Assembly (NCBI GenBank): GCA_014218215.1
Contig: CP043652.1
Span: 3,534,001-3,598,000, forward strand
Origin: Geodermatophilaceae bacterium NBWT11
GTDB taxonomy: Bacteria; Actinomycetota; Actinomycetes; Mycobacteriales; Geodermatophilaceae
DNA length: 64,000 bases
Reading direction: 5' to 3'
This document shows positions 1-64,000 of the stretch, one piece after another. Position 1 is the stretch's first letter. Each line of letters opens with the position of its first letter. The translations under genes and the position numbers were made by a program. The notes below the pieces were generated by a model. It ran no database searches and was not told where the DNA came from. It saw only the letters and a list, made by a program, of their open reading frames with translations.

Positions 1-735
1 CGCACCGAGTGGAACGCCAGTGGTCGCTTCCAGGGCCAGCTCGACCCGCCGCTGGACGCGACCGGCCGACGGCAGGCCACCGACGCCGCCGCCGACCTGG
101 TCACCTCCGGTCTGCCCGCCGACGCACTCGTGGTCAGCAGCGACCTGGTCCGGGGCCCGGGAGACCGCCCAGGCCCTCGGCGACCGGCTCGGCGTCCCGG
201 TGCGGGTCGACGAGCGGCTGCGCGAGCACGGGCTGGGCAGCTGGGAGGGCCGCACCCGCGACGAGGTCGCGTGTGACCTGCCCGAGCAGTACGCGGACTG
301 GATGGCCGGTCGCCCGGTGCGCGGCCGCGGCGGCGAGGACCCGGCCGAGGTCGCCCGCCGCGCGCAGGCGGCCCCTGGCCGACCTCCCGGCGGCACCGGT
401 GGCGGGTGGTGGTCACCCACGGTGGCACCGGTGGCCGGCTGATCGAGGCGCTGCTGGGCCTGGGCCCGGAGCACCGCCGGGTGTTCGGCCCGCTGGCCAA
501 CTGCCACTGGACCGAGCTGGCCTTCCAGGGCACCCGCTGGCGGGTGCTGCGGCACAACGTCGGTGCCCCGTCGGCAGGCCCGGGCGAGGGTGCGGCCCGG
601 CGCTCGGGCGCCGACACCGGACCCGACGTCGCCGAGGCCGCCGGGGTCTCCGATGCGCCGCTGGACCGTGGCGCGACCCCCGACGACGCCGCCCCTGCTG
701 CCGGCACGCCCACCGACGCCGACGCCGGGCTCTGA
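1..735 (+). pseudogene. Histidine phosphatase, GpgP-like, 5' truncated and frameshifted
   Basis: This is the tail of a phosphoglycerate-mutase-type histidine phosphatase. The window edge removes the N-terminus with the RHG catalytic motif; reading starts at RTEWNASGRFQGQLD, where family members have (RHGQ)TxxNxxxRxQGQLD. The second catalytic-histidine region, VVVTHGGTGG, is present near 406-435. Order with degV, comEA and comEC matches M. tuberculosis Rv2419c (glucosyl-3-phosphoglycerate phosphatase), so that role is likely but not proven. Three single-base insertions are needed to join the pieces: near 153-158 (a G run), near 372-376 (a C run) and near 386-390. Together they restore the frame. 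The protein after the last indel is uninterrupted to the TGA at 733. It is either a pseudogene or a correct gene with sequence errors; the indel-rich neighbourhood favours errors. Confidence 0.72.
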
Positions 736-743
736 GCGACGGC

Positions 744-749
744 TAGCCT
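744..749 (+). promoter_or_regulatory. Putative -10 element of a leaderless degV transcript
   Basis: TAGCCT fits the actinobacterial -10 pattern TANNNT and ends six bases before the degV ATG at 756. No Shine-Dalgarno sequence fits in that gap, so a leaderless mRNA starting at or next to the ATG is the natural reading. Confidence 0.4.
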
Positions 750-755
750 CCGGGC

Positions 756-1614
756 ATGTCCGTCGCCGTGGTCACCGACTCCACGGCGTACCTCCCCGAC
801 GACCTGACCGCCGCGTTCGGCATCGAGGTCGTCCCGCTCTACGTGGTGCTGACCGGGCGGTCCGGCCGTGAGGGCCTGGACGTCAGCCCGGCCGACGTGG
901 CCGGCACCCTGGCGGTGCGGGGGCAGCACGTCACCACCTCGCGGCCCACGCCGGGGGACTTTCGTCGCGGCCTACCGTCGCCGCCTGGACGCCGGTGCCG
1001 ACCGGGTGGTGTCGGTGCACCTGTCCAGCGAGCTGTCGGGCACCTGGGACGCCGCGCGGCTGGCCGCCGCCCAGGTCGGGACGCACGTGGTGAGCGTGGT
1101 CGACAGCCGGCAGGCCGCGATGGGCTCGGGCTTCGCGGTGCTCGCCGCGGCCCGCGCCGCGGCCGCCGGCCGCTCCGCGGAGGAGGTCGCCGCGGCCGCC
1201 CGCCGGACCGCCGCGGCCACCCGGACGCTCTTCGTCGTCGACACCCTGGAGCACCTGCGCCGCGGGGGCCGGATCGGCCCGGCCGCAGCCGCGCTGGGCA
1301 CCGCACTGGCCGTGAAGCCCGTGCTGCACGTCGAGGACGGTCGCATCGTCGCCCTGGAGAAGGTCCGCACGACGACGCGGGCGGTGGCCAAGATGGTCCA
1401 GCGCGTCGTCGACATCGCCGCCGGTGCGCCGGTCTCGGTGGCGGTGCACCACCTCGCCGCCCCGGAACGGGCCCGGGCGCTGGCCGAGGAGCTGCGGTCC
1501 CGGTTGCCCGCGCTGCGTGGCGAGGTCCATCTGGCCGAGCTCGGTGCCGCGATCGGTGCCCACGTGGGCCCCGGTGCCGTGGGTGTGGTCGTCGACCCGA
1601 CCGACCGGGACTGA
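756..1614 (+). CDS. DegV family fatty-acid-binding protein (one frameshift)
   Basis: DegV proteins bind a fatty acid; in Firmicutes relatives feed it to fatty acid kinase FakA. The N-terminus MSVAVVTDSTAYLPDD and the segment VTTSRPTPGDF are diagnostic of the family. The C-terminal domain has DTLEHLRRGGRIG, another strong family motif, and VKPVLHVEDGRI. One extra T at about 959-962 (GACTTTCGTC where GACTTCGTC is expected) shifts the frame between PGDF and VAAYRRRL. With that base removed the protein is about 285 residues, the usual size. The start is the ATG at 756 directly after a -10-like TAGCCT. Position next to a GpgP-like phosphatase matches mycobacterial order (Rv2417c). The single indel looks like a sequence error. 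Confidence 0.85.
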
Positions 1615-1625
1615 ACCGGCGGCGT

Positions 1626-3197
1626 TCAGCCCGCGCAGTGCCCCCGGGGCCGCCAGGCACTGCTGAGCGTCACCGGGCCCGGTGCGCCGACCCGGAGCAG
1701 GACGGTGCCCGGGGTCGGACCGGGTGCCACGCAGGCGTCCCCGGCGGTCACGTCCAGGCGGTCGGACCAGAAGAGCGACAGCTCGACCCGTCCCGCCCCG
1801 GCGGCGGTCAGCGTCACCGACCGTCGGTCGCTGCCGGTCAGCACCGCGTCGCCGGCCAGCACCAGCCCGGGTCCGTCCACCGCGTAGAGCGTCCACGTGT
1901 CGTCGGACCACACCGGGGACAGCCCGGGCACCCCGCGGCGCACCAGCGCGGCCTCCTGACGGGCTGCCCAGTCCGGACGCCGGTCCGACAGCGCCACCCA
2001 GGAGACCCCTCGGTCGCGCAGCCAACCCAGGTAGCTCCCGGCGTCCAGCGACCCGTCGTAGAAGACCGGGTTGCGGGCCAGGTCGAGCTGGCGCGTCCAG
2101 CCGCGGGCCAGGGGGACGGTGGCGGCCAGCAGCGACTCCTGGTGGGTGGCCAGCGGCACGACCTCGACCCGGCCGACCGGCCCCCGACGCTCCAGCTCGG
2201 CCAGCAACCCGGCGCTGCCGGTCCGGGCCACCGCGTCGGCCGGGCCGCCCCGGGCGGAGAGGTCGCCGGGCACCAGCGGGGGGAGCAGCCAGGTCACCAG
2301 CGCGGCGGCCAGCGCCACCAGCACCCGGTCCCGGCGGGCCAGCCCCACCAGCACCGGCACCGCGAACAGCAGCACCAGCCGCGTCGCGTTCGACCCGACC
2401 GGGTCCGGGACGGCCCAGGCGAGCAGCAGCCCGGCCGCGGTGAGCCCCGCGCCCACCCGGGCCACCGGCTGGTCGGGGCCCAGCACGGCCGCGACCACGA
2501 GGGCGGCCAGCACCGCGGCGGCCATCTGGTGGGCCGAGCCGGTCATCGGGCCGCCGGCCGCGCCCAGGCCCACCATCGCCGCCAGCGGGAGGCCCGCCCC
2601 GATCGTCAGGGCGACCGCGTCGGCGGTGTGGCGCAGCGGTCGCCCGGAACCGCAGACCCAGGCGACGGCGGCGAGCCCCAGGAACACGGCCACCACCGGG
2701 CTCAGGCCCCCGGCCACGGCGGCCAGGACGGCCGTACCCATCCGCCGCCGGACCGGCGGCCAGCGGCGGCCGGCCGCGCAGAGGGCGAGGAGTCCCACGG
2801 CGAGACCCAGGGCGAACGTCGTCCGGCCCGACAGCTGGTCGGCCCCGAACGCGAGTGCCGCGGTGGCCCCCGCCGCGATCGGACGGCCCGCACCGGCCCG
2901 CCGGAGCAGGGCCGTCGTGGCGGTCGCCCCGACCACCGTGGCGAGGACGCCGGGCACCGCCGGGCCGGCCCAGGACATCAGCCACGGCGAGAGCAGGCTG
3001 TAGGAGACGGCGGGCGAGCCGGCGTACCAGCCCAGGTCCACCGGGTGGTCGCCCCCGAGGCCGCCCAGGAGGCCCACCACTGCTGGGCCACCAGGTCGGC
3101 CCCCACCCAGGGCAGGAGCTCGACCCAGCACGGCCACGGCCAGCGCGAGGACGGCGGTCGTGCGCAGCGGGTCGAGAGGTCGGGTCCACGTGCGCAC
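1626..3197 (-). CDS. Polytopic membrane protein of unknown function (two compensating frameshifts)
   Basis: A protein of about 523 residues with many hydrophobic segments over its first 330 residues, then a soluble C-terminal part of about 190 residues. I do not recognise a named family. The early segment HPVDLGWYAGSPAVSYSLLSPWL is reminiscent of the first extracytoplasmic loop of GT-C-like membrane enzymes, so a lipid-linked sugar transferase is possible but speculative. Two compensating indels sit near the N-terminus: an extra base in the CCC at 3124-3126 and a missing base in the C run at 3052-3056. Between them the correct frame reads VELLPWVGADLVAQQWWASWAAS, which restores a sensible segment. 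The GTG at 3197 is preferred because GGGAGGGGG lies about 7 bases upstream; an earlier GTG at 3239 is also open. The gene is convergent with degV. Confidence 0.6.
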   Translation of the reverse strand: MRTWTRPLDPLRTTAVLALAVAVLGRAPALGGGRPGGPAVVGLLGGLGGDHPVDLGWYAGSPAVSYSLLSPWLMSWAGPAVPGVLATVVGATATTALLRRAGAGRPIAAGATAALAFGADQLSGRTTFALGLAVGLLALCAAGRRWPPVRRRMGTAVLAAVAGGLSPVVAVFLGLAAVAWVCGSGRPLRHTADAVALTIGAGLPLAAMVGLGAAGGPMTGSAHQMAAAVLAALVVAAVLGPDQPVARVGAGLTAAGLLLAWAVPDPVGSNATRLVLLFAVPVLVGLARRDRVLVALAAALVTWLLPPLVPGDLSARGGPADAVARTGSAGLLAELERRGPVGRVEVVPLATHQESLLAATVPLARGWTRQLDLARNPVFYDGSLDAGSYLGWLRDRGVSWVALSDRRPDWAARQEAALVRRGVPGLSPVWSDDTWTLYAVDGPGLVLAGDAVLTGSDRRSVTLTAAGAGRVELSLFWSDRLDVTAGDACVAPGPTPGTVLLRVGAPGPVTLSSAWRPRGHCAG

Positions 3198-3228
3198 GCT
3201 GACCCCCTCCCGCCCGGTCCTGCTGCCC

Positions 3229-3301
3229 GTCGTCCACACCAGGGTGCGTTGTCCACAGATGTGCCGGGGGCAGCAGGTGGGCCCCCACGCCGTCCTAGCG
3301 T
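3229..3301 (+). promoter_or_regulatory. comEA promoter: twin GTCCACA boxes and -10
   Basis: GTCGTCCACACC lies at 3229-3240 and a second GTCCACA at 3251-3257, 19 bp apart start to start. TAGCGT at 3296-3301 fits a TANNNT -10 element and is followed six bases later by the comEA GTG, suggesting a leaderless transcript. No -35-like hexamer is visible. The same three elements occur with identical spacing before comEC, so the boxes probably bind a shared activator. The second box reads TTGTCCACA, which is also the actinobacterial DnaA-box consensus; alone it is not evidence of an origin. Confidence 0.55.
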
Positions 3302-3307
3302 GCCGCC

Positions 3308-4200
3308 GTGTTGTTCTCCTCGCGCCGCGACGACGACGCCGACGTCATCCGGGCCCGCCTGCGTGCCCTGCTCGACGACGGGTCCGCCCGCCGGGGCTGG
3401 CTGCCCCAGGACGACGCCGAGGACGACCCGGCCGACGCGTGGGGCGACGACGTGGTGACGGTGCCCGTTCCGCCCCACGGGCGCACCCCGGGTCGGGTCG
3501 CACCGGTCGGCGCCCCCGACACCGCCGACCCCTCCGAGGGCCCTGTCGACCGCGTGGGCCGGCACCGCGCGGCCGGCACCGAGGTGCGGGTGCCCCCCGG
3601 TCGCACCGGGGCGCGGGCGATGTGGATCGCGGCCGTCCTGGCCGGGGCGCTGGTCGTCGGGTGGAGCTGGCTGGGCCGGCCCGCCGTGGACCCTGCGCCG
3701 GTCCTCGGCGCCGCCGTGTCCTCCGCACCCGCTGCGGCGACCGTGCCGCCATCCCCGAGCACGGCCGCCGCCGCGGGATCCGTGGTGGTCGTCGCCGTGG
3801 TCGGGCAGGTGGTCTCCCCGGGCCTGGTCACCCTGCCGGCCGGGTCGCGGGTGGCCGACGCGCTCGCCGCGGCGGGCGGGCTGCTGCCCGAGGCCGACCC
3901 GGCGTCGGTCAACGCCGCTGCCCTGGTGACCGACGGCCAGCAGATCGCGGTCGGGGTCCCGGCGCCGGGCCCGCCCCGGCCGCCGACGGCACCCCGGCGG
4001 TGGCCGGGGGACCGGTCGACCTGAACACCGCCACGGTCGCCGACCTCGACACCCTGCCCGGCATCGGTCCGGTGCTGGCCCAGCGGATCGTCGACCACCG
4101 CACGGAGTCCGGGGCGTTCACCTCCGTCGAACAGCTCGACGACGTCAGCGGCATCGGCCCCGCCCTCTACGCCGAGGTCTCCCCACTGGTCACCGTCTGA
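3308..4200 (+). CDS. comEA: ComEA-like DNA-binding competence protein (one frameshift)
   Basis: ComEA is the membrane-anchored receptor that binds incoming double-stranded DNA in natural transformation. Visible in order: a charged cytoplasmic N-terminus of about 100 residues, one membrane segment (AMWIAAVLAGALVVGW), an Ala/Pro linker, an SLBB-type domain (VVVVAVVGQVVSPGLVTLPAGSRV) and a C-terminal helix-hairpin-helix pair beginning VDLNTATVADLDTLPGIGPVLAQRIVDHR. One base is missing near 3966-3972 (GGGCCCGCC where GGGCCCCGCC is expected), so the helix-hairpin-helix is in another frame; restoring it joins APGP to APAADGTPAVAGGPVDLN. The protein is then about 297 residues. The start is the GTG at 3308, just after the -10 element. 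comEC lies downstream beyond bluB. Confidence 0.85.
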
Positions 4201-4223
4201 GGGGCGCGCGGTGGGATGGGGGC

Positions 4224-4867
4224 ATGGGCGACGGGCTGCACGATCTGTACGAGGTCATCCACTCCCGGCGGGACGTGCGCCGGGAGTTCGTCGGGGGACC
4301 GGTCGAGCCGGCGGTGCTGCGGCGGGTGCTGGAGGCTGCGCACGCGGCACCGAGCGTCGGGCTGACCCAGCCCTGGGACTTCGTGCTGGTCCGTGACGAC
4401 GGGCTGCGGTCCGCGTTCCAGACCCACGTCGCGGCCGAGCGGGAGGTCTTCGACGCGACCCTGGACGCCGGGCAGGCAGCGACCTTCGCCCGCATCTCCG
4501 TCGAGGGGTGCTCCAGTCGTCGCTGGGCGTCGTCGTCACCTACGACCCCACCCGTGGTGCACCGGCGGTGCTGGGTCGGCACGCGATCGCCGACGCCGGC
4601 CTCTACTCGACCTGCCTGGCGATCCAGAACCTGTGGCTGGCCGCGACCGCCGAGGGTTGGGGAGTGGGGTGGGTGTCCTTCTACCGGGAGCCCTTCCTGC
4701 GTGAGCTGCTCGGGATCCCCGCGCACGTCCGCCCGGTCGCCTGGCTCTGCGTCGGCCCGGTCGAGGGGCTGCAGGACGTCCCCGACCTGGAGCGGCACGG
4801 CTGGCGTCGGCGGCGGTCGCTGGACGAGGCGCTGCACGCCGACCGCTGGGGCACCCCCGCCCCGTAG
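4224..4867 (+). CDS. bluB: 5,6-dimethylbenzimidazole synthase BluB (one frameshift)
   Basis: BluB is a nitroreductase-fold flavoenzyme that breaks down reduced FMN with O2 to give 5,6-dimethylbenzimidazole, the lower ligand of cobalamin. Family motifs seen: RRDVRREFVGGPV for flavin binding, HAAPSVGLTQPWDF, and YSTCLAIQNLWLAATAEGWGVGWVS. The GLTQPW and AIQNLW stretches separate BluB from ordinary nitroreductases. One G is missing at about 4503-4506 (GAGGGGTGCTC where GAGGGGGTGCTC is expected); adding it joins ARISVEG to VLQSSLGVVVTYDPTRG and gives about 214 residues, the normal size. The ATG at 4224 follows a GGGATGGGGG stretch. The gene ends in TAG, notable here because the selC gene in this window should read UAG. 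No other cobalamin gene is nearby, so its place between two com genes is odd. Confidence 0.85.
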
Positions 4868-4892
4868 CAGCCCGGCGGTGCCCGTGCCGGCC

Positions 4893-4965
4893 GTCGTCCA
4901 CACCGGGGAGCGGCGTCCACACCTCCCGGGAGACCGCACCGGGCGACCGAGGCTCTCCCTAGCGT
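4893..4965 (+). promoter_or_regulatory. comEC promoter: twin GTCCACA boxes and -10
   Basis: GTCGTCCACACC at 4893-4904, GTCCACA at 4915-4921 and TAGCGT at 4960-4965 repeat the comEA promoter with every element offset by exactly 1664 bp. The GTG start of comEC follows the -10 by seven bases, again suggesting a leaderless transcript. The DNA between the second box and the -10 is not conserved between the two promoters, so the match is not simply a recent duplication. Confidence 0.6.
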
Positions 4966-4972
4966 CCGATCC

Positions 4973-7404
4973 GTGCAGCGGCGACGGGTCTGGGAGCGCT
5001 GGTCGTGGGTCGACCTGCGGCTGGTCCCGCCCGCCCTCACCGTCTGGTCGCTCACCCTGCTCCTCCCGGTGCTCCCGCCGCCGGTGCTGCTGGTCCTGCC
5101 GGCGGCCGCAGCCCTCCTCGCACTGACCACGGGCCGACTGCTCCGCGGCCCCCGCCGCTGGGCCGTCGTGGCCTGTCTCGCGGCCGTGGCGGTGACCGCG
5201 GTGCTGGCCTCGGTGCGGGCGGGGGAGCGGTCGGCGTCGCCGCTGCCCGCGCTGGCCGACCGCGGCGGTGTCGTCGAGGTGGTCCTCACCGTCGACGAGG
5301 AGCCCCGGGTGCTCACCGGGGGCGCCGGGCCGGCCCGGGTGCTCGTACCGGGCTCGGTCACCGCCGTCGTCGGTGGCCCGGCGATGCGCCCGGCCCGGGT
5401 CCTGGTCTTCGGGCCCGCCGACGAGTGGGACGCGGTGCTGCCGGGCACCGCGGTCACCCTGCGCGCATCGCCCGGTCGGGCGGAGGACGGCGACGACGTG
5501 GTCGCCGTGCTGTCCGCCCGGAGCCCGCCGAGCACCGTGGCGCCCGCCGGGGCGGGGCTCCAGGTCGCGGCGGACCTGCGGCGCGGGCTGGCCGACGCCG
5601 GCGCCCGGGTGCTGCCGCCGGCCCCGGCCGGTCTGCTGCCCGGCCTCGTCGTGGGCGACACCTCGGGGATGGACCCCCAGGTCACGGCCGACTTCCGCCG
5701 CGCCGGGCTGGGCCACCTGACGGCCGTGTCCGGGGCGAACGTGGCCATCGTGCTGGCCCTCCTGCTGTGGCCACTGCGCCGCAGGCTCGTCGACCGGCGG
5801 TGGCAGGCAGTCGTCGGCGCTCTCGGGCTGCTCGGGTACGTGGTGCTGGCCCGGCCGAGCCCCAGCGTGCTGCGGGCCGCCGCGATGGGGGCGGTCACGC
5901 TGCTCGCCCTGGCCTCCGGGCGCTCCCGGGTCGCGGTGCCCGCCCTGGGCGCTGCGGTCGTCGTGCTGCTGCTGGTCGACCCGCGGCTGGCCGCCGACCC
6001 GGGCTTCGCGCTGTCGGTGGTCGCGACCGCGGGCATCGTGCTGCTCTCGCCGGGCTGGTCCCGGTCGTTGCGGCGGCGGGGCACCCCGGTCCTGCTGGCC
6101 GACGCCCTGGCGGTCAGTGCCGCGGCCGGTCTCGTCACCGCGCCGCTGGTCGCGGGCTTCTCCGGACTGGTCAGCGTGGTCTCCCTGCCGGCCAACCTGC
6201 TGGTCGCCCCCGCCGTCGCCCCGGCCACCGTGCTGGGCCTGCTCGCCACCCTGGCCGGCCCGGTCAGCCCACCGGTCGCCGACCTGCTGGTCTGGGCGGC
6301 CGGCTGGCCCACCCGCTGGCTGGTGCTGGTCGCCGACCGGGCTGCCGCGGTGCCCGACGGTGCCGGCGGGTGGCCGGGAGGCGTGGGTGGTGCGGTGCTG
6401 TTGACCGCACTGCTCGGCGTCGCGGCCGTCGTGCTGGTGCGCTGGCCGTGCACCCGCCCGCTGGCGCTGGCAGCCGTGGTCGGGGGTGGTGGTGCTCGGC
6501 TGGCCGGTCCGGCAGGTCACCAGCGGGTGGCCGGTGCCCGGCAGCGTGCTCGTGGCCTGCGACGTCGGCCAGGGCGACGCCCTCGTGCTGCCCACGGGGC
6601 CGGGCGAGGGCGTGCTCGTCGACGCCGGCCCCGACCCCGGACTCGTCGACGACTGCCTCCGGCGGCTGGGCATCGACCGGCTGCCGCTGGTGCTGCTCTC
6701 CCACCTGGATGCCGACCACGTCACCGGGCTGGCGGGGGCGCTGGAGGGCCGTGAGGTCCTCGAGGTGCTCACCGGGCCGCTGGCACCCACCGACGACCGG
6801 CTGCCCGCGGTCCGGGGGATCGCGGAACGGGCGGGGGCGGCGGTCGGTGTGCTGGCCGCCGGAGAGTCCCGCACCGTCGGCAGCGCTCTGGTCGAGGCAC
6901 TCGCGCCCGATCCGTCCGACGCGGTGCCCTCGGCGGACCCGAACGGCCTGTCCCTCGTGGTCCGGGTGACCCAGCACGGCCTGCGGCTGCTCCTCACCGG
7001 TGACCTGGGGGAGGAGTCCGAGACCCGGATCCTGCGGCGCGGGTCGACCTGCGCGCCGACGTGCTCAAGGTGCCCCACCACGGCAGCGGGGACGCCGACC
7101 CGGACTTCCTCGCCGCCACCGGGGCCCGGGTGGCGCTGGTCTCGGTCGGGGTGGACAACGGCTACGGGCACCCCACCGGCCGGCTGCTCGACTGGCTGGC
7201 CGCCGACGGCATGCGGGTGCACCGCACCGACCTCGAGGGCGACCTGGCCGTCGTGGGCTCCGCCGGCTCCTGGGGGGTGGCGGTCCGCGGGCCCGACGAG
7301 GTCCAGCGCGCCGTCGCGGCCGGGCCGCCGGACGGCGTGTCCGGGACCGGACGGAGGACCTCCCGGGGCCGTCCCGGCCGGGCGTCGCTGTCGGTCCCCC
7401 GTGA
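4973..7404 (+). CDS. comEC: ComEC/Rec2 DNA uptake channel (two frameshifts)
   Basis: ComEC forms the inner-membrane channel that takes up single-stranded DNA. Seen in order: two or three N-terminal membrane segments, an OB-like soluble region (about residues 80-190), the hydrophobic competence domain from LLPGLVVGDTSGMD with the family motif HLTAVSGANVAIVLALL, and a C-terminal metallo-beta-lactamase-like domain (VACDVGQGDALVL, then SHLDADHVTGL, later KVPHHGSGD). Two indels break it: an extra G in the run at about 6480-6484, and a missing G at about 7040-7043 before VDLRADVLKVPHHG. Restored, the protein is about 800 residues. The 3' end is uncertain: after the second indel the frame stays open to 7558, 142 bp into holA, while stops in the other frames lie at 7404 and 7412, so a third indel near 7300-7400 is likely. 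Confidence 0.82.
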
Positions 7405-7416
7405 CACGATGAGGTC

Positions 7417-8431
7417 GTGCCCGTCGCCGCCCCTCCGCCGCCCACGTCGCGCCTGCGGATCGTGGTCGGGGAGGAAGAGCTGCTCCGCTCCCGCGCGGTC
7501 TCCGCCGTCCGCGCCGCCTCGCTGGAGGCCGACCCGGGCACCGAGGAGCACGAGCTGACAGCCCTCGGGCTGCCCCCCGGGCAGCTGGCGGACGTACTGG
7601 CGCCCTCGCTGTTCGGCGGGCACCGGCTGGTGGTCGTCTGGGGGGTGCACGAGGCCGCCTCCGGGCTGGTCGACTCGCTGCTCAGCTACGCGAAGGAGCC
7701 CGACCCCGAGCTGACGCTGGTGCTCGTGCACCACGGCGGCAAGCGCAACGAGGCCCTGCTGACCGCCTTCCGCAAGGCCGGCGCCGCCGTGGACGAGTGC
7801 CCGAAGGTCGCCTCGGCCGGGGAGCGGATCGCCTTCGTGCGCAACGAGGTGCGGCGGGTCGGCGGCCGGATCACCCCCGACGCCGTGACCGCGCTCGTGG
7901 AGGCCGTCGGCAACGACCTGCGCGGGCTGTCGGCGGCCGCCAGCCAGCTGGTCAGCGACTTCGGTGGCTCCATCGACGCCGACGCCGTGGCCCGGTACCA
8001 CCGCGGGCAGGCCGAGGTCACCGGGTTCACCGTGGCCGAGCGGGTCCTGGTCGGGGACCACACCGGGTCCATCGAGATGCTGCGCTGGGCGCTGGACCGC
8101 GGGGTCCCGCACGTTGCTGCTCGCCGATGCCATCGCCGACGGGGTGCGCACCGCCGCCCGGGTCGCCTCGCTCAACACCACCAACATCGGCGAGCTCGCG
8201 CGCACCCTCCGGCTGCCGCCGTGGAAGGTGAAGAAGGCCCAGGCGCAGGCCCGGGGCTGGACGATCGACGCACTGCAGCAGGCCATCGGGGTGGCTGCCT
8301 CGCTCAACGCCGACGTCAAGGGCGTGGCAGCCAGCGCCGACTACGCGCTGGAGCGAGCGGTCCGCCGGATCGTGGCCCTGCGGGTCGAGGCCGGGGCCGG
8401 TCGGGGGTCCCGGGTGCCCGCCCGGCGCTGA
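7417..8431 (+). CDS. holA: DNA polymerase III delta subunit (one frameshift)
   Basis: HolA is the clamp-loader subunit that opens the beta clamp at replication forks. The reading RIVVGEEELLRSRAVSAVRAA begins the fold, AKEPDPELTLVLVHHGG follows, and ELTLVLVHHGGKRNEALLTAF and ISPEAV-like RITPDAVTALVEAVGNDLRGL match actinobacterial HolA. The C-terminal lid domain has LNTTNIGELARTLRLPPWKVKKAQ and ALERAVRRIVAL. An extra T at about 8111-8112 (CACGTTGCTG for CACGTGCTG) shifts the frame; with it removed the segment reads GVPHVLLADAIADGVRTAAR. The start is the GTG at 7417. Because holA is essential and normally single-copy, an inactivating frameshift is implausible, which supports sequence error across this end of the window. 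Order comEC-holA-rpsT is the same as in M. tuberculosis. Confidence 0.88.
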
Positions 8432-8446
8432 TCACGCCGTGGAACG

Positions 8447-8485
8447 CGACGAGCCCCCGTCCCCGGTGGGGGAGGGGGCTCGTCG
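8447..8485. terminator. Bidirectional hairpin terminator between holA and rpsT
   Basis: CGACGAGCCCCC at 8447-8458 pairs perfectly with GGGGGCTCGTCG at 8474-8485; an inner TCCCC/GGGGA pairing extends the stem to about 17 bp with a GGTG loop. The two flanking genes converge on it. There is no U tract, as is common in high-GC actinobacteria. Confidence 0.8.
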
Positions 8486-8520
8486 GGAGCGCGCCGCGAC
8501 CGGGGGCCGCGGACGTCGCG

Positions 8521-8781
8521 TCAGATGCTGGCGGCCTGCTTGGCCAGCGCCGACTTGCGGTTCGCCGCCTGGTTCTTGTGGATGACGCCCTTGCTCGCGG
8601 CCTTGTCGAGCGCCTTCGAGACGGTCAGCAGCGCCGCGTTGGCAGCCTCGGCGTCGCCGGTGCCGGCAGCCTTGTGGAAGCGTCGGACCGACGTCTTCAG
8701 GGCGGAACGGACCGCGACGTTGCGCTTGCGCGCGATCTCGTTGGTCTTGATCCGCTTGATCTGGGACTTGATGTTCGCCAC
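8521..8781 (-). CDS. rpsT: 30S ribosomal protein S20
   Basis: An 86-residue basic protein that binds 16S rRNA early in small-subunit assembly. The N-terminus [21 protein letters not shown] and the C-terminal [18 protein letters not shown] are diagnostic. Length is normal for S20. The start codon is GTG at 8781. The gene is divergent from lepA, with about 200 bp between starts, and convergent with holA across the hairpin at 8447-8485. The same holA/rpsT arrangement is found in mycobacteria. Confidence 0.97.
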
Positions 8782-8980
8782 GCGTGAGCCTCAGGGTGTT
8801 CGGAGGGAGGGGTACTTCTGACAGTGCGTCCGCGGCAGCGCAGGACGCACCACAGGACCGGTCTCACAAGATACCAGGGACCCGGGAGCACCCACCAGGT
8901 CGCACCGGGTGCTCCGGCCCACGGCGACACCGGAGGTGAGCGGTCACGTCGTCGTCGGGACGTGGGACCATGGCAGCACT

Positions 8981-10819
8981 GTGACTGCACCCGCCCGCAC
9001 CGACCCGACCCGCATCCGGAACTTCTGCATCATCGCCCACATCGACCACGGCAAGTCGACGTTGGCCGATCGGATGCTCGAGGTGACCGGCATCGTCGAG
9101 GGGCGCAACATGCGCGCCCAGTACCTCGACCGGATGGACATCGAGCGCGAGCGCGGGATCACCATCAAGAGCCAGAACGTGCGGCTGCCGTGGACCCCGC
9201 GCACCGGCGAGCACGTGGGCACCGAGTTCGTGCTCGACATGATCGACACCCCGGGCCACGTGGACTTCACCTACGAGGTGTCCCGCTCGCTGGCTGCCTG
9301 CGAGGGGGCCGTGCTGCTGGTCGACGCCGCCCAGGGCATCGAGGCCCAGACGCTGGCCAACCTGTACCTGGCCATCGAGAACAACCTGACGATCATCCCG
9401 GTGCTCAACAAGATCGACCTGCCGGCGGCGCAGCCGGAGAAGTTCGCCGCCGAGATCGCGCACATCATCGGCTGCGACCCCGACGACGTGCTGAGGGTCA
9501 GCGGCAAGACCGGCGAGGGCGTGCCCGAGCTGCTGGACATGATCGTGGAGAAGATCCCGGCCCCCACCGGCAAGGCCGACGGTCCGGCCCGGGCGCTGAT
9601 CTTCGACTCCGTCTACGACATCTACCGCGGGGTCATCACCTACGTCCGCGTCGTCGACGGCCGGATCTCCGGCCGCGAGCGGATCAAGATGATGAGCAAC
9701 AACGTCACCCACGAGCTGCTCGAGATCGGGGTCATCAGCCCTGAGCCCAAGCCGGTGGAGAGCCTCGGCGTCGGCGAGGTGGGGTACTTCATCACCGGGG
9801 TGAAGGACGTGCGCCAGTCGCGGGTCGGGGACACCGTGACCCTGCAGCACGCGGCGGCGACCGAGTCCCTCGGCGGTTACCGCGACCCCAACCCGATGGT
9901 CTACTCGGGGCTCTACCCGATCGACGGCAGCGAGTACCAGCTGCTGCGTGAGTCCCTGGACAAGCTGCTGCTCAACGACGCCGCGCTGGTCTACGAGCCC
10001 GAGACGTCGGCGGCGCTGGGCTTCGGCTTCCGGGTCGGCTTCCTGGGCCTGCTGCACCTGGAGATCGTCCGCGAGCGTCTCGAGCGCGAGAGCGGACTGA
10101 GCCTCATCTCGACCGCGCCCAACGTCGTCTACCGGGTGGTGATGGAGGACAGCAGTGAGCGCGTCGTCACCAACCCCAGCGACTGGCCGCACGGGAAGAT
10201 GGAGAAGATCTACGAGCCGATCGTGAACGCCACGGTGATCGCCCCCAGCGACTACACCGGCACGATCATGGAGCTCTGCCAGGGCCGCCGCGGTTCGCTG
10301 ACCGGGATGGACTACCTGTCCGAGTCCCGCGTCGAGCTCCGCTACACGCTGCCGCTGGGCGAGATCATCTTCGACTTCTTCGACTCGCTGAAGTCCCGCA
10401 CCCGCGGCTACGCCAGCCTGGACTACGCCGAGGCCGGCGAGCAGGAGGCCGACCTGGTCAAGGTCGACATCCTGCTGCAGGGCGAGGCCGTCGACGCGTT
10501 CTCCGCGATCGTGCACCGGGACAAGTCCTACGGCTACGGCGTGATGATGGCTGGCAAGCTGCGCGAGCTCATCCCGCGCCAGCAGTTCGAGGTGCCCATC
10601 CAGGCCGCCATCGGCGCCCGGGTCATCGCCCGCGAGACCGTCCGCGCGATCCGCAAGGACGTGCTGGCCAAGTGCTACGGCGGTGACATCACCCGCAAGC
10701 GCAAGCTGCTGGAGAAGCAGAAGGAGGGCAAGAAGCGGATGAAGATGGTCGGCCGCGTCGAGGTCCCCCAGGAGGCCTTCGTGGCCGCGCTCTCCAACGC
10801 CGAGCCCGCGAAGAAGTGA
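8981..10819 (+). CDS. lepA: Elongation factor 4 (back-translocase)
   Basis: LepA is a ribosome-bound GTPase related to EF-G that acts under ionic or cold stress and in initiation. G1 is [10 protein letters not shown], the switch region is [15 protein letters not shown]3 is DTPGHVDF and G4 is NKIDLP. The C-terminus has the LepA-specific tail [32 protein letters not shown] place the start at the GTG at 8981 ([20 protein letters not shown]), giving 612 residues, the usual size; an upstream in-frame start at 8909 adds residues not expected in the family. The stop overlaps the GTG of the MOSC gene by one or two bases, so the two are translationally coupled. Confidence 0.96.
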
Positions 10820-11463
10820 CCGGCCGGCTCGAGGCGGTCTGCGTGTCCGGCGCGGACCTCCACCCGCTGCCGGGCAAGCGCCCCTCGACGTCGGGCATCC
10901 ACAAGCGCCCGGTCGACGGCCGGGTCGCCGTCCTCGAGGAGACCCTGGACGGCGACCGGCAGGTCAACCGCAAGCACCACGGCGGCGAGGGCCAGGCGGT
11001 CTACGCCTACGCCCAGGCCGACGCCGACTGGTGGCAGACCGAGCTGGACCGGGAGCTCCCGGCCGGTGCGTTCGGGGAGAACCTGCGCACCACCGGCCTG
11101 GACCTGACGAACGCCGTCCTCGGCGAGCGGTGGGCCGTCGGCTCGGCGGTGTTCGAGGTGACCGCACCGCGCATCCCGTGCGCGAACTTCGCCCGCTTCT
11201 GGGACGTGCCCGACCTGGTCAAGCGGTTCACCGCGCACGGGGCGTCGGGTGCCTACCTGCGGGTGCTGCAGACCGGGGAGATCGGTGCCGGCGACGCCGT
11301 CGAGGTGCTCTCCCGTCCCGACCACGGGGTGACCACGGGCCTGCTGTTCCGGGCGCTGACCACCCAGCGCGCCCGCCTGGTGGAGGTCGAGCCCGCGCTT
11401 GCCGCCGTCCCGGACAAGGACCGCGCCAAGCTCTCCGCCCGGATCGCGGCCCTGCAGGCCTGA
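10816..11463 (+). CDS. MOSC domain-containing protein (YiiM-like)
   Basis: MOSC domains bind sulfur or molybdenum cofactor sulfur; YiiM-type members reduce N-hydroxylated compounds with a Moco-linked system. The sequence has [44 protein letters not shown] and the conserved cysteine context [23 protein letters not shown], all typical of YiiM-like proteins. Length is 215 residues. The GTG at 10816 overlaps the lepA stop, so it is expressed with lepA. No other Moco gene is visible nearby, and the cellular substrate is not known. Confidence 0.85.
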
Positions 11464-11515
11464 GCCCGCGCTACTGTCCGCCCGGGCCCCAGCGGGGGGC
11501 GCGGGGGAGGGACAC

Positions 11516-12202
11516 GTGCGGGTGCGGACGACGGCGGTGCTGCTGCTCAGCGCCCTGGTGACGGCGGCCTGTGGCGGCGGCAGCGACGAGTCGGCCGGCG
11601 ACCTCCTCGCCCGGGCCAAGACCACCCTGGACGCCGCGTCCAGCGTGCACTTCGTGCTCACCAGCGACGGCGCGCCCAGCGGGGGCACCGCGGTGCTCGG
11701 CGGCGAGGGCGACATCGCCCGGCCGGCCTCCTTCGAGGGCACCCTGCAGGTCCAGGCGTTGGGCAGCTCGGTCGACGCGCAGGTCGTGTCGGTCGACGGC
11801 ACCGTCTACGCCCAGCTCCCCCTCACCAGCGGCTTCAGCGTGGTCGACCCGGCGACCCTCGGCTTCGGCGACCCCGGCGCGCTCATCGACCCCGACGACG
11901 GCATCTCCCAGCTGCTGACCGCGGTCGAGTCCCCGGAGCTGGGTGAGGAGTCCCGGGTGGACGGCGAGGTCGTCCGGGAGGTCACCGGGTCGCTGCCCGG
12001 TGACCTGGTGGAGTCGCTGCTGACCACCGAGGACCCGTCGCAGCCGGTGGACGCGGTGTTCTCGATCGCGACGGACTCCGGCGAACTGCGCGAGGTGGCG
12101 CTGACCGGGCCGTTCTTCACCGCCGACGACGCGGGCGGCTACACGATCGTCCTGTCCGACTTCGGGGCCGATGTCCAGATCACCGCACCCCCCACCGGCT
12201 GA
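11516..12202 (+). CDS. LppX/LprAFG-family lipoprotein, LprG-like
   Basis: A 228-residue secreted lipoprotein. The signal peptide VRVRTTAVLLLSALVTAAC ends in a lipobox (LVTAAC), and the mature part starts GGGSDESAGDLLARAKTTLDAASSVHFVLTSDG, the LppX/LprG start with the DASSVHF pattern. LprG-like proteins carry triacylated lipids or lipoglycans across the periplasm in a hydrophobic pocket. The next gene is an MFS exporter whose start lies 32 bp inside this gene; in M. tuberculosis LprG (Rv1411c) and the exporter P55 (Rv1410c) form the same pair. The start GTG at 11516 gives a short, clean signal peptide and follows GGGGGAGGG. Function as a lipid carrier is inferred from family and neighbour. Confidence 0.85.
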   Translation: MRVRTTAVLLLSALVTAACGGGSDESAGDLLARAKTTLDAASSVHFVLTSDGAPSGGTAVLGGEGDIARPASFEGTLQVQALGSSVDAQVVSVDGTVYAQLPLTSGFSVVDPATLGFGDPGALIDPDDGISQLLTAVESPELGEESRVDGEVVREVTGSLPGDLVESLLTTEDPSQPVDAVFSIATDSGELREVALTGPFFTADDAGGYTIVLSDFGADVQITAPPTG

Positions 12203-13889
12203 CGTCCGGGCGCCCGGGCGGGGCACCCTCGCCCTGGCGACCCTCGCCGTCCTGGTCTCGGCCGCCGACACCTACGTCGTCGTCCTGGCCCTGCCCGACA
12301 TCCTCACCGGCGTCGGGGTGGGACTGGACCAGCTCCAGCGGGCCACCCCGATCGTCGGCGGGTTCCTGCTCGGCTACACCGCCACGCTGCCCCTGCTCGG
12401 CCGGCTCGCCGACCTCCGCGGACGGCTGCCGGTGTTGGTCGGCTGCCTGCTGCTGTTCGCACTCGGCTCGCTGCTGACCGCCACCGCGGTCGACCTGGGG
12501 CCGGCGGTGCTCGGCCGCGGGCTCCAGGGCGTGGGCGCCGGCGGGCTGGTGCCGGCCACCCTCGCGCTGGTCGCCGACCGGTGGCCGCCGGAGCGCCGGG
12601 CGGTGCCGTTGGGCGTGGTCGGTGCGGTGCAGGAGGCCGGCGCCGTCCTCGGGCCGCTGGCCGGGGCCGCCGTGCTGGCCGTCACCGACTGGCGCGGGAT
12701 CTTCTGGCTCAACCTCGTCCTGGGGGTCGCGCTCGCGGTCGCGCTGCGGGTGACCGGGCCACCCCGGGAGGGCCGGGACGTCGTCGGCACGGCGCTCGCG
12801 GTGCTCGCCGCGGCGGCGCTGGCCCTGCAGCTCGGCGAGCCCGACGCGCTGGCCACCGACGTCACCCTCGGGCTGGCCTGGGTGCCGCTGGTCGGTCCGG
12901 GCTGGACGACGCCGCTGGTGCTCGTCACTGTGCTCGCGACCGTGGGGGTGCTGGTGCGGTCGGCGACCGCGGCGCACCCCGTGCTCCCGGTCCGCGGGCT
13001 GCCGCGGCTGGCTCGCGAGGTGGACCTGCTCGGCGCGGTGCTGGTCGTCGTCGCGCTCGGCAGCCTGGTGTGGGCGTTCGCCGCTGCCGACCCGGCGTCG
13101 GAGGTGGTCGCGCACGGGCCATTGCTCCTGCCGCTGGCGGCGGTCGCGGCGGTGGCGTTCGTGCTGCACGAGCGCCGGACGGCGGACCCGCTCGTGCCCC
13201 TCGGTGACCTACGGCCGGTCGGCGCGTGGGGGGCGCTGCTGGTGAACCTGCTGGTCGGCGTCGCGCTGGTGGCGGCGCTGGTCGACGTCCCGCTGTTCGC
13301 CCGGGCCACCACCGCGACCGATCAGCTGGGCGCCGCGCTGGTGCTGGTGGAGCTGCTCGTCGCCGTCCCGGTCGGCGCGGTGGCCGGTGGCTGGCTGTGC
13401 CGGGTCGTCGGCCCGCGGTGGGTGGCCGGTGCCGGGATGGCGCTGGCCACGGTCGCCTTCCTGGCGATGGCCCGCTGGGACGCCACGGCGCTGGACTCCT
13501 GGACGTCGACCGCCGCGCTGCTGGTCGCCGGGCTCGGCTTCGGGCTGGCGGTCGCCCCGGTCAGCGCCGTGCTCCTGGCTGTCACCCCGCAGCGGGTGCA
13601 CGGCAGCGCGAGCGCGCTGGTCGTCGTCTCCCGGACCGTCGGGATGCTCGTCGGGCTGTCGCTGCTGACCGCGATCGCGCTCCGCCGGTTCACCGCCGCG
13701 GTGGCCGAGATCCCCAGCCCGCTGGTCACGTGCCCGACCAGCCCCACCGCGTGCCCGGCCTACGAGGCGGCGACCGACGCCGCCGTCCTCACCCAGCTGC
13801 ACACGGTCTTCGCCGGCGCCGCGATCGCTGCCGCCCTGGCCGCCGTCGCCGCTGTTCTCCTGCTCCGGGCGCCCCTACCGGAGCGTTGA
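12171..13889 (+). CDS. MFS exporter, P55/EmrB type
   Basis: A 572-residue major facilitator with about 14 predicted membrane segments (DHA2 type). Motif A-like GRLADLRGRLPVLV follows helix 2, and AADTYVVVLALPDILTGVG marks helix 1 as in the P55 group. GLQGVGAGGLVPATLALVADRWP is the typical helix 4/5 region. It overlaps the upstream lprG-like gene by 32 bp, so both are expected on one mRNA. In M. tuberculosis P55 works with LprG to export triacylglycerol and lipoglycans and contributes to drug efflux; the same role is inferred here. The ATG at 12171 is used. The stop lies inside a strong inverted repeat. Confidence 0.88.
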   Translation: MSRSPHPPPADVRAPGRGTLALATLAVLVSAADTYVVVLALPDILTGVGVGLDQLQRATPIVGGFLLGYTATLPLLGRLADLRGRLPVLVGCLLLFALGSLLTATAVDLGPAVLGRGLQGVGAGGLVPATLALVADRWPPERRAVPLGVVGAVQEAGAVLGPLAGAAVLAVTDWRGIFWLNLVLGVALAVALRVTGPPREGRDVVGTALAVLAAAALALQLGEPDALATDVTLGLAWVPLVGPGWTTPLVLVTVLATVGVLVRSATAAHPVLPVRGLPRLAREVDLLGAVLVVVALGSLVWAFAAADPASEVVAHGPLLLPLAAVAAVAFVLHERRTADPLVPLGDLRPVGAWGALLVNLLVGVALVAALVDVPLFARATTATDQLGAALVLVELLVAVPVGAVAGGWLCRVVGPRWVAGAGMALATVAFLAMARWDATALDSWTSTAALLVAGLGFGLAVAPVSAVLLAVTPQRVHGSASALVVVSRTVGMLVGLSLLTAIALRRFTAAVAEIPSPLVTCPTSPTACPAYEAATDAAVLTQLHTVFAGAAIAAALAAVAAVLLLRAPLPER

Positions 13890-13974
13890 TCAGGGTCCTG
13901 CACCGACGTGCGTCCTCCCTCGTGGACGTTGGCGCGGGAGGACGCACGTTGATCAGGGACCCTGATCAACGCTC
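13881..13974. terminator. Nested inverted repeats between convergent genes
   Basis: An 18-bp arm at 13881-13898 (GAGCGTTGATCAGGGTCC) pairs perfectly with 13957-13974. Inside it, ACGTGCGTCCTCCC at 13906-13919 pairs with 13936-13949 around a 16-base loop. A third TTGATCAGGG at 13949-13958 could pair with 13960-13969 instead. The outer arm includes the TGA of the MFS gene. It probably acts as a terminator for both flanking genes and may be a dispersed repeat family. Confidence 0.7.
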
Positions 13975-13979
13975 AGGGG

Positions 13980-14945
13980 TCAGACGGTGAAGACGATCTT
14001 CCCGGCGGTGCGGCCCTCGACCATCCGGGCGAAGCCGTCGCGGGCATCGGCCAGCGGCATCTCGACGTCGATGAGCGGGCGGACGCCGGAGGTGGCGCAG
14101 AACTGGATCAGGGACTCCAGCTCGGTGCGGGTGCCCATGGTGGAACCGACCACCGAGAGCTGGGTGAAGAAGACCCGGTTGAGCTCGGCGGAGGGGTCGA
14201 AGCCGGTCGTGGCACCCGAGACGACGAGGGTGCCACCGGGCTTGAGGGACTTGACGCTGTGCGACCAGGTGGCCTTGCCGACGGTCTCCATGACCGCGTC
14301 GACCCGGCCGGGGAGCCGGGCGCCGGTCTCGAAGGCCTGGTCGGCGCCGAGCGCGACGGCTGCGGCGCGCTTGTCCTCGCTGCGCCCGGTCACCCACACC
14401 CGGAAGCCGGCGTGCGAGCCGAGCACGATGAGCGCCGTCGCCACGCCGCCGGAGGCGCCCTGCACCAGCACGGTCTGCCCCGGGCGCAGGCCGGACTTCA
14501 CGAACAGCATCCGGTAGGCGGTCAGCCAGGCGGTGGGCAGGCAGGCGGCCTCCGCGAAGGACAGCTCGGCCGGCTTGGGCAGCACGTTCCCGCGGGGGAC
14601 GACGACCTGCTGGGCCAGCGTGCCCTGGTGCTTCTCGCTCAGCAGCGAGCGCTTGGGGTCCAGTGTCTCGTCGCCCCGCCAGTCGGGGGAGCTGATGACC
14701 GCGTGCACGACGACCTCGTTGCCGTCGGGGTCGGTGCCCGCGGCGTCGCAGCCCAGGATCATCGGCATCTTCTCCGCGGGCAGGCCGACCCCGCGCAGGC
14801 TGAAGACGTCGTGGTGGTTGAGCGAGGCGGCCTTGACGTCGATCGTCACCCAGCCGTCGGGGGCCTCGGGGGCCGGGCGTTCGCCGACCTCCAGCACCGA
14901 GAGCGGGTCGTCGGGGGACGGGGTGGACACGAAGGCTGCCAGCAT
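13980..14945 (-). CDS. Zinc-type alcohol dehydrogenase-like / quinone oxidoreductase (MDR family)
   Basis: A 321-residue medium-chain dehydrogenase/reductase. The GroES-like N-terminal domain has VTIDVKAASLNHHDVFSLRGVG; the NAD(P)-binding Rossmann motif is VLVQGASGGVATALIVLGSHAG. The usual zinc ligands of alcohol dehydrogenases are not obvious (LGCDAAG instead of GHE), so it is probably a zinc-free quinone-oxidoreductase-like enzyme using NADPH. The substrate cannot be told from sequence. The ATG at 14945 is well placed. It is convergent with the MFS gene and lies 41 bp upstream of the selD stop without obvious functional link. Confidence 0.85.
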   Translation of the reverse strand: MLAAFVSTPSPDDPLSVLEVGERPAPEAPDGWVTIDVKAASLNHHDVFSLRGVGLPAEKMPMILGCDAAGTDPDGNEVVVHAVISSPDWRGDETLDPKRSLLSEKHQGTLAQQVVVPRGNVLPKPAELSFAEAACLPTAWLTAYRMLFVKSGLRPGQTVLVQGASGGVATALIVLGSHAGFRVWVTGRSEDKRAAAVALGADQAFETGARLPGRVDAVMETVGKATWSHSVKSLKPGGTLVVSGATTGFDPSAELNRVFFTQLSVVGSTMGTRTELESLIQFCATSGVRPLIDVEMPLADARDGFARMVEGRTAGKIVFTV

Positions 14946-14986
14946 GGCCCGACGCTAACGCCCGGCCCGACCTGGTGCGACGTGGG

Positions 14987-15988
14987 TCACCTGATGACGA
15001 CGGCGTGCTCCTGGGCGGGCACGAACTCCCCGATCACCGGGGCGCCGGGCACCTCACCGGCCAGCAGCAGCCCGCCGGAGGTCTGCGCGTCGGCGAGCAG
15101 CAGCGCGTCGTCCTCGGAGCAGGCGGTGAGGTCGGTGTGCGGGCGCACCCAGTCCAGGTTGCGGCGGGTGCCGCCGGAGACGTACCCGTCGGCGACGGAC
15201 TGCCGGGCGCCGGCCAGGTAGGGCACGGCGGCAGCGTCCACCACCGCGGTGACCCCGCTGGCCCGGGCCATCTTGTAGAGGTGGCCGAGCAGGCCGAACC
15301 CGGTGACGTCGGTGCCGGCCCGGATCCCGGCGGCGACCGCGGCGACCGACGCCTCGGCGTTCAGCCGGGACATCGAGTCGATGGCCTCCGGGGAGGGCTC
15401 CCCGGTGGCCTTCATCCGGTTGTTCAGGGTGCCCACGCCGAGGGCCTTGGTCAGCGAGATCGGGGTGCCGGCCACGGCGGCGTCGTTGCGGATCAGCCGT
15501 TCCAGGTCGACCAGGCCGGTGACCGCCATGCCGTAGGTGGGCTCGGGGGAGTCGATGGAGTGCCCGCCGCCGACGTGGCAGCCGGCGGCCTGGGCGACCT
15601 CCAGCCCGCCGCGGAGCACCTCGGCGGCCAGCTCGACGGGCAGCACGTCACGGGGCCAGCCCAGCAGGTTCACCGCGACCACCGGGGTGCCGCCCATGGC
15701 GTAGACGTCGCTCAGCGCGTTGGCCGCGGCGATCCTCCCGAAGGTGTACGCGTCGTCGACCACGGGGGTGAAGAAGTCGGTGGTGAGCACCAGGCCCTGC
15801 CCGCCGGCGATGCGCACCACCGCCGCGTCGTCGCCGTCGTCCAGACCGACCACGAGCTCGGCGGAGGGGTCGGTGGGTCCGGTGTGGGTGAGGCCGGCGA
15901 CGACGGCCTCCAGCTCACCGGGCGGGATCTTGCAGGCGCAGCCCCCGCCGTGGGCGAACTGGGTCAGCCGGATCGCGGTCGCCGTCAT
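14987..15988 (-). CDS. selD: Selenide, water dikinase (selenophosphate synthetase)
   Basis: SelD makes selenophosphate, the selenium donor for Sec-tRNA, from selenide and ATP. The catalytic loop is GGGCACKIPPGEL: the nucleophile is an ordinary cysteine followed by the essential lysine, so SelD itself is not a selenoprotein. Metal-binding aspartates lie in GLDDGDDAAV and TTDFFTPVVDD, and AANALSDVYAMGGTPVVAVNLLGWP is highly conserved. VTGFGLLGHLYKMARAS and DAQTSGGLLLAG complete the fold. Length is 333 residues. It is transcribed away from selC-selA-selB with only 27 bp between its start and the tRNA, so the two units share a short divergent control region. Confidence 0.97.
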   Translation of the reverse strand: MTATAIRLTQFAHGGGCACKIPPGELEAVVAGLTHTGPTDPSAELVVGLDDGDDAAVVRIAGGQGLVLTTDFFTPVVDDAYTFGRIAAANALSDVYAMGGTPVVAVNLLGWPRDVLPVELAAEVLRGGLEVAQAAGCHVGGGHSIDSPEPTYGMAVTGLVDLERLIRNDAAVAGTPISLTKALGVGTLNNRMKATGEPSPEAIDSMSRLNAEASVAAVAAGIRAGTDVTGFGLLGHLYKMARASGVTAVVDAAAVPYLAGARQSVADGYVSGGTRRNLDWVRPHTDLTACSEDDALLLADAQTSGGLLLAGEVPGAPVIGEFVPAQEHAVVIR

Positions 15989-16015
15989 GACCCGACCGTA
16001 CGTACTCTCAGCAGT

Positions 16016-16111
16016 GGAGGCGTCAGGGTGTCTGGTGACCCCCGCGGCCTCTAAAGCCGACGTGGCCCGGTACCCGGGTCAGGCGGGTTCGATTCCCGTC
16101 CGCCTCCGCCA
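16016..16111 (+). tRNA. selC: tRNA-Sec with anticodon CUA (reads UAG)
   Basis: A 96-base class II tRNA with encoded CCA. The acceptor arm GGAGGCGT/CCGCCTCC gives 7 pairs plus a T-C mismatch at the eighth; the T arm is GCGGG-TTCGATT-CCCGT, so the 8+5 layout of bacterial tRNA-Sec is present. The long variable arm GGCCCGG-TAC-CCGGGTC has 7 pairs. The anticodon loop (16049-16055) is CTCTAAA, placing CTA at 34-36, so it should decode UAG rather than UGA. The D arm pairs as GGG(T)GTC-TGGT-GACCCC with one bulged T, and the anticodon stem shows four canonical pairs plus a G-A. It lies between selD and selA. tRNA-Sec(CUA) with UAG-coded selenocysteine has been reported in Geodermatophilus and Blastococcus. 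Confidence 0.93.
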
Positions 16112-16129
16112 CAGCCCACCCCGGGAGAG

Positions 16130-17410
16130 ATGACGACCGACCCCCGCCGCCTCGTGCCGCGCACCGACGCCCTGCTCGCCGAGCCCCGGGTGGCCGCCGC
16201 CGCCGACCGGCTCGGCCGCGACCTGGTCAAGGCCGTCGTCCAGGACGTGCAGCAGCGGGTGCGCACCGGTGACCTGCCGCCGGACGACGCCGCCGACGCG
16301 GTGCTGGCCGCCCTGCCCGGGACGGCGTCCAGCCTGCACCGGGTGCTCAACGCGACCGGGGTGCTGGTGCACACCAACCTCGGCCGGGCCCCGTGGTCGG
16401 CGGCCGCGGTCGAGGCGGTCGTCGCGGCCAGCGGCACCACCGACGTCGAGCTGGACCTCGGCACCGGCCGCCGCGGGCCGCGCGGGGAGGGCGCGATCGG
16501 TGCCCTGCTGGCCGCGGTGCCGGCCGCCGAGGCGGCGATCGTGGTCAACAACTGCGCCGCCGCCCTCGCCCTCGTCGCCACCGCGCTCGGCGGTGAGCTG
16601 GTCGTGGCCCGCGGTGAGCTGGTGGAGATCGGCGACGGGTTCCGCATCCCGGACCTGCTGGAGTCCACCGGCGCGCGCCTGCGCGAGGTGGGGACGACGA
16701 ACCGGGTCACCGTCGACGACTACACCGCGGCGGTCGGGCCGCAGACCGGTGCAGTGCTGAAGATCCACCCGTCGAACTTCGTCGTCCGCGGCTTCACCCG
16801 GTCGGTCGAGGTCGCCGAGCTGGCCGCCGCCGTCGACGTGCCGGTGGTCGCCGACGTCGGCTCGGGACTGCTGCGTCCGCACCCCGCGCTGCCCGACGAG
16901 CCCGACCTGCAGACCACCCTCGCCGACGGCGCGGACCTGGTCCTGTGCAGCGGGGACAAGCTGCTCGGCGGTCCGCAGGCCGGACTGGTCTTGGGCCGGG
17001 CCGACCTGGTCCAGCGGCTGCGCCGGCACCCGCTCTACCGGGCACTGCGGGTGGACAAGACGACGCTGGCCGCACTGGAGGCCACGCTGCGCGGCCCGCA
17101 GCCACCGGTGCAGCGGATGCTCGTCGTCGACGTGTCCGAGCTGCGCACCCGGGCCGAGGCGGTGGTCGCGGCCCTGAGCGGCGATGCGCTCGTGGTCGAG
17201 GCGGGCGCCCGCGTCGGCGGGGGAGGGGCGCCGGAGTTCGAGCTGCCCAGCGTCGCGGTCTCGCTGCCGGCGTCGTTCGCCGAGCCGCTGCGGCACGGCA
17301 GCCCGCCGGTCGTCGGCTACACCGCCGAGGGCCGCACCCTGCTCGACCTGCGCAGCCTCGACCCGGCCGACGACGAGGCCCTGGTCGCAGCGGTGCTCGC
17401 GTGCAGGTAG
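16130..17410 (+). CDS. selA: L-seryl-tRNA(Sec) selenium transferase
   Basis: SelA is a PLP enzyme that turns Ser-tRNA-Sec into Sec-tRNA-Sec with selenophosphate. Conserved stretches include [61 protein letters not shown] and the PLP-lysine segment [18 protein letters not shown]. Length is 426 residues, slightly short of E. coli SelA but normal for actinobacteria. The ATG at 16130 follows GGGAGAG, 18 bp after selC. The coding region ends at TAG (17408-17410), the very codon selC should read; read-through would add only 17 residues before a TGA. The first ten bases of selB overlap this gene, so they are coupled. Confidence 0.96.
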
Positions 17411-19146
17411 TCGCCACCGCCGGGCACGTCGACCACGGCAAGTCGACGCTGGTCCGGGCGCTGACCGGCATGGAGCCCGACCGGTGGGAGGAGGAGCGTC
17501 GCCGTGGGCTGACCATCGACCTCGGGTTCGCCTGGACGACGCTGGACTCCGGCCGCACGGTGGCCGTGGTCGACGTCCCCGGCCACGAGAGGTTCGTCGG
17601 GAACATGCTCGCCGGGGTCGGCTCGGTGCCCGCCGCGCTGGTCGTGGTCGCCGCCGACGACGGCTGGAGCGCGCAGACCGCCGAGCACGTCGCGGTCCTC
17701 GACGCCCTCGGCGTGCGGCACGGGCTGCTGGTGGTCACCAAGGCCGACCTGGGCGACCCCGCGCCGGTGCTCGCCGACGCACGTGCCCGGCTGGCCGAGA
17801 CCTCGCTCGGGGAGGTGCCCGGCGTCGCGGTCAGCGCCCGCACCGGGGACGGCGTCCCGGCCGTCGCCGCGGCCCTGGAGCAGCTGCTCGCCGGGCTGCC
17901 CGCGCCGGACACCACCGCGCCGGTCCGGCTCTGGGTCGACCGGGCGTTCAGCATCCGCGGCGCCGGCACCGTCGTCACCGGCACGCTGGCCGCCGGCACG
18001 GTGCGCACCGGCGACCGGCTGGTGCTCGGTGGGCGGGACGTCGCCGTGCGGGGTCTGCACTCCCTGGGCGAGCCGGTCGAGGAGGCGAGCGCGACCGCCC
18101 GGGTGGCACTGAACCTGCGCGGGGTCGCCGTGGAGGACCTGTCCCGGGGCGACGCACTGCTCACCCCGGCGGCGTTCCGCGAGACCGACGAGCTCGACGT
18201 GACCCTGGTGCACCCGGTCGAGGACCGGCTGCCCGCCCAGCTGGTGGTGCACGTCGGCTCGGCCACCGTGGCCGCCCGGGTCCGGCCGCTGGACGACGCT
18301 GCGCTGCGGCTGCGGCTGGTGCACCCCCTGCCGTTGCGGGTCGGTGACCGGCTGATCCTGCGTGACCCCGGTGCCCGCCGGGTGCACGGCGCGGACGTCC
18401 GGGACGTCGACCCGCCCGCGCTCCGCCGCCGGGGGGCCGCCGCCGCCCGGGCCGGCGACCTCGCGGCCTCGGACACCGCGGAGGCCGGCGCGCTCGCCGA
18501 TCTCACCCGCCGACGGGTGGTGGTGCGCGCCGAGTTCGAGGCGATGGGCTGGCCGGTGCCCGAGGGTGCGACGACCGTCGGCCGCTGGCTGCTCGCACCC
18601 GGCCTCGCCGACGAGCTGGCCGCCCGGGTGCCCGCCGTCGTCGCCCGGTACCGCCAGCTGCGCCCGTTGGAGCCCGGCCCGCCGACCGCGGTGCTGCGCA
18701 GCGCACTGGACCTGCCCGACGCCGAGCTGGTGGCCGGGCTGGTGCGGGCCCCGCTGACCCTGCGCGACGGCCGGGTGGTGGCCGCGGACTCCGGTCTGCC
18801 CGAGCCGGTGCAGCGAGCGGTCACGGGGATCCTCGCCCGGCTGGCCGCCGAACCCTTCGCGGCTCCGGACACCGAGGCGCTCGCTGCCGCCGGGCTCGGT
18901 GCGCGCGAGCTGGCCGCGGCCGTGCGCGACGGGCAGCTGGTCCGGATCGCCGACGGCGTCTACCTGGCGCCGGGCGTCGAGCAGCGGGCCCGGACGGCGC
19001 TGGCTGCCGTGCCCCAGCCCTTCACCCTCAGCCAGGCGAAGCAGGCGTGGGGCACCAGCCGCCGGGTCGCCGTCCCGCTGGCCGAGTGGCTGGATGCCCG
19101 CGGGGTCACCGTGCGCCTCGGCGACGCGACCCGGCGGCTGCGCTGA
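17401..19146 (+). CDS. selB: Selenocysteine-specific elongation factor
   Basis: SelB is the GTPase that brings Sec-tRNA-Sec to the ribosome and recognises the SECIS hairpin in the mRNA. G1 is [11 protein letters not shown], the switch I region [14 protein letters not shown]3 [12 protein letters not shown] and G4 TKADLGD. Domains 2-3 ([14 protein letters not shown]) follow, then C-terminal winged helices with GVYLAPG and [25 protein letters not shown]. The GTG at 17401 ([16 protein letters not shown]) overlaps selA by ten bases. Length is 581 residues, near E. coli SelB. In this organism SelB should act at UAG codons followed by a SECIS; no such selenoprotein gene was recognised in the window. 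Confidence 0.96.
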
Positions 19147-19199
19147 GGACTGTCGTCCGGCTCGGTGCACCTACTGAGGCCGACTCACTGACGCGTGCG

Positions 19200-19637
19200 A
19201 TGGCCGCACCGGCTGACGTCTACCCAGCGCACCTCGCCGCTCAGGCCGAGGGCTCCTGTCTGCTGCTGGTCGCCGAGGTCGGCGGGCGGGTCGTGGGCAC
19301 CGGGCTGCTCCGCTGGGCGCCGCGCGACGCCGTCGTCGCCGAACGGTGGCCCGGGATGCCCGAGCTCAGCAACCTGCAGGTGCACCCCGACGAGCGGGGG
19401 AGCGGACACGGCACCGAGCTGGTCGAGGACGCCTGCACGCGCGCCTCCGCAGCCGGACATGCACGCATTGGCATCGGGGTGGGCTCGGACAACCCGGACG
19501 CTGCCCGGCTCTACCTCCGGCTGGGGTTCCTCGACACCGGCCTGGCCTACGCCGATGCGTACTCCTACACCGACGCGGACGGCGTGGAACGCGACGCAGT
19601 GGACGACGTCCGCTACCTGGTGCGCCGGCTGGACTGA
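19200..19637 (+). CDS. GNAT family N-acetyltransferase
   Basis: A small acetyl-CoA-dependent acetyltransferase of unknown substrate. The acetyl-CoA binding region is LSNLQVHPDERGSGHGTELVEDACTRA, equivalent to the R/Q-x-x-G-x-G/A loop, followed by GVGSDNPDAARLYLRLGFLDTG, the typical C-terminal GNAT signature. The ATG at 19200 is the first ordinary start codon; the open frame upstream reads [19 protein letters not shown], which looks like a real GNAT N-terminus, so translation might begin earlier at a non-standard codon near the selB stop. About 145 residues from the ATG. It follows selB by 54 bp and may share its transcript. Confidence 0.75.
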   Translation: MAAPADVYPAHLAAQAEGSCLLLVAEVGGRVVGTGLLRWAPRDAVVAERWPGMPELSNLQVHPDERGSGHGTELVEDACTRASAAGHARIGIGVGSDNPDAARLYLRLGFLDTGLAYADAYSYTDADGVERDAVDDVRYLVRRLD

Positions 19638-19640
19638 GGC

Positions 19641-19799
19641 TCAGCCGCCGCTGCCCAGCAGCGTGGTGCGCCAGGCCCGCTCGAGCTCGCCCTCGTCGGG
19701 GACCGGGACGGCCGGGGGCGCGGCGGACGTCTCGACCAGCTCCTCGGGGTGCACCGGGCCGGGCAGGGTGCGGAACGCCGCCCGCGGGTCCTCGCTCAT
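19641..19799 (-). CDS. Small hypothetical protein
   Basis: A possible 52-residue acidic protein, MSEDPRAAFRTLPGPVHPEELV at its start, ending RAWRTTLLGSGG. I do not recognise it. It lies 38 bp downstream of the enoyl-CoA hydratase on the same strand and is convergent with the acetyltransferase, filling the gap exactly, which makes a real gene plausible. No signal peptide or membrane segment. The ATG at 19799 is the only sensible start. Confidence 0.45.
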   Translation of the reverse strand: MSEDPRAAFRTLPGPVHPEELVETSAAPPAVPVPDEGELERAWRTTLLGSGG

Positions 19800-19837
19800 G
19801 CCCGCAGGGTCCCGCTGCCGCCGCCCCAGGGCAAGGG

Positions 19838-20608
19838 TCAGTCGGTGGGCACCCAGGACGCCGGGCGCTTCTCCCGGAACGCCGCGATGCCCTCCTGGCC
19901 CTCGGCGGAGGCGAAGAACCGGGCCGAGGTCGCCAGCAGCGGCTCGAAGTCCAGCTCGGTGCCCGAGCGCAGCAGCCGCTTGGTCTCGGCCAGCGCGAGC
20001 GGGGCGCCGGCCGCCAACGCCTGCACCTGCGCCAAGACGGTGTCGGTCACCGCGTCGTCGGCGACGGCGAGGTCGACGAGGCCGGCCTGCGCGGCGGTGG
20101 CCGCGTCGAACACCTCGCCGGTGAGCATCAGCCGGTGCACGGTGTGCGCCGTCATCCGCGGGCGGCACACCGCGGAGATGACGGCGGGGACGACGCCGAT
20201 CCGCACCTCGGCGAACCCGAACGTGGCCGACGCGCCCGCCACGACGACGTCGCACGCCGCGAGCAGGCCCACCCCACCGGCCCGGGCCGGACCGCGGACG
20301 GCGGCGAGCACGGGCTTGGGGGAGTGCCAGAGCGTGGCCAGGAGCTCGGGGAACTCGTTGACCCCCTGGTCGGCGGCCGCTCCGCCGGTGGCCTCGGACA
20401 GGTCCATCCCGGAGCAGAAGACCCGGCCGGTGTGGTCGAGCACGACGACCCGGACGGCGTCGTCGGCCAGCGCATCGGCCAGCGCCTGCCGCAGCTGCGC
20501 CCGCATGGCCCGGGAGAGGGCATTGCGGTTCGCGGGGGAGTCCAGGGTGAGGGTGGCGACGCCGCGGGACACCTCGACGTGCAGCACTGAGTCGGTCACG
20601 CGACCCAT
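19838..20608 (-). CDS. Enoyl-CoA hydratase/isomerase family protein
   Basis: A 256-residue crotonase-fold protein. Features: TLTLDSPANRNALSRAMRAQL near the N-terminus, the oxyanion-hole segments FCSGMDLSEA and AAVRGPARAGGVGLLAACDVVVAG, and FGFAEVRIGVVPAVISAV, where E. coli-type hydratases carry the second catalytic glutamate; here the equivalent of that position is not clearly acidic, so hydratase activity is uncertain. The substrate is unknown. Start taken as ATG 20608 (MGRVTDSVLHVEV); GTG 20599 is equally possible. It is divergent from hemW with 31 bp between starts. Confidence 0.83.
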   Translation of the reverse strand: MGRVTDSVLHVEVSRGVATLTLDSPANRNALSRAMRAQLRQALADALADDAVRVVVLDHTGRVFCSGMDLSEATGGAAADQGVNEFPELLATLWHSPKPVLAAVRGPARAGGVGLLAACDVVVAGASATFGFAEVRIGVVPAVISAVCRPRMTAHTVHRLMLTGEVFDAATAAQAGLVDLAVADDAVTDTVLAQVQALAAGAPLALAETKRLLRSGTELDFEPLLATSARFFASAEGQEGIAAFREKRPASWVPTD

Positions 20609-20639
20609 CCTGCCGGGGGAGGGGACACTGGGCCCAGCG

Positions 20640-21867
20640 ATGACCACCACCCTGCCCGTCCTGGGCCAGACCCCCGTCCTGCCGCCCGGCCCGGCGATGC
20701 TCTCCGACGCCGCCCGCGCGGAGCTGCCGACGACGCCGTTCGGGCTCTACCTGCACGTCCCGTTCTGCGCGACCCGCTGTGGCTACTGCGACTTCAACAC
20801 CTACACCTCCGACGAGCTGGGCCCGGGCGCCAACCGCAGCGAGTACGCCGCGACCGCCATCGCCGAGGTCGAGCTGGCCGCGCGGGTGCTCGGCCCCACC
20901 CCGCCGACGATCAGCACGGTCTTCGTCGGCGGCGGCACCCCGACCCTGCTGCCGGCGGCCGACCTGGTCGCCGTGCTCGACCGGGCCCGGGACCTCTTCC
21001 CGGTCGCCGAGGACGTCGAGGTCACCACCGAGGCCAACCCCGAGTCGGTCACCCCGGAGTCCCTCGCGGTGCTGCGCGCCGGTGGCTTCACCCGGATCAG
21101 CCTGGGCATGCAGTCCGCCGCACCGCACGTGCTCGCCGTCCTCGACCGCCGGCACACCCCCGGACGCGCCGCCGAGGCCGCGCGCGAGGCCCGCGCCGCC
21201 GGCTTCGAGCACGTCAACCTCGACCTCATCTACGGCGCCCCGGGGAGACCGACGCCGACTGGGACCTGTCGTTGCAGGCCGTGTTGGACGCCCCCGTCGA
21301 CCACGTCAGCGCCTACGCGCTCATCGTCGAGCAGGGCACCAAGCTGGCCCGCCGGGTGGCCCGGGGCGAGCTGCCGATGCCCGACGACGACGTGCTCGCC
21401 GACCGGTACGAGCAGGCCGACCGGGTGCTCCGCGGCGCCGGGCTGGACTGGTACGAGGTGTCGAACTGGGCCCGCGGGGACGCCGCGCGCTGCCGGCACA
21501 ACGAGCTGTACTGGGCCAACGCGCACTGGTGGGGCATCGGGCCGGGTGCGCACAGCCACGTCGGCGGGCTCCGTTGGTGGAACGTCAAGCACCCCGCGGC
21601 CTACGCCGGGCGGCTGGCCGCCGGTGAACACCCGGCGGCGGACGCCGAACAGCTGACGGCCGCCGACCGTGCGCTGGAGCGGGTGATGCTCGGTCTCCGG
21701 CTGCGCGACGGCCTGCCGCTGGACGCGCTGTCCGACGTCGGTCGGGCCCGCGCCGCGGGCGCAGTGGCGCAGGGTCTCCTGGAGGGGGGCCCGCACGCCG
21801 AGGGCCGCGCCGTCCTCACCGACCGCGGCCGGCTGCTGGCCGACGCCGTCGTCCGCGACCTGACCGA

Positions 21868-21871
<4 letters not shown>
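20640..21871 (+). CDS. hemW: Radical SAM heme chaperone HemW (one frameshift)
   Basis: HemW is a radical-SAM protein related to HemN that inserts heme into target proteins. The 4Fe-4S motif [13 protein letters not shown] (CxxxCxxC) sits in [43 protein letters not shown] and RISLGMQS are classic. The C-terminal half has [19 protein letters not shown] and [24 protein letters not shown] is missing at about 21240-21244 (CCGGGGAGACC for CCGGGGGAGACC); adding it gives [22 protein letters not shown] and a protein of about 410 residues, the usual length. The ATG at 20640 is clear. The TAA stop overlaps the recQ TAG on the other strand (CTAA at 21868-21871). Confidence 0.88.
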
Positions 21872-23688
<1,817 letters not shown>

Positions 23689-23711
23689 GAGCCGAGGGTA
23701 GGGGGACGGTC

Positions 23712-23723
23712 TGACATCCGTCA
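23712..23723. promoter_or_regulatory. TGAC-N4-GTCA palindrome before ABC module 1
   Basis: TGACATCCGTCA, extended outward to a 6-4-6 repeat (TCTGAC-N4-GTCAGA, 23710-23725). It begins 72 bp before the ATG of the transporter gene. The paralogous module at 49905 has TGACAGGTGTCA 71 bp before its ATG, so it is a likely operator for the response regulators. Confidence 0.55.
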
Positions 23724-23783
23724 GAGGGTGTGGACGACGTCTCGCACTGTCGCCGGGGCACCCCACCCGGCCAGGCTCGGGGC

Positions 23784-24671
23784 ATGCCCGAGACACCCGC
23801 CCTGGAGATCCGGGGCCTCACCGTGACCTACGGCGCCACGACCGCCGTGCACGCCCTGGACCTGCAGATCCCCCGCGGGGAGACCGTGGCGCTGCTGGGC
23901 CCCAACGGCGCCGGCAAGTCCTCGGCGGTCAACGCCGCGCTGGGGCTGTTCCGGCCCACCGCGGGCACCGTGCAGCTGCTGGGCCGCGACCCGCAGGATG
24001 CCGTCCGCACCGGGTCGGTCGGCGCGATGCTGCAGCACGGCGGGCTGCCCAGCGAGGCGCGCGTGGGGGAGGTGCTGCGGCTGGTCGCCGGCCGGTACGC
24101 CGACCCCTGGCCGCTCGCGGACCTGGTGGCCACCACCGGCATCGACGGTCTGCTCGACCGGCGCACCGAGGCGCTGTCCGGCGGTCAACGGCAGCGGGTG
24201 CTGCTCGCCCTGGCCCTCGCGGGCACACCGCCCCTGCTGGTCCTGGACGAGCCCACGAGCGCGATGGACGTCGAGGGCCGCCGAGCCTTCTGGACGACGA
24301 TGCGCTCGCTGGCCGAGCGCGGGCACACCGTCGTCTTCGCCACCCACCACCTCGACGAGGCCGACGCGGTGGCCGACCGGGTGGTGGTCGTCGACGGCGG
24401 CCGCATCGTGGCCGACGGGACCTCCGCGCAGGTCAAGTCCGGGATCGCCGGGCGCACCGTGCGCTTCTCCTGCCCCGACCGCGCCGGGCTCGACCGCCTG
24501 CCCGGGGTGACCGCCGTGGGCGGCAGCGGCGGGGTCGTCGAGCTCGCGACCACCGACGCCGAGGCCACCCTGCGCGCACTGCTGGCCACCCGCGACCGGC
24601 TGCCCGACCTGGAGGTCCGGGGCGCCAGCCTCGAGCAGGCCTTCCTCACCCTCACCGGAGGCACCCGATGA
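23784..24671 (+). CDS. ABC transporter ATP-binding protein (ABC-2 exporter, module 1)
   Basis: A 295-residue ATPase of the drug-export (DrrA/NatA-like) class. Walker A is [17 protein letters not shown], the signature [16 protein letters not shown], Walker [23 protein letters not shown] and the H-loop [12 protein letters not shown]. The C-terminal extension of about 80 residues is the usual regulatory tail of such exporters. It pairs with the membrane subunit starting at 24668 (4-bp overlap) and with the histidine kinase and response regulator that follow, forming one operon. Substrate unknown; such modules with a DesK-type kinase often respond to membrane or peptide stress. Confidence 0.93.
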
Positions 24672-25411
24672 CCGACCTGTTCCTCTTCCAGCTGCGCCGG
24701 GTCACCCGCTCCTGGCAGTACCTGTTCTTCACCGTCCTGCTGCCGGCGCTGTTCACCGTCTTCTTCACCAAGGTCTTCGGCGGGCAGGCCGTCAGCGCCG
24801 CGGAGTACCAGGACTACGCGCGCGACTACATGGTCTCGATGATGTGTTACGGCGGGCTGGGTGCGGCGCTGGGCGCCACCATCCGGCTCTCCTTCGACCG
24901 GGCCTCGGGCTGGCTGCGCCAGCTTCGGGTGCTGCCGATCCCCGGCCGGACCGTGGTGGCCGTCGACGTCGCCGTCGGGATGGTGCTGGTGCTCCCCAGC
25001 CTCGTCGTCGTCGCGCTGGTCGGCCGGTTCGTCAACGACGTCCAGCTGGGGCTGGGCACCTGGCTGGGTCTGCTCGGGGTGCTGTGGCTGGGCTCGGCTG
25101 CCTTCGTGGCGCTGGGCATGCTGCTGGGCCTGGCGCTGGAGGAGAAGGCCGCCGGGGCCGCCATCGGGATCCTCTCGGTGGTGCTGGCGGCGCTGGGCGG
25201 GCTGTGGATCCCGGTCTGGCTCTTCCCCGCCGGCCTGGAGCTGGTGGCCCACGCGACCCCCTCCTACTGGTACGGCGAGCTGGGTCGCGACGTGGTGGTC
25301 GGTGGCCAGCCGCTGCTGGCCGCGGTGGTGCTCGCCGGGTTCACCGCGCTGTTCGCCGTGGCCGCGCTCGCGGTGGCCTCGCGCCGTCCGCTGCACGCCG
25401 TCGCCGGCTGA
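24668..25411 (+). CDS. ABC-2 type permease (module 1)
   Basis: A 247-residue membrane subunit with about six membrane segments, starting [39 protein letters not shown], the typical ABC-2 N-terminus. A large loop (SAAEYQDYARDYMVSMMCYG) follows the first helix, and RASGWLRQLRVLPIPGRTVV is the coupling-helix region. The ATG overlaps the ATPase stop (ATGA), so the two are translated together. It forms the exporter channel as a dimer with the ATPase. Substrate not deducible. Confidence 0.9.
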   Translation: MTDLFLFQLRRVTRSWQYLFFTVLLPALFTVFFTKVFGGQAVSAAEYQDYARDYMVSMMCYGGLGAALGATIRLSFDRASGWLRQLRVLPIPGRTVVAVDVAVGMVLVLPSLVVVALVGRFVNDVQLGLGTWLGLLGVLWLGSAAFVALGMLLGLALEEKAAGAAIGILSVVLAALGGLWIPVWLFPAGLELVAHATPSYWYGELGRDVVVGGQPLLAAVVLAGFTALFAVAALAVASRRPLHAVAG

Positions 25412-25428
25412 GCGGGACACTGACCCCC

Positions 25429-26538
25429 GTGGAGCCCCTCGAGGACGTCCGGCCGCCCCTGTGGCGGCGGTTGGCCTGGTCGGTGCCGTGGCTGGTCTTC
25501 CAGGTCTTCCCGGTGCTCGACCTGGTGGGCACGCCCCGTCCGCTGGCCGCCCGGCTGGTGATCGCGGTGGCGCTGATCGCCTTCACCGGTGCCTACCTGA
25601 GCGTGCTGGGCCGCTTCGCCCGCCCGACCGGGGTGCGGCCGGACTTCGTCGTGGTCGTCGTCCTGGCGCTGGCGTTGTCCGCCGGCCTGGGCACCAGCTA
25701 CGCGGGGCTGTGGATCTACGTCTCGGCGGCAGCCGCGGCCTCGCTGCCGCACCGGCTGGTCTGGCCGGTGACCGGCGCGGCGACGCTGGCCTCGCTGGTG
25801 GTCATCGTGTCCTGGCAGGACTGGACGTCGCTGTTCCTGCCGGTGCTCTGCCCGCTGACCGCGGCGACCCTGTGGGGCACCCGGCACCTGATCGTGGTCA
25901 ACGCCGAGCTCCGCGAGGCCCGCGAGGAGCTCGCCCGCAACGCCGTCGCCGAGGAGCGGCTGCGCTTCGCCCGCGACCTGCACGACCTGCTCGGCCACTC
26001 CTTGTCGCTGATCGCGCTCAAGAGCGAGCTGGCCCGGCGGCTGGCCGGCGCCGACCCGGTGCGCGCGGCGGCCGAGATGGCCGACGTCGAGACCGCCGCG
26101 CGGCGCGCTCTGGCCGAGGTCCGCGACGCCGTCAGCGGCTACCGCCAGGTGAACTGCGCACAGGCGCTGGCCGAGGCGCGCGCTGCGCTGTCGGGGGCCG
26201 GCATCTCCTTCCGCGGCCCCGAGCGGGTCCCGGTGCTGCCCGGCCCGGTCGACGCGACGCTGGGCTGGGTGGTCCGCGAGGCCACGACGAACGTGCTGCG
26301 GCACAGCGGCGCCCGCCGGGTGGTGGTCACGCTCACCGAGGACGGCGTGAGCGCCACGCTGACCGTCACCGACGACGGCCGCGGCCCGGCCGAGGACACC
26401 GCGCCCGGGTCGGGGCTGCTCGGCCTGCGGGAGCGGACGACCGCCGTCGACGGCACTCTCGTCGGCGGCGCGGCCGACGGCGGCGGCTACCGGCTCGCCG
26501 CCACGGTCCCGCTGGTGCCCGCGCAGGTGACCGCGTGA
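25429..26538 (+). CDS. Sensor histidine kinase, DesK/HisKA_3 type (module 1)
   Basis: A 369-residue membrane kinase. The first ~150 residues hold about five hydrophobic segments; the dimerisation helix has the phospho-acceptor histidine in LRFARDLHDLLGHSLSLIALKSELA, typical of HisKA_3 kinases. The HATPase region carries REATTNVLRHSGARRV (N box), TDDGRGP (G1) and GSGLLGLRERTTAVDG (G2). No long extracytoplasmic domain, so it probably senses within the membrane. The GTG at 25429 is 18 bp after the permease stop. It phosphorylates the regulator encoded next, whose start overlaps its stop. Confidence 0.93.
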   Translation: MEPLEDVRPPLWRRLAWSVPWLVFQVFPVLDLVGTPRPLAARLVIAVALIAFTGAYLSVLGRFARPTGVRPDFVVVVVLALALSAGLGTSYAGLWIYVSAAAAASLPHRLVWPVTGAATLASLVVIVSWQDWTSLFLPVLCPLTAATLWGTRHLIVVNAELREAREELARNAVAEERLRFARDLHDLLGHSLSLIALKSELARRLAGADPVRAAAEMADVETAARRALAEVRDAVSGYRQVNCAQALAEARAALSGAGISFRGPERVPVLPGPVDATLGWVVREATTNVLRHSGARRVVVTLTEDGVSATLTVTDDGRGPAEDTAPGSGLLGLRERTTAVDGTLVGGAADGGGYRLAATVPLVPAQVTA

Positions 26539-27140
26539 TCCGGGTGCTGCTCGCCGAGGACCAGCAGCTGGTCCGCGGGGCCCTGCGCGCCCTGCTGGAG
26601 CTGGAGCCCGACATCACCGTGGTCGCCGAGGTCGGTCGGGGCGACCTCGTGCTCGACGCCGCCCGGCAGCACACCCCGGACGTGGCGCTGCTGGACATCG
26701 AGATGCCCGGCAAGGACGGCATCGAGGCCGCCCGCGACCTGGCCGCCGAGCTGCCCTCGGTCAAGGCGGTCGTGCTCACCACGTTCGGCCGGCCGGGCTT
26801 CCTGCGCCGGGCGATGGAGGTCGGTGCCCAGGGCTTCCTGGTCAAGGACTCACCCGTCGCCGAGCTGGCCGCCGCCATCCGGTCGGTGGTGGCGGGGGAG
26901 CGGGTGATCGACCGGGACCTCGCCGCCGCCGCGCTCGCCCTGGGCGCCACGCCGCTCTCGGCCCGGGAGGCCGACGTCCTGCGCGCCGCCGCCGACGGCG
27001 CCACGGTCGCCGACATCGCCGGCCGGCTGTTCCTGTCCGAGGGCACGGTGCGCAACTACCTGAGCAACGCGATCGGCAAGACCGGCGCCCGTACGCGCGT
27101 CGAGGCCGCGCGCGTCGCCGCGGACAAGGGCTGGCTCTGA
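26535..27140 (+). CDS. NarL/LuxR-family response regulator (module 1)
   Basis: A 201-residue response regulator. The receiver domain begins VIRVLLAEDQQLVRGALRALL, the phosphorylated aspartate is in VALLDIEMPGKDG, and the conserved Lys is in GFLVKDSP. The C-terminal LuxR-type helix-turn-helix reads LSAREADVLRAAADGATVADIAGRLFLSEGTVRNYLSNAIGKTGARTR. GTG 26535 overlaps the kinase stop. It is strikingly similar to the regulator at 52806 (same length, same key motifs), which argues that the two modules share ancestry and perhaps operator preference (TGAC-N4-GTCA). Confidence 0.94.
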   Translation: MIRVLLAEDQQLVRGALRALLELEPDITVVAEVGRGDLVLDAARQHTPDVALLDIEMPGKDGIEAARDLAAELPSVKAVVLTTFGRPGFLRRAMEVGAQGFLVKDSPVAELAAAIRSVVAGERVIDRDLAAAALALGATPLSAREADVLRAAADGATVADIAGRLFLSEGTVRNYLSNAIGKTGARTRVEAARVAADKGWL

Positions 27141-27297
27141 CCCGCGTGCGTTGCCAGGCCGCTCTCGGCCCTCGGAGAACGGCCTGGGACAGCACGGACG
27201 TCGTGGGGGCGCAAGGGGCGCCGGTGGTCTGTGGACGGGGTCGCCTGGTGGGGACGACGCGGTACGCGTGCCGCCCGGAGCCGCGAACGTCGCCGGC

Positions 27298-28183
27298 ATG
27301 CCTCGAGTCCCCCGCGTCGTCCCCGAGCTGGGGTCGGTCCCCTTCCGGGGGACCGCCGCCACCGCCGCCGGCCTGCTGACCCGGCACGAACTGGCGGGAC
27401 CGGGCTGGGTGCGGCTCTTCCGGGACGTCTACGTGGCGGCCGGCACGCCGGTCGACCTGCCGGTCCGCGCCCGGGCCGCCCTCGTGCTCCTGCCCGGAGC
27501 GGTCGTCAGCGGCCGCACCGCTGCCCGGGTCTGCGGGGTGGACCTCGGACCGGACACCGGTGAGCCCGTCGAGGTGACCGTGCCGCGCGGTCGCGGGGGG
27601 GTGCGCTCCGGTCGGGGTACGCGTGCGCCGGCGCGACCTGCCCCGCCGAGCCGTCAGCTGGTGGAACGGGATCCGGGTCACTGCTCCATCGACGACGGCC
27701 TGCGACCTCGCCGGGGAGCTCCCGCATGCCGCCGCCGTCGAGGTGCTCGACCAGTTCGTCGCGGCCGGTCTCACCGGCCTCCGGGCGATCCGTGCCGAGT
27801 CGGCTGAGCGGACGGGCCGGGGATCCGCTCGCGTGCGGGCAGCTGCCGACGCCGCCGACGGGCTGGCCGCGTCGCCACCGGAGACCAGAGTGCGGTTGTT
27901 GCTGCTGGCCAGTGGGCTGCCGGCGCCGACCGCCCAGCACGAGGTGTTCGACCAGCGGGGCCGCTTCGTCGCGCGGGTCGACTTCGGCTGGCCCGGGCTC
28001 CGGTTTGCCGTCGAGTACGACGGCGCCGGACACGTGCACCGGCTGGCCCGGGACCGTCGACGGCTCAACGCCCTGCAAGCCGCAGGGTGGCGGGTCTTCT
28101 TCGTCACCGCCACCGACCTGCACGACCCGCAGCGGCTGCTGCTCCGCATCGCCGCGGCGATGGCGCAGGCCGCAGCGGTGTGA
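27298..28183 (+). CDS. AbiEi/DUF559-type protein (one frameshift)
   Basis: The N-terminal part has an AbiEi-like winged-helix signature (AAGLLTRHELAGPGWVRLFRDVYVAAGTPVDLPVRARAAL), and the C-terminal part looks like a DUF559/Vsr-type nuclease fold: RFVARVDFGWPGLRFAVEYDGAGHV ... RDRRRLNALQAAGWRVFFVTATDL. Such proteins are very common in actinobacteria, often without a partner toxin; function is unknown. An extra G near 27609-27612 shifts the frame between GGVRS and VGVRVRRRDLPRRAVSWW; with it removed the protein is about 294 residues. The ATG at 27298 is used. No neighbouring toxin-like gene was found. Confidence 0.7.
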
Positions 28184-28248
28184 CGAGTGCTGCCGGGCGC
28201 GGCCTTCGCGCCGCGGAGACCGGCCTGCGGACGCACTCGCGCCCGGGC

Positions 28249-28557
28249 CTACTGGGGTGCGGGGGCGCCCGGCATGAGGCTGTCCAGGTCGAGGACACGG
28301 ACGTGGATCACGTTGCGCTGCTGCAGGGCCGCGCGCAGGGCGCGGTGCAGGCCGTCCTCCAGGAACAGCTCGCGGTGCCACTGGACGGCGTGCGGGAACA
28401 GGTCCCCGTAGAACGTCGAGTCGTCGGCCAGCAGGGCGTCGAGCTCGAGGGTCCGCTTGGTCGTGACCAGGGTGTCCAGCCGGATCTGCCGGGGCGGGAT
28501 CATCGCCCAGTCCCGGGTGGAGAAGCCGTGGTCGGGGTAGGGACGTCCGTCGCGCAC
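28249..28557 (-). CDS. VapB-like / conserved actinobacterial protein
   Basis: A 102-residue protein, core DGRPYPDHGFSTRDWAMIPPRQIRLDTLVTTKRTLELDALLADDSTFYGDLFPHAVQW, ending with HRALRAALQQRNVIHVRVLDLD. This family is often labelled VapB-type antitoxin in actinobacterial genomes, though no VapC partner is visible here and the assignment is weak. The reading frame upstream of the GTG at 28557 begins LIFKAV from a CTG at 28572, matching the family start MIFKAV; translation may really start there. It is divergent from hrcA, as in other actinobacteria. Confidence 0.65.
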   Translation of the reverse strand: MRDGRPYPDHGFSTRDWAMIPPRQIRLDTLVTTKRTLELDALLADDSTFYGDLFPHAVQWHRELFLEDGLHRALRAALQQRNVIHVRVLDLDSLMPGAPAPQ

Positions 28558-28694
28558 CGCCTTGAAGATCAGTGCCCGACTCCTCCCGACGCGGCTCCGT
28601 GACCCGGAGCACTCGACCGCCGACCACCTTAGTGCGCCCGGTCCGGCACTCCCGGGAGCGCCTCGGGTGCACCGGCGGTGTCGTCGCCCGGTCG

Positions 28695-28732
28695 TATGCT
28701 GAGCGCTGGCACTCAGCGTCGGGGAGTGCCAG
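28695..28732 (+). promoter_or_regulatory. hrcA promoter with CIRCE operator
   Basis: A perfect CIRCE element, CTGGCACTC-N9-GAGTGCCAG, lies at 28706-28732, directly downstream of a -10-like TATGCT at 28695-28700. HrcA binding there would block transcription start of hrcA-dnaJ, the classical heat-shock autoregulatory loop. The hrcA GTG lies 25 bp after the element. Confidence 0.92.
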
Positions 28733-28757
28733 TCCGGCAGCGAGGGAGGGGTTCGAC

Positions 28758-29804
28758 GTGGCGCACGACGAACGCCGCCTGCAGGTGCTGCGGGCGATCG
28801 TCCAGGACTACGTGTCGACCAACGACCCGGTCGGCTCCAAGGCCCTGGCGGCCCGGTACGACCTGGGGGTCTCCCCGGCCACGATCCGCAACGACATGGC
28901 CGTGCTGGAGGAGGAGGGGTACATCACCCAGCCGCACACCAGCGCCGGCCGGGTGCCCACCGACAAGGGCTACCGGTTCTTCGTCGACCGGCTCTCGGCG
29001 GTCAAGCCGCTGTCGGCGGCGGAGAAGCGCGCGGTCGAGCGGTTCCTGGACGGCGCGCTGGACCTCGACGACGTGCTGGGCCGCACGGTCCGGCTGCTGG
29101 CCCAGCTCACCCGGAACGTCGCGGTGATCCAGTACCCGACGCTGGCCCGCTCCGCCGTCCGGCACCTGGAGGTCGTGCAGCTGGCCAGCACCCGGCTGCT
29201 GGTGGTGCTCATCACCGACACCGGCCGGGTGGAGCAGCGCTCCATCGAGGTCCCGCCGGTGCTCGACGCCCCGGCCGGGTCCGACCCGGTCGCCGAGCTG
29301 CGCACCCTGCTCAACGGGGCCTTCGTCGGCGCCAAGCTCGCCGAGGCCTCGCTGAAGGTGGCCGACCTGCTCGACACCGCCCCGCCGCACCTGCGCGGGC
29401 TGGTGGCGGCGGTCAGTGCCACCCTGGTGGAGACCCTCGTCGAGCCGGGCGAGGACCGGCTGCTCGTCGGGGGCACGGCGAACCTCGCCCGCGGGGGCGC
29501 GCTGGACTTCCCGGGCAGCCTGCGTCCGCTGCTCGAGGCGCTGGAGGAGCAGGTCGTCGTCCTCCGGTTGATGGGCGAGGTCGCGCCGAGCACCGTGCTG
29601 GTGAGCATCGGCGAGGAGAACGAGCACGAGGGGCTGACGGGCGCGTCCGTGGTCTCGGTGGGTTACGGGTCGGTCGGTGGCACCGGCGACCTGGCGCTCG
29701 GCGGGCTGGGGATCGTCGGGCCCACCCGGATGGACTACCCGGGGAACATGGCCGCGGTACGAGCCGTGGCCCGCTACGTCGGCCAACTGCTGGCCGAGAG
29801 CTGA
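28758..29804 (+). CDS. hrcA: Heat-inducible transcriptional repressor HrcA
   Basis: A 348-residue repressor of heat-shock genes that binds CIRCE and is stabilised by GroEL. The N-terminal winged helix reads [19 protein letters not shown] ... [54 protein letters not shown], all diagnostic. The C-terminal half has the HrcA effector domain ([25 protein letters not shown]). The GTG at 28758 follows GGGAGGGG with a good spacing. A CIRCE operator sits immediately upstream, so it represses itself and dnaJ. dnaJ starts 15 bp after its stop. Confidence 0.96.
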
Positions 29805-29819
29805 GGACTGAGAAGAAGC

Positions 29820-30959
29820 ATGGCAACGGACTACTACGGCGTGCTGGACCTCTCCGCGGGGGCCAGCGACGCGGACATCAAGCGCGCGTACCGCCGCAAG
29901 GCCCGCGACCTGCACCCCGACGTCAACCCCAGCCCCGGGGCCAAGGAGGAGTTCCAGCAGGTCAGCCGGGCCTACGAGGCGCTCACCGACCCGGAGAAGC
30001 GGCGCATCGTCGACCTCGGCGGTGACCCCTTCGAGACCGGTGGCGGCGGCGGGGGCAACCCGTTCGGCGGCGGGGCCGGCTTCGGCGGTCTCGGCGACAT
30101 CATGGACGCCTTCTTCGGGGGTGGTGGCGCCACCCGCGGGCCGCGCAGCCGCACCCGGGCCGGCGGCGACGCGCTCATCCGGGTCGACCTCGACCTCGAC
30201 GAGACCGTCTTCGGCACCACCACCGACATCACCGTGGACACCGCGGTGCTGTGCACCACCTGCACCGGGGCCGGCACCGCGCCGGGCACCCACCCGCGCA
30301 CCTGCGACACCTGCGCCGGGCGCGGTGAGGTGCAGAGCGTGCAGCGCTCCTTCCTCGGCCAGGTCGTGGCCTCTCGGCCCTGCCCCACCTGCGCCGGCAC
30401 CGGCCAGGTCATCCCCGAGCCCTGCCCCCAGTGCGCCGGCGACGGCCGGGTCCGGGCCCGTCGCACCATCCCGGTGAAGATCCCCGCCGGGGTCGAGGAC
30501 GGCATGCGGATCCGGCTCTCCGGGCACGGCGAGGTCGGCCCCGGTGGCGGTCCTGCCGGCGACCTCTACGTCGAGGTGCACGAGCGCCCGCACGACGTCT
30601 TCACCCGGGACGGCGAGGACCTGCACTGCCGGGTCACCCTGCCGATGACCGCGGCCGCCCTGGGCACCACCCTGACGCTGAAGACGTTGGACGGCGACGA
30701 GCCGCTGACCGTCAAGTCCGGCACCCAGTCGGGCTCGGTGCTCACGCTGCGCGCGCACGGCGCCCCCCGGCTGCGTGCCACCGGCCGCGGCAACCTGATG
30801 GTGCACATCGACGTGCAGACGCCGACCCGGCTCGACGACGAGCAGGAGGAGCTCCTCCGCAAGCTCGCCGCCGTCCGCGGGGAGGACCACCCCGAGGCCA
30901 GCCGCGCCCAGCACAACGGGCTGTTCTCCCGGGTGCGCGACGCGTTCAACGGTCGCTGA
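29820..30959 (+). CDS. dnaJ: Molecular chaperone DnaJ (DnaJ2 type)
   Basis: DnaJ stimulates the DnaK ATPase and delivers unfolded clients. The J domain has [33 protein letters not shown] with the essential HPD. A Gly-rich segment follows ([16 protein letters not shown]), then four zinc-finger repeats [24 protein letters not shown] and CPQCAGDG. The C-terminal client-binding domains follow ([20 protein letters not shown]). Length is 379 residues. It is the second actinobacterial DnaJ, located behind hrcA and under the same CIRCE control; the other copy usually sits in the dnaK operon. Confidence 0.96.
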
Positions 30960-30961
30960 GC

Positions 30962-31729
30962 ATGAGCGAGGTCGTCACCGACACCGCCGTACCGCCGCTG
31001 GACGGCACCCCGCTGTTCCTGCTCGACGCCCTGCCCGAGACGCCCGAGGTGCTGGTCGACGGCGGCGAGGGCCGGCACGCCGTCGAGGTGCTCCGGCTGG
31101 TCGCCGGTGAGCGGGTCCGGGTCGGGGACGGCGAGGGCACCCTGGTCGAGGGCGTCGTGGTCGCAGCCGGGCCGGCCGGTCTGCGGGTCGAGGTCACCGC
31201 CCGCCACGAGGTGCCCGCACCGCAGCCGGAGCTGGTGCTGGTGCAGGCGCTGCCCAAGGGCGACCGCGGCCCGCTGGCCGTGGAGCTGGCCACCGAGCTG
31301 GGGGTCGACCGGATCGTGCCGTGGTCGGCGTCCCGGTGTGTGACGAAGTGGCGGGAGGACCGGGTCGACAAGGGCCTGGCCAAGTGGCGCTCGGCGGCCC
31401 GGATGGCCAGCAAGCAGGCCCGCCGTCCGCGGGTGCCGGTGGTCACCGACCCGATGACCACCCGCCAGGTCTGCGGCCTGCTCGGTGACGTCGACCTGTC
31501 GCTGGTGCTGCACGAGCAGGCCACCCGGCGGTTCTCCGCCATCGACGTCCCCAGCACCGGGGCGGTCGCGGTGATCGTGGGCCCCGAGGGGGGCATCTCC
31601 GACGGCGAGGCGGTGGCCTTCCGGGCCTCCGGCGCGGTGGTCGTCCGGCTCGGGGACGAGGTGCTGCGCACCTCGACCGCCGGGGCCGCCGCGCTGGCCG
31701 CGCTGGCAGCCCGCACCCGCTGGAGCTAG
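30962..31729 (+). CDS. rsmE: 16S rRNA (uracil(1498)-N(3))-methyltransferase
   Basis: RsmE is a SPOUT-class methyltransferase that makes m3U1498 in 16S rRNA. The N-terminal PUA-like domain has [26 protein letters not shown]; the catalytic SPOUT part reads KGDRGPLAVELATELGVDRIVPWSASRCVTKW and the SAM-binding knot VIVGPEGGISDGEAVAF ... VVRLGDEVLRTSTAGAAALAAL. Length is 255 residues. ATG 30962 lies two bases after the dnaJ stop, so the genes are coupled, as in mycobacteria. The stop is TAG and lies inside the first copy of a 20-bp direct repeat (31719-31738). Confidence 0.95.
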   Translation: MSEVVTDTAVPPLDGTPLFLLDALPETPEVLVDGGEGRHAVEVLRLVAGERVRVGDGEGTLVEGVVVAAGPAGLRVEVTARHEVPAPQPELVLVQALPKGDRGPLAVELATELGVDRIVPWSASRCVTKWREDRVDKGLAKWRSAARMASKQARRPRVPVVTDPMTTRQVCGLLGDVDLSLVLHEQATRRFSAIDVPSTGAVAVIVGPEGGISDGEAVAFRASGAVVVRLGDEVLRTSTAGAAALAALAARTRWS

Positions 31730-31738
31730 CGGACCGCC
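31719..31738. repeat. 20-bp direct repeat, left copy
   Basis: GCTGGAGCTAGCGGACCGCC. It covers the last codons and TAG stop of rsmE. A perfect second copy lies at 32462-32481, where it covers the antisense 3' end and TAG stop of the phosphonate permease gene. The two copies bracket the lower-GC lipoprotein segment. Confidence 0.9.
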
Positions 31739-32461
31739 CTTCGGGTACGCGCGCTTCGGGTGCTCATCGCCGGGACTCGGAGGTCAACCACCCTCGCAGA
31801 TGGGCGTTCCGTCGGGGAGGACGTCACACGAGATGACCGGGTAGTCGGGCTCGGTGGCCTCCGGCTCGTACTCGGTCTCGTTGACGTCGGCCACGCCGTT
31901 GTCGTTCAGGTCGGAGCCTGGGCCGAAGCACTCCTCGATGGAAGCTGTGCCCTGAGCACAGGCGCTCTCCAGGCCGTCGGTGACGTACCCGTCGTCGAAG
32001 TCACCCTCGTCGTCGGACGAAGACGCGGCGGCCTCTTCGGCCGCAGCCTGCTCTTCAGCCTCGGCTCGGGCGGCTGCTTCGTCGGCCAGGCGCTGGCTCT
32101 CGGCGGCCGCAGCGTCGGCGGCAGCCTGAACCGCAGCCGCTTCCTGGAGGTCCACAGCCTGACCCGAACTGATCTCCTCCTCGACTGCCATCCCGGACGG
32201 GCCCACGAAGACAGGGGTCACGGCAGGTGGCGAAGCCGCCTCGATGGACGCCGCCGGTTGACCGGAGCAAGCCGAGAGCACAACAGCTGTTCCGGCCACG
32301 GCAAGCGAGTAGATGGTCTTGCGCACAGTGCTGCCCCGTGTTCACCAGTGGATGTCGGCGTCACTGTGTGCTGCTGCGCGGCGCGGGTCAAGTACTGCAG
32401 TGTCTCGATACTCAGATGGGTGACCGGCTCTCTCAACCGCGTGTCGCACGCCCCTGAGGTA
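31739..32461. mobile_element. Lower-GC insert between 20-bp direct repeats
   Basis: A 723-bp segment carrying one gene (the lipoprotein at 31784-32326) and its promoter region, visibly lower in GC than its neighbours. Perfect 20-bp repeats flank it, and each flanking gene keeps its stop codon within its own copy, as expected if the segment was inserted at a point where the two convergent TAG codons overlapped (GCTAGC). No transposase, integrase or clear terminal inverted repeat is present, so the mechanism is unknown. Confidence 0.5.
31784..32326 (-). CDS. Secreted lipoprotein with Ala/Glu coiled coil and an EF-hand-like loop
   Basis: A 180-residue lipoprotein. The signal peptide MRKTIYSLAVAGTAVVLSAC ends in the lipobox LSAC. 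Residues about 65-105 are an Ala/Glu-rich, probably coiled-coil stretch (QEAAAVQAAADAAAAESQRL, then more Ala/Glu). An acidic segment (SSSDDEGDFDDGY) precedes the 12-residue loop DLNDNGVADVNE, which matches the EF-hand calcium-loop pattern D-x-N-x-N-G-x-x-D-x-x-E. Four cysteines follow the lipid-attachment site, two on each side of the loop (SACAQG, EECFGP; ISCDVL, PICEGG), so disulfides are possible. The codon use and lower GC differ from neighbours. It lies between 20-bp direct repeats. Family unknown to me; a calcium-dependent surface protein is a guess. Start GTG at 32326. Confidence 0.75.
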   Translation of the reverse strand: MRKTIYSLAVAGTAVVLSACSGQPAASIEAASPPAVTPVFVGPSGMAVEEEISSGQAVDLQEAAAVQAAADAAAAESQRLADEAAARAEAEEQAAAEEAAASSSDDEGDFDDGYVTDGLESACAQGTASIEECFGPGSDLNDNGVADVNETEYEPEATEPDYPVISCDVLPDGTPICEGG

Positions 32462-32481
32462 GCTGGAGCTAGCGGACCGCC
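32462..32481. repeat. 20-bp direct repeat, right copy
   Basis: Second perfect copy of GCTGGAGCTAGCGGACCGCC. It contains the antisense TAG stop of the permease gene (CTA at 32469-32471). Bases on both sides of the two copies differ, so the repeat is exactly 20 bp. Confidence 0.9.
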
Positions 32482-34064
32482 TCCCGCGCGCGGGCACTGA
32501 CCAGGTCGACGGCCCAGGTCAGCAGCACCATCGCGGCCAGCACGGTGGCCACGGCCGGCCAGTCGAACGAGGAGATCTCGGCCGACAGCAGGACCCCGAT
32601 GCCGCCGGCGCCGAGGAGCCCGACCAGGGTCGCGTCGCGGATGGCGACCTCCCACCGGTAGAGCGCGAACGCCAGCACCGGACCGACCGCCCGGGGGGCG
32701 GTGCCCACCAGCCACGCCCCGGCGGGCCGGGCGCCCAGCGCGGTGAGCGCGGCCCGGGGGCGCGGGTCGAGGGACTCGGTGGCCTCGGCGGTCAGCCGGC
32801 CCAGCACGCCCAGGGTGTAGACGCCCAGCGCCAGGGCCCCGGGCAGCACGCCGGGCAGGAACACGAACAGCAGCACCAGCGCCCAGACCGGCGGCGGCAC
32901 CGCGCGCAGCAGCACCAGCGCGAGCCGGACGACGACCCCGGCCGCCCGCCGGCCGATCCCCGCCTCGGGGCCGGGGTGGGCGGCGAGCCCGGCCAGCGCG
33001 ACCGACCCGACCAGGGCCACCGCGATCGCGACCACCGACATCTGCACGGTGTCCACCGAGAGCACCAGCACCCGCCGCAGCAGGTCGCCGTCGGTGGCGG
33101 GCGGCCACGCGGCACCCAGCACGTAGCCCAGCTGCTCTCGGGCCCGCGGGCCGACGAGGGTGGCCGCGTCCAGGGCCAGGTACCAGGCCGACCAGCCGAT
33201 GAGGGCGACCGTGCCCAGCACCGCCCCGGTGACCACCGGGTCGCGGCGGAGCACCCCGGCCGCGGCGGGCACGGGGGAGGCCACCCGGCGGCGCACCGAC
33301 CGGCCGGCCACGTCGGCCAGCAGGCAGAGCCCCGCGATCGCGTAGACCGCCGTCCACACCTGGGGCCAGCGCAACGAGGAGAACGACAGCAGCAGCTCGT
33401 AGCCCAGCCCGCCGGCCCCGATGAGCCCCAGGACGACGGCCGAGCGCACCGCGCACTCCACCCGGTAGAAGGCGTAGGACAGCAGCCCGCCCGACGCCGC
33501 GGGCAGCAGCCCGTAGACCACCGCGGTCGTGCGGGTGGCACCCGCGGCACGCAGCGCGTCGTGGCTGCCGCGGGGCACCTCGTCGACCAGGTCGGCGAAC
33601 ACCCTGGCGGTCACGGCGCCGTACGGGATGCCGATGGCCAGCACGCCCACCCAGGGGTCCAGCCCCAGCACGTTCACCAGCAGCAGGCCCCAGACGGCCT
33701 CGTGCAGCCCGCGGGGCACGGCCAGCGCGCCACGGGTGAGCGTCCACCCCAGGCGCCGTCGTCCCCACGTGGTGCGGGCGACGGCCACGGCACCGAGCGC
33801 GCCCAGCGCGAGAGCCAGCCCGGCGCCGAGTGCGGCGTAGGCGACGGTGACCAGCGCGGCCCGGGCGAGCACGACCAGCAGGTCGGCGTCCAGCGCGGGG
33901 TGGAGGGCGCCGACGGCGAACCGGCCGAACTGGGCCAGGCCGGCCGGGTTGAGCACCTCGCCGGAGAAGACACCCGCCCCAGCGAGCGACCAGGCCAGCA
34001 CGACCAGCGCACCGACCCCCCACGTCCACCGCCGCCGGTCCCGGCGCAGTGCCGGAGCGGTCAC
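32469..34064 (-). CDS. Phosphonate-type ABC transporter permease, fused double PhnE
   Basis: A 531-residue membrane protein made of two PhnE-like halves (about residues 1-265 and 266-531). Each half has the binding-protein-dependent transport loop: first EVPRGSHDALRAAGATRTTAVVYGLLP, second ESLDPRPRAALTALGARPAGAWLVGTAP, each followed by YRVECAVRSAVVLGLIGAGGLGYELL or YRWEVAIRDATLVGLLGAGGIGVLL. Tandem fusion lets one polypeptide form the channel. GTG 34064 overlaps the stop of the ATPase gene. It works with the ATPase and binding protein upstream to import a phosphonate, phosphite or similar anion; no phosphonate-degrading genes are nearby. It ends in TAG inside the right 20-bp repeat. Confidence 0.88.
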   Translation of the reverse strand: MTAPALRRDRRRWTWGVGALVVLAWSLAGAGVFSGEVLNPAGLAQFGRFAVGALHPALDADLLVVLARAALVTVAYAALGAGLALALGALGAVAVARTTWGRRRLGWTLTRGALAVPRGLHEAVWGLLLVNVLGLDPWVGVLAIGIPYGAVTARVFADLVDEVPRGSHDALRAAGATRTTAVVYGLLPAASGGLLSYAFYRVECAVRSAVVLGLIGAGGLGYELLLSFSSLRWPQVWTAVYAIAGLCLLADVAGRSVRRRVASPVPAAAGVLRRDPVVTGAVLGTVALIGWSAWYLALDAATLVGPRAREQLGYVLGAAWPPATDGDLLRRVLVLSVDTVQMSVVAIAVALVGSVALAGLAAHPGPEAGIGRRAAGVVVRLALVLLRAVPPPVWALVLLFVFLPGVLPGALALGVYTLGVLGRLTAEATESLDPRPRAALTALGARPAGAWLVGTAPRAVGPVLAFALYRWEVAIRDATLVGLLGAGGIGVLLSAEISSFDWPAVATVLAAMVLLTWAVDLVSARAREAVR

Positions 34065-34807
34065 CGGGTCACGCCGTAGAACGCCTCCAGGGCGGGCAGG
34101 GTCAGCTCGGTCGCGGGGGCGTCGAGCACCACCCGGCCGGCGGCCAGCCCGACCACCCGGTCGCAGTGCCGCAGCGCCAGCGCCGGGTCGTGCAGGCAGA
34201 CCACCAGCGCACCCCCGGTGTCGGCGGCGAGCTCACCCAGCAGCTCCAGCGCGGTGTCGGCCAGCGCGGGGTCCAGGGCGGAGGCCGGCTCGTCGGCGAG
34301 CACCAGCTCCGGGCGCTGCACCAGCACCCGGGCCAGTGCCACCCGCTGCTGCTGCCCCCCGGACAGCCGCTCGGTGCGGTCGTAGACCCGGTCGGCCAGC
34401 CCCACCCGGTCCAGGGCGGCGACCACCTCCCCGACCCCCTGCGGTCGGACCAGCGACCAGGCCGCACGGCCGGCCGACCAGCGGCCCAACCGGCCGGCGT
34501 TGACGTTGTGCACGACCCGCAGCGGTCCGACCAGCTCCAGGTGCTGGTGCACCGTGCCGACCCGGGCGCGCAGCCGGCGCAGCGCGGCACTGGTCAGCCC
34601 GGCGGGGTCGGTGCCGAGCACCTGCACCCCCCCGGCCGTGGGGACGACGCTGCCGTTGGCGACGGCGAGCAGCGTGGACTTGCCGGCCCCGGACGCCCCC
34701 ACCACCGCCACCCGCTCACCGGCGCGGACCGTGAGGTCCACACCGGCGAGCGCGGTGGTGCGGCCGAGGGTGACCGTGACCTCGTCCAGCTGCAGGACGG
34801 CGGTCAG
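34061..34807 (-). CDS. Phosphonate-type ABC transporter ATP-binding protein (PhnC-like)
   Basis: About 248 residues. Walker A is VVGASGAGKSTLLAVANG, the signature LSGGQQQRVALARVLVQRP and Walker B LVLADEPASALDP, with PhnC-like spacing (VGTVHQHLELVGPLRVVHNVNAGRLG, a typical PhnC segment). It powers the permease encoded next, whose start overlaps its stop. No ATG, GTG or TTG exists in frame near the conserved start; candidates are CTG at 34807 or 34795, both just after the upstream binding-protein stop. Either a CTG start with translational coupling or a small sequence error explains this. Confidence 0.85.
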   Translation of the reverse strand: MTAVLQLDEVTVTLGRTTALAGVDLTVRAGERVAVVGASGAGKSTLLAVANGSVVPTAGGVQVLGTDPAGLTSAALRRLRARVGTVHQHLELVGPLRVVHNVNAGRLGRWSAGRAAWSLVRPQGVGEVVAALDRVGLADRVYDRTERLSGGQQQRVALARVLVQRPELVLADEPASALDPALADTALELLGELAADTGGALVVCLHDPALALRHCDRVVGLAAGRVVLDAPATELTLPALEAFYGVTR

Positions 34808-35691
34808 TTCACCAGCCCCAGGTCGCGGCCGATCTCCTCGATCTGGTCGTAGTTCGCGGCCTCGGTCGGGATGAACGACCCGGCGCCGAACAGCTCGAGC
34901 ACCTCGTCGTCGACGGGCAGCCCGGTGAGCCAGTCGAGCACCCGGTCGGGGAGGTCGTCCCCGACCCGGTCGACCGCCTGCGGGCCGAGCAGCCAGTGGT
35001 AGTCGTGGTAGCCGGGGCTGCGGGCGTACAGCACGACGGCGGGGTCGACGGTGCCCTCGGCCTGCCGGGAGGTCCAGACCTGCTCGTTGAGCACGCCGGC
35101 CTGGTAGCTGCCGGAGGCGACCAGGGCCAGCGTCGCGTCGTGCGAGCCGGAGAAGCCGGGTCCACCCGGGAAGCCCTGCGGGTCGACCCCGGCCTCCTGC
35201 AGGTAGTACGCGGGCATCAGCCGACCCGACGTCGAGGTCTCGCTGCCGTAGGTGAACCGCAGCGGCGCCAGCGGGGCGAGGTCGTCGGACGGCGCCAGCC
35301 CGGTCGCGGCGTTGACCACGAAGACGGAGTGGAAGTCCTCGTCGATGTCGCGCTGGGCGACCGGGACGGCGCCAGGGGTCTGCAGCCGGGCCTGCACGCC
35401 GGTCAGGCCGCCGAACCACACCAGGTCGAGGTCGCCGGTGCGGAAGAGCGAGACGGCCGCGGCGTAGTCGGTGACCGGCTCGTAGGCGACGTCGAGGTCC
35501 AGGGCGGCCGAGGCGGAGTCGGCGACGGCGCCGTAGAGGCGGGCGAGCACCTCGGGGTCCTGGTCGGGGATCGCGCTGATGGTCAGCGACCCGCGGGAGC
35601 TGCTGGAGACGGGGGACTCGCGCCCTCCGCAGGCCGCGAGGGCGGCGGTGAGGGCGAGGCCGGTGCCGGCGAGGAAGGAGCGACGGTTCAC
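34804..35691 (-). CDS. Phosphate/phosphite/phosphonate ABC transporter substrate-binding protein
   Basis: A 295-residue secreted lipoprotein of the PhnD type. The leader VNRRSFLAGTGLALTAALAAC has a twin-arginine pair and a lipobox (LAAC), so Tat-dependent lipoprotein export is likely. The fold carries ISAIPDQDPEVLARLYGAVAD, the ligand-site region DLDLVWFGGLTGVQARLQTPGAVPVAQ and GSETSTSGRLMPAYYLQEAGVDPQ, all typical. It delivers substrate to the two transporter genes downstream. GTG 35691 is used; an upstream start at 35733 would spoil the leader. The exact anion is not deducible. Confidence 0.88.
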   Translation of the reverse strand: MNRRSFLAGTGLALTAALAACGGRESPVSSSSRGSLTISAIPDQDPEVLARLYGAVADSASAALDLDVAYEPVTDYAAAVSLFRTGDLDLVWFGGLTGVQARLQTPGAVPVAQRDIDEDFHSVFVVNAATGLAPSDDLAPLAPLRFTYGSETSTSGRLMPAYYLQEAGVDPQGFPGGPGFSGSHDATLALVASGSYQAGVLNEQVWTSRQAEGTVDPAVVLYARSPGYHDYHWLLGPQAVDRVGDDLPDRVLDWLTGLPVDDEVLELFGAGSFIPTEAANYDQIEEIGRDLGLVN

Positions 35692-35842
35692 GAGAGCGGG
35701 ACCACCCGACCGGGCGGCGCGGTGCACGGTCACTACGACCGACCGGTGGGACGTGGGGGAGCGGGCGTGGTCACGGTGCCTCCTGCGGGGGTGGGGGTGT
35801 GGGTCCCATCCTCCGGGCTGGCGCCGTCCGCTGCCCGGTCCC

Positions 35843-35848
35843 TAGGGT
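35843..35848 (+). promoter_or_regulatory. Putative -10 of a leaderless hinT transcript
   Basis: TAGGGT fits TANNNT and ends eight bases before the GTG at 35857, with no Shine-Dalgarno sequence between. Same layout as degV, comEA, comEC and dusB. Confidence 0.35.
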
Positions 35849-35856
35849 CCGGGCCT

Positions 35857-36216
35857 GTGACCGACTGCCTGTTCTGCCGCATGGTCGCCGGGGAGATCCC
35901 CGCCGACGTCGTCCACGAGACCGACCGGACGTTCGCCTTCCGGGACATCAACCCGCAGGCGCCCACCCACGTGCTGGTGATCCCGAAGGACCACCACGCC
36001 ACCGCGGGCCTGCTGGTCGGCGCCGACCCGGGCCTGCTGGCCGAGGTGGTCGCCGCCGCGCACGCCGTCGCCGTGCAGGAGGGGCTGGCCACCGCGGACG
36101 GCGCGGAACCCGGCTACCGGCTGGTCGCCAACACCGGCCCCGCCGCCGGGCAGAGCGTGCACCACGTGCACCTGCACGTCCTGGGCGGCCGCGACCTGGC
36201 CTGGCCCCCCGGCTGA
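35857..36216 (+). CDS. HIT family nucleotide hydrolase (HinT)
   Basis: A 119-residue purine nucleoside phosphoramidase. The start VTDCLFCRMVAGEIPADVV and the histidine triad HHVHLHVLGG are diagnostic; RDINPQAPTHVLVIPKDHH is typical of Hint proteins. It cleaves AMP-lysine-type phosphoramidates. The GTG at 35857 follows a -10-like element, so the mRNA may be leaderless. In mycobacteria the phoH neighbourhood also holds a HIT gene. It is divergent from the phosphonate-type transporter operon. Confidence 0.93.
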   Translation: MTDCLFCRMVAGEIPADVVHETDRTFAFRDINPQAPTHVLVIPKDHHATAGLLVGADPGLLAEVVAAAHAVAVQEGLATADGAEPGYRLVANTGPAAGQSVHHVHLHVLGGRDLAWPPG

Positions 36217-36245
36217 GCACCCCGGGCGGGTGTCACGATGCGCGG

Positions 36246-37097
36246 GTGACCGAGAGCAGCGCAGCCCCCGCCACCCCGTCCACCCCGTCGCCCGGTGTCC
36301 GGATCGAGCGGGACGGCGACGTCGCCGTCCTCGTGCTGGACGACCCGCCGCTGAACCTCTTCCACGACTCCACGTTCGACGCGCTGGAGACCTGCGTGGA
36401 CGAGCTGGCCGAGCTCACCGCGCCGGGACGGGCCGACCGGGCGCGGGCGGTGCTCGTGCGTGCCGAGGGGAAGATCGTCTCCGGCGGGGTGGACGTGCAG
36501 CTGTTCTCCGACATCGCGAACGGCCCCGACCCCACGGCCGTCGGCGGCTGGCTGTGGAAGCGGCTGCTGCGCACCGTGCAGACGCTGGAGGACCTCCCCG
36601 TCCCCACCGTGTTCGCCGCGCACGGGCTCACGCTGACCGCGGCGTTCGAGCTGGCGCTGGCCTGCGACGTGCTGCTGGCCACTGAGAAGGCGTCCTTCGG
36701 GCTGGTCGAGATCGTCGTGGGGCTGACCCCCTCGATGGGCGGGCCGCAGCGGCTGGCCGAGCGGGCCGGCACCGCCCGGGCCAAGGAGCTGGTGTTCACC
36801 GGCGACCGGTACGACGCCGCGACCCTGCAGACCTGGGGCGTGGTCAACCGGGTGCTGCCGGTGGAGGGCTTCGCCGAGGCCGCGCGGGACTTCACCCGCC
36901 GGGTCGCCGCCGGCCCGACCGTGGCGCACGCGGCCACCAAGACCCTGGTCGCGACGGCGGCCCGGGAGGGCGTGCGGGCCGCCGACGCCGTCGTCCCCGC
37001 GGTGTCCGGTGCGCTCTTCGGGACCGCGGACCTGCGCGGTGCGGTCGCCTCCTTCCTGACCGACGGTCCCGGGAAGGCCACCCACCAGGGCCGGTGA
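36246..37097 (+). CDS. Enoyl-CoA hydratase/isomerase family protein
   Basis: A 283-residue crotonase-fold protein. Motifs: VAVLVLDDPPLNLFHDSTFDALE, the oxyanion-hole parts KIVSGGVDVQLF and TVFAAHGLTLTAAFELALACDVLLATE, and SFGLVEIVVGLTPSMGGPQRLAERAG. FELALACD and the GLTP segment suggest a working CoA-ester enzyme, though which (hydratase, isomerase or other) is unclear. GTG 36246. It lies 30 bp after hinT and 88 bp before phoH; the link is not obvious. It is only distantly like the crotonase gene at 19838. Confidence 0.85.
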   Translation: MTESSAAPATPSTPSPGVRIERDGDVAVLVLDDPPLNLFHDSTFDALETCVDELAELTAPGRADRARAVLVRAEGKIVSGGVDVQLFSDIANGPDPTAVGGWLWKRLLRTVQTLEDLPVPTVFAAHGLTLTAAFELALACDVLLATEKASFGLVEIVVGLTPSMGGPQRLAERAGTARAKELVFTGDRYDAATLQTWGVVNRVLPVEGFAEAARDFTRRVAAGPTVAHAATKTLVATAAREGVRAADAVVPAVSGALFGTADLRGAVASFLTDGPGKATHQGR

Positions 37098-37185
37098 GTG
37101 GCGGAAGTGGGGAGCCCCGGACCCGTCGCGCGGGTACGCTCGCTGCGTTCCCACCCCCGTCGCAGGAAGGCAGGGTCGAGCGTTC

Positions 37186-38310
<1,125 letters not shown>

Positions 38311-38312
38311 CC

Positions 38313-38804
38313 GTGGCCGTCGAGGTCGCCAACGAGTCCGAGATCGCCGTCGACGAGACGTCGCTGACCGGCGTCTGCCGCTACGTGCTGGGCGAGCTGG
38401 ACGTCAGCCCGCTGGCCGAGCTGTCGGTGCTGTGCGTGGACGTGGACCACATGGCCAGCCTGCACGAGCGGTGGATGGGCGAGAAGGGCCCGACCGACGT
38501 GCTGGCCTTCCCCATGGACGAGCTGGACACCGCCCGGCCCGACGACCCCGAGGCCGGCCCCGAGCTGCTCGGCGACGTCGTGCTGTGCCCCGCGGTCGCC
38601 ATCCGCCAGGCCCGCGCGGCCGGGCACACCATGGACGACGAGCTGCTGCTGCTGGCCACGCACGGCGTGCTGCACCTGCTCGGCTACGACCACATGGAGC
38701 CCGACGAGGAGAAGGAGATGTTCGGTCTCCAGTCCTCCCTCCTCGAGGGGTTCCGGTCCGCTCCCCGGCACCAGGTCACGGGCGAAGCCCTCCCCGAGCG
38801 ATGA
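38313..38804 (+). CDS. ybeY: rRNA maturation RNase YbeY
   Basis: YbeY is a zinc-dependent endoribonuclease for 16S rRNA 3'-end maturation and ribosome quality control. The metal site is [17 protein letters not shown] (HGxLHLxGYDH), and [15 protein letters not shown] precedes it, both diagnostic. Length is 163 residues. GTG 38313 is immediately after the phoH stop. Its TGA overlaps the ATG of the next gene. The trio phoH-ybeY-CNNM is widely conserved. Confidence 0.96.
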
Positions 38805-40132
38805 GCGCCACCGCGGTCACCCTCCTGGTGATCGCCGTCCTGCTGGTCCCGGTCGCGGGGCTGTTCGCTGCCGTCGACTCCGCCCTGGCCCGGGTCTCCC
38901 GGGCCCGGGTGGAGGAGATGCGCCGCGAGGGCGTCGCCCGGGCCGGGGTGCTGCTGGAGGTCGTCGACGACCGGCCGCGGCACGTCTCGCTGCTGCTCCT
39001 GCTGCGGATCGCCTGCGAGATGACCGCCGCCGTGCTGATCGCGGTGATCCTGTTCGTCGTCTTCGACGGTGTCGGGGCCGGTGTGGTCACCGCGGCCGCG
39101 GTCATGACGGTGGTCAGCTACGTGCTGATCGGCGTCGGCCCGCGCACCCTGGGCCGCCAGCACGCCTACCCGGTCGCGCTGCGCGCCGCCGGGCTCACCC
39201 GGCTGCTGGGCAGGGTCCTCGGGCCGGTCTCCACCCTGCTGATCCTGCTGGGCAACGCGATCACCCCCGGTCGCGGCTACCGGGACGGCCCGTTCAGCAC
39301 CGAGGTCGAGCTGCGCGAGCTGGTCGACATGGCCGAGGAACGCGGCGTCGTCGAGTCCGGCGAGCGCAACATGATCCACTCGGTCTTCGAGCTCGGGGAC
39401 ACCATCGCCCGTGAGGTCATGGTGCCCCGCCCCGACGTGGTCTGGATCGAGCAGACCAAGACGCTGCGGCAGGCCCTGGCGCTCGCGCTGCGCAGCGGGT
39501 TCAGCCGGCTGCCGGTCATCGGGGAGAACGTCGACGACGTGGTCGGCGTCGTCTACCTCAAGGACCTGGTCAAGCGCACCCAGGGCAGTGGGGACGGCGG
39601 GAAGCAGCGCGTCGAGGACGTCATGCGACCGGCCTCCTTCGTCCCGGAGTCCAAGCCCGTCGACGTCCTGCTGCGCGACATGCAGGCCCGCCGCATCCAC
39701 ATGGCCGTGGTCGTCGACGAGTACGGCGGCTCGGCCGGACTGCTCACGATCGAGGACATCCTCGAGGAGATCGTCGGGGAGATCCAGGACGAGCACGACA
39801 CGGTCCAGCGGCCGCCGATCGAGGAGCTGCCCGACGGCTCCTACCGGGTCATCGCCCGGCTGCCGGTCGAGGACCTCGCCGACCTGTTCCGGGTCGAGCT
39901 GCCCGACGACGACGACGTCGAGACCATCGGCGGCCTGCTGGCCCGGGAGATCGGCCGGGTGCCCATCGAGGGCTCCGAGGCCGTCGTCGGCGGCCTGCGG
40001 CTGGTCGCCGAGAGCACCGGCGGACGGCGCAACCAGATCGACACCATGCTCGTCTGCCGCGTCACCGACGACGACCCGGCCGAGTCCACCGAGCCCGCCC
40101 GCGCCGAGCCGCCGCTCGTCGTGGAAGGCTGA
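38801..40132 (+). CDS. CNNM/HlyC-CorC family transporter
   Basis: A 443-residue protein with a DUF21 membrane domain (about 3-4 segments, starting [35 protein letters not shown]), then two CBS repeats ([22 protein letters not shown] ... [26 protein letters not shown], and [25 protein letters not shown] ... [28 protein letters not shown]), and a C-terminal CorC_HlyC domain. Such proteins export magnesium or other divalent ions. ATG 38801 overlaps the ybeY stop. In mycobacteria the equivalent is Rv2366c. Confidence 0.92.
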
Positions 40133-40138
40133 CCGCCC

Positions 40139-40477
40139 GTGAGCGCACCCGCACTGCAGCCCGAGGACGCCAAGCTCGTCACCCTCGCCCGGTCGGCCCG
40201 CGGCCGCACCGGTGCGCCGGAGGGGGCCGCCGTCCGGGACACCGACGGCCGCACCTACCTGGCCGCCACCGTGTCCCTGCCCTCGCTGCAGCTGTCGGCG
40301 CTGCAGGGCGCCGTCGCGGCCGCGGTGAGCAGCGGCGTCGAGGGCCTGGAGGCCGCGGCCGTGGTCAGCGCCGCCGGCGAGGTGGAGCCGGCCGGGCTGG
40401 CCGCCGTGCACGACCTCACCGCCGCCGCGCCGGTCCACCTCGCCGCCCCCGACGGCACCCTCGTCGCCACCTCCTGA
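40139..40477 (+). CDS. Cytidine deaminase-like protein without zinc ligands
   Basis: A 112-residue protein with the cytidine-deaminase fold pattern (ARSARGRTGAPEGAAVRDTDGRTYLAATVSLPSLQLSALQGAVAAAVSSG) but no HAE or PCxxC zinc site, so it is probably not an active deaminase. In mycobacteria the same gene sits between the CNNM gene and era. GTG 40139 is six bases after the CNNM stop. Its role is unknown; conserved position suggests a link to ribosome maturation genes. Its TGA forms one end of a hairpin shared with the convergent gene. Confidence 0.85.
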   Translation: MSAPALQPEDAKLVTLARSARGRTGAPEGAAVRDTDGRTYLAATVSLPSLQLSALQGAVAAAVSSGVEGLEAAAVVSAAGEVEPAGLAAVHDLTAAAPVHLAAPDGTLVATS

Positions 40478-40498
40478 CGAGGAGCGCCCTCCTCGTCA
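40475..40498. terminator. Hairpin joining two convergent stop codons
   Basis: TGACGAGGA at 40475-40483 and TCCTCGTCA at 40490-40498 form a perfect 9-bp inverted repeat with a 6-base loop. Its outer three bases on each side are the stop codons of the flanking convergent genes, so it would serve as a terminator for both. Confidence 0.7.
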
Positions 40499-41089
40499 GA
40501 GGGGGCGGTCGACGGCCTCGGCGAAGGCCTCGGGGTCGCGCACCCAGACGGTGAACGCCTTGTCCGCGACGCCGTCGGAGTCCAGGTGCCGGACGACGAC
40601 CCGGGTGCGGCCGGGCCACCAGCCCCCGCGGCGCCTGGCCCTGGGCCAGTCCGCCGGGGCCGGGGCGAGGACCACGTCGTCCAGCAGCACCAGCGGGACG
40701 ACGCCGAAGGACGACGTCTGCCGGAGCCCGGCGATGTCGGTGGACAGCGCGTGGTCGGAGACGGTGAACCGGCTGGTGGCCAGCACGAGCACCAGCAGGC
40801 CCAGCCCGATCGCCAGCGGCGCCTCGTCCCCTGCGTCGGCCCACCCGCTGATCAGCCCCAGGGCGACCAGCCACACGACGACGGCGGAGACCGTGGCCAG
40901 CGCGACGCCGGGGCTGACCGGGTTGTACTGCCAGTACCGCAACGGCCGGGGGACCACGGTGACCGACCGCTTGGGCCCGCGCCGGGCGAGGAAGCCGTAG
41001 CTGGTCACCTGGCTGACGTGCCGCTCCCGGTCCCGGGCGGCGCGGACCGCCGGCGGCTCGTCGTTCTCTCGTCGCTGTCGGCGGGCCAT
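40496..41089 (-). CDS. Membrane protein with PH-like domain
   Basis: A 197-residue protein with a basic N-terminus (MARRQRRENDEPPAVRAARDRE), two adjacent membrane segments (GVALATVSAVVVWLVALGLISGW and APLAIGLGLLVLVLA) and a C-terminal region resembling bacterial PH-like domains (FTVSDHALSTDIAGLRQTSSFGVVPLVLLDDVVLAP ... VVRHLDSDGVADKAFTVWVRDPEAFAEAVD). DUF3093-like proteins in actinobacteria share this plan. Function unknown. It is divergent from era with 61 bp between starts. Confidence 0.7.
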   Translation of the reverse strand: MARRQRRENDEPPAVRAARDRERHVSQVTSYGFLARRGPKRSVTVVPRPLRYWQYNPVSPGVALATVSAVVVWLVALGLISGWADAGDEAPLAIGLGLLVLVLATSRFTVSDHALSTDIAGLRQTSSFGVVPLVLLDDVVLAPAPADWPRARRRGGWWPGRTRVVVRHLDSDGVADKAFTVWVRDPEAFAEAVDRPL

Positions 41090-41150
41090 GACCCCATCGT
41101 CCCAGGGCCGGTGGACCGGGACTGTCGGTGGCCGGTGGGAGACTGACCCG

Positions 41151-42065
41151 GTGAGCACCCCCGCACCTCCGCACCGCAGTGGCTTCGTCGCCCTGGTCGG
41201 CCGCCCGAACGCGGGCAAGACCACGCTCACCAACGCCCTGGTGGGGGAGAAGGTCGGGATCGTCAGCAACCGGCCGCAGACCACCCGGCACGCCATCCGC
41301 GGGGTGGTGCACCGCCCCGCCGGGCAGATCGTGCTGGTCGACACCCCCGGGCTGCACAAGCCCAAGAGCCTGCTGGGCCAGCGGCTCAACGACGTCGTGC
41401 GGGACACCCTGGCCGACGTCGACGTGATCGTGTTCTGCATCCCGGCCGACCAGCCGGTGGGTGCCGGGGACGCGTTCATCGCCCGCCAGCTGAAGAACGT
41501 CACCACCCCCGTCGTCCTGGTGGTCACCAAGACCGACGCGGCGCCGAAGAAGGAGATCACCGCCCAGCTGATCGCCGCCAGCGGCCTGGTCGAGGCCCGC
41601 GAGGTGGTGCCGGTGAGCGCGGTGGCCGGTGACCAGGTCGAGCTGCTGGCCGACCTGCTGATCGGGATGCTGCCCGAGGGGCCGCTGCTCTACCCCGAGG
41701 ACCAGACCACCGACGGCGACGTCGAACGGCAGATCGCCGAGCTCGTCCGCGAGGCCGCCCTGGAGAAGGTCCGCCAGGAGGTGCCGCACTCCCTGGCGGT
41801 CAGCGTCGAGGAGATCATCCGCAAGCCCGACCCGCGGGACGCCTCCGCGGTGTTCACCGAGCTGCACGTGCTGCTGCACGTCGAGCGGGCCAGCCAGAAG
41901 CCGATGCTGTTGGGCAAGGGCGGGTCGACGATCAAGGCGATCGGCAGCGAGGCGCGGGTCGGCCTGGAGACGCTGCTGGGCGGCCGGGTGCACCTGGACC
42001 TGCACGTCACGGTGCTCGGGGAGTGGCAGGACGACCCGAAGAAGCTGAACCGGCTGGGCTACTGA
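41151..42065 (+). CDS. era: GTPase Era
   Basis: Era binds the 3' end of 16S rRNA and helps 30S assembly. G1 is VGRPNAGKTTLTNALVG, G2 IVSNRPQTTRHAIRG, G3 VDTPGLHKPKSLLG and G4 VVTKTDAAP; the C-terminal KH domain has KPMLLGKGGSTIKAIGSEARVGLETLLGGRVHLDLHVTV. Length is 304 residues. GTG 41151. The recO start is directly after the stop, so they are coupled. With ybeY and the rRNA methyltransferase this makes a ribosome-assembly neighbourhood. Confidence 0.97.
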   Translation: MSTPAPPHRSGFVALVGRPNAGKTTLTNALVGEKVGIVSNRPQTTRHAIRGVVHRPAGQIVLVDTPGLHKPKSLLGQRLNDVVRDTLADVDVIVFCIPADQPVGAGDAFIARQLKNVTTPVVLVVTKTDAAPKKEITAQLIAASGLVEAREVVPVSAVAGDQVELLADLLIGMLPEGPLLYPEDQTTDGDVERQIAELVREAALEKVRQEVPHSLAVSVEEIIRKPDPRDASAVFTELHVLLHVERASQKPMLLGKGGSTIKAIGSEARVGLETLLGGRVHLDLHVTVLGEWQDDPKKLNRLGY

Positions 42066-42815
42066 GTGTCCGCGCACACCCCGCAGGCGCTCTACCGCGA
42101 CGAGGGCGTGGTGCTCCGGGTGCAGAAGCTCGGTGAGGCCGACCGGATCATCACCGTGCTCACCCGGCGCACCGGCAAGGTGCGCGCGGTCGCCAAGGGC
42201 GTGCGGCGCACCAAGAGCAAGTTCGGCGCCCGGCTGGAGCCGTTCAGCCACGTGGACCTGCAGCTCTACACCGGCCGCAACCTCGACATCGTCAGCCAGG
42301 CGGAGTCACTGCGCTCCTACGGCCCGGCGATCGTGGGCGACTACCCCTGCTACACCGCCGGCACCGCCGTGCTGGAGACCGCCGACCGGCTGACCGCGGA
42401 GGAGAAGGAGCCCTCGCTGCGGCTGTTCCTGCTGGTCATCGGGGCGCTGCGGTCGCTGTCGGAGCGGAGCCACCCGCCGGGCCTGGTGCTCGACGCGTTC
42501 CTGCTGCGGGCGATGTCGGTGGCCGGCTGGGAGCCCGCGCTGTCGGACTGCGCCCGCTGCGGGGAGCCCGGCCCGCACCGGCACTTCTCCGTCCCCGGCG
42601 GCGGCATGGTCTGCCCGGCCTGCCGGCCCACCGGGTCCACGATGCCCAGCCCGGTCACCATCGGGCTCCTGGAGTCGCTGCTCACCGGTGACTGGCAGGC
42701 CGCCGAGGCCAGCCAGGGGATCAACCGGCGCGAGGGCAGCGGCCTGGTGGCGGCGCTGCTGCAGTGGCACCTCGAGCGCGGCCTGCGCTCGCTGTCCCTG
42801 GTCGAACGCACGTGA
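42066..42815 (+). CDS. recO: DNA repair protein RecO
   Basis: RecO works with RecR to load RecA on SSB-coated gaps. The N-terminal OB fold begins [60 protein letters not shown], all highly typical. The zinc finger is [27 protein letters not shown]. Length is 249 residues. GTG 42066 is immediately after the era stop. It precedes uppS by ten bases, as in mycobacteria. Confidence 0.96.
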
Positions 42816-42825
42816 GGGAGCACCG

Positions 42826-43590
42826 GTGAAGCGCGAGGTCAGGCAGCCCACACCGCACCCGTCGGGGGCCCGGCCCCCGGAGATCCCGGCCGACAAGGTG
42901 CCGCACCACGTCGCCGTGGTGATGGACGGCAACGGCCGGTGGGCCAAGGAGCGCGGGCTGCCGCGCACCAAGGGCCACGAGGCGGGGGAGTCCAGCCTGT
43001 TCGACTGCGTCGAGGGCGCCATCGAGCTCGGGGTGCGGGCGATCAGCGCCTACGCCTTCTCCACCGAGAACTGGAAGCGCAGCCCCGACGAGGTCCGCTT
43101 CCTGATGGGCTTCAACCGCGACGTCATCCGGCGCCGGCGCGACGAGATGCACGAGCTGGGGGTGCGGGTCCGCTGGGCCGGTCGTCGTCCCCGGTTGTGG
43201 CGCAGCGTCATCGACGAGCTGCAGGTCGCCGAGGAGCTGACGAAGGACAACGACGTGCTCACGCTGACCATGTGCGTGAACTACGGCGGCCGGGCCGAGA
43301 TCGCCGACGCCGCGGCCGCCATCGCCCGCGAGGTGGCGGCGGGGCGGATCAAGCCGGACAAGGTGGACGAGAAGACCGTCGCCCGGTTCCTCGACGAGCC
43401 CGACATGCCCGACGTCGACCTGTTCCTGCGCAGCTCGGGGGAGAACCGCACCAGCAACTTCCTGCTCTGGCAGTCGGCCTACGCCGAGCTGGTGTTCCAG
43501 GACGTGCTGTGGCCGGACTTCGACCGCCGCGACCTGTGGCGGGCCTGCGAGGAGTACGCCTCCCGGCAGCGGCGGTTCGGCTCGGCCTGA
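42826..43590 (+). CDS. uppS: Isoprenyl transferase (long-chain cis-prenyl diphosphate synthase)
   Basis: A 254-residue cis-prenyltransferase making decaprenyl or undecaprenyl diphosphate, the lipid carrier for cell wall synthesis. Motifs: [26 protein letters not shown] (catalytic Asp, pyrophosphate site), [39 protein letters not shown] and [41 protein letters not shown] 42826 after GAGGGAG. The neighbourhood with recO matches Rv2361c, a decaprenyl diphosphate synthase. Product length cannot be read from sequence. Confidence 0.95.
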
Positions 43591-43597
43591 CCGCAGG

Positions 43598-45217
43598 TCA
43601 GTCGGTGAACCGGCTGTTGTCGGCCTCGGACCACCAGTCGTAGAGGTCGTCGAGGCCGTCCGGTCCGCCGCCGGGCACGGTCAGCACGGTGACGGTGCTC
43701 GAGGCCTCCTCGGTCCAGAACAGGACGGCGTCCTGCCGGGTCGTCAGGTAGCAGCCGATCCGCCCCGACGTCTGGCCCTCGTAGGTGTAGTACTTGTAGC
43801 CGAGGTCCCCGGGACAGTCCTGGTCCGAGCTCAGCGGCTCGAGCTCCTGGTCGTCGACCACGGACAGGAACTGCGCATCGGCGTCCTGCTCGTCCCCGTA
43901 CTGCCGGACGTCGGCCTCCTGCGGGCCGGGCTGGACCGAGCTGGGTCCGCAGCTCAGTGCGGCGACCTGGCCGCTGTCGGTGGACGGCGCCGGGGCACAG
44001 TCGGCCAGCCCACCCGGCAGCAGCGCGATGAGCGCGGCCTGCTCCGGGGACGTGGACGGCGCGGTCGAGCTGCTGGTGGGGGTCGGCGACGTGGGCTCGT
44101 CGCCGCCCCGGGTGACGACGACGGCGACCACCCCGGCGACCGCGACCGCGGCCACCGCGGCCGCGGCGACCGGGACCCACCGGCGGGACTGCTGCCGCGG
44201 CGGTGGGGGTGGGGGTGGCTGCCAGCCGGGCTGGCGCGGGCCGGCGGGAGGCAGCGGGGTGCCCGGGCGGGACGGGCCACCCCAGACCCCGGCCGGACCG
44301 GGGTCGGAGAACCCGACCGCCTGGGGGCGCGGCAGCGGCTGCGAGGGGCCGGGCGGACGGGAGGCCTCGGCCTGCGGCGCGACCCCGCCGGAGGTCAACG
44401 CGGCGCGGGCGGCCTGGGCGAGCGCACCGGCCGAGGACCACCGCTGGTCGGGGTCCTTGGCCAGCCCGCGGGCCAGCACGTCGTCCAGCGCCGGCGGCAG
44501 GCCACCGCGCAGGGACGAGGCCCGGGGCGGGGCGGTGTTGAGGTGGGCGTACATCATCTTGGCCAGGCCGTCGCCCACGAAGGGCCGCCGACCGGTGAGG
44601 CACTCGAAGAGCACGCAGGTCAGCGCGTAGACGTCGGTGCGGGCGTCGACCGGCCGCTCGAGGAACCGCTCGGGGGCCATGTAGTCGAAGGAGCCCAGCG
44701 CCGAGCCCGTCGCGGTGAGCGACGGGCCCTCGGTGGAGTCCGCGGACCACGCGATGCCGAAGTCGACCAGGTAGACGAACTCGTCGTCCCCGCTGCCGGT
44801 GACCAGCACGTTGGAGGGCTTGACGTCGCGGTGCACCAGGCCCTCGGCGTGTGCCGCGTCCAGCGCGCGGGCCACCTGTCCGACCACGGCGACGGCCCGG
44901 GCGGGGTCCATCGCGCCGTCGCGGTGCAGCAGGTCGCCGAGGTCGGTGCCGTCGACCAGGCGCATGTCCAGGAAGAGCCGGCCGTCGACCTCGCCGTAGC
45001 GGTGGATGGGCACGACGTGCGGTTCGGACAGCCGGGCGGCGGCGTGCGCCTCGCGGCGGAAGCGCTCGCGGTAGGCGGTGTCGCCGGCCAGACCGGCCGA
45101 CAGCACCTTGAGGGCCACGGTGCGCCGGTGCTCGGTGTCGTAGGCGCGGTACACCTCGCCCATGCCGCCACGGCCCAGGAGACCCTCGATGCGGTAGGCG
45201 CCGAACTGACCCTCCAC
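43598..45217 (-). CDS. Transmembrane Ser/Thr protein kinase (first of a tandem pair)
   Basis: A 539-residue PknB-type receptor kinase. The kinase domain (about residues 5-270) has the glycine loop LLGRGGMGEVYRAYD, the VALKVL lysine, the catalytic loop VHRDVKPSNVLV, DFGIAWS and MAPERFLERPVDART. A Pro-rich stretch follows, then one membrane segment (VAAAAVAAVAVAGVVAVVV) and an external domain of about 175 residues with several cysteines (LADCAPAP, ALSCGPSS, DQDCPGDLGYK, RIGCYL). The external part is a secreted sensor-like domain also seen in the next kinase, not PASTA repeats. It starts at 45217 and is convergent with uppS. Confidence 0.94.
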   Translation of the reverse strand: MEGQFGAYRIEGLLGRGGMGEVYRAYDTEHRRTVALKVLSAGLAGDTAYRERFRREAHAAARLSEPHVVPIHRYGEVDGRLFLDMRLVDGTDLGDLLHRDGAMDPARAVAVVGQVARALDAAHAEGLVHRDVKPSNVLVTGSGDDEFVYLVDFGIAWSADSTEGPSLTATGSALGSFDYMAPERFLERPVDARTDVYALTCVLFECLTGRRPFVGDGLAKMMYAHLNTAPPRASSLRGGLPPALDDVLARGLAKDPDQRWSSAGALAQAARAALTSGGVAPQAEASRPPGPSQPLPRPQAVGFSDPGPAGVWGGPSRPGTPLPPAGPRQPGWQPPPPPPPRQQSRRWVPVAAAAVAAVAVAGVVAVVVTRGGDEPTSPTPTSSSTAPSTSPEQAALIALLPGGLADCAPAPSTDSGQVAALSCGPSSVQPGPQEADVRQYGDEQDADAQFLSVVDDQELEPLSSDQDCPGDLGYKYYTYEGQTSGRIGCYLTTRQDAVLFWTEEASSTVTVLTVPGGGPDGLDDLYDWWSEADNSRFTD

Positions 45218-45318
45218 CGCGACCTGCCCCCGTCCCCGGCCCCGGCCGGTCCGGTACCGGGGCCGAGCTTAGGTGGCGGACGGGGGCCGGACCGGCATCC
45301 CGGCCGGTCCACCCCCCG

Positions 45319-46995
45319 TCAGGGGGTCTGGAAGTCGCTCAGGTCGGCGTCGTTCCACCAGGCCCAGAGGGTCGCGATGTCCTCCTGGTCGCCCGACACC
45401 TGGACGAAGCCCTCGGCCCGGGCGTCGAGCTGGGTCCACAGCACGACGGCCTGGTCCTGGATGACCGCGCAGCCGACCTGGCCGGCCAGCTCGCCTCCGG
45501 CGGTCCAGTCCCGGTAGCCCAGCGTCCCGGCCTCGTCCGGGCAGTCCGAGCCGCTGGTCAGCTCGACCAGCCCCTGCGATCCGGCGTCGGAGGCGAACAC
45601 GTCGGTCAGGGTGTCCTCGTCGGGGTAGAGGTAGAAGGCGGACTGCTCCGGCCCGCTCCCCGACACCGACCCACCGCAGTCCAACGCCGCGATGGCCCCG
45701 TCGGCGGGCAGCGCCCGCGACTCGCAGGCGTCGGCGTCGAAGTCCGCGGGCAGGATCGCCCGCAGCTCGTCCTCGGGGCTGGCGGCGGGCGGGTCGGTGG
45801 GCGTCGACGTGGTCGTCTCCTGGGTGGTCGTGGGGGACGGCGGGACGTCCGTCGTGGGGTCCGCGGCCACCGAGCTGCCACCCCCACGGGTCAGCGCCAC
45901 GGTGACCACCACGACCAGCGCGAGGACGACGACCGCCGCGAGGGCGACCACCAGGACCGGGTTGGTGCCGCTCCCCGCCGGCGTCGGGGGCGGTGGTGGC
46001 GCGCCCCAGCCGGGGCCGGTCGGCGGCGGGCCGGTGACGACGGGGGCCGGCGGCCAGGACGGCGGGGACTGACCGCCACCCGAGGGCCCCGTGAAGCCCA
46101 GCGTCTGCACCCGCAGCGGCGGGCCGGGCGCCGGTCCGGGCGCGGGGACCACCGGTCGGGGCCGTAGACCACCGGACCGCAGGGCCTCGCGGGCGGCCCG
46201 GGCCATGTCCCCTGCGGTGGCGAACCGGTCGGCCGGGTCCTTGGCCAGGCCGCGGGCGACCACCGCGTCCAGCTCGACGGGCACGTCGGTACGCAGCGTG
46301 GACGGTGCCGCGGGGACGGTGTTGAGGTGGGCCCACATGACCGCGGGCAGGCCCGTCCCGGTGAACGGACGGCGGCCGGTCAGGCACTCGTGGAGCACGC
46401 AGGCCAGGCCGTAGACGTCCACCCGGCCGTCGACCGGGCGGTCGAGGAACCGCTCGGGGGCCATGTAGTCGAAGGAGCCCAGCGCGGCCCCGGTCTGGGT
46501 CAGCCCGCCGGCGTCGGCGACCGAGCGGGCGATGCCGAAGTCGACCAGGTAGGCGAACTCGTCCTCACCGGTGCCGGTGAGCAGCACGTTGGAGGGCTTG
46601 ACGTCCCGGTGCACCAGTCCCTCGGCGTGCGCGGCGTCCAGCGCCTGGGCGACCTGGCCGACGATCGACACGGCCCGCTCGGGGGAGAGGGGCTCGCGGT
46701 GCAGGACGTCGGCCAGGTCGTCGCCGCGGACCAGCCGCATGTCCAGGAACAGCCGGCCGTCGATCTCGCCGTAGCGGTGGATCGGCACGACGTGCGGCTC
46801 GGCCAGGCGGGCCGCGGCGTGCGCCTCGCGGCGGAACCGCTCGCGGTACTCGGCGTCCTCGGCCAGGTGCGGGCTCAGCAGCTTCAGCGCCACCGTGCGC
46901 TCGTGCTCGGTGTCCCAGGCGCGGTGGACCTCGCCCATGCCGCCCCGGCCGATGAGCTCCTCGAGCCGGTAGGGGCCGAACCGATCCGCTGCCAC
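45319..46995 (-). CDS. Transmembrane Ser/Thr protein kinase (second of a tandem pair)
   Basis: A 558-residue paralogue of the neighbouring kinase. The glycine loop is LIGRGGMGEVHRAWD, the catalytic loop VHRDVKPSNVLLTG, then DFGIARSV and MAPERFLDRPVDGRVDVYGLACVLHECLTGRRPF. The Pro-rich linker leads to one membrane segment (VLVVALAAVVVLALVVVVTVAL) and an external domain with cysteines in matching places (ADACESRALP, ALDCGGS, GSDCPDEAGTLGYRDW, QVGCAVI). Both end in WAWWNDADLSDF or YDWWSEADNSRF. The genes are tandem with about 100 bp between, so they arose by duplication. Ligand unknown. Confidence 0.94.
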   Translation of the reverse strand: MAADRFGPYRLEELIGRGGMGEVHRAWDTEHERTVALKLLSPHLAEDAEYRERFRREAHAAARLAEPHVVPIHRYGEIDGRLFLDMRLVRGDDLADVLHREPLSPERAVSIVGQVAQALDAAHAEGLVHRDVKPSNVLLTGTGEDEFAYLVDFGIARSVADAGGLTQTGAALGSFDYMAPERFLDRPVDGRVDVYGLACVLHECLTGRRPFTGTGLPAVMWAHLNTVPAAPSTLRTDVPVELDAVVARGLAKDPADRFATAGDMARAAREALRSGGLRPRPVVPAPGPAPGPPLRVQTLGFTGPSGGGQSPPSWPPAPVVTGPPPTGPGWGAPPPPPTPAGSGTNPVLVVALAAVVVLALVVVVTVALTRGGGSSVAADPTTDVPPSPTTTQETTTSTPTDPPAASPEDELRAILPADFDADACESRALPADGAIAALDCGGSVSGSGPEQSAFYLYPDEDTLTDVFASDAGSQGLVELTSGSDCPDEAGTLGYRDWTAGGELAGQVGCAVIQDQAVVLWTQLDARAEGFVQVSGDQEDIATLWAWWNDADLSDFQTP

Positions 46996-47037
46996 GACCT
47001 GACCTCCTGGGGCCGGTGGGCCCGGCTGGCGGGGAGT

Positions 47038-47454
47038 CTAGGGCCGGGGGGCGTCGGATCCCGGGCGCGCGGCGGTGGCTCGGCAGTCCGCGCAGGTGCC
47101 GAAGATCTCCAGCGTGTGGCTGACGTCGGCGAAGCCGTGCTCGTCGGCGACCCGGTCGGCCCAGCGCTCGACGGCGGGGCCGGCCACCTCGACCGTGCGG
47201 CCGCAGCCCCGGCAGACCAGGTGGTGGTGGTGCTGGGTGCTGCAGCGCCGGTACAGCGCCTCACCGGAGTCGGTGCGGATCGAGTCCAGCTCGCCGTCGT
47301 CGGCCAGGGCCTGCACGGCGCGGTAGACCGTCGACAGGCCCACCGAGTCACCGTCGGCCCGCAGCCGGGCGTGCACCTCCTGGGCGCTGTGGAAGCCCTC
47401 GAGGTCGTCGAAGACCGCCGCGACGGCGGTGCGCTGACGGGTGGTGCGGACCAT
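47038..47454 (-). CDS. zur: Zinc uptake regulator, Fur family (Zur/FurB)
   Basis: A 138-residue Fur-family repressor. The start MVRTTRQRTAVAAVFDDLEGFHSAQEVHARLRADGDSVGLSTVYRAVQALADDGELD is a classic Fur winged helix. HHHHLVCRGCGRTVEV and FGTCADCRA supply the histidines and the two CxxC pairs of the structural zinc site. Its ATG overlaps the smtB stop, giving one operon, exactly as M. tuberculosis Rv2358-Rv2359 (SmtB-Zur), which lies next to glyS in the same way. SmtB would derepress the operon when zinc is high, and Zur then shuts down zinc uptake. It ends in TAG. Confidence 0.93.
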   Translation of the reverse strand: MVRTTRQRTAVAAVFDDLEGFHSAQEVHARLRADGDSVGLSTVYRAVQALADDGELDSIRTDSGEALYRRCSTQHHHHLVCRGCGRTVEVAGPAVERWADRVADEHGFADVSHTLEIFGTCADCRATAARPGSDAPRP

Positions 47455-47855
47455 CAGGCGATGGTGGCACGCGCGGTGCCGGCGGTCTCGTGGTGCTCGG
47501 CGTCCGGACCCTGGTCCAGGGTGGGGTCCGCGGCCGGGACGGCGGAGTGCGCGGCGTGCTCGATCGCGTCGCGCACGATGTGCCCGACGTGGGAGTCGGT
47601 GAGCCGGTAGTGCACCTCGCGGTGCTGACGGTCCCCGACGACCAGGCGCGCAGCGCGCAGCACCCGCAGGTGCTGGGAGACCAGCGGCTGGGGGACGCCG
47701 AGGGCGTCGACGAGCTCGTGCACGCAGCGGGTGCCGTGCTCGTCGAGCAGGGCCACGATGGACAGCCGGAGCGGGGCGGCGAGGGCCGACAACAGCTCGC
47801 TGGCCGCCACGACGTCGTCCGGGAGCCTGCGGGTGGAGGGGAGCGCGGCGGACAT
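47454..47855 (-). CDS. smtB: Zinc-sensing ArsR/SmtB-family repressor
   Basis: A 133-residue winged-helix repressor. The HTH reads LVDALGVPQPLVSQHLRVLRAARLVVGDRQHREVHYRLTDSHVGHIVRDAIEHAAHS. The C-terminal helix holds D-x-H-x10-H-x2-H (DSHVGHIVRDAIEHAAH), the complete alpha5 zinc-binding motif of SmtB and CzrA, so it senses zinc or cobalt rather than arsenic. The ATG is at 47855. It is transcribed first in the smtB-zur operon and divergently from the small monooxygenase gene, with a Zur-like box in the shared 48-bp region. Confidence 0.93.
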   Translation of the reverse strand: MSAALPSTRRLPDDVVAASELLSALAAPLRLSIVALLDEHGTRCVHELVDALGVPQPLVSQHLRVLRAARLVVGDRQHREVHYRLTDSHVGHIVRDAIEHAAHSAVPAADPTLDQGPDAEHHETAGTARATIA

Positions 47856-47875
47856 CGCCCCATCGTCCGCGCATG

Positions 47876-47890
47876 TGAGAACCGTTGTCA
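47876..47890. promoter_or_regulatory. Zur/Fur-type box between smtB and the monooxygenase gene
   Basis: TGAGAACCGTTGTCA is a 15-bp near-palindrome, 12 of 15 positions symmetric, resembling actinobacterial Zur boxes (TGAxAATGATTxTCA). It lies 20 bp upstream of smtB and 13 bp upstream of the opposite gene, so binding would affect both promoters. Confidence 0.55.
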
Positions 47891-47903
47891 ACTGGAGGTG
47901 TCC

Positions 47904-48182
47904 GTGTTCGTCGTGACCAGGTTCCGGGTCGACCCCGCCGTCCGCGCCGAGGTGGCCGGGCACGGCGCCGCGTTGCTCGCTGTCCTCGAGACGCTGCCCG
48001 GCTTCCGGTCCGGGGAGCTGGGTGCGGCCGCCGACGACGAGGGGCTGCTCGCACTGCTCACCACCTGGGACGGCGTCGGCGCCTACCGCCGGGCGCTCGG
48101 CCAGGCCCAGGTCAAGATCGTCGGTGCGCCGCTGTGGGTGCACGCGGTCGACGAGCCCGGGGTCTACGTGTCGGGGGAGTGA
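47904..48182 (+). CDS. Antibiotic biosynthesis monooxygenase-like protein
   Basis: A 92-residue dimeric alpha-beta-barrel protein (ABM family). The sequence VFVVTRFRVDPAVRAEVAGHGAALLAVLETLPGFRSGELGAAADDEGLLALLTTWDGVGAYRRAL shows the F-R-V ... LPGF ... TTWDG pattern. No catalytic residues can be named. GTG 47904 is chosen because GGAGG lies five bases upstream; GTG 47898 is inside that ribosome site. It sits between zinc regulators and glyS and shares its promoter region with smtB, so zinc-dependent expression is possible. Confidence 0.75.
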   Translation: MFVVTRFRVDPAVRAEVAGHGAALLAVLETLPGFRSGELGAAADDEGLLALLTTWDGVGAYRRALGQAQVKIVGAPLWVHAVDEPGVYVSGE

Positions 48183-48242
48183 CCGGCGGCGACTACCGTC
48201 GACGGGTCAACCGCCGACCGCCAGCCGGATGGAGCCCACCCC

Positions 48243-49667
<1,425 letters not shown>

Positions 49668-49692
49668 CGCCGGGGGTGAGCCGCCCTGCCGT

Positions 49693-49796
49693 GGGGTGAG
49701 CCGCCGTTGAACGCGGCTCATCCCACACGGCCGCGGCCGGGCCCCGAAGCAGGTCCGCCCAGCTGGGGGAGGGGCCGCGGTAGACCGCGGACTTCC
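49693..49796. other. Intergenic inverted repeats after glyS
   Basis: TGAGCCGC at 49697-49704 is mirrored by GCGGCTCA at 49713-49720. A second, longer imperfect hairpin follows (CAGCTGGGGG against CCCCCAGCTG). They probably terminate the glyS transcript; the rest of this 237-bp gap holds the module 2 operator and no other gene. Confidence 0.45.
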
Positions 49797-49833
49797 CCCC
49801 AGCTGCGCGGACCCACCTGCAGCGGAGCGCCGA

Positions 49834-49845
49834 TGACAGGTGTCA
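49834..49845. promoter_or_regulatory. TGAC-N4-GTCA palindrome before ABC module 2
   Basis: TGACAGGTGTCA starts 71 bp before the ATG at 49905, in nearly the same place as TGACATCCGTCA before the ABC gene at 23784. The four spacer bases differ, so the half-sites are the conserved part. Candidate binding site of the LuxR-type regulators. Confidence 0.55.
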
Positions 49846-49904
49846 CGGTGGGGTCGTGATGCTCGGCCCAGGGACGAACTCCCCAGTCGGGCCACGGTGG
49901 GTCC

Positions 49905-50858
49905 ATGACCGAGACCACCGTGGCACTGGGGACGGCGCCGACAGCACCTGCCGCGGGTCCGCCCGCCGTCCGGCTCGCCGGGCTGACCAAGCGCTTCGGA
50001 GCCGTGACCGCCGTCGACGGTCTGGACCTCACCGTCCAGGCCGGTGAGATCGTCGCCTTCCTGGGCCCGAACGGCGCCGGGAAGACCAGCACCATCGACC
50101 TGCTGCTGGGGCTCAGCCGACCCGATGCCGGCTCCGTCGAGGTGCACGGGATGCCCCCGCGCACCGCCGTCGCCCACGGCCTGGTCGCCGCCGTCATGCA
50201 GTCCGGTGGCCTGCTGAAGGACCTCACCGTCGAGGAGACCGCGCGGCTGACCGCCGGCCTCTTCGCGCACAGTCGACCGGTCGCCGAGGTGCTCGAGCGG
50301 GCCGGGATCGCCGACATCGCCGACCGCCGGGTCGGCAAGTGCTCTGGCGGCCAGCAGCAGCGGCTCCGCTTCGCGATGGCCCTGCTGCCCGAGCCCGAGC
50401 TGCTGGTGCTCGACGAGCCCACCACCGGTATGGACGTCGAAGGCCGGCGGGACTTCTGGACGGCGATCCGCGCCGATGCCGGGCGCGGCCGCACCGTGCT
50501 GTTCGCCACCCACTACCTGGAGGAGGCCGACGCCTACGCCGACCGGATCGTGCTGGTCGCCGGTGGGCGGGTCGTCGCCGACGGCACGGCCGCGGAGATC
50601 CGGGCGCTGTCGGCCGGCCGGCTGGTCACCGCCACCCTCCCGGACGGCGCGGACGAGCTGGACCGGCTGCGTGCACTGCCCGGCGTCGAGGACGTCGAGC
50701 TGCGCGGGCAGACCGTGCACGTGCACAGCGCCGACTCCGACGTCGTCGCCCGGCACCTGCTCACCGCCACCGCCGCGCACGACGTGCAGATCAGCTCGCG
50801 CGGCCTCGAGGACGCCTTCATCGCGCTGACCGGCCGTCACCAGGGAGAGACCCGATGA
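49905..50858 (+). CDS. ABC transporter ATP-binding protein (ABC-2 exporter, module 2)
   Basis: A 317-residue ATPase of the drug-export class. Walker A is [18 protein letters not shown], the signature CSGGQQQRLRFAMALLPE, Walker [21 protein letters not shown] and the H-loop LFATHYLEEAD. The N-terminus has an extra 20 residues rich in Ala and Pro. Order ATPase-permease-kinase-regulator and the EGRR-DFW Walker B region parallel the module at 23784. The next gene overlaps its stop by four bases. Substrate unknown. Confidence 0.93.
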   Translation: MTETTVALGTAPTAPAAGPPAVRLAGLTKRFGAVTAVDGLDLTVQAGEIVAFLGPNGAGKTSTIDLLLGLSRPDAGSVEVHGMPPRTAVAHGLVAAVMQSGGLLKDLTVEETARLTAGLFAHSRPVAEVLERAGIADIADRRVGKCSGGQQQRLRFAMALLPEPELLVLDEPTTGMDVEGRRDFWTAIRADAGRGRTVLFATHYLEEADAYADRIVLVAGGRVVADGTAAEIRALSAGRLVTATLPDGADELDRLRALPGVEDVELRGQTVHVHSADSDVVARHLLTATAAHDVQISSRGLEDAFIALTGRHQGETR

Positions 50859-51646
50859 CCACCGCCGCCGCCACCACCGTCCCCGTCCGGCGCGCCCCGG
50901 CGGCCGGCGGCTTCTCCCTGGGCTTCCTCCGCCTGGAGGTCCGTCGGCTGCTGCGCAACAGGCGGACCCTGGTGTTCACCGTCGTCCTGCCACCGGCCTT
51001 CTACTTCCTGTTCGGCGGGGCGGGCTACTCAGGGGAGACCGCCGGGCGGGGCAACGTGTCGGCGTACGTGATGATCAGCCTGGCGGTGTACGGCGCGATG
51101 ATCGCCACCACGTCGGCCGGGGCGTCGGTGTCGGTGGAACGGGCGGTCGGCTGGTCGCGGCAGCTGCGGCTGACCCCGTTGCGCCCGGTCGCCTACGTCG
51201 TCACCAAGCTGCTGGCCGCCATGGTGATGGGCGCGCTCGCCGTCGCGGTGGTCTTCCTGGCCGCCGGGGTGTTCGGCGGGGCCCGGATGGACCTCTGGGT
51301 CTGGGTCGTCTCCGGGCTGGTGGCCTGGCTCGGCGCCCTGGTGTTCGCCGCCCTGGGGTTGTTCGCCGGGTACCTGCTGCCCTCGGAGAACGTCATGCAG
51401 CTGATGGGCCCGTTGCTGGCGGTGCTGGCCTTCCTCGGTGGGCTGTTCGTGCCGCTGGACGTGCTGGGCGAGACCTTTCGGACCCTGGCCGAGTACACCC
51501 CCGCCTACGGGGTGGGCGCGCTGGCCCGGATGCCACTGACCGATGAGGGCTCGCTGCTGACGGCGGTGCTGAACGTCGTCGCCTGGACGGTGGTCTTCGT
51601 CGCCGGCGCGGCCTTCCGGTTCCGTCGCGACACCGCGCGCGTGTGA
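50855..51646 (+). CDS. ABC-2 type permease (module 2)
   Basis: A 263-residue membrane subunit with about six membrane segments. The N-terminus FLRLEVRRLLRNRRTLVFTVVLPPAFYFLFGGAGYSG is the usual ABC-2 start, and VERAVGWSRQLRLTPLRPVAYVVTKLLAAM the coupling region, paralogous to the RASGWLRQLRVLPIPGRTVV part of the other module. The ATG overlaps the ATPase stop; GTG of the kinase overlaps its own stop. Exporter channel, substrate not known. Confidence 0.9.
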   Translation: MTTAAATTVPVRRAPAAGGFSLGFLRLEVRRLLRNRRTLVFTVVLPPAFYFLFGGAGYSGETAGRGNVSAYVMISLAVYGAMIATTSAGASVSVERAVGWSRQLRLTPLRPVAYVVTKLLAAMVMGALAVAVVFLAAGVFGGARMDLWVWVVSGLVAWLGALVFAALGLFAGYLLPSENVMQLMGPLLAVLAFLGGLFVPLDVLGETFRTLAEYTPAYGVGALARMPLTDEGSLLTAVLNVVAWTVVFVAGAAFRFRRDTARV

Positions 51647-52809
51647 CCAGCACTGACACCGACCTCCGGGGGCCAGACTGGCCCTCGGAGGTGGTCGTGG
51701 TGCAGCAGGTCGAGGACGTGCTGGGTCGGCCCCGGCTGGGGCGTTGGGGGTCGGTCTTCGCCGTCGCCTGGCTGGTCTACCTCCTGCAACCGCTGCACGC
51801 AGCCCTCGGGGAGCCCGACCTCGTCCTCCGGGTCCTGGGCCTGGCCGCCCTGATGCTCTTCGCGGCCGGGTTCGCGGTCTTCTTCGGCTGGCTGCGGGCC
51901 CGCCGGATCGCGGCCCGCCCGGTGGCCGAGCCCGTCGTCCTCGCGTCGCTGGCGACCGGGGGCCTGCTGCTCGGGATCGCCGCCCCGGCCACCGGGCAGG
52001 ACGTGCTGGTCGGCGTCGTCTACCTCGGGGTGGCCTCGGTGATGGCACTGCCGCTGCGCCGGGCCCTGGTCGTGGTCGCCGTGCTGGTCGTGAGCACCGT
52101 GGGGCTGCCCCGGGTGGTGCCGGGGTGGGAGGGCACCTGGGACGTCCTCCCCGAGCTGCTGCTGGCCTGCTTCGCTGCCTACGGCGTCGGCCAGGTCGTG
52201 CTGCGCAACGGCGAGCTGGCCCGGGCGCGCGAGCAGATCACCGAGCTGGCGGTCAGCCGGGAGCGGGAACGGCTGGCCCGCGACGTGCACGACATCCTCG
52301 GGCACTCCCTGACCGTCATCACGGTCAAGAGCGAACTGGTCGGACGGCTGCTGGAGGGCACCGAGCACGACCGTGCCCGCCGCGAGGTCGCCGAGCTCGA
52401 GCAGCTGGCCCGCGGAGCGCTGGCCGACGTCCGCTCCACCGTCGCCGGGACCCGGGAGGTGTCGCTGGCCGGTGAGCTGGCAGCGGCCCGCCGTGCCCTG
52501 GACGCCGCGGGCATCGACGCCGACCTGCCGGGCTCGGTGGAGCTAGCCCCGCCCGCCCACCGCGAGCTGTTCGCCTGGGCGCTGCGCGAGGGAGTCACCA
52601 ACGTCGTCCGGCACTCGGCGGCCCGGCGGTGCGTCGTGACGCTGGACGGCCGCGCACTGGAGGTCTGCGACGACGGCCGCGGGGTCGGTGTCGCCGGGGG
52701 CGGGGGCACCGGGCTGGACGGCCTGCGGGCCCGGGCCGAGGCCACCGGGGCGACGCTGCACTGCGGGCCCACCCGGCCCGGCTTCCTGCTGCGGGTGGAG
52801 GTCCCGTGA
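51643..52809 (+). CDS. Sensor histidine kinase, DesK/HisKA_3 type (module 2)
   Basis: A 388-residue membrane kinase with about five membrane segments. The histidine lies in ERERLARDVHDILGHSLTVITVKSELVGRLL; the N box is REGVTNVVRHSAARRC and G1/G2 CDDGRGVGVAGGGGTGLDGLRARAEATG. GTG 51643 overlaps the permease stop. It pairs with the regulator at 52806, whose start overlaps its stop. Like its module 1 counterpart it has no large external domain, suggesting membrane sensing. Confidence 0.93.
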   Translation: MTSTDTDLRGPDWPSEVVVVQQVEDVLGRPRLGRWGSVFAVAWLVYLLQPLHAALGEPDLVLRVLGLAALMLFAAGFAVFFGWLRARRIAARPVAEPVVLASLATGGLLLGIAAPATGQDVLVGVVYLGVASVMALPLRRALVVVAVLVVSTVGLPRVVPGWEGTWDVLPELLLACFAAYGVGQVVLRNGELARAREQITELAVSRERERLARDVHDILGHSLTVITVKSELVGRLLEGTEHDRARREVAELEQLARGALADVRSTVAGTREVSLAGELAAARRALDAAGIDADLPGSVELAPPAHRELFAWALREGVTNVVRHSAARRCVVTLDGRALEVCDDGRGVGVAGGGGTGLDGLRARAEATGATLHCGPTRPGFLLRVEVP

Positions 52810-53414
52810 TCCGGGTGCTGCTCGCCGACGACCAGGCGCTGGTCCGTGGTGCCCTGGCCGCGCTGCTGGACCTGGAGGCCGATCTCGAGGTGGTCGCCGA
52901 GGTGGGGCGCGGTGACGAGGTGGTCGATGCCGTCCGCGAGAACCGGGCTGACGTGGCGCTGCTCGACGTCCAGATGCCCGGGCTGGACGGGATCGCCGCC
53001 ACCGCCGCGCTGCGCGACGCCGTCCCCGGCTGCCGGGTGCTGGTGGTGACCACGTTCGGCCGGCCCGGTTACCTGCGCCGGGCGATGGACGCCGGGGCGG
53101 CCGGCTTCGTGGTCAAGGACACCCCGGCCCGGCAGCTGGCCGACGCCGTCCGCCGGGTGCACGGCGGCCTGCGGGTGGTGGACCCGGCGCTGGCCGCCGA
53201 GACCCTCACCGCGGGGGACAGTCCGCTCTCGGCGCGGGAGACCGAGGTGCTCGGTGCGGCGCGGGACGGCGGCACGGTCGCCGACCTGGCGAAGGCGCTG
53301 CACCTGGCCCCGGGAACGGTGCGCAACCACCTGTCCGCAGCGATCGGCAAGACCGGTGCGCGGACCCGGGCCGAGGCGGTCCGGTTGGCCGATGGGAACG
53401 GCTGGCTGACCTGA
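52806..53414 (+). CDS. NarL/LuxR-family response regulator (module 2)
   Basis: A 202-residue regulator. The receiver reads VIRVLLADDQALVRGALAALLDLEADLEVVAEVGRGDEVVDAVREN, with the phospho-aspartate in VALLDVQMPGLDG and the lysine in GFVVKDTPARQLADAVR. The HTH is LSARETEVLGAARDGGTVADLAKALHLAPGTVRNHLSAAIGKTGARTRAEAVRLA. It is clearly the closest relative, in this window, of the regulator at 26535 (over half of positions identical by eye). Both modules probably arose by duplication of the complete operon. Confidence 0.94.
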   Translation: MIRVLLADDQALVRGALAALLDLEADLEVVAEVGRGDEVVDAVRENRADVALLDVQMPGLDGIAATAALRDAVPGCRVLVVTTFGRPGYLRRAMDAGAAGFVVKDTPARQLADAVRRVHGGLRVVDPALAAETLTAGDSPLSARETEVLGAARDGGTVADLAKALHLAPGTVRNHLSAAIGKTGARTRAEAVRLADGNGWLT

Positions 53415-53427
53415 GCACCGGCCCGCC

Positions 53428-53433
53428 TACCCT
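53428..53433 (+). promoter_or_regulatory. Putative -10 of a leaderless dusB transcript
   Basis: TACCCT fits TANNNT and ends six bases before the GTG at 53440, with no room for a ribosome-binding site. Confidence 0.35.
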
Positions 53434-53439
53434 CGAGGG

Positions 53440-54603
53440 GTGACCGCCGTCCTCGAACGCCCCACCGGCGTGCCCGCGCCGCTGCGGCTGGGCGCGCTGA
53501 CCGTGGACCCCGCCGTCGTCCTCGCCCCGATGGCCGGGATCACCAACCCGGCCTTCCGCACGCTGTGCCGTGAGTTCGGGGCCGGGCTCTACGTCTGCGA
53601 GATGATCACCACCCGTGCGCTGGTCGAGCGCAACGAGAAGACGCTGCGGATGGTGCGCGCGACCACCGAGGAGGCCGACGCCTTCTCGGTGCAGCTGTAC
53701 GGCGTCGACCCGGCGACCGTCGAGCGCGCGGTGCAGCTGCTGGTCGACGAGTGCGTCGCCGGCACGCGCCCGGCGCACATCGACCTCAACTTCGGCTGCC
53801 CGGTCCCCAAGGTCACCCGCAAGGGCGGCGGCTCGGCCCTGCCCTGGCGCCGGCGGCTGTTCGGCGACATCGTCTCCCGCGCGGTCCGGGCCGCCGGGGA
53901 CGTCCCGGTCACGGTGAAGACCCGGGTGGGCATCGACCCTGCGCACCACACCTACCTCGACGCCGGCCGGATCGCCCAGGACGCCGGCGCCGCCGCGATC
54001 ACCCTGCACGGGCGCACCGCCGACCAGCTCTACAGCGGGACGGCGGACTGGTCGCACATCGCCCGGCTCGTGGAGACCGTCGACATCCCGGTGCTCGGCA
54101 ACGGCGACGTCTGGGAGGCCGACGACGCGCTGCGGATGGTGGCCGAGACCGGTTGCGCCGGCGTCGTCGTGGGCCGCGGGTGCCTGGGCCGGCCGTGGCT
54201 GTTCGGCGACCTCGCCGCGGCGTTCGCCGGCTCCCCGCAGCGGGCGCTGCCGACGATGCGCGAGGTGGCCGCGGTGATGCACCGGCACGCCACCCTGCTG
54301 GCCGCCGAGCACGGTGAGCAGCACGGCTGCTCGGACTTCCGCAAGCACGTGGCCTGGTACACCAAGGGCTTCTCGGTCGGCTCGGACACCCGCCGGGCGC
54401 TGGCGATGGTGAGCTCCCTGGACGAGCTCGCCGAGCTGCTGGCCGGCATCGAGGACCAGCCCTATCCGACCGCCGTGCTCGGCGCGCCCCGTGGGCGCAC
54501 CACCCCGCCGCGGCCGGTCGCCCTCCCCGAGGGCTGGCTCGAGGGCGACCGGGACGACCCCCGGCCCCCGCGCGGTGCCGAGCTGGAGGTCAGCGGCGGA
54601 TGA
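53440..54603 (+). CDS. dusB: tRNA-dihydrouridine synthase DusB
   Basis: A 387-residue FMN enzyme that reduces uridines in the D loop of tRNA. The start PAVVLAPMAGITNPAFRTLCREFGAGLYVCEMITTRALV, the catalytic cysteine in HIDLNFGCPVPKVTRKGGGSAL, TVKTRVGID, ITLHGRTADQLYSGTADW and VLGNGDVWEADDALRM ... GVVVGRGCLGRPWLF are all diagnostic. GTG 53440. A C-terminal tail of about 50 residues follows the catalytic fold. The next gene overlaps its stop. Confidence 0.96.
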   Translation: MTAVLERPTGVPAPLRLGALTVDPAVVLAPMAGITNPAFRTLCREFGAGLYVCEMITTRALVERNEKTLRMVRATTEEADAFSVQLYGVDPATVERAVQLLVDECVAGTRPAHIDLNFGCPVPKVTRKGGGSALPWRRRLFGDIVSRAVRAAGDVPVTVKTRVGIDPAHHTYLDAGRIAQDAGAAAITLHGRTADQLYSGTADWSHIARLVETVDIPVLGNGDVWEADDALRMVAETGCAGVVVGRGCLGRPWLFGDLAAAFAGSPQRALPTMREVAAVMHRHATLLAAEHGEQHGCSDFRKHVAWYTKGFSVGSDTRRALAMVSSLDELAELLAGIEDQPYPTAVLGAPRGRTTPPRPVALPEGWLEGDRDDPRPPRGAELEVSGG

Positions 54604-55046
54604 GCGAGCCCTACCTGTACGACGACGACCCGCAGCCGCTGCACGCCGGTGCCGGCCGCTCCCGCAAGGGCCTGCTGCTGGCCATCGGCGGCGGCACCGT
54701 GGTGGTCGCCGTCGCCGCGGTGTTCAGCCTCAACGCCCTGCAGGGCTCCCCGGAGGAGCAGGTCGAGCAGGTCGCCGACGTGTTCACCCGGGCGCTCGTC
54801 GCCGGGGACGAGGAGACCGCGTGGGGCCTGCTCTGCGACGCCGAGCAGGACCGGATCGACGCCAGCCAGGTCGCCACGGACTACCTGCGGGCCGGCACCC
54901 CGCAGGTCGGGACGGCGACGGAGGCCGAGCTGGACGGCGTCCAGGCCCGCACGGTGACCGTCCGCTGGGACGACGACGGCGTGGTGACCACCAGCGAGCT
55001 GACCCTCGTCGCCGAGGACGGTCCGAAGGTCTGCGCGGGGAGCTGA
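54600..55046 (+). CDS. Hypothetical membrane-anchored protein
   Basis: A 148-residue protein with one membrane segment near the N-terminus (GLLLAIGGGTVVVAVAAVFSLNAL) and an outside domain of about 100 residues: SPEEQVEQVADVFTRALVAGDEETAWGLLCDAEQDRIDASQVATDYL, which looks like the NTF2-like/DUF4878 fold of actinobacterial secreted proteins. It has two cysteines (LLCD, VCAG). Function unknown. ATG 54600 overlaps the dusB stop. Confidence 0.75.
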   Translation: MSEPYLYDDDPQPLHAGAGRSRKGLLLAIGGGTVVVAVAAVFSLNALQGSPEEQVEQVADVFTRALVAGDEETAWGLLCDAEQDRIDASQVATDYLRAGTPQVGTATEAELDGVQARTVTVRWDDDGVVTTSELTLVAEDGPKVCAGS

Positions 55047-55086
55047 CCTCCCCGGGACCGTCAGGGTCGCGTGGTACCCATGACCC

Positions 55087-55707
55087 GTGATCGGTGGCTT
55101 CGTCTCGCGCACGGTGGGCGCCCTCGTGCTCGCCGCGGGCCTGGTCGTCGTCTCCACCGCCACCGCGATCTGGTGGACGGCGCGGCAGGACTCCCAGCCC
55201 ACCTCCGACGCGATCGTCGTGCTGGGCACCGCGCAGTACAACGGCGTGCCCAGCTCGATCTTCGAGGCCCGGCTGGAGCACGCGCTGGCGTTGTGGGAGC
55301 AGGGCGTCGCCCCGGTCGTGGTGACCGTGGGCGGCCGGGCCGAGGGCGACGTGTTCAGCGAGGCCGAGGCCGGCCGGGACTACCTCGCCGCGGCCGGGGT
55401 CCCCGACGACGGGCTGCTCGCCGTCCCCGAGGGCGTGGACACCCTGGAGAGCATGCGCGAGGTCGCTTCCGCCTTCGACGAGCGCGGCTGGTCCACCGCG
55501 GTGCTGGTCACCGACCCCTGGCACGCGATGCGCGCGGAGCGGATGGCCGAGGACTCCGGCATGGAGGCCAGCAGCTCCCCGACCCGGCAGGGCCCGGCCG
55601 TGCAGACCCGCGCCGTGCAGTTCCGCTACATCCTGCGCGAGACGGCGGCCTACCTGCTGTACCGGGCGACCGGGGAGAGCGTGGCCGGGGCACCGGGCAT
55701 CTCGTGA
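55087..55707 (+). CDS. YdcF/ElyC (DUF218) family membrane protein
   Basis: A 206-residue protein with an N-terminal membrane segment (TVGALVLAAGLVVVSTATAIWW) and a DUF218 domain: SDAIVVLGTAQYNGVPSSIFEARLEHALALWEQGVAPVVVTVGGRAEGDVFSEAEAGRDYLAAAGVP, then STAVLVTDPWHAMRAERMAEDSGM. These proteins are linked to envelope polysaccharide and peptidoglycan precursor handling (ElyC, SanA), but their reaction is not known. GTG 55087. The next gene starts at its stop. Confidence 0.88.
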   Translation: MIGGFVSRTVGALVLAAGLVVVSTATAIWWTARQDSQPTSDAIVVLGTAQYNGVPSSIFEARLEHALALWEQGVAPVVVTVGGRAEGDVFSEAEAGRDYLAAAGVPDDGLLAVPEGVDTLESMREVASAFDERGWSTAVLVTDPWHAMRAERMAEDSGMEASSSPTRQGPAVQTRAVQFRYILRETAAYLLYRATGESVAGAPGIS

Positions 55708-56213
55708 CGCTCTACACGCTCACCGGCGCCGGGCACCGCGGGATGGAGGCCGGCGTGCGTGCCGTCGTCGCCGGCGGGGACGGAGACAAGGCGGCGACCG
55801 GGGGAGTGGTGGTCGCGACCCTGGAGCAGGGGTTCTGGCGGGAACGCGCCCGGGCCCTGGTCGGTGGTCAGGAGTGGGTGTTCGGCAAGGAGACCGGGGA
55901 CCTCGGGGCGCGGCTGTCGGCCGACCCGGAGCACACCACGCGGATGCGCGCCGTCCGCACCTCGTTCTGGACCTCCCGCCACGAGGTCGACCTGGAGGGC
56001 GTGCTCGTCCAGGTCCAGGGCGGGGCCCGCAACCGGGTGTGGACCGTGGACGGCCAGCAGATCGGCACCAGCGGGCGGATCGGCTTCTGGAGCCCCACGC
56101 CCACCCTGACGCTGCGCGAGGACGTCCCGCTGCACCACGCGGTGTTCCTGGTCTGGCTCGACTTCACCTTCACCCGGCGCAACAACCAGGCGGCGGCTGC
56201 TGCTGCCACCTGA
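55704..56213 (+). CDS. Hypothetical protein, beta-rich
   Basis: A 169-residue protein without signal peptide or membrane segment. It starts VTLYTLTGAGHRGMEAGVRAVV and contains many alternating hydrophobic strands (EWVFGKETGDLGARLS ... VDLEGVLVQVQGG ... VFLVWLDFTFTRRNN). I do not recognise it with confidence; a Tubby/LURP-one-like beta barrel is possible. Start GTG 55704 overlaps the DUF218 stop. Confidence 0.6.
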   Translation: MTLYTLTGAGHRGMEAGVRAVVAGGDGDKAATGGVVVATLEQGFWRERARALVGGQEWVFGKETGDLGARLSADPEHTTRMRAVRTSFWTSRHEVDLEGVLVQVQGGARNRVWTVDGQQIGTSGRIGFWSPTPTLTLREDVPLHHAVFLVWLDFTFTRRNNQAAAAAAT

Positions 56214-56344
56214 CCGGTGTGGACACCGCCGTGACGTCGTCGTCCCCGCGCGGGATGATGGGGACGGCGACCCGGGTCGGGCCGTCCGGGAGGGGGAACG
56301 GTGCTCGAGCTGAGCAGGGCCGCAGCGCACGGGACGGACGTCTG

Positions 56345-59188
56345 ATGGCCGGTGAACGCCGCGGCCGCATCCGCGCCGCCGACATCGCCACCGTGCGCGA
56401 GCGCAGCAAGATCGACGAGATCGTCGGGGAGCACCTGCAGCTCAAGCGCGCCGGCGGTGGATCGCTGAAGGGCCTGTGTCCCTTCCACGACGAGAAGTCC
56501 CCGTCCTTCCAGGTCACCCCGACGAGAAACCTCTTCCACTGCCTGGCGGGCGAGACCGGGGTGCTGACGGAGGACGGCACCGTTCCTATCCGGGAACTGG
56601 CCGGGAAGACCGTCCGGGTGCTCAACGGGAACGGCGGCTGGGTCGAGGCCCCCTTCCGTTCCTACGGCGAGCAGCGCCTGATGAGGGTGACGGTGACCCG
56701 GAACGGACGGGTGAAAGAGCTGTTCGCCACCGACGAGCACCGGTGGTTCGTGCCCTCGGGGGCTCTCCGGCAGAACCGCCGGGAGAAGCTGACGACTGAC
56801 CTCCGGCCGGGCGACCGCCTCTCGCACTCGTTCCCCATGAGCAGGGTGCTCAACCCGGCCACCCGCCCCTCGCCCTTCGGCATCGCACGTGGCCTGGTCT
56901 ACGGCGACGGCACCCGGGCAGGGGCCGGTTCGATCGCCGTCCTCTACGGGGAGAAGGACGCCGAACTCGCGCCTTACTTCGACGGGTGTCGATCGTGGTC
57001 CGAGGAGCGGGGCACCCGCTACTACGGCCTGCCTGCCTACTTCAAGGAGCAACGGCCGGCCCTGGACGAGGACGCCTCGTACCTCCTGGGGTGGCTGGCC
57101 GGCTACTTCGCCGCCGACGGGTGCGTCGCTGACGACGGGGACGCCGTCCTGAACTCGGCCGACCCCGCGAACCTGGAGTACGTCCGCACGCTGTGCACCC
57201 GCCTGGGCATCGGCACCTTCGGTGTCGCCAAGCAGACCCGGCTGGGCATCGACGGCGTGATGAGCGACATCTACAACGTCCGCTTCATGACCAAGGGCCT
57301 GCCCGAGTCCTTCTTCCTGCTCCGCCAGCACCGGGAGCGGCACATCGGGCGGACCAAGAAGTACGAGCGCAAGAACTGGGTCGTCCGGTCGGTGGAGTGG
57401 TCCGACCGGGTGGAAGAGGTCTTCTGCGCCGAGGTCCCCGGCACCCATGCGTTCACGCTCGAGGACAACATCCTCACCGGGAACTGCTTCGGTTGTGGAG
57501 AAGGCGGCGACGTCATCTCCTTCGTGCAGAAGATCGACCACCTGACCTTCAGCGAGGCCGTCGAGCTGCTGGCCGGCCGGACCGGCGTCCAGCTGCAGTA
57601 CGAGGACGACGGCGGGCGCCCCACCGGGGCGCCCAACCGGGCAGCGGCCGGACAGCGCGCCCGGCTGGTGGCGGCCAACACCGCGGCCGCGGACTTCTAC
57701 CAGTCCCAGCTGGCCACCCCGGACGCCTCGATCGCCCGCACCTTCCTGGCCCAGCGCGGGTTCACCCGGGAGATGGCCGCGGACTTCGGCTGCGGCTTCG
57801 CCCCCGCCGGCTGGGACACCCTGACCAAGCACCTGCGGCAGGCCGGGTTCAGCCAGGAGGAACTGGAGCTGGCGGGGCTGAGCAAGCAGTCCAGCCGGGG
57901 CTCCTACATCGACCGGTTCCACCGCCGGCTGCTGTGGCCGATCCGGGACATCACCGGTGACGTCATCGGGTTCGGCGCCCGCAAGCTCGCCGACGACGAC
58001 CCGGGCCCCAAGTACCTCAACACCCCGGAGACCCCGCTCTACAAGAAGTCCACCGTGCTCTACGGGGTCGACCGGGCCAAGCGCGACATCGCCCGCCGGC
58101 ACCAGGCCGTGGTGGTCGAGGGCTACACCGACGTGATGGCCTGCCACATCGCCGGCGTCACGACCGCGGTCGCCTCCTGCGGCACCGCGTTCGGCGCCGA
58201 GCACATCAACGTGCTGCGCCGGCTGCTGATGGACCAGGACGAGTTCCGCGGGGAGGTCGTCTACTGCTTCGACGGCGACGCCGCCGGCCAGGCCGCGGCG
58301 ATGAAGACCTTCGCCGAGGACCAGCGCTTCGTCGGCCAGACCTTCGTCACCGTGGAGCAGGAGGGCATGGACCCCTGCGAGCTGCGCCAGGCGCACGGTG
58401 ACACCGCCGTGCGCGACCTGGTCGCCCGCCGGGTGCCGCTGATCGCCTTCGTGCTGAAGACGACGCTGGCCGGCTACGACCTGGACACCGTCGAGGGCCG
58501 GGTGCAGGCGCTGGAGAAGGCCGTGCCGATGGTCGCCGGGATCAAGGACCACGCGCTGCGCCCGGCCTACGCCCGCCAGCTCGCCGGGATGCTGGGCAAC
58601 ACCGACGAGGCCGAGGTGTTGGCCCGGGTGCGTGCGGCGACGGGGGAGGACAAGCCGACGGCGGGCCCCCGTCCGCGGCAGAAGGCGCCCACCCGGTCCG
58701 CCGACGACGCCGCGTTCTTCATCGAGCGCGAGGCCGTCAAGGCCGCCCTGCAGTCGCCGGAACTGGCCGGGCCGGCGTTCGACGCCGTCCCCGAGGCGGC
58801 CTGGACGCACCCGGACTACGCCGCGATCGCCGCCGCGGTCACCGCCACCGGGGGCGCCGCGGCCGCGACGATCACCGGCATGGCGTGGCTGGACGTCGTC
58901 CGCGAGCACTGCGACCGGGACAGCGCCCAGGCGCTGCTCACCGAGCTCGCCGTCGAGCCGATGATGGCTCCCGGCGAGGAGGTGGACAGCGGCTACGTGC
59001 AGGCCGTCGTCGCCCGGCTGCTGGAGATGCACGCCGTCCGCCGGGTGGCCGTGGCCAAGGGCAAGCTGCAGCGGATGAACCCGGTCGAGGCCCCCGAGGA
59101 GTACACCCGGGTGTTCGGCCAGCTCGTCGCGTTGGAGCAGGAGGCCCGGTCGTTGCGCGAGCGGGCCATGGGCGGCGTGGTCGGGTGA
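56345..59188 (+). CDS. dnaG: DNA primase DnaG with an in-frame intein
   Basis: DnaG makes RNA primers for replication. The 947-residue precursor contains a 315-residue intein (residues 66-380); the spliced protein would be 632 residues. The zinc-ribbon start LCPFHDEKSPSF (Cys45, His48) is followed by NLFH, the intein, and CFGCGEGGDVI. After splicing, NLFHCFGCGEGG restores the standard CHC2 finger. The Toprim core has VVVEGYTDVMACHIAG and FDGDAAGQAAAMKT (metal-binding acidic residues), and the C-terminus is the helicase-interaction region. The ATG at 56345 begins MAGERRGRIRAADIATVRERSKIDEIVGEHLQLK, a clear DnaG start. Without splicing the zinc site would be split and the protein probably inactive. 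Confidence 0.96.
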   Translation: MAGERRGRIRAADIATVRERSKIDEIVGEHLQLKRAGGGSLKGLCPFHDEKSPSFQVTPTRNLFHCLAGETGVLTEDGTVPIRELAGKTVRVLNGNGGWVEAPFRSYGEQRLMRVTVTRNGRVKELFATDEHRWFVPSGALRQNRREKLTTDLRPGDRLSHSFPMSRVLNPATRPSPFGIARGLVYGDGTRAGAGSIAVLYGEKDAELAPYFDGCRSWSEERGTRYYGLPAYFKEQRPALDEDASYLLGWLAGYFAADGCVADDGDAVLNSADPANLEYVRTLCTRLGIGTFGVAKQTRLGIDGVMSDIYNVRFMTKGLPESFFLLRQHRERHIGRTKKYERKNWVVRSVEWSDRVEEVFCAEVPGTHAFTLEDNILTGNCFGCGEGGDVISFVQKIDHLTFSEAVELLAGRTGVQLQYEDDGGRPTGAPNRAAAGQRARLVAANTAAADFYQSQLATPDASIARTFLAQRGFTREMAADFGCGFAPAGWDTLTKHLRQAGFSQEELELAGLSKQSSRGSYIDRFHRRLLWPIRDITGDVIGFGARKLADDDPGPKYLNTPETPLYKKSTVLYGVDRAKRDIARRHQAVVVEGYTDVMACHIAGVTTAVASCGTAFGAEHINVLRRLLMDQDEFRGEVVYCFDGDAAGQAAAMKTFAEDQRFVGQTFVTVEQEGMDPCELRQAHGDTAVRDLVARRVPLIAFVLKTTLAGYDLDTVEGRVQALEKAVPMVAGIKDHALRPAYARQLAGMLGNTDEAEVLARVRAATGEDKPTAGPRPRQKAPTRSADDAAFFIEREAVKAALQSPELAGPAFDAVPEAAWTHPDYAAIAAAVTATGGAAAATITGMAWLDVVREHCDRDSAQALLTELAVEPMMAPGEEVDSGYVQAVVARLLEMHAVRRVAVAKGKLQRMNPVEAPEEYTRVFGQLVALEQEARSLRERAMGGVVG
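56540..57484 (+). mobile_element. DnaG intein with LAGLIDADG homing endonuclease
   Basis: Cys1 begins CLAGETGVLTEDGTVPIRELAG (splicing block A); block B is LFATDEHRWFV with the conserved T-x-x-H pattern. The two LAGLIDADG-like motifs are ARGLVYGDG (about residue 180) and LLGWLAGYFAADG (about residue 247), so the homing endonuclease looks complete. The C-terminal block reads GTHAFTLEDNILTGN, ending in Asn with Gly before it instead of the more usual His, and the next residue is Cys+1 of the host. Length 945 bp. The insertion lies exactly in front of the third zinc ligand of DnaG. Confidence 0.93.
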
Positions 59189-59739
59189 ACCCGCTGGCCC
59201 GGCTGAGACAGCGCTTCGGGCGACCGCCCGAGCAGGTCGCCGCGGCCGCGGGTGCCGAGGACGTGCTGGCCTGGGGCGTGCGGTCGGCCGGGGGCTGGCT
59301 GGCCGCCACGTCGGCCGGCCTGCGCGCGGTGCCGGCCGGACCCGACGACGGCGCACCGGACCTGCTGCCGTGGCACCTGGTCGGGCACGCCCGCTGGGCG
59401 GCCGCGGCCACCGGGGGGACGTTCGCCGTCACCCCGCTGGTCGAGGTGGAGCCCGGGGTGCAGGCCCGCGGCGCGGTGATCCGGCACGTGCTCAGCGACG
59501 CGGGGGAGCTGCCCGCGGTGGTGCGCCGTCGGGTGGACCAGACCGTCGTGGCCAGCCAGCGGCACCCGCTGCCCGCCGGGGGCGGTGTGGTGCTGGTCGC
59601 CCGTCGGGTGCCCGGTCAGGCCGCCCGGGAGTGGAGCGTGGTGTTCGACGACGACGCCGACCGGGACGACCCTGCCGCCCGGCAGGTCGCCCGGGAGCGG
59701 CTGGCCGCCGCCGTGGACTCCGACGACGCCAGCCGCTGA
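59185..59739 (+). CDS. Hypothetical protein downstream of dnaG
   Basis: A 184-residue soluble protein, VNPLARLRQRFGRPPEQVAAAAGAEDVLAWGVRSAGGWLAATSAGLRAV at the start, with RGAVIRHVLSDAGELPAVVRRRVDQTVV later. It is a member of a family often found after dnaG in actinobacteria; function unknown. GTG 59185 overlaps the dnaG stop, so it is translated with the primase. Confidence 0.75.
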   Translation: MNPLARLRQRFGRPPEQVAAAAGAEDVLAWGVRSAGGWLAATSAGLRAVPAGPDDGAPDLLPWHLVGHARWAAAATGGTFAVTPLVEVEPGVQARGAVIRHVLSDAGELPAVVRRRVDQTVVASQRHPLPAGGGVVLVARRVPGQAAREWSVVFDDDADRDDPAARQVARERLAAAVDSDDASR

Positions 59740-59743
59740 CGCC

Positions 59744-59953
59744 TCAGGGCCGCTCGGACCCACCCCGTCGTCCGACGAGGGAGCTGACGGCCGCCTGGGC
59801 CTGGGCCTGCGCGACGCCGGCGGCCGACTGCAGCCGCGGGTCGTCCTTGGCGTGGTCGTAGGCGCGGCGGATCTGGTCGTACCGGCCGCGGCCGGCCTTG
59901 GCACCCAGCACGTAGCCGGCACCGAAGCCGGCGAGGAAGGACAGCTTGGCCAC
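59744..59953 (-). CDS. Small YtxH-like protein
   Basis: A 69-residue protein, MAKLSFLAGFGAGYVLGAKAGRGRYDQIRRAYDH, with the short hydrophobic GFGAGYVLGAKAG start typical of YtxH-like or gas-vesicle-associated small membrane proteins. The rest is basic and Ala/Gln-rich (GVAQAQAQAAVSSLVG). Function unknown. GTG 59953 follows GGAGG about six bases upstream. It is convergent with the previous gene. Confidence 0.75.
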   Translation of the reverse strand: MAKLSFLAGFGAGYVLGAKAGRGRYDQIRRAYDHAKDDPRLQSAAGVAQAQAQAAVSSLVGRRGGSERP

Positions 59954-60069
59954 GAGGGACCTCCTGGGTGGGGGCTGGGAAACCGCCGACGCTACCGGCC
60001 CGACACCCGCGGGGGCCCCTCCCGGGGAGGCGGCTGCCGTGGGGTAATCTCGTCCCGCGCACGACGCCT

Positions 60070-60142
60070 TCCCCCGTAGCTCAATTGGCAGAGCATTCGA
60101 CTGTTAATCGAACGGTTTCTGGTTCGAGTCCAGACGGGGGAG
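60070..60142 (+). tRNA. tRNA-Asn (GUU)
   Basis: A 73-base tRNA without encoded CCA. Acceptor stem TCCCCCG/CGGGGGA, D arm GCTC-AATTGGCA-GAGC, anticodon arm TTCGA-CTGTTAA-TCGAA with anticodon GTT, and T arm TCTGG-TTCGAGT-CCAGA. It decodes asparagine codons. A strong hairpin follows at 60148. Confidence 0.97.
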
Positions 60143-60147
60143 CAGCA

Positions 60148-60179
60148 GAGCCTGGTCAGACCCCGGTCTGACCAGGCTC
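60148..60179 (+). terminator. Terminator hairpin after tRNA-Asn
   Basis: GAGCCTGGTCAGACC pairs perfectly over 15 bp with GGTCTGACCAGGCTC around a two-base loop, six bases after the tRNA. It may also serve the convergent regulator gene ending at 60212. Confidence 0.85.
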
Positions 60180-60211
60180 GTCCTGTTCCTGGGCCGGTCC
60201 CCGCTGCGCGG

Positions 60212-61183
60212 TCACCGGTCGAGGAGGCCGCAGAGGGCGCTGCCCCGGGCCGTGCGCACCACCCACGTCTGCTTGGCGTGGGACACGGTCTCCACCAACC
60301 CGGCGTCGCGGAGACGGCTGCAGTGGTGGCTGACGGTGCTCGGCGCCTTGTCCAGCGTCCGGGCGAGGGCCCCGACCGTCCTCGGCCGGTCCAGGGCGCG
60401 CAGCAGCTGGGCGCGGGCGGCGCCCATGACGATCACCAGGGGGTCGCGGCGGGGCAGGTACGTCTCCTGGCTGACGGCCGGCAGGGCCCCCCGGACGGCG
60501 TAGCCCAGGCACAGGCAGTCCGCGTCGTCCGGTGTGACGCTCCAGGCGTCGGGCCCGCTCAGCATGGGCGCCAGGCGCAGCCGCCGCGGCGGCGCGAACG
60601 GCCGCACGTCCCGGAGGTAGGGCATCCGCAGTTCACCGTCCCGGACGGTGACGTGCCGGGACAGCGATCCCAGCACGACCGGGAAGGCCGACTCCCGGAG
60701 CGCGGCGGCGATCAACGGCCCCTCGACGTCGAGCCGGGCGCGGGCGCGGTCCCAGGCGACCGACAGCACGGGGGAGGCGGCCGTGAGGGTGCCGGCCACG
60801 GCACCGAGCCAGGCTCGAGGGTCCTCGGCGGCGGCCGACCACCGCGCGGGCGGTCGGCCCGCGTACTGGTCGTGGATGCGCTCGGCGACCGCATCGGGAT
60901 CGGCGTCGGCCACGGCGGCGGCCATCTCCTGGACCCAGTGGGACGTGTCGGCGACGACCGGGGCCATCGCCTCGGGGAAGAACGGGTCCGCGCTGAGCCG
61001 CAGGGGGGCGTACGCCGTCAGCAGCTCGCGGCCCACCAGGGAGGTGATGCCGTGCCGGATGCCGGTGGGCACGCTGCTGTCCTGCAGCCACATGCGGCGC
61101 AGCAGCGAGTGCGCGGTGAGCCCCGGCCGGTGGATGATCTCCGGAGCGGCCTCGAGCTCGGTCATGTCGACGATGACCGCCAT
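60212..61183 (-). CDS. ArsR-like winged-helix regulator (DUF5937-like)
   Basis: A 323-residue protein with a C-terminal ArsR-type helix-turn-helix: QLLRALDRPRTVGALARTLDKAPSTVSHHCSRLRDAGLVETVSHAKQTWVVRTARGSALCG. The N-terminal 220 residues form an unknown ligand domain (VIVDMTELEAAPEIIHRPGLTAHSLLRRM at the start). Such proteins are widespread in actinobacteria and often control adjacent exporters, but none is here. ATG 61183. It is divergent from a TetR gene and has a CTTCGAC-N4-GTCGAAG palindrome 74 bp upstream. Confidence 0.8.
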   Translation of the reverse strand: MAVIVDMTELEAAPEIIHRPGLTAHSLLRRMWLQDSSVPTGIRHGITSLVGRELLTAYAPLRLSADPFFPEAMAPVVADTSHWVQEMAAAVADADPDAVAERIHDQYAGRPPARWSAAAEDPRAWLGAVAGTLTAASPVLSVAWDRARARLDVEGPLIAAALRESAFPVVLGSLSRHVTVRDGELRMPYLRDVRPFAPPRRLRLAPMLSGPDAWSVTPDDADCLCLGYAVRGALPAVSQETYLPRRDPLVIVMGAARAQLLRALDRPRTVGALARTLDKAPSTVSHHCSRLRDAGLVETVSHAKQTWVVRTARGSALCGLLDR

Positions 61184-61256
61184 CTGACCTCCCAGGTCGT
61201 GGGATCGACACCTGCAGACCGCTCATCATGACCGGCGACCGCGCCGGGGGAGAACC

Positions 61257-61274
61257 CTTCGACCGTCGTCGAAG
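61257..61274. promoter_or_regulatory. Operator-like palindrome upstream of the ArsR-like gene
   Basis: CTTCGAC-CGTC-GTCGAAG, a perfect 7-4-7 inverted repeat, 74 bp before the start of the gene at 61183. A related site lies at 61350. Confidence 0.5.
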
Positions 61275-61348
61275 CGTCTCGGCCGCACCGACCGGCGCCT
61301 CCGCCCGGACGGCGCCGGAGGTCGGCGCCGCGGCGGTCACCGGGGACC

Positions 61349-61366
61349 CGTCGACCGGCGTCGAAG
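61349..61366. promoter_or_regulatory. Operator-like palindrome upstream of the TetR gene
   Basis: CGTCGAC-CGGC-GTCGAAG, matching the first site except for one base in the left arm and in the spacer, 68 bp before the TetR start at 61434. The two sites are 92 bp apart, one close to each divergent gene. Confidence 0.5.
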
Positions 61367-61433
61367 GGATCGTCGGCCGGGAGAGCACCCGCCACGGTGG
61401 GGAGGTGATGACCCGCGACGCCGTCGACGACCG

Positions 61434-62090
61434 GTGAGCCCCCTGCAGGGCCCCGCCGACGCGGCCGCCCCGCCCCCGGGCTGCGGGAGGGAGGTGGCCA
61501 CCGGGCGCCGGCGGGGGCGACCGCGGAGCCCGGAGCTGACCGAGCGGTTCCTGGTGGCGGTCGAGGAGCTGCTGGCCCGTCGCGGCCTGCGGGCCCTGTC
61601 CTCGGACGGACTGGCCACCGACGTGGGGGCCGGGAAGGCGGCCTTCTACCGGCGGTGGCCCGACGTGGTCGCCGCGGCCGCGGAGGTCGTGTCCAGGACC
61701 CGGCTCCTGGCCTGCCCGGCCGACCAGGGGTCCATGACCGCGGACGTGGCCCAGCTGTCGGTGTTCCTGACCCGACCGCTGTCGACGCCCGAGCGGGCGG
61801 TCGGCGCGCTGGTGGGCGTGCCCGACGACCGGGTCCGCTCCGCCTTCCGGGACGCGCTGGACGGCCCGGCGGAGCAGGTCCTGCGCGAGCTGCTCGGCCG
61901 CGCGGGCGACCGGGGCGAGACGGTGGGTGGCACGGAGCCGACCGCGGTGGCGGTCTTCTTCCTCCGGTCGCTGGTCCTGAGCCGGCTGGCCTCCGGGCCC
62001 GTGGAGGAGGAGACGGCTGCCGGCGCCGCCAGCGTCCTGCGCAGGCTCCTGGCCGGACCCGTGGTGCCGTCCGACCCGGGCCCTCGCTGA
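61434..62090 (+). CDS. TetR family transcriptional regulator
   Basis: A 218-residue repressor-type protein. The HTH is RRRGRPRSPELTERFLVAVEELLARRGLRALSSDGLATDVGAGKAAFYRRWPDVVAAAAEVV, with KAAFYRRWPD typical of the recognition helix region. The ligand domain is not recognisable. GTG 61434 is used; an Ala/Pro-rich stretch of about 20 residues precedes the HTH. Divergent from the ArsR-like regulator; the 250-bp gap between them holds two related palindromes and no gene. Confidence 0.88.
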   Translation: MSPLQGPADAAAPPPGCGREVATGRRRGRPRSPELTERFLVAVEELLARRGLRALSSDGLATDVGAGKAAFYRRWPDVVAAAAEVVSRTRLLACPADQGSMTADVAQLSVFLTRPLSTPERAVGALVGVPDDRVRSAFRDALDGPAEQVLRELLGRAGDRGETVGGTEPTAVAVFFLRSLVLSRLASGPVEEETAAGAASVLRRLLAGPVVPSDPGPR

Positions 62091-62149
62091 CCCGACCGCC
62101 CGCCTCCCGAGGCGTCGGTCCCCGGTCGGGGCGACGTCCGCAAGTCGAG

Positions 62150-62223
62150 GCTTTCGCACGACAAGCACCAGGCTTTCGTGATGCTTTCGTTGTTTGACGT
62201 TCGCTTTCGGTCACTCGTAGATT
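62150..62223 (+). promoter_or_regulatory. rha regulator promoter with four GCTTTCG repeats
   Basis: GCTTTCG occurs at 62150, 62172, 62183 and 62203, at spacings of 22, 11 and 20 bp, roughly whole helical turns. A sigma-70-like promoter TTGACG (62194-62199) - 18 bp - TAGATT (62218-62223) overlaps the last repeat. Direct repeats of TTTCG are typical DeoR-family operators, so the downstream regulator probably binds here and controls itself and the kinase gene. Confidence 0.65.
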
Positions 62224-62283
62224 GCGCCCTGGGTCACAGAGACCCAGCTCACGCAGCCCCCCGGCCGAGAGGACCCCCGCACC

Positions 62284-63069
62284 GTGGTCGCACTGGACGA
62301 GTTCGCCCGCTCGGAGGTGATCCTCAACGAGCTGGAGAGCCGGGGACGCGTCCAGGTGACCGACCTCGCGACCCAGCTGGGCGTCTCCACGGTGACCATC
62401 CGCAAGGACCTCGAGGCCCTCGAGCAGCGGGCCGCGCTGCGCCGGGTGCGGGGCGGCGCCGTCTCCACCCGGACCGCCGACGAGGGCGCCTTCGAGACCC
62501 GGCTGCGGCACCGGCAGGCGGCCAAGACGGCCATCGCCGAAGTAGTCGCGCCGCTGGTCCGCGACGGCGACGTCATCGCCCTGGACTCCTCCACCACGTG
62601 CTGGTACCTCGCCGCGCAGCTCGTCGACCGGCGCGGCCTCGTCGTCGTCACCACCAGCCTGCCCACCGCGACGCTGCTCAGCGAGCGCACCGACGCCACG
62701 ATCGTCATGCCCGGCGGGGTCGTGCGGCGCTCGGCCCGCTCGCTGGTCGGCCACGTCGGCGACGTGCTGGCCGGACGCGGCCGGATCGACCGCGGCTTCC
62801 TCGGCGGGCACGGCATCTCCGCCGAGCGCGGCCTGCTCGACCTGGCCGGCGAGGAGGCCGCCGCCAAGGCCCAGCTCGCCGAGGCGTGCGACGAGGTCTA
62901 CGGCCTGCTCGACGCCAGCAAGTTCGGCAGCTTCTCCATCCACACCTGCGTCCCGGTCGAGCGGCTCACCGCCGTCTACACCGACTCCGGCGTCGACCCC
63001 GCGGCCGCCGCCGCGGTCAAGGACGCCGGCGTGCCCGTGCACGCCGTAGAGCTCGAGGCCCTCCGATGA
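62284..63069 (+). CDS. DeoR/GlpR-family transcriptional regulator
   Basis: A 261-residue sugar-phosphate-responsive repressor. The N-terminal HTH reads FARSEVILNELESRGRVQVTDLATQLGVSTVTIRKDLEALEQRAALRRVRGGAV, a textbook DeoR start. The C-terminal sensor (DeoRC) has GDVIALDSSTTCWYLAAQL, VVVTTSLPTATLL, and GFLGGHGISAERGLLD ... LLDASKFGSF. GTG 62284. Its stop overlaps the ATG of the rhamnulokinase-like gene, so it likely regulates rhamnose or related deoxysugar use. Four GCTTTCG repeats upstream are its probable operator. Confidence 0.94.
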   Translation: MVALDEFARSEVILNELESRGRVQVTDLATQLGVSTVTIRKDLEALEQRAALRRVRGGAVSTRTADEGAFETRLRHRQAAKTAIAEVVAPLVRDGDVIALDSSTTCWYLAAQLVDRRGLVVVTTSLPTATLLSERTDATIVMPGGVVRRSARSLVGHVGDVLAGRGRIDRGFLGGHGISAERGLLDLAGEEAAAKAQLAEACDEVYGLLDASKFGSFSIHTCVPVERLTAVYTDSGVDPAAAAAVKDAGVPVHAVELEALR

Positions 63070-64000
63070 CCGCGGGGAGGACCGTTGCCGCCGTCGACCT
63101 CGGGGCCGAGAGCGGTCGGGTCGTCGCCGCCACGTTCGACGGTGCGAGGCTGCACCTGGACGTCGAGGGCCGCTTCGCCAACGGCGCCACGGTGGCCGCG
63201 GACGGCCTGCTGCGCTGGGACGTGGACACCCTCTGGACGCACGTGGCGGACCTGCTGGCGGCCCTCGCCGCACACACCCCGGTCGCCTCGGTCGGGGTGG
63301 ACACCTGGGGCGTCGACTACGGCCTGCTCGCCGCCGACGGGTCGCTGGTCGACCAGCCCACCTGCTACCGCGACCCCCGCCAGGCCCGGGCCATGCGCGA
63401 GGCGGTCGCCCGGATCGGCGCCGACCGGCTCTACGGCGCCGCCGGGATCCAGACCATGGAGATCAACACGGTCTTCGCGCTCATGGACGACGCCGCGCAC
63501 ACCGACCGGCTGGACCGGGCGCAGACGCTGCTGATGATCCCGGACGTCTTCCACCACCTGCTCTCGGGCACCCGCGTCACCGAGTCGACCGCGGCGTCGA
63601 CCTCAGGGCTCTACCGCAGCGACACCCGGGCCTGGGCCACCGACGTCGCCGAGTCGCTCGGCATCCCGGCCCGGCTCTTCCCCGAGGTCGTGGACCCCGG
63701 CACGGACCTGGGCCCGGTCACCGGGGCCCTGGCCGACCGCGGGCTGGCCGGTACCCGGGTCATCACGCCCACCGGCCACGACACCGCCGCGGCCGTCGTC
63801 GGCACCCCGTTCGCGACCCCCGGTGGGCTCTTCATCTCCTCGGGCACCTGGTCGCTGATGGGCGTCGAGCGCGACACCCCGCTGATCACGCCGGGGACCC
63901 TGGCGGCGAACCTGACCAACGAGGGCGGGTACGCCGACACCACCCGGCTGCTGCGCAACGTGATGGGCCTCTGGGTGCTGCAGGAGTGCCGACGGCAGTG
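63066..64000 (+). CDS. Rhamnulokinase-like FGGY carbohydrate kinase, 3' truncated by window
   Basis: The open frame runs off the window after 311 residues. Motifs: AAVDLGAESGRVVAATFDG (phosphate 1), RFANGATVAADGLLRWDVDTLW, VGVDTWGVDYGLLAADGSLVDQPTCYRDPR and YGAAGIQTMEINTVFALMDD, and later GHDTAAAVVGTP and FISSGTWSLMGVE. The R-F-x-N-G ... LRWDVDTLW and GVDTWGVDYGLL parts match rhamnulokinase (RhaB), which phosphorylates L-rhamnulose. The ATG at 63066 overlaps the regulator stop. Other rhamnose genes would lie beyond the window. Confidence 0.88.
   Translation, partial: MTAGRTVAAVDLGAESGRVVAATFDGARLHLDVEGRFANGATVAADGLLRWDVDTLWTHVADLLAALAAHTPVASVGVDTWGVDYGLLAADGSLVDQPTCYRDPRQARAMREAVARIGADRLYGAAGIQTMEINTVFALMDDAAHTDRLDRAQTLLMIPDVFHHLLSGTRVTESTAASTSGLYRSDTRAWATDVAESLGIPARLFPEVVDPGTDLGPVTGALADRGLAGTRVITPTGHDTAAAVVGTPFATPGGLFISSGTWSLMGVERDTPLITPGTLAANLTNEGGYADTTRLLRNVMGLWVLQECRRQ

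Follow-up and report, generated by a model that had tools for sequence, protein, structure and literature searches.

A selenocysteine tRNA with a CUA anticodon and its probable use at UAG codons in Geodermatophilaceae bacterium NBWT11 and its family

In the genome of Geodermatophilaceae bacterium NBWT11 we analysed one stretch of 64,000 nucleotides, here called the window, and positions 16016..16111 of its forward strand almost certainly hold selC, the gene of a selenocysteine (Sec) tRNA that would insert Sec at a UAG codon followed by a SECIS hairpin in the strain's own formate dehydrogenase (FDH), by context-dependent recoding and not by reassignment of the codon. The phenomenon is already known in the family, as the earlier note on this DNA had said: tRNA-Sec(CUA) and UAG-coded selenoproteins are described in three Geodermatophilaceae by genome analysis, with Mukai 2016 cited as the source (PMC5330540, Santesmasses 2017). 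More widely, some species are described as recoding UAG, UAA and ten sense codons to Sec (PMC10778597). What we add is the extent of the trait over 112 genomes, the genera that carry UCA, the single clade of CUA bearers, a test of the SECIS hairpin, and a genome (G059) that may use two Sec codons. The use of UAG for Sec was reportedly confirmed by labelling in the 2016 work of Mukai.

ARAGORN, run on the window, places a tRNA exactly at 16016-16111 (+) with anticodon cta, and the Rfam tRNA-Sec model matches 16016-16107 over its whole span (1-91/91) with 66.5 bits (E 2.3e-11), above the gathering score of 47 bits; the tRNA scan and covariance-model search that the earlier note had proposed for this region thus both recover the gene. 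The anticodon loop reads CTCTAAA and gives CUA, as the note had stated, and the gene ends in an encoded CCA with a G directly before it (G73). The standard UCA anticodon of bacterial tRNA-Sec is absent, and CUA in its place is the defining trait of the UAG variant of this tRNA. The minimum-energy fold (-53 kcal/mol, z -3.1) stacks 13 acceptor/T pairs, drawn as 7+6 and not as the 8+5 of the note, and its variable arm has 8 bp instead of the 7 proposed; the Rfam class, the long variable arm and the encoded CCA of the proposed tRNA-Sec layout all stand.

The ARAGORN label for this tRNA, as for its CUA relatives, is tRNA-Pyl, an error that automated annotation may carry. The label, which owes itself to the CTA anticodon, is what speaks for a tRNA-Pyl, or for a general amber suppressor, at this position, and a CUA tRNA reading UAG is indeed what the gene shares with the pyrrolysine system. 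We consider this reading highly improbable, however, given the fit to the tRNA-Sec model and the long variable arm, where tRNA-Pyl is described with one of three bases (PMC7609411) and the window's tRNA does not have that shape. The gene is moreover tied to sel genes, among which it sits, and to a SECIS; the UAG of FDH stands at the position of the in-frame UGA of E. coli fdhF; and a free suppressor would read through UAG, the codon that ends 8 of the window's 44 genes in a rough call.

The neighbourhood of the tRNA-Sec gene is that of a Sec operon, with selC lying between selD on the opposite strand and selA-selB. selD (14987-15988, -), divergent from selC, encodes selenophosphate synthase in a frame without in-frame stop (NCBIfam TIGR00476, 379 bits); selA (16130-17410, +) encodes Sec synthase (TIGR00474, 409 bits; PF03841, 317 bits); and selB (about 17407-19146, +, within an ORF of 16945-19146) encodes the Sec-specific elongation factor (TIGR00475, 291 bits), overlaps the end of selA and has a start codon that is not fixed. 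All three score above the curated NCBIfam cut-offs, which bears out the claim that selA, selB and selD stand beside the tRNA, and SelB retains its C-terminal winged-helix domain (SelB-wing_3, PF09107, 53 bits). From the known pathway, we infer that in this strain the tRNA would be charged with serine, that SelA would convert the serine to Sec using selenophosphate from SelD, and that SelB would deliver the Sec-tRNA to UAG codons directly followed by a SECIS hairpin. SelA, SelB, SelD, the tRNA shape and a SECIS with GU at 23-24 are shared with the canonical selABCD/fdhF system of E. coli, whereas the codon differs, being UAG instead of UGA.

The genome of the strain, one contig of 4.59 Mb, contains three molybdopterin oxidoreductase genes in a PF00384 search; the match to one is split in two, and of the three this gene alone has an in-frame stop, a TAG. 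It is a formate dehydrogenase, matching NF041513 with 1912 bits when the TAG is read as Cys. The gene lies outside the window, at C1:2536842-2540126, and has a single in-frame TAG at 2537400 (L003:1705), being otherwise open across 1094 codons. This UAG (context IENQARI-U-HSATVPGL) aligns with the in-frame UGA of E. coli fdhF (codon 140; CCARV-U-HGPSVAGL). The Sec residue of FDH is therefore spelled TAG and not TGA, in agreement with the earlier prediction that UAG would be the Sec codon, and FDH fits the expected pattern of a known Sec protein with an in-frame TAG and then a SECIS hairpin. The note had also asked which genes use the codon. FDH probably does, with Sec inserted at this position; the other families searched gave none, as the UGSC family (PF24696) has no match in any of nine genomes of the window's genus, and the six AhpC-TSA matches and the AhpD-like match of the strain are without in-frame stop. 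The four families searched (PF00384, UGSC, AhpC-TSA and AhpD-like) thus yield a single selenoprotein in this genome, FDH. Compared with the UAG system reported for Geodermatophilaceae, the CUA anticodon, the UAG in the Sec position of FDH (in this genome) and of UGSC (in relatives within the family) and the SECIS behind it are shared; the missing UGSC match in the genus and the AhpC-TSA matches without a stop are the differences.

A Sec codon UAG should compete with release factor RF1 and not with RF2. The RF1 gene, prfA, scored above the cut-off in all five genomes searched (the strain's own, G059, G043, G071 and G073), each with a second, prfB-like match. The rough gene call of the window counts 35 TGA, 8 TAG and 1 TAA stops. 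Because RF1 is kept and TAG ends 8 of 44 genes, UAG still terminates, and its use for Sec would be context-dependent recoding rather than reassignment. In rough calls on other loci, TAG is the stop of 19.5% of 395 genes at loci from CUA genomes, 30% of 23 at the family's own UCA loci and 36% of 130 at UCA outgroup loci. Since most of what these loci contain is the same set of sel genes, the percentages give no conclusion on TAG avoidance.

Surveying 112 genomes from 12 genera of the family (g1-g12), we observed a CUA tRNA-Sec in 101 genomes of nine genera, UCA alone in seven genomes (g6, g7 and g8) and no tRNA-Sec in four drafts of 72-82% completeness (G072, G068, G097, G098), where the search gave tRNA-Ser as its best match. 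The 111 loci read contain tRNA-Sec in 110, with 102 CUA copies from 101 genomes and 8 UCA copies; the latter are those of the seven genomes and a second copy in G059. A second CUA tRNA in G037 is identical to the tRNA of the window's genus and was taken as contamination. At 95 of the 101 CUA loci selA was found adjoining the tRNA, some of the stretches being shortened, and this recurrence of CUA in 101 genomes, with selA beside it, excludes a sequencing error in the anticodon of selC.

FDH was matched at E 1e-40 in 101 of the 112 genomes; at that threshold none of the nine g6-g8 genomes had a match, nor did G035 and G094. Outside G079, all listed matches that extend over the Sec residue contain a single TAG, and this holds for 98 of the 101 genomes, across nine genera, again as predicted for the Sec codon; G034 and G096 have FDH fragments only, with the Sec residue outside them. 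The TAG-SECIS stretch is missing from both FDH copies of G079, a member of the window's genus; their 3' breakpoint is identical, with a shift of frame at that point, and this is either a real loss or an assembly collapse at a strong hairpin.

For the hairpin we took 33 FDH loci (30 from the family survey, that of G059 and the two of G079), of which 31 have the TAG, both G079 loci being the ones without. In these 31 the hairpin begins 11 bases 3' of the TAG, its loop is GGTCT, and U17 and the GU at 23-24 match E. coli fdhF, all without exception. In 15 distinct sequences taken together, standard pairs fill 103 of the 105 stem cells; shifting the 3' partner by 1-3 bases lowers this to 30-65. Pair 18-30 occurs as GT, CG, GC and TA and is standard in all 13 sequences that are distinct over the hairpin among the 31 (shuffle mean 6.2, p 5e-5, in a shuffle that ignores the mutual relatedness of the sequences); both of its bases occupy synonymous codon positions. 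The FDH SECIS therefore covaries and keeps the geometry of E. coli. The earlier note had left open how SelB and the SECIS have adapted to UAG: with this geometry, and with the winged-helix domain of SelB retained, no special adaptation is seen in either.

The broken FDH copies of G079, from the same genus as the strain, could be taken to mean that selC is a relic and the TAG of FDH the stop of a pseudogene. A relic would hardly have kept a single TAG in 98 genomes of nine genera, a hairpin behind it that covaries at synonymous sites, and, in the strain itself, a gene otherwise open over its whole length, and we give this explanation very little weight against that of a functional tRNA-Sec(CUA).

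UGSC proteins point to the same use of UAG among the strain's relatives. Matches were found in 54 of the 112 genomes; by manual count, a single TAG is present in 72 of the 95 matches listed, the other 23 are free of stops, and TGA occurs in none. Of the 30 loci fetched, 18 have TAG where UGSC has its U, loci without a stop at U having been removed by a filter, and these 18 all have GU at 23-24 of the hairpin but C at 17. Some genomes (G054, G055, G091 and G106 among them) have four UGSC matches each, some with TAG and some without a stop, the latter presumably with Cys.

The anticodon arm reads CGGCCTCTAAAGCCG in the CUA copies and CGGTCTTCAAAACCG in the seven native UCA copies, a difference of two anticodon changes and of U-A to C-G in the loop-closing pair. 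The C-G pair may predate the CUA anticodon, because it is already present in the UCA tRNA-Sec of G688 (L407), a genome from another family of the order. Among other families of the order, tRNA-Sec was found in 25 of 39 selA stretches, all UCA; a second search of the remaining 14 genomes gave a UCA tRNA-Sec in 12, including G688 and G694, and tRNA-Ser only in G518 and G648. In a SelA tree made by a quick method from 61 rows, a subset spanning the genera, the 18 CUA rows, from all nine genera, form one clade (SH-aLRT 100). G688 and G694 adjoin this clade (support 96), g7 and g8 fall outside it, and the SelA search gave none for g6; the named outgroup of the tree is not one side of any branch, with three rows misplaced. 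Since neither G688 nor G694 is a member of this family, the selA gene may itself have been transferred. On this tree a single anticodon change would suffice, and most simply UCA would have become CUA once, in an ancestor shared by nine of the family's twelve genera. The change needs two steps; that it went by way of UUA, which could read both UAA and UAG, is a guess.

Candidates for CUA tRNA-Sec elsewhere were set aside. G610, from another family, has a CUA tRNA (L426, G610:C194) beside its own UCA one, on a contig 73-87% identical to loci of the window's family over 2.36 kb, for which contamination of the draft is likely. The best of seven matches in a plasmid search for the tRNA region, from Embleya, has UCA. 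A scan of viral contigs for class II CUA tRNAs gave at least 120 stretches, by a pattern that cannot separate Sec tRNAs from other CUA tRNAs.

G059 (5.2 Mb, 100% complete, 1% contamination) has TAG in both FDH and a UGSC protein, one SelA match, and a CUA tRNA-Sec adjoining its only full SelB. Its second tRNA-Sec, with UCA, lies at 1169-1263 (-) of contig C17 (69 kb; L068) and has the top Rfam score of the family search, 81.8 bits. Separated from it by 315 bases is an AhpD-like gene (1579-2157, +; PF02627; TIGR01926, 113 bits) with one in-frame TGA at 1870, whose CMD/AhpD-like product replaces CxxC by CFYU. A prokaryotic selenoprotein list of 2026 includes AhpD-like and CMD-like proteins with CxxU (PMC13188914). 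We hypothesize, with somewhat more confidence than doubt, that G059 spells Sec with two stop codons: its native tRNA-Sec(CUA) would serve the UAG-coded FDH and UGSC protein, and a tRNA-Sec(UCA) from a distant phylum the UGA-coded AhpD-like gene that came with it, both presumably relying on the single SelA and SelB.

The nearest match of the AhpD-like protein in the family is 40% identical, and the other AhpD-like matches of the family at E 1e-12 have no in-frame stop. In the phylum (396 genomes, at most eight candidates scored in each), a threshold of E 1e-20 gives 12 matches from 10 genomes, each with one TGA and the same motif. A species collection gave at least 580 confirmed relatives, and TGA stands at the aligned codon in all of the best 80 of these. 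The six nearest among these 80, in drafts of Deltaproteobacteria, Myxococcales, Obscuribacter and kin, Melainabacteria and Gemmataceae, are 51-56% identical and all have TGA. That the TGA of G059 is a plain stop is unlikely in view of these counts, although the scan pattern, built from 13 TGA-bearing sequences, favours their subfamily, and some Cys homologues score similarly (that of G077, 86 bits, lies above several of the 12 TGA matches). What counts for a Sec reading of the codon is that the six nearest relatives all have TGA and lie far above the Cys homologues.

Other observations bear on the origin of the pair. All 130 plasmid records found with the AhpD-like protein are less than 60% identical, and the stretches fetched around the best 80 loci (of at least 580) contain no tRNA-Sec. 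At one of the 12 loci of the phylum, L232 (G222), a UCA tRNA-Sec lies about 950 bases away, like the pair in G059, and a travelling pair of tRNA-Sec(UCA) and AhpD-like gene is possible. The weakest link of the two-codon reading is the candidate SECIS: the 7-bp hairpin after the TGA carries GTT in its loop at 21-23, displaced by two bases from the normal position, and a clear hairpin follows the TGA in three of the eight nearest relatives, being weak or absent in the others.

Within the contig itself, 20001-40000 matches two genomes of G059's genus in long pieces (e.g. G054, 3.2 kb at 85%; G042, 3.7 kb at 80%) and other genomes in shorter pieces only; 18376-18947 matches the window's genome at 80%. 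Apart from the tRNA, 1-18 kb had no match in the other loci compared, and its translations, judged by eye, include transposase-like and toxin-antitoxin-like frames. The first 7.5 kb have a GC content of 0.61-0.68, lower than the 0.76-0.79 measured in parts of three further contigs of G059, which befits foreign DNA. The main doubt is that C17 is a chimeric contig with an assembly join inside 1-18 kb. Should G059 indeed use both codons, it would be a case of a horizontally restored codon, with two Sec tRNAs of different anticodon in one cell; a SelA and a SelB could then serve two anticodons per cell, and the choice of Sec codon could travel by horizontal transfer. Among the titles and opening abstract lines of the open literature we found no report of one genome with both a UAG- and a UGA-reading tRNA-Sec, and the account of genomes with two tRNA-Sec genes in PMC5330540 makes, in the part concerned, no mention of different anticodons.

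Gene finders that stop at UAG cut the FDH and UGSC genes, and because they do so, and ARAGORN labels the tRNA as one for pyrrolysine, an entire family of bacteria can have selenoproteins overlooked. It is also a clean example, provided by nature, of a switch in Sec codon that has close relatives on either side.
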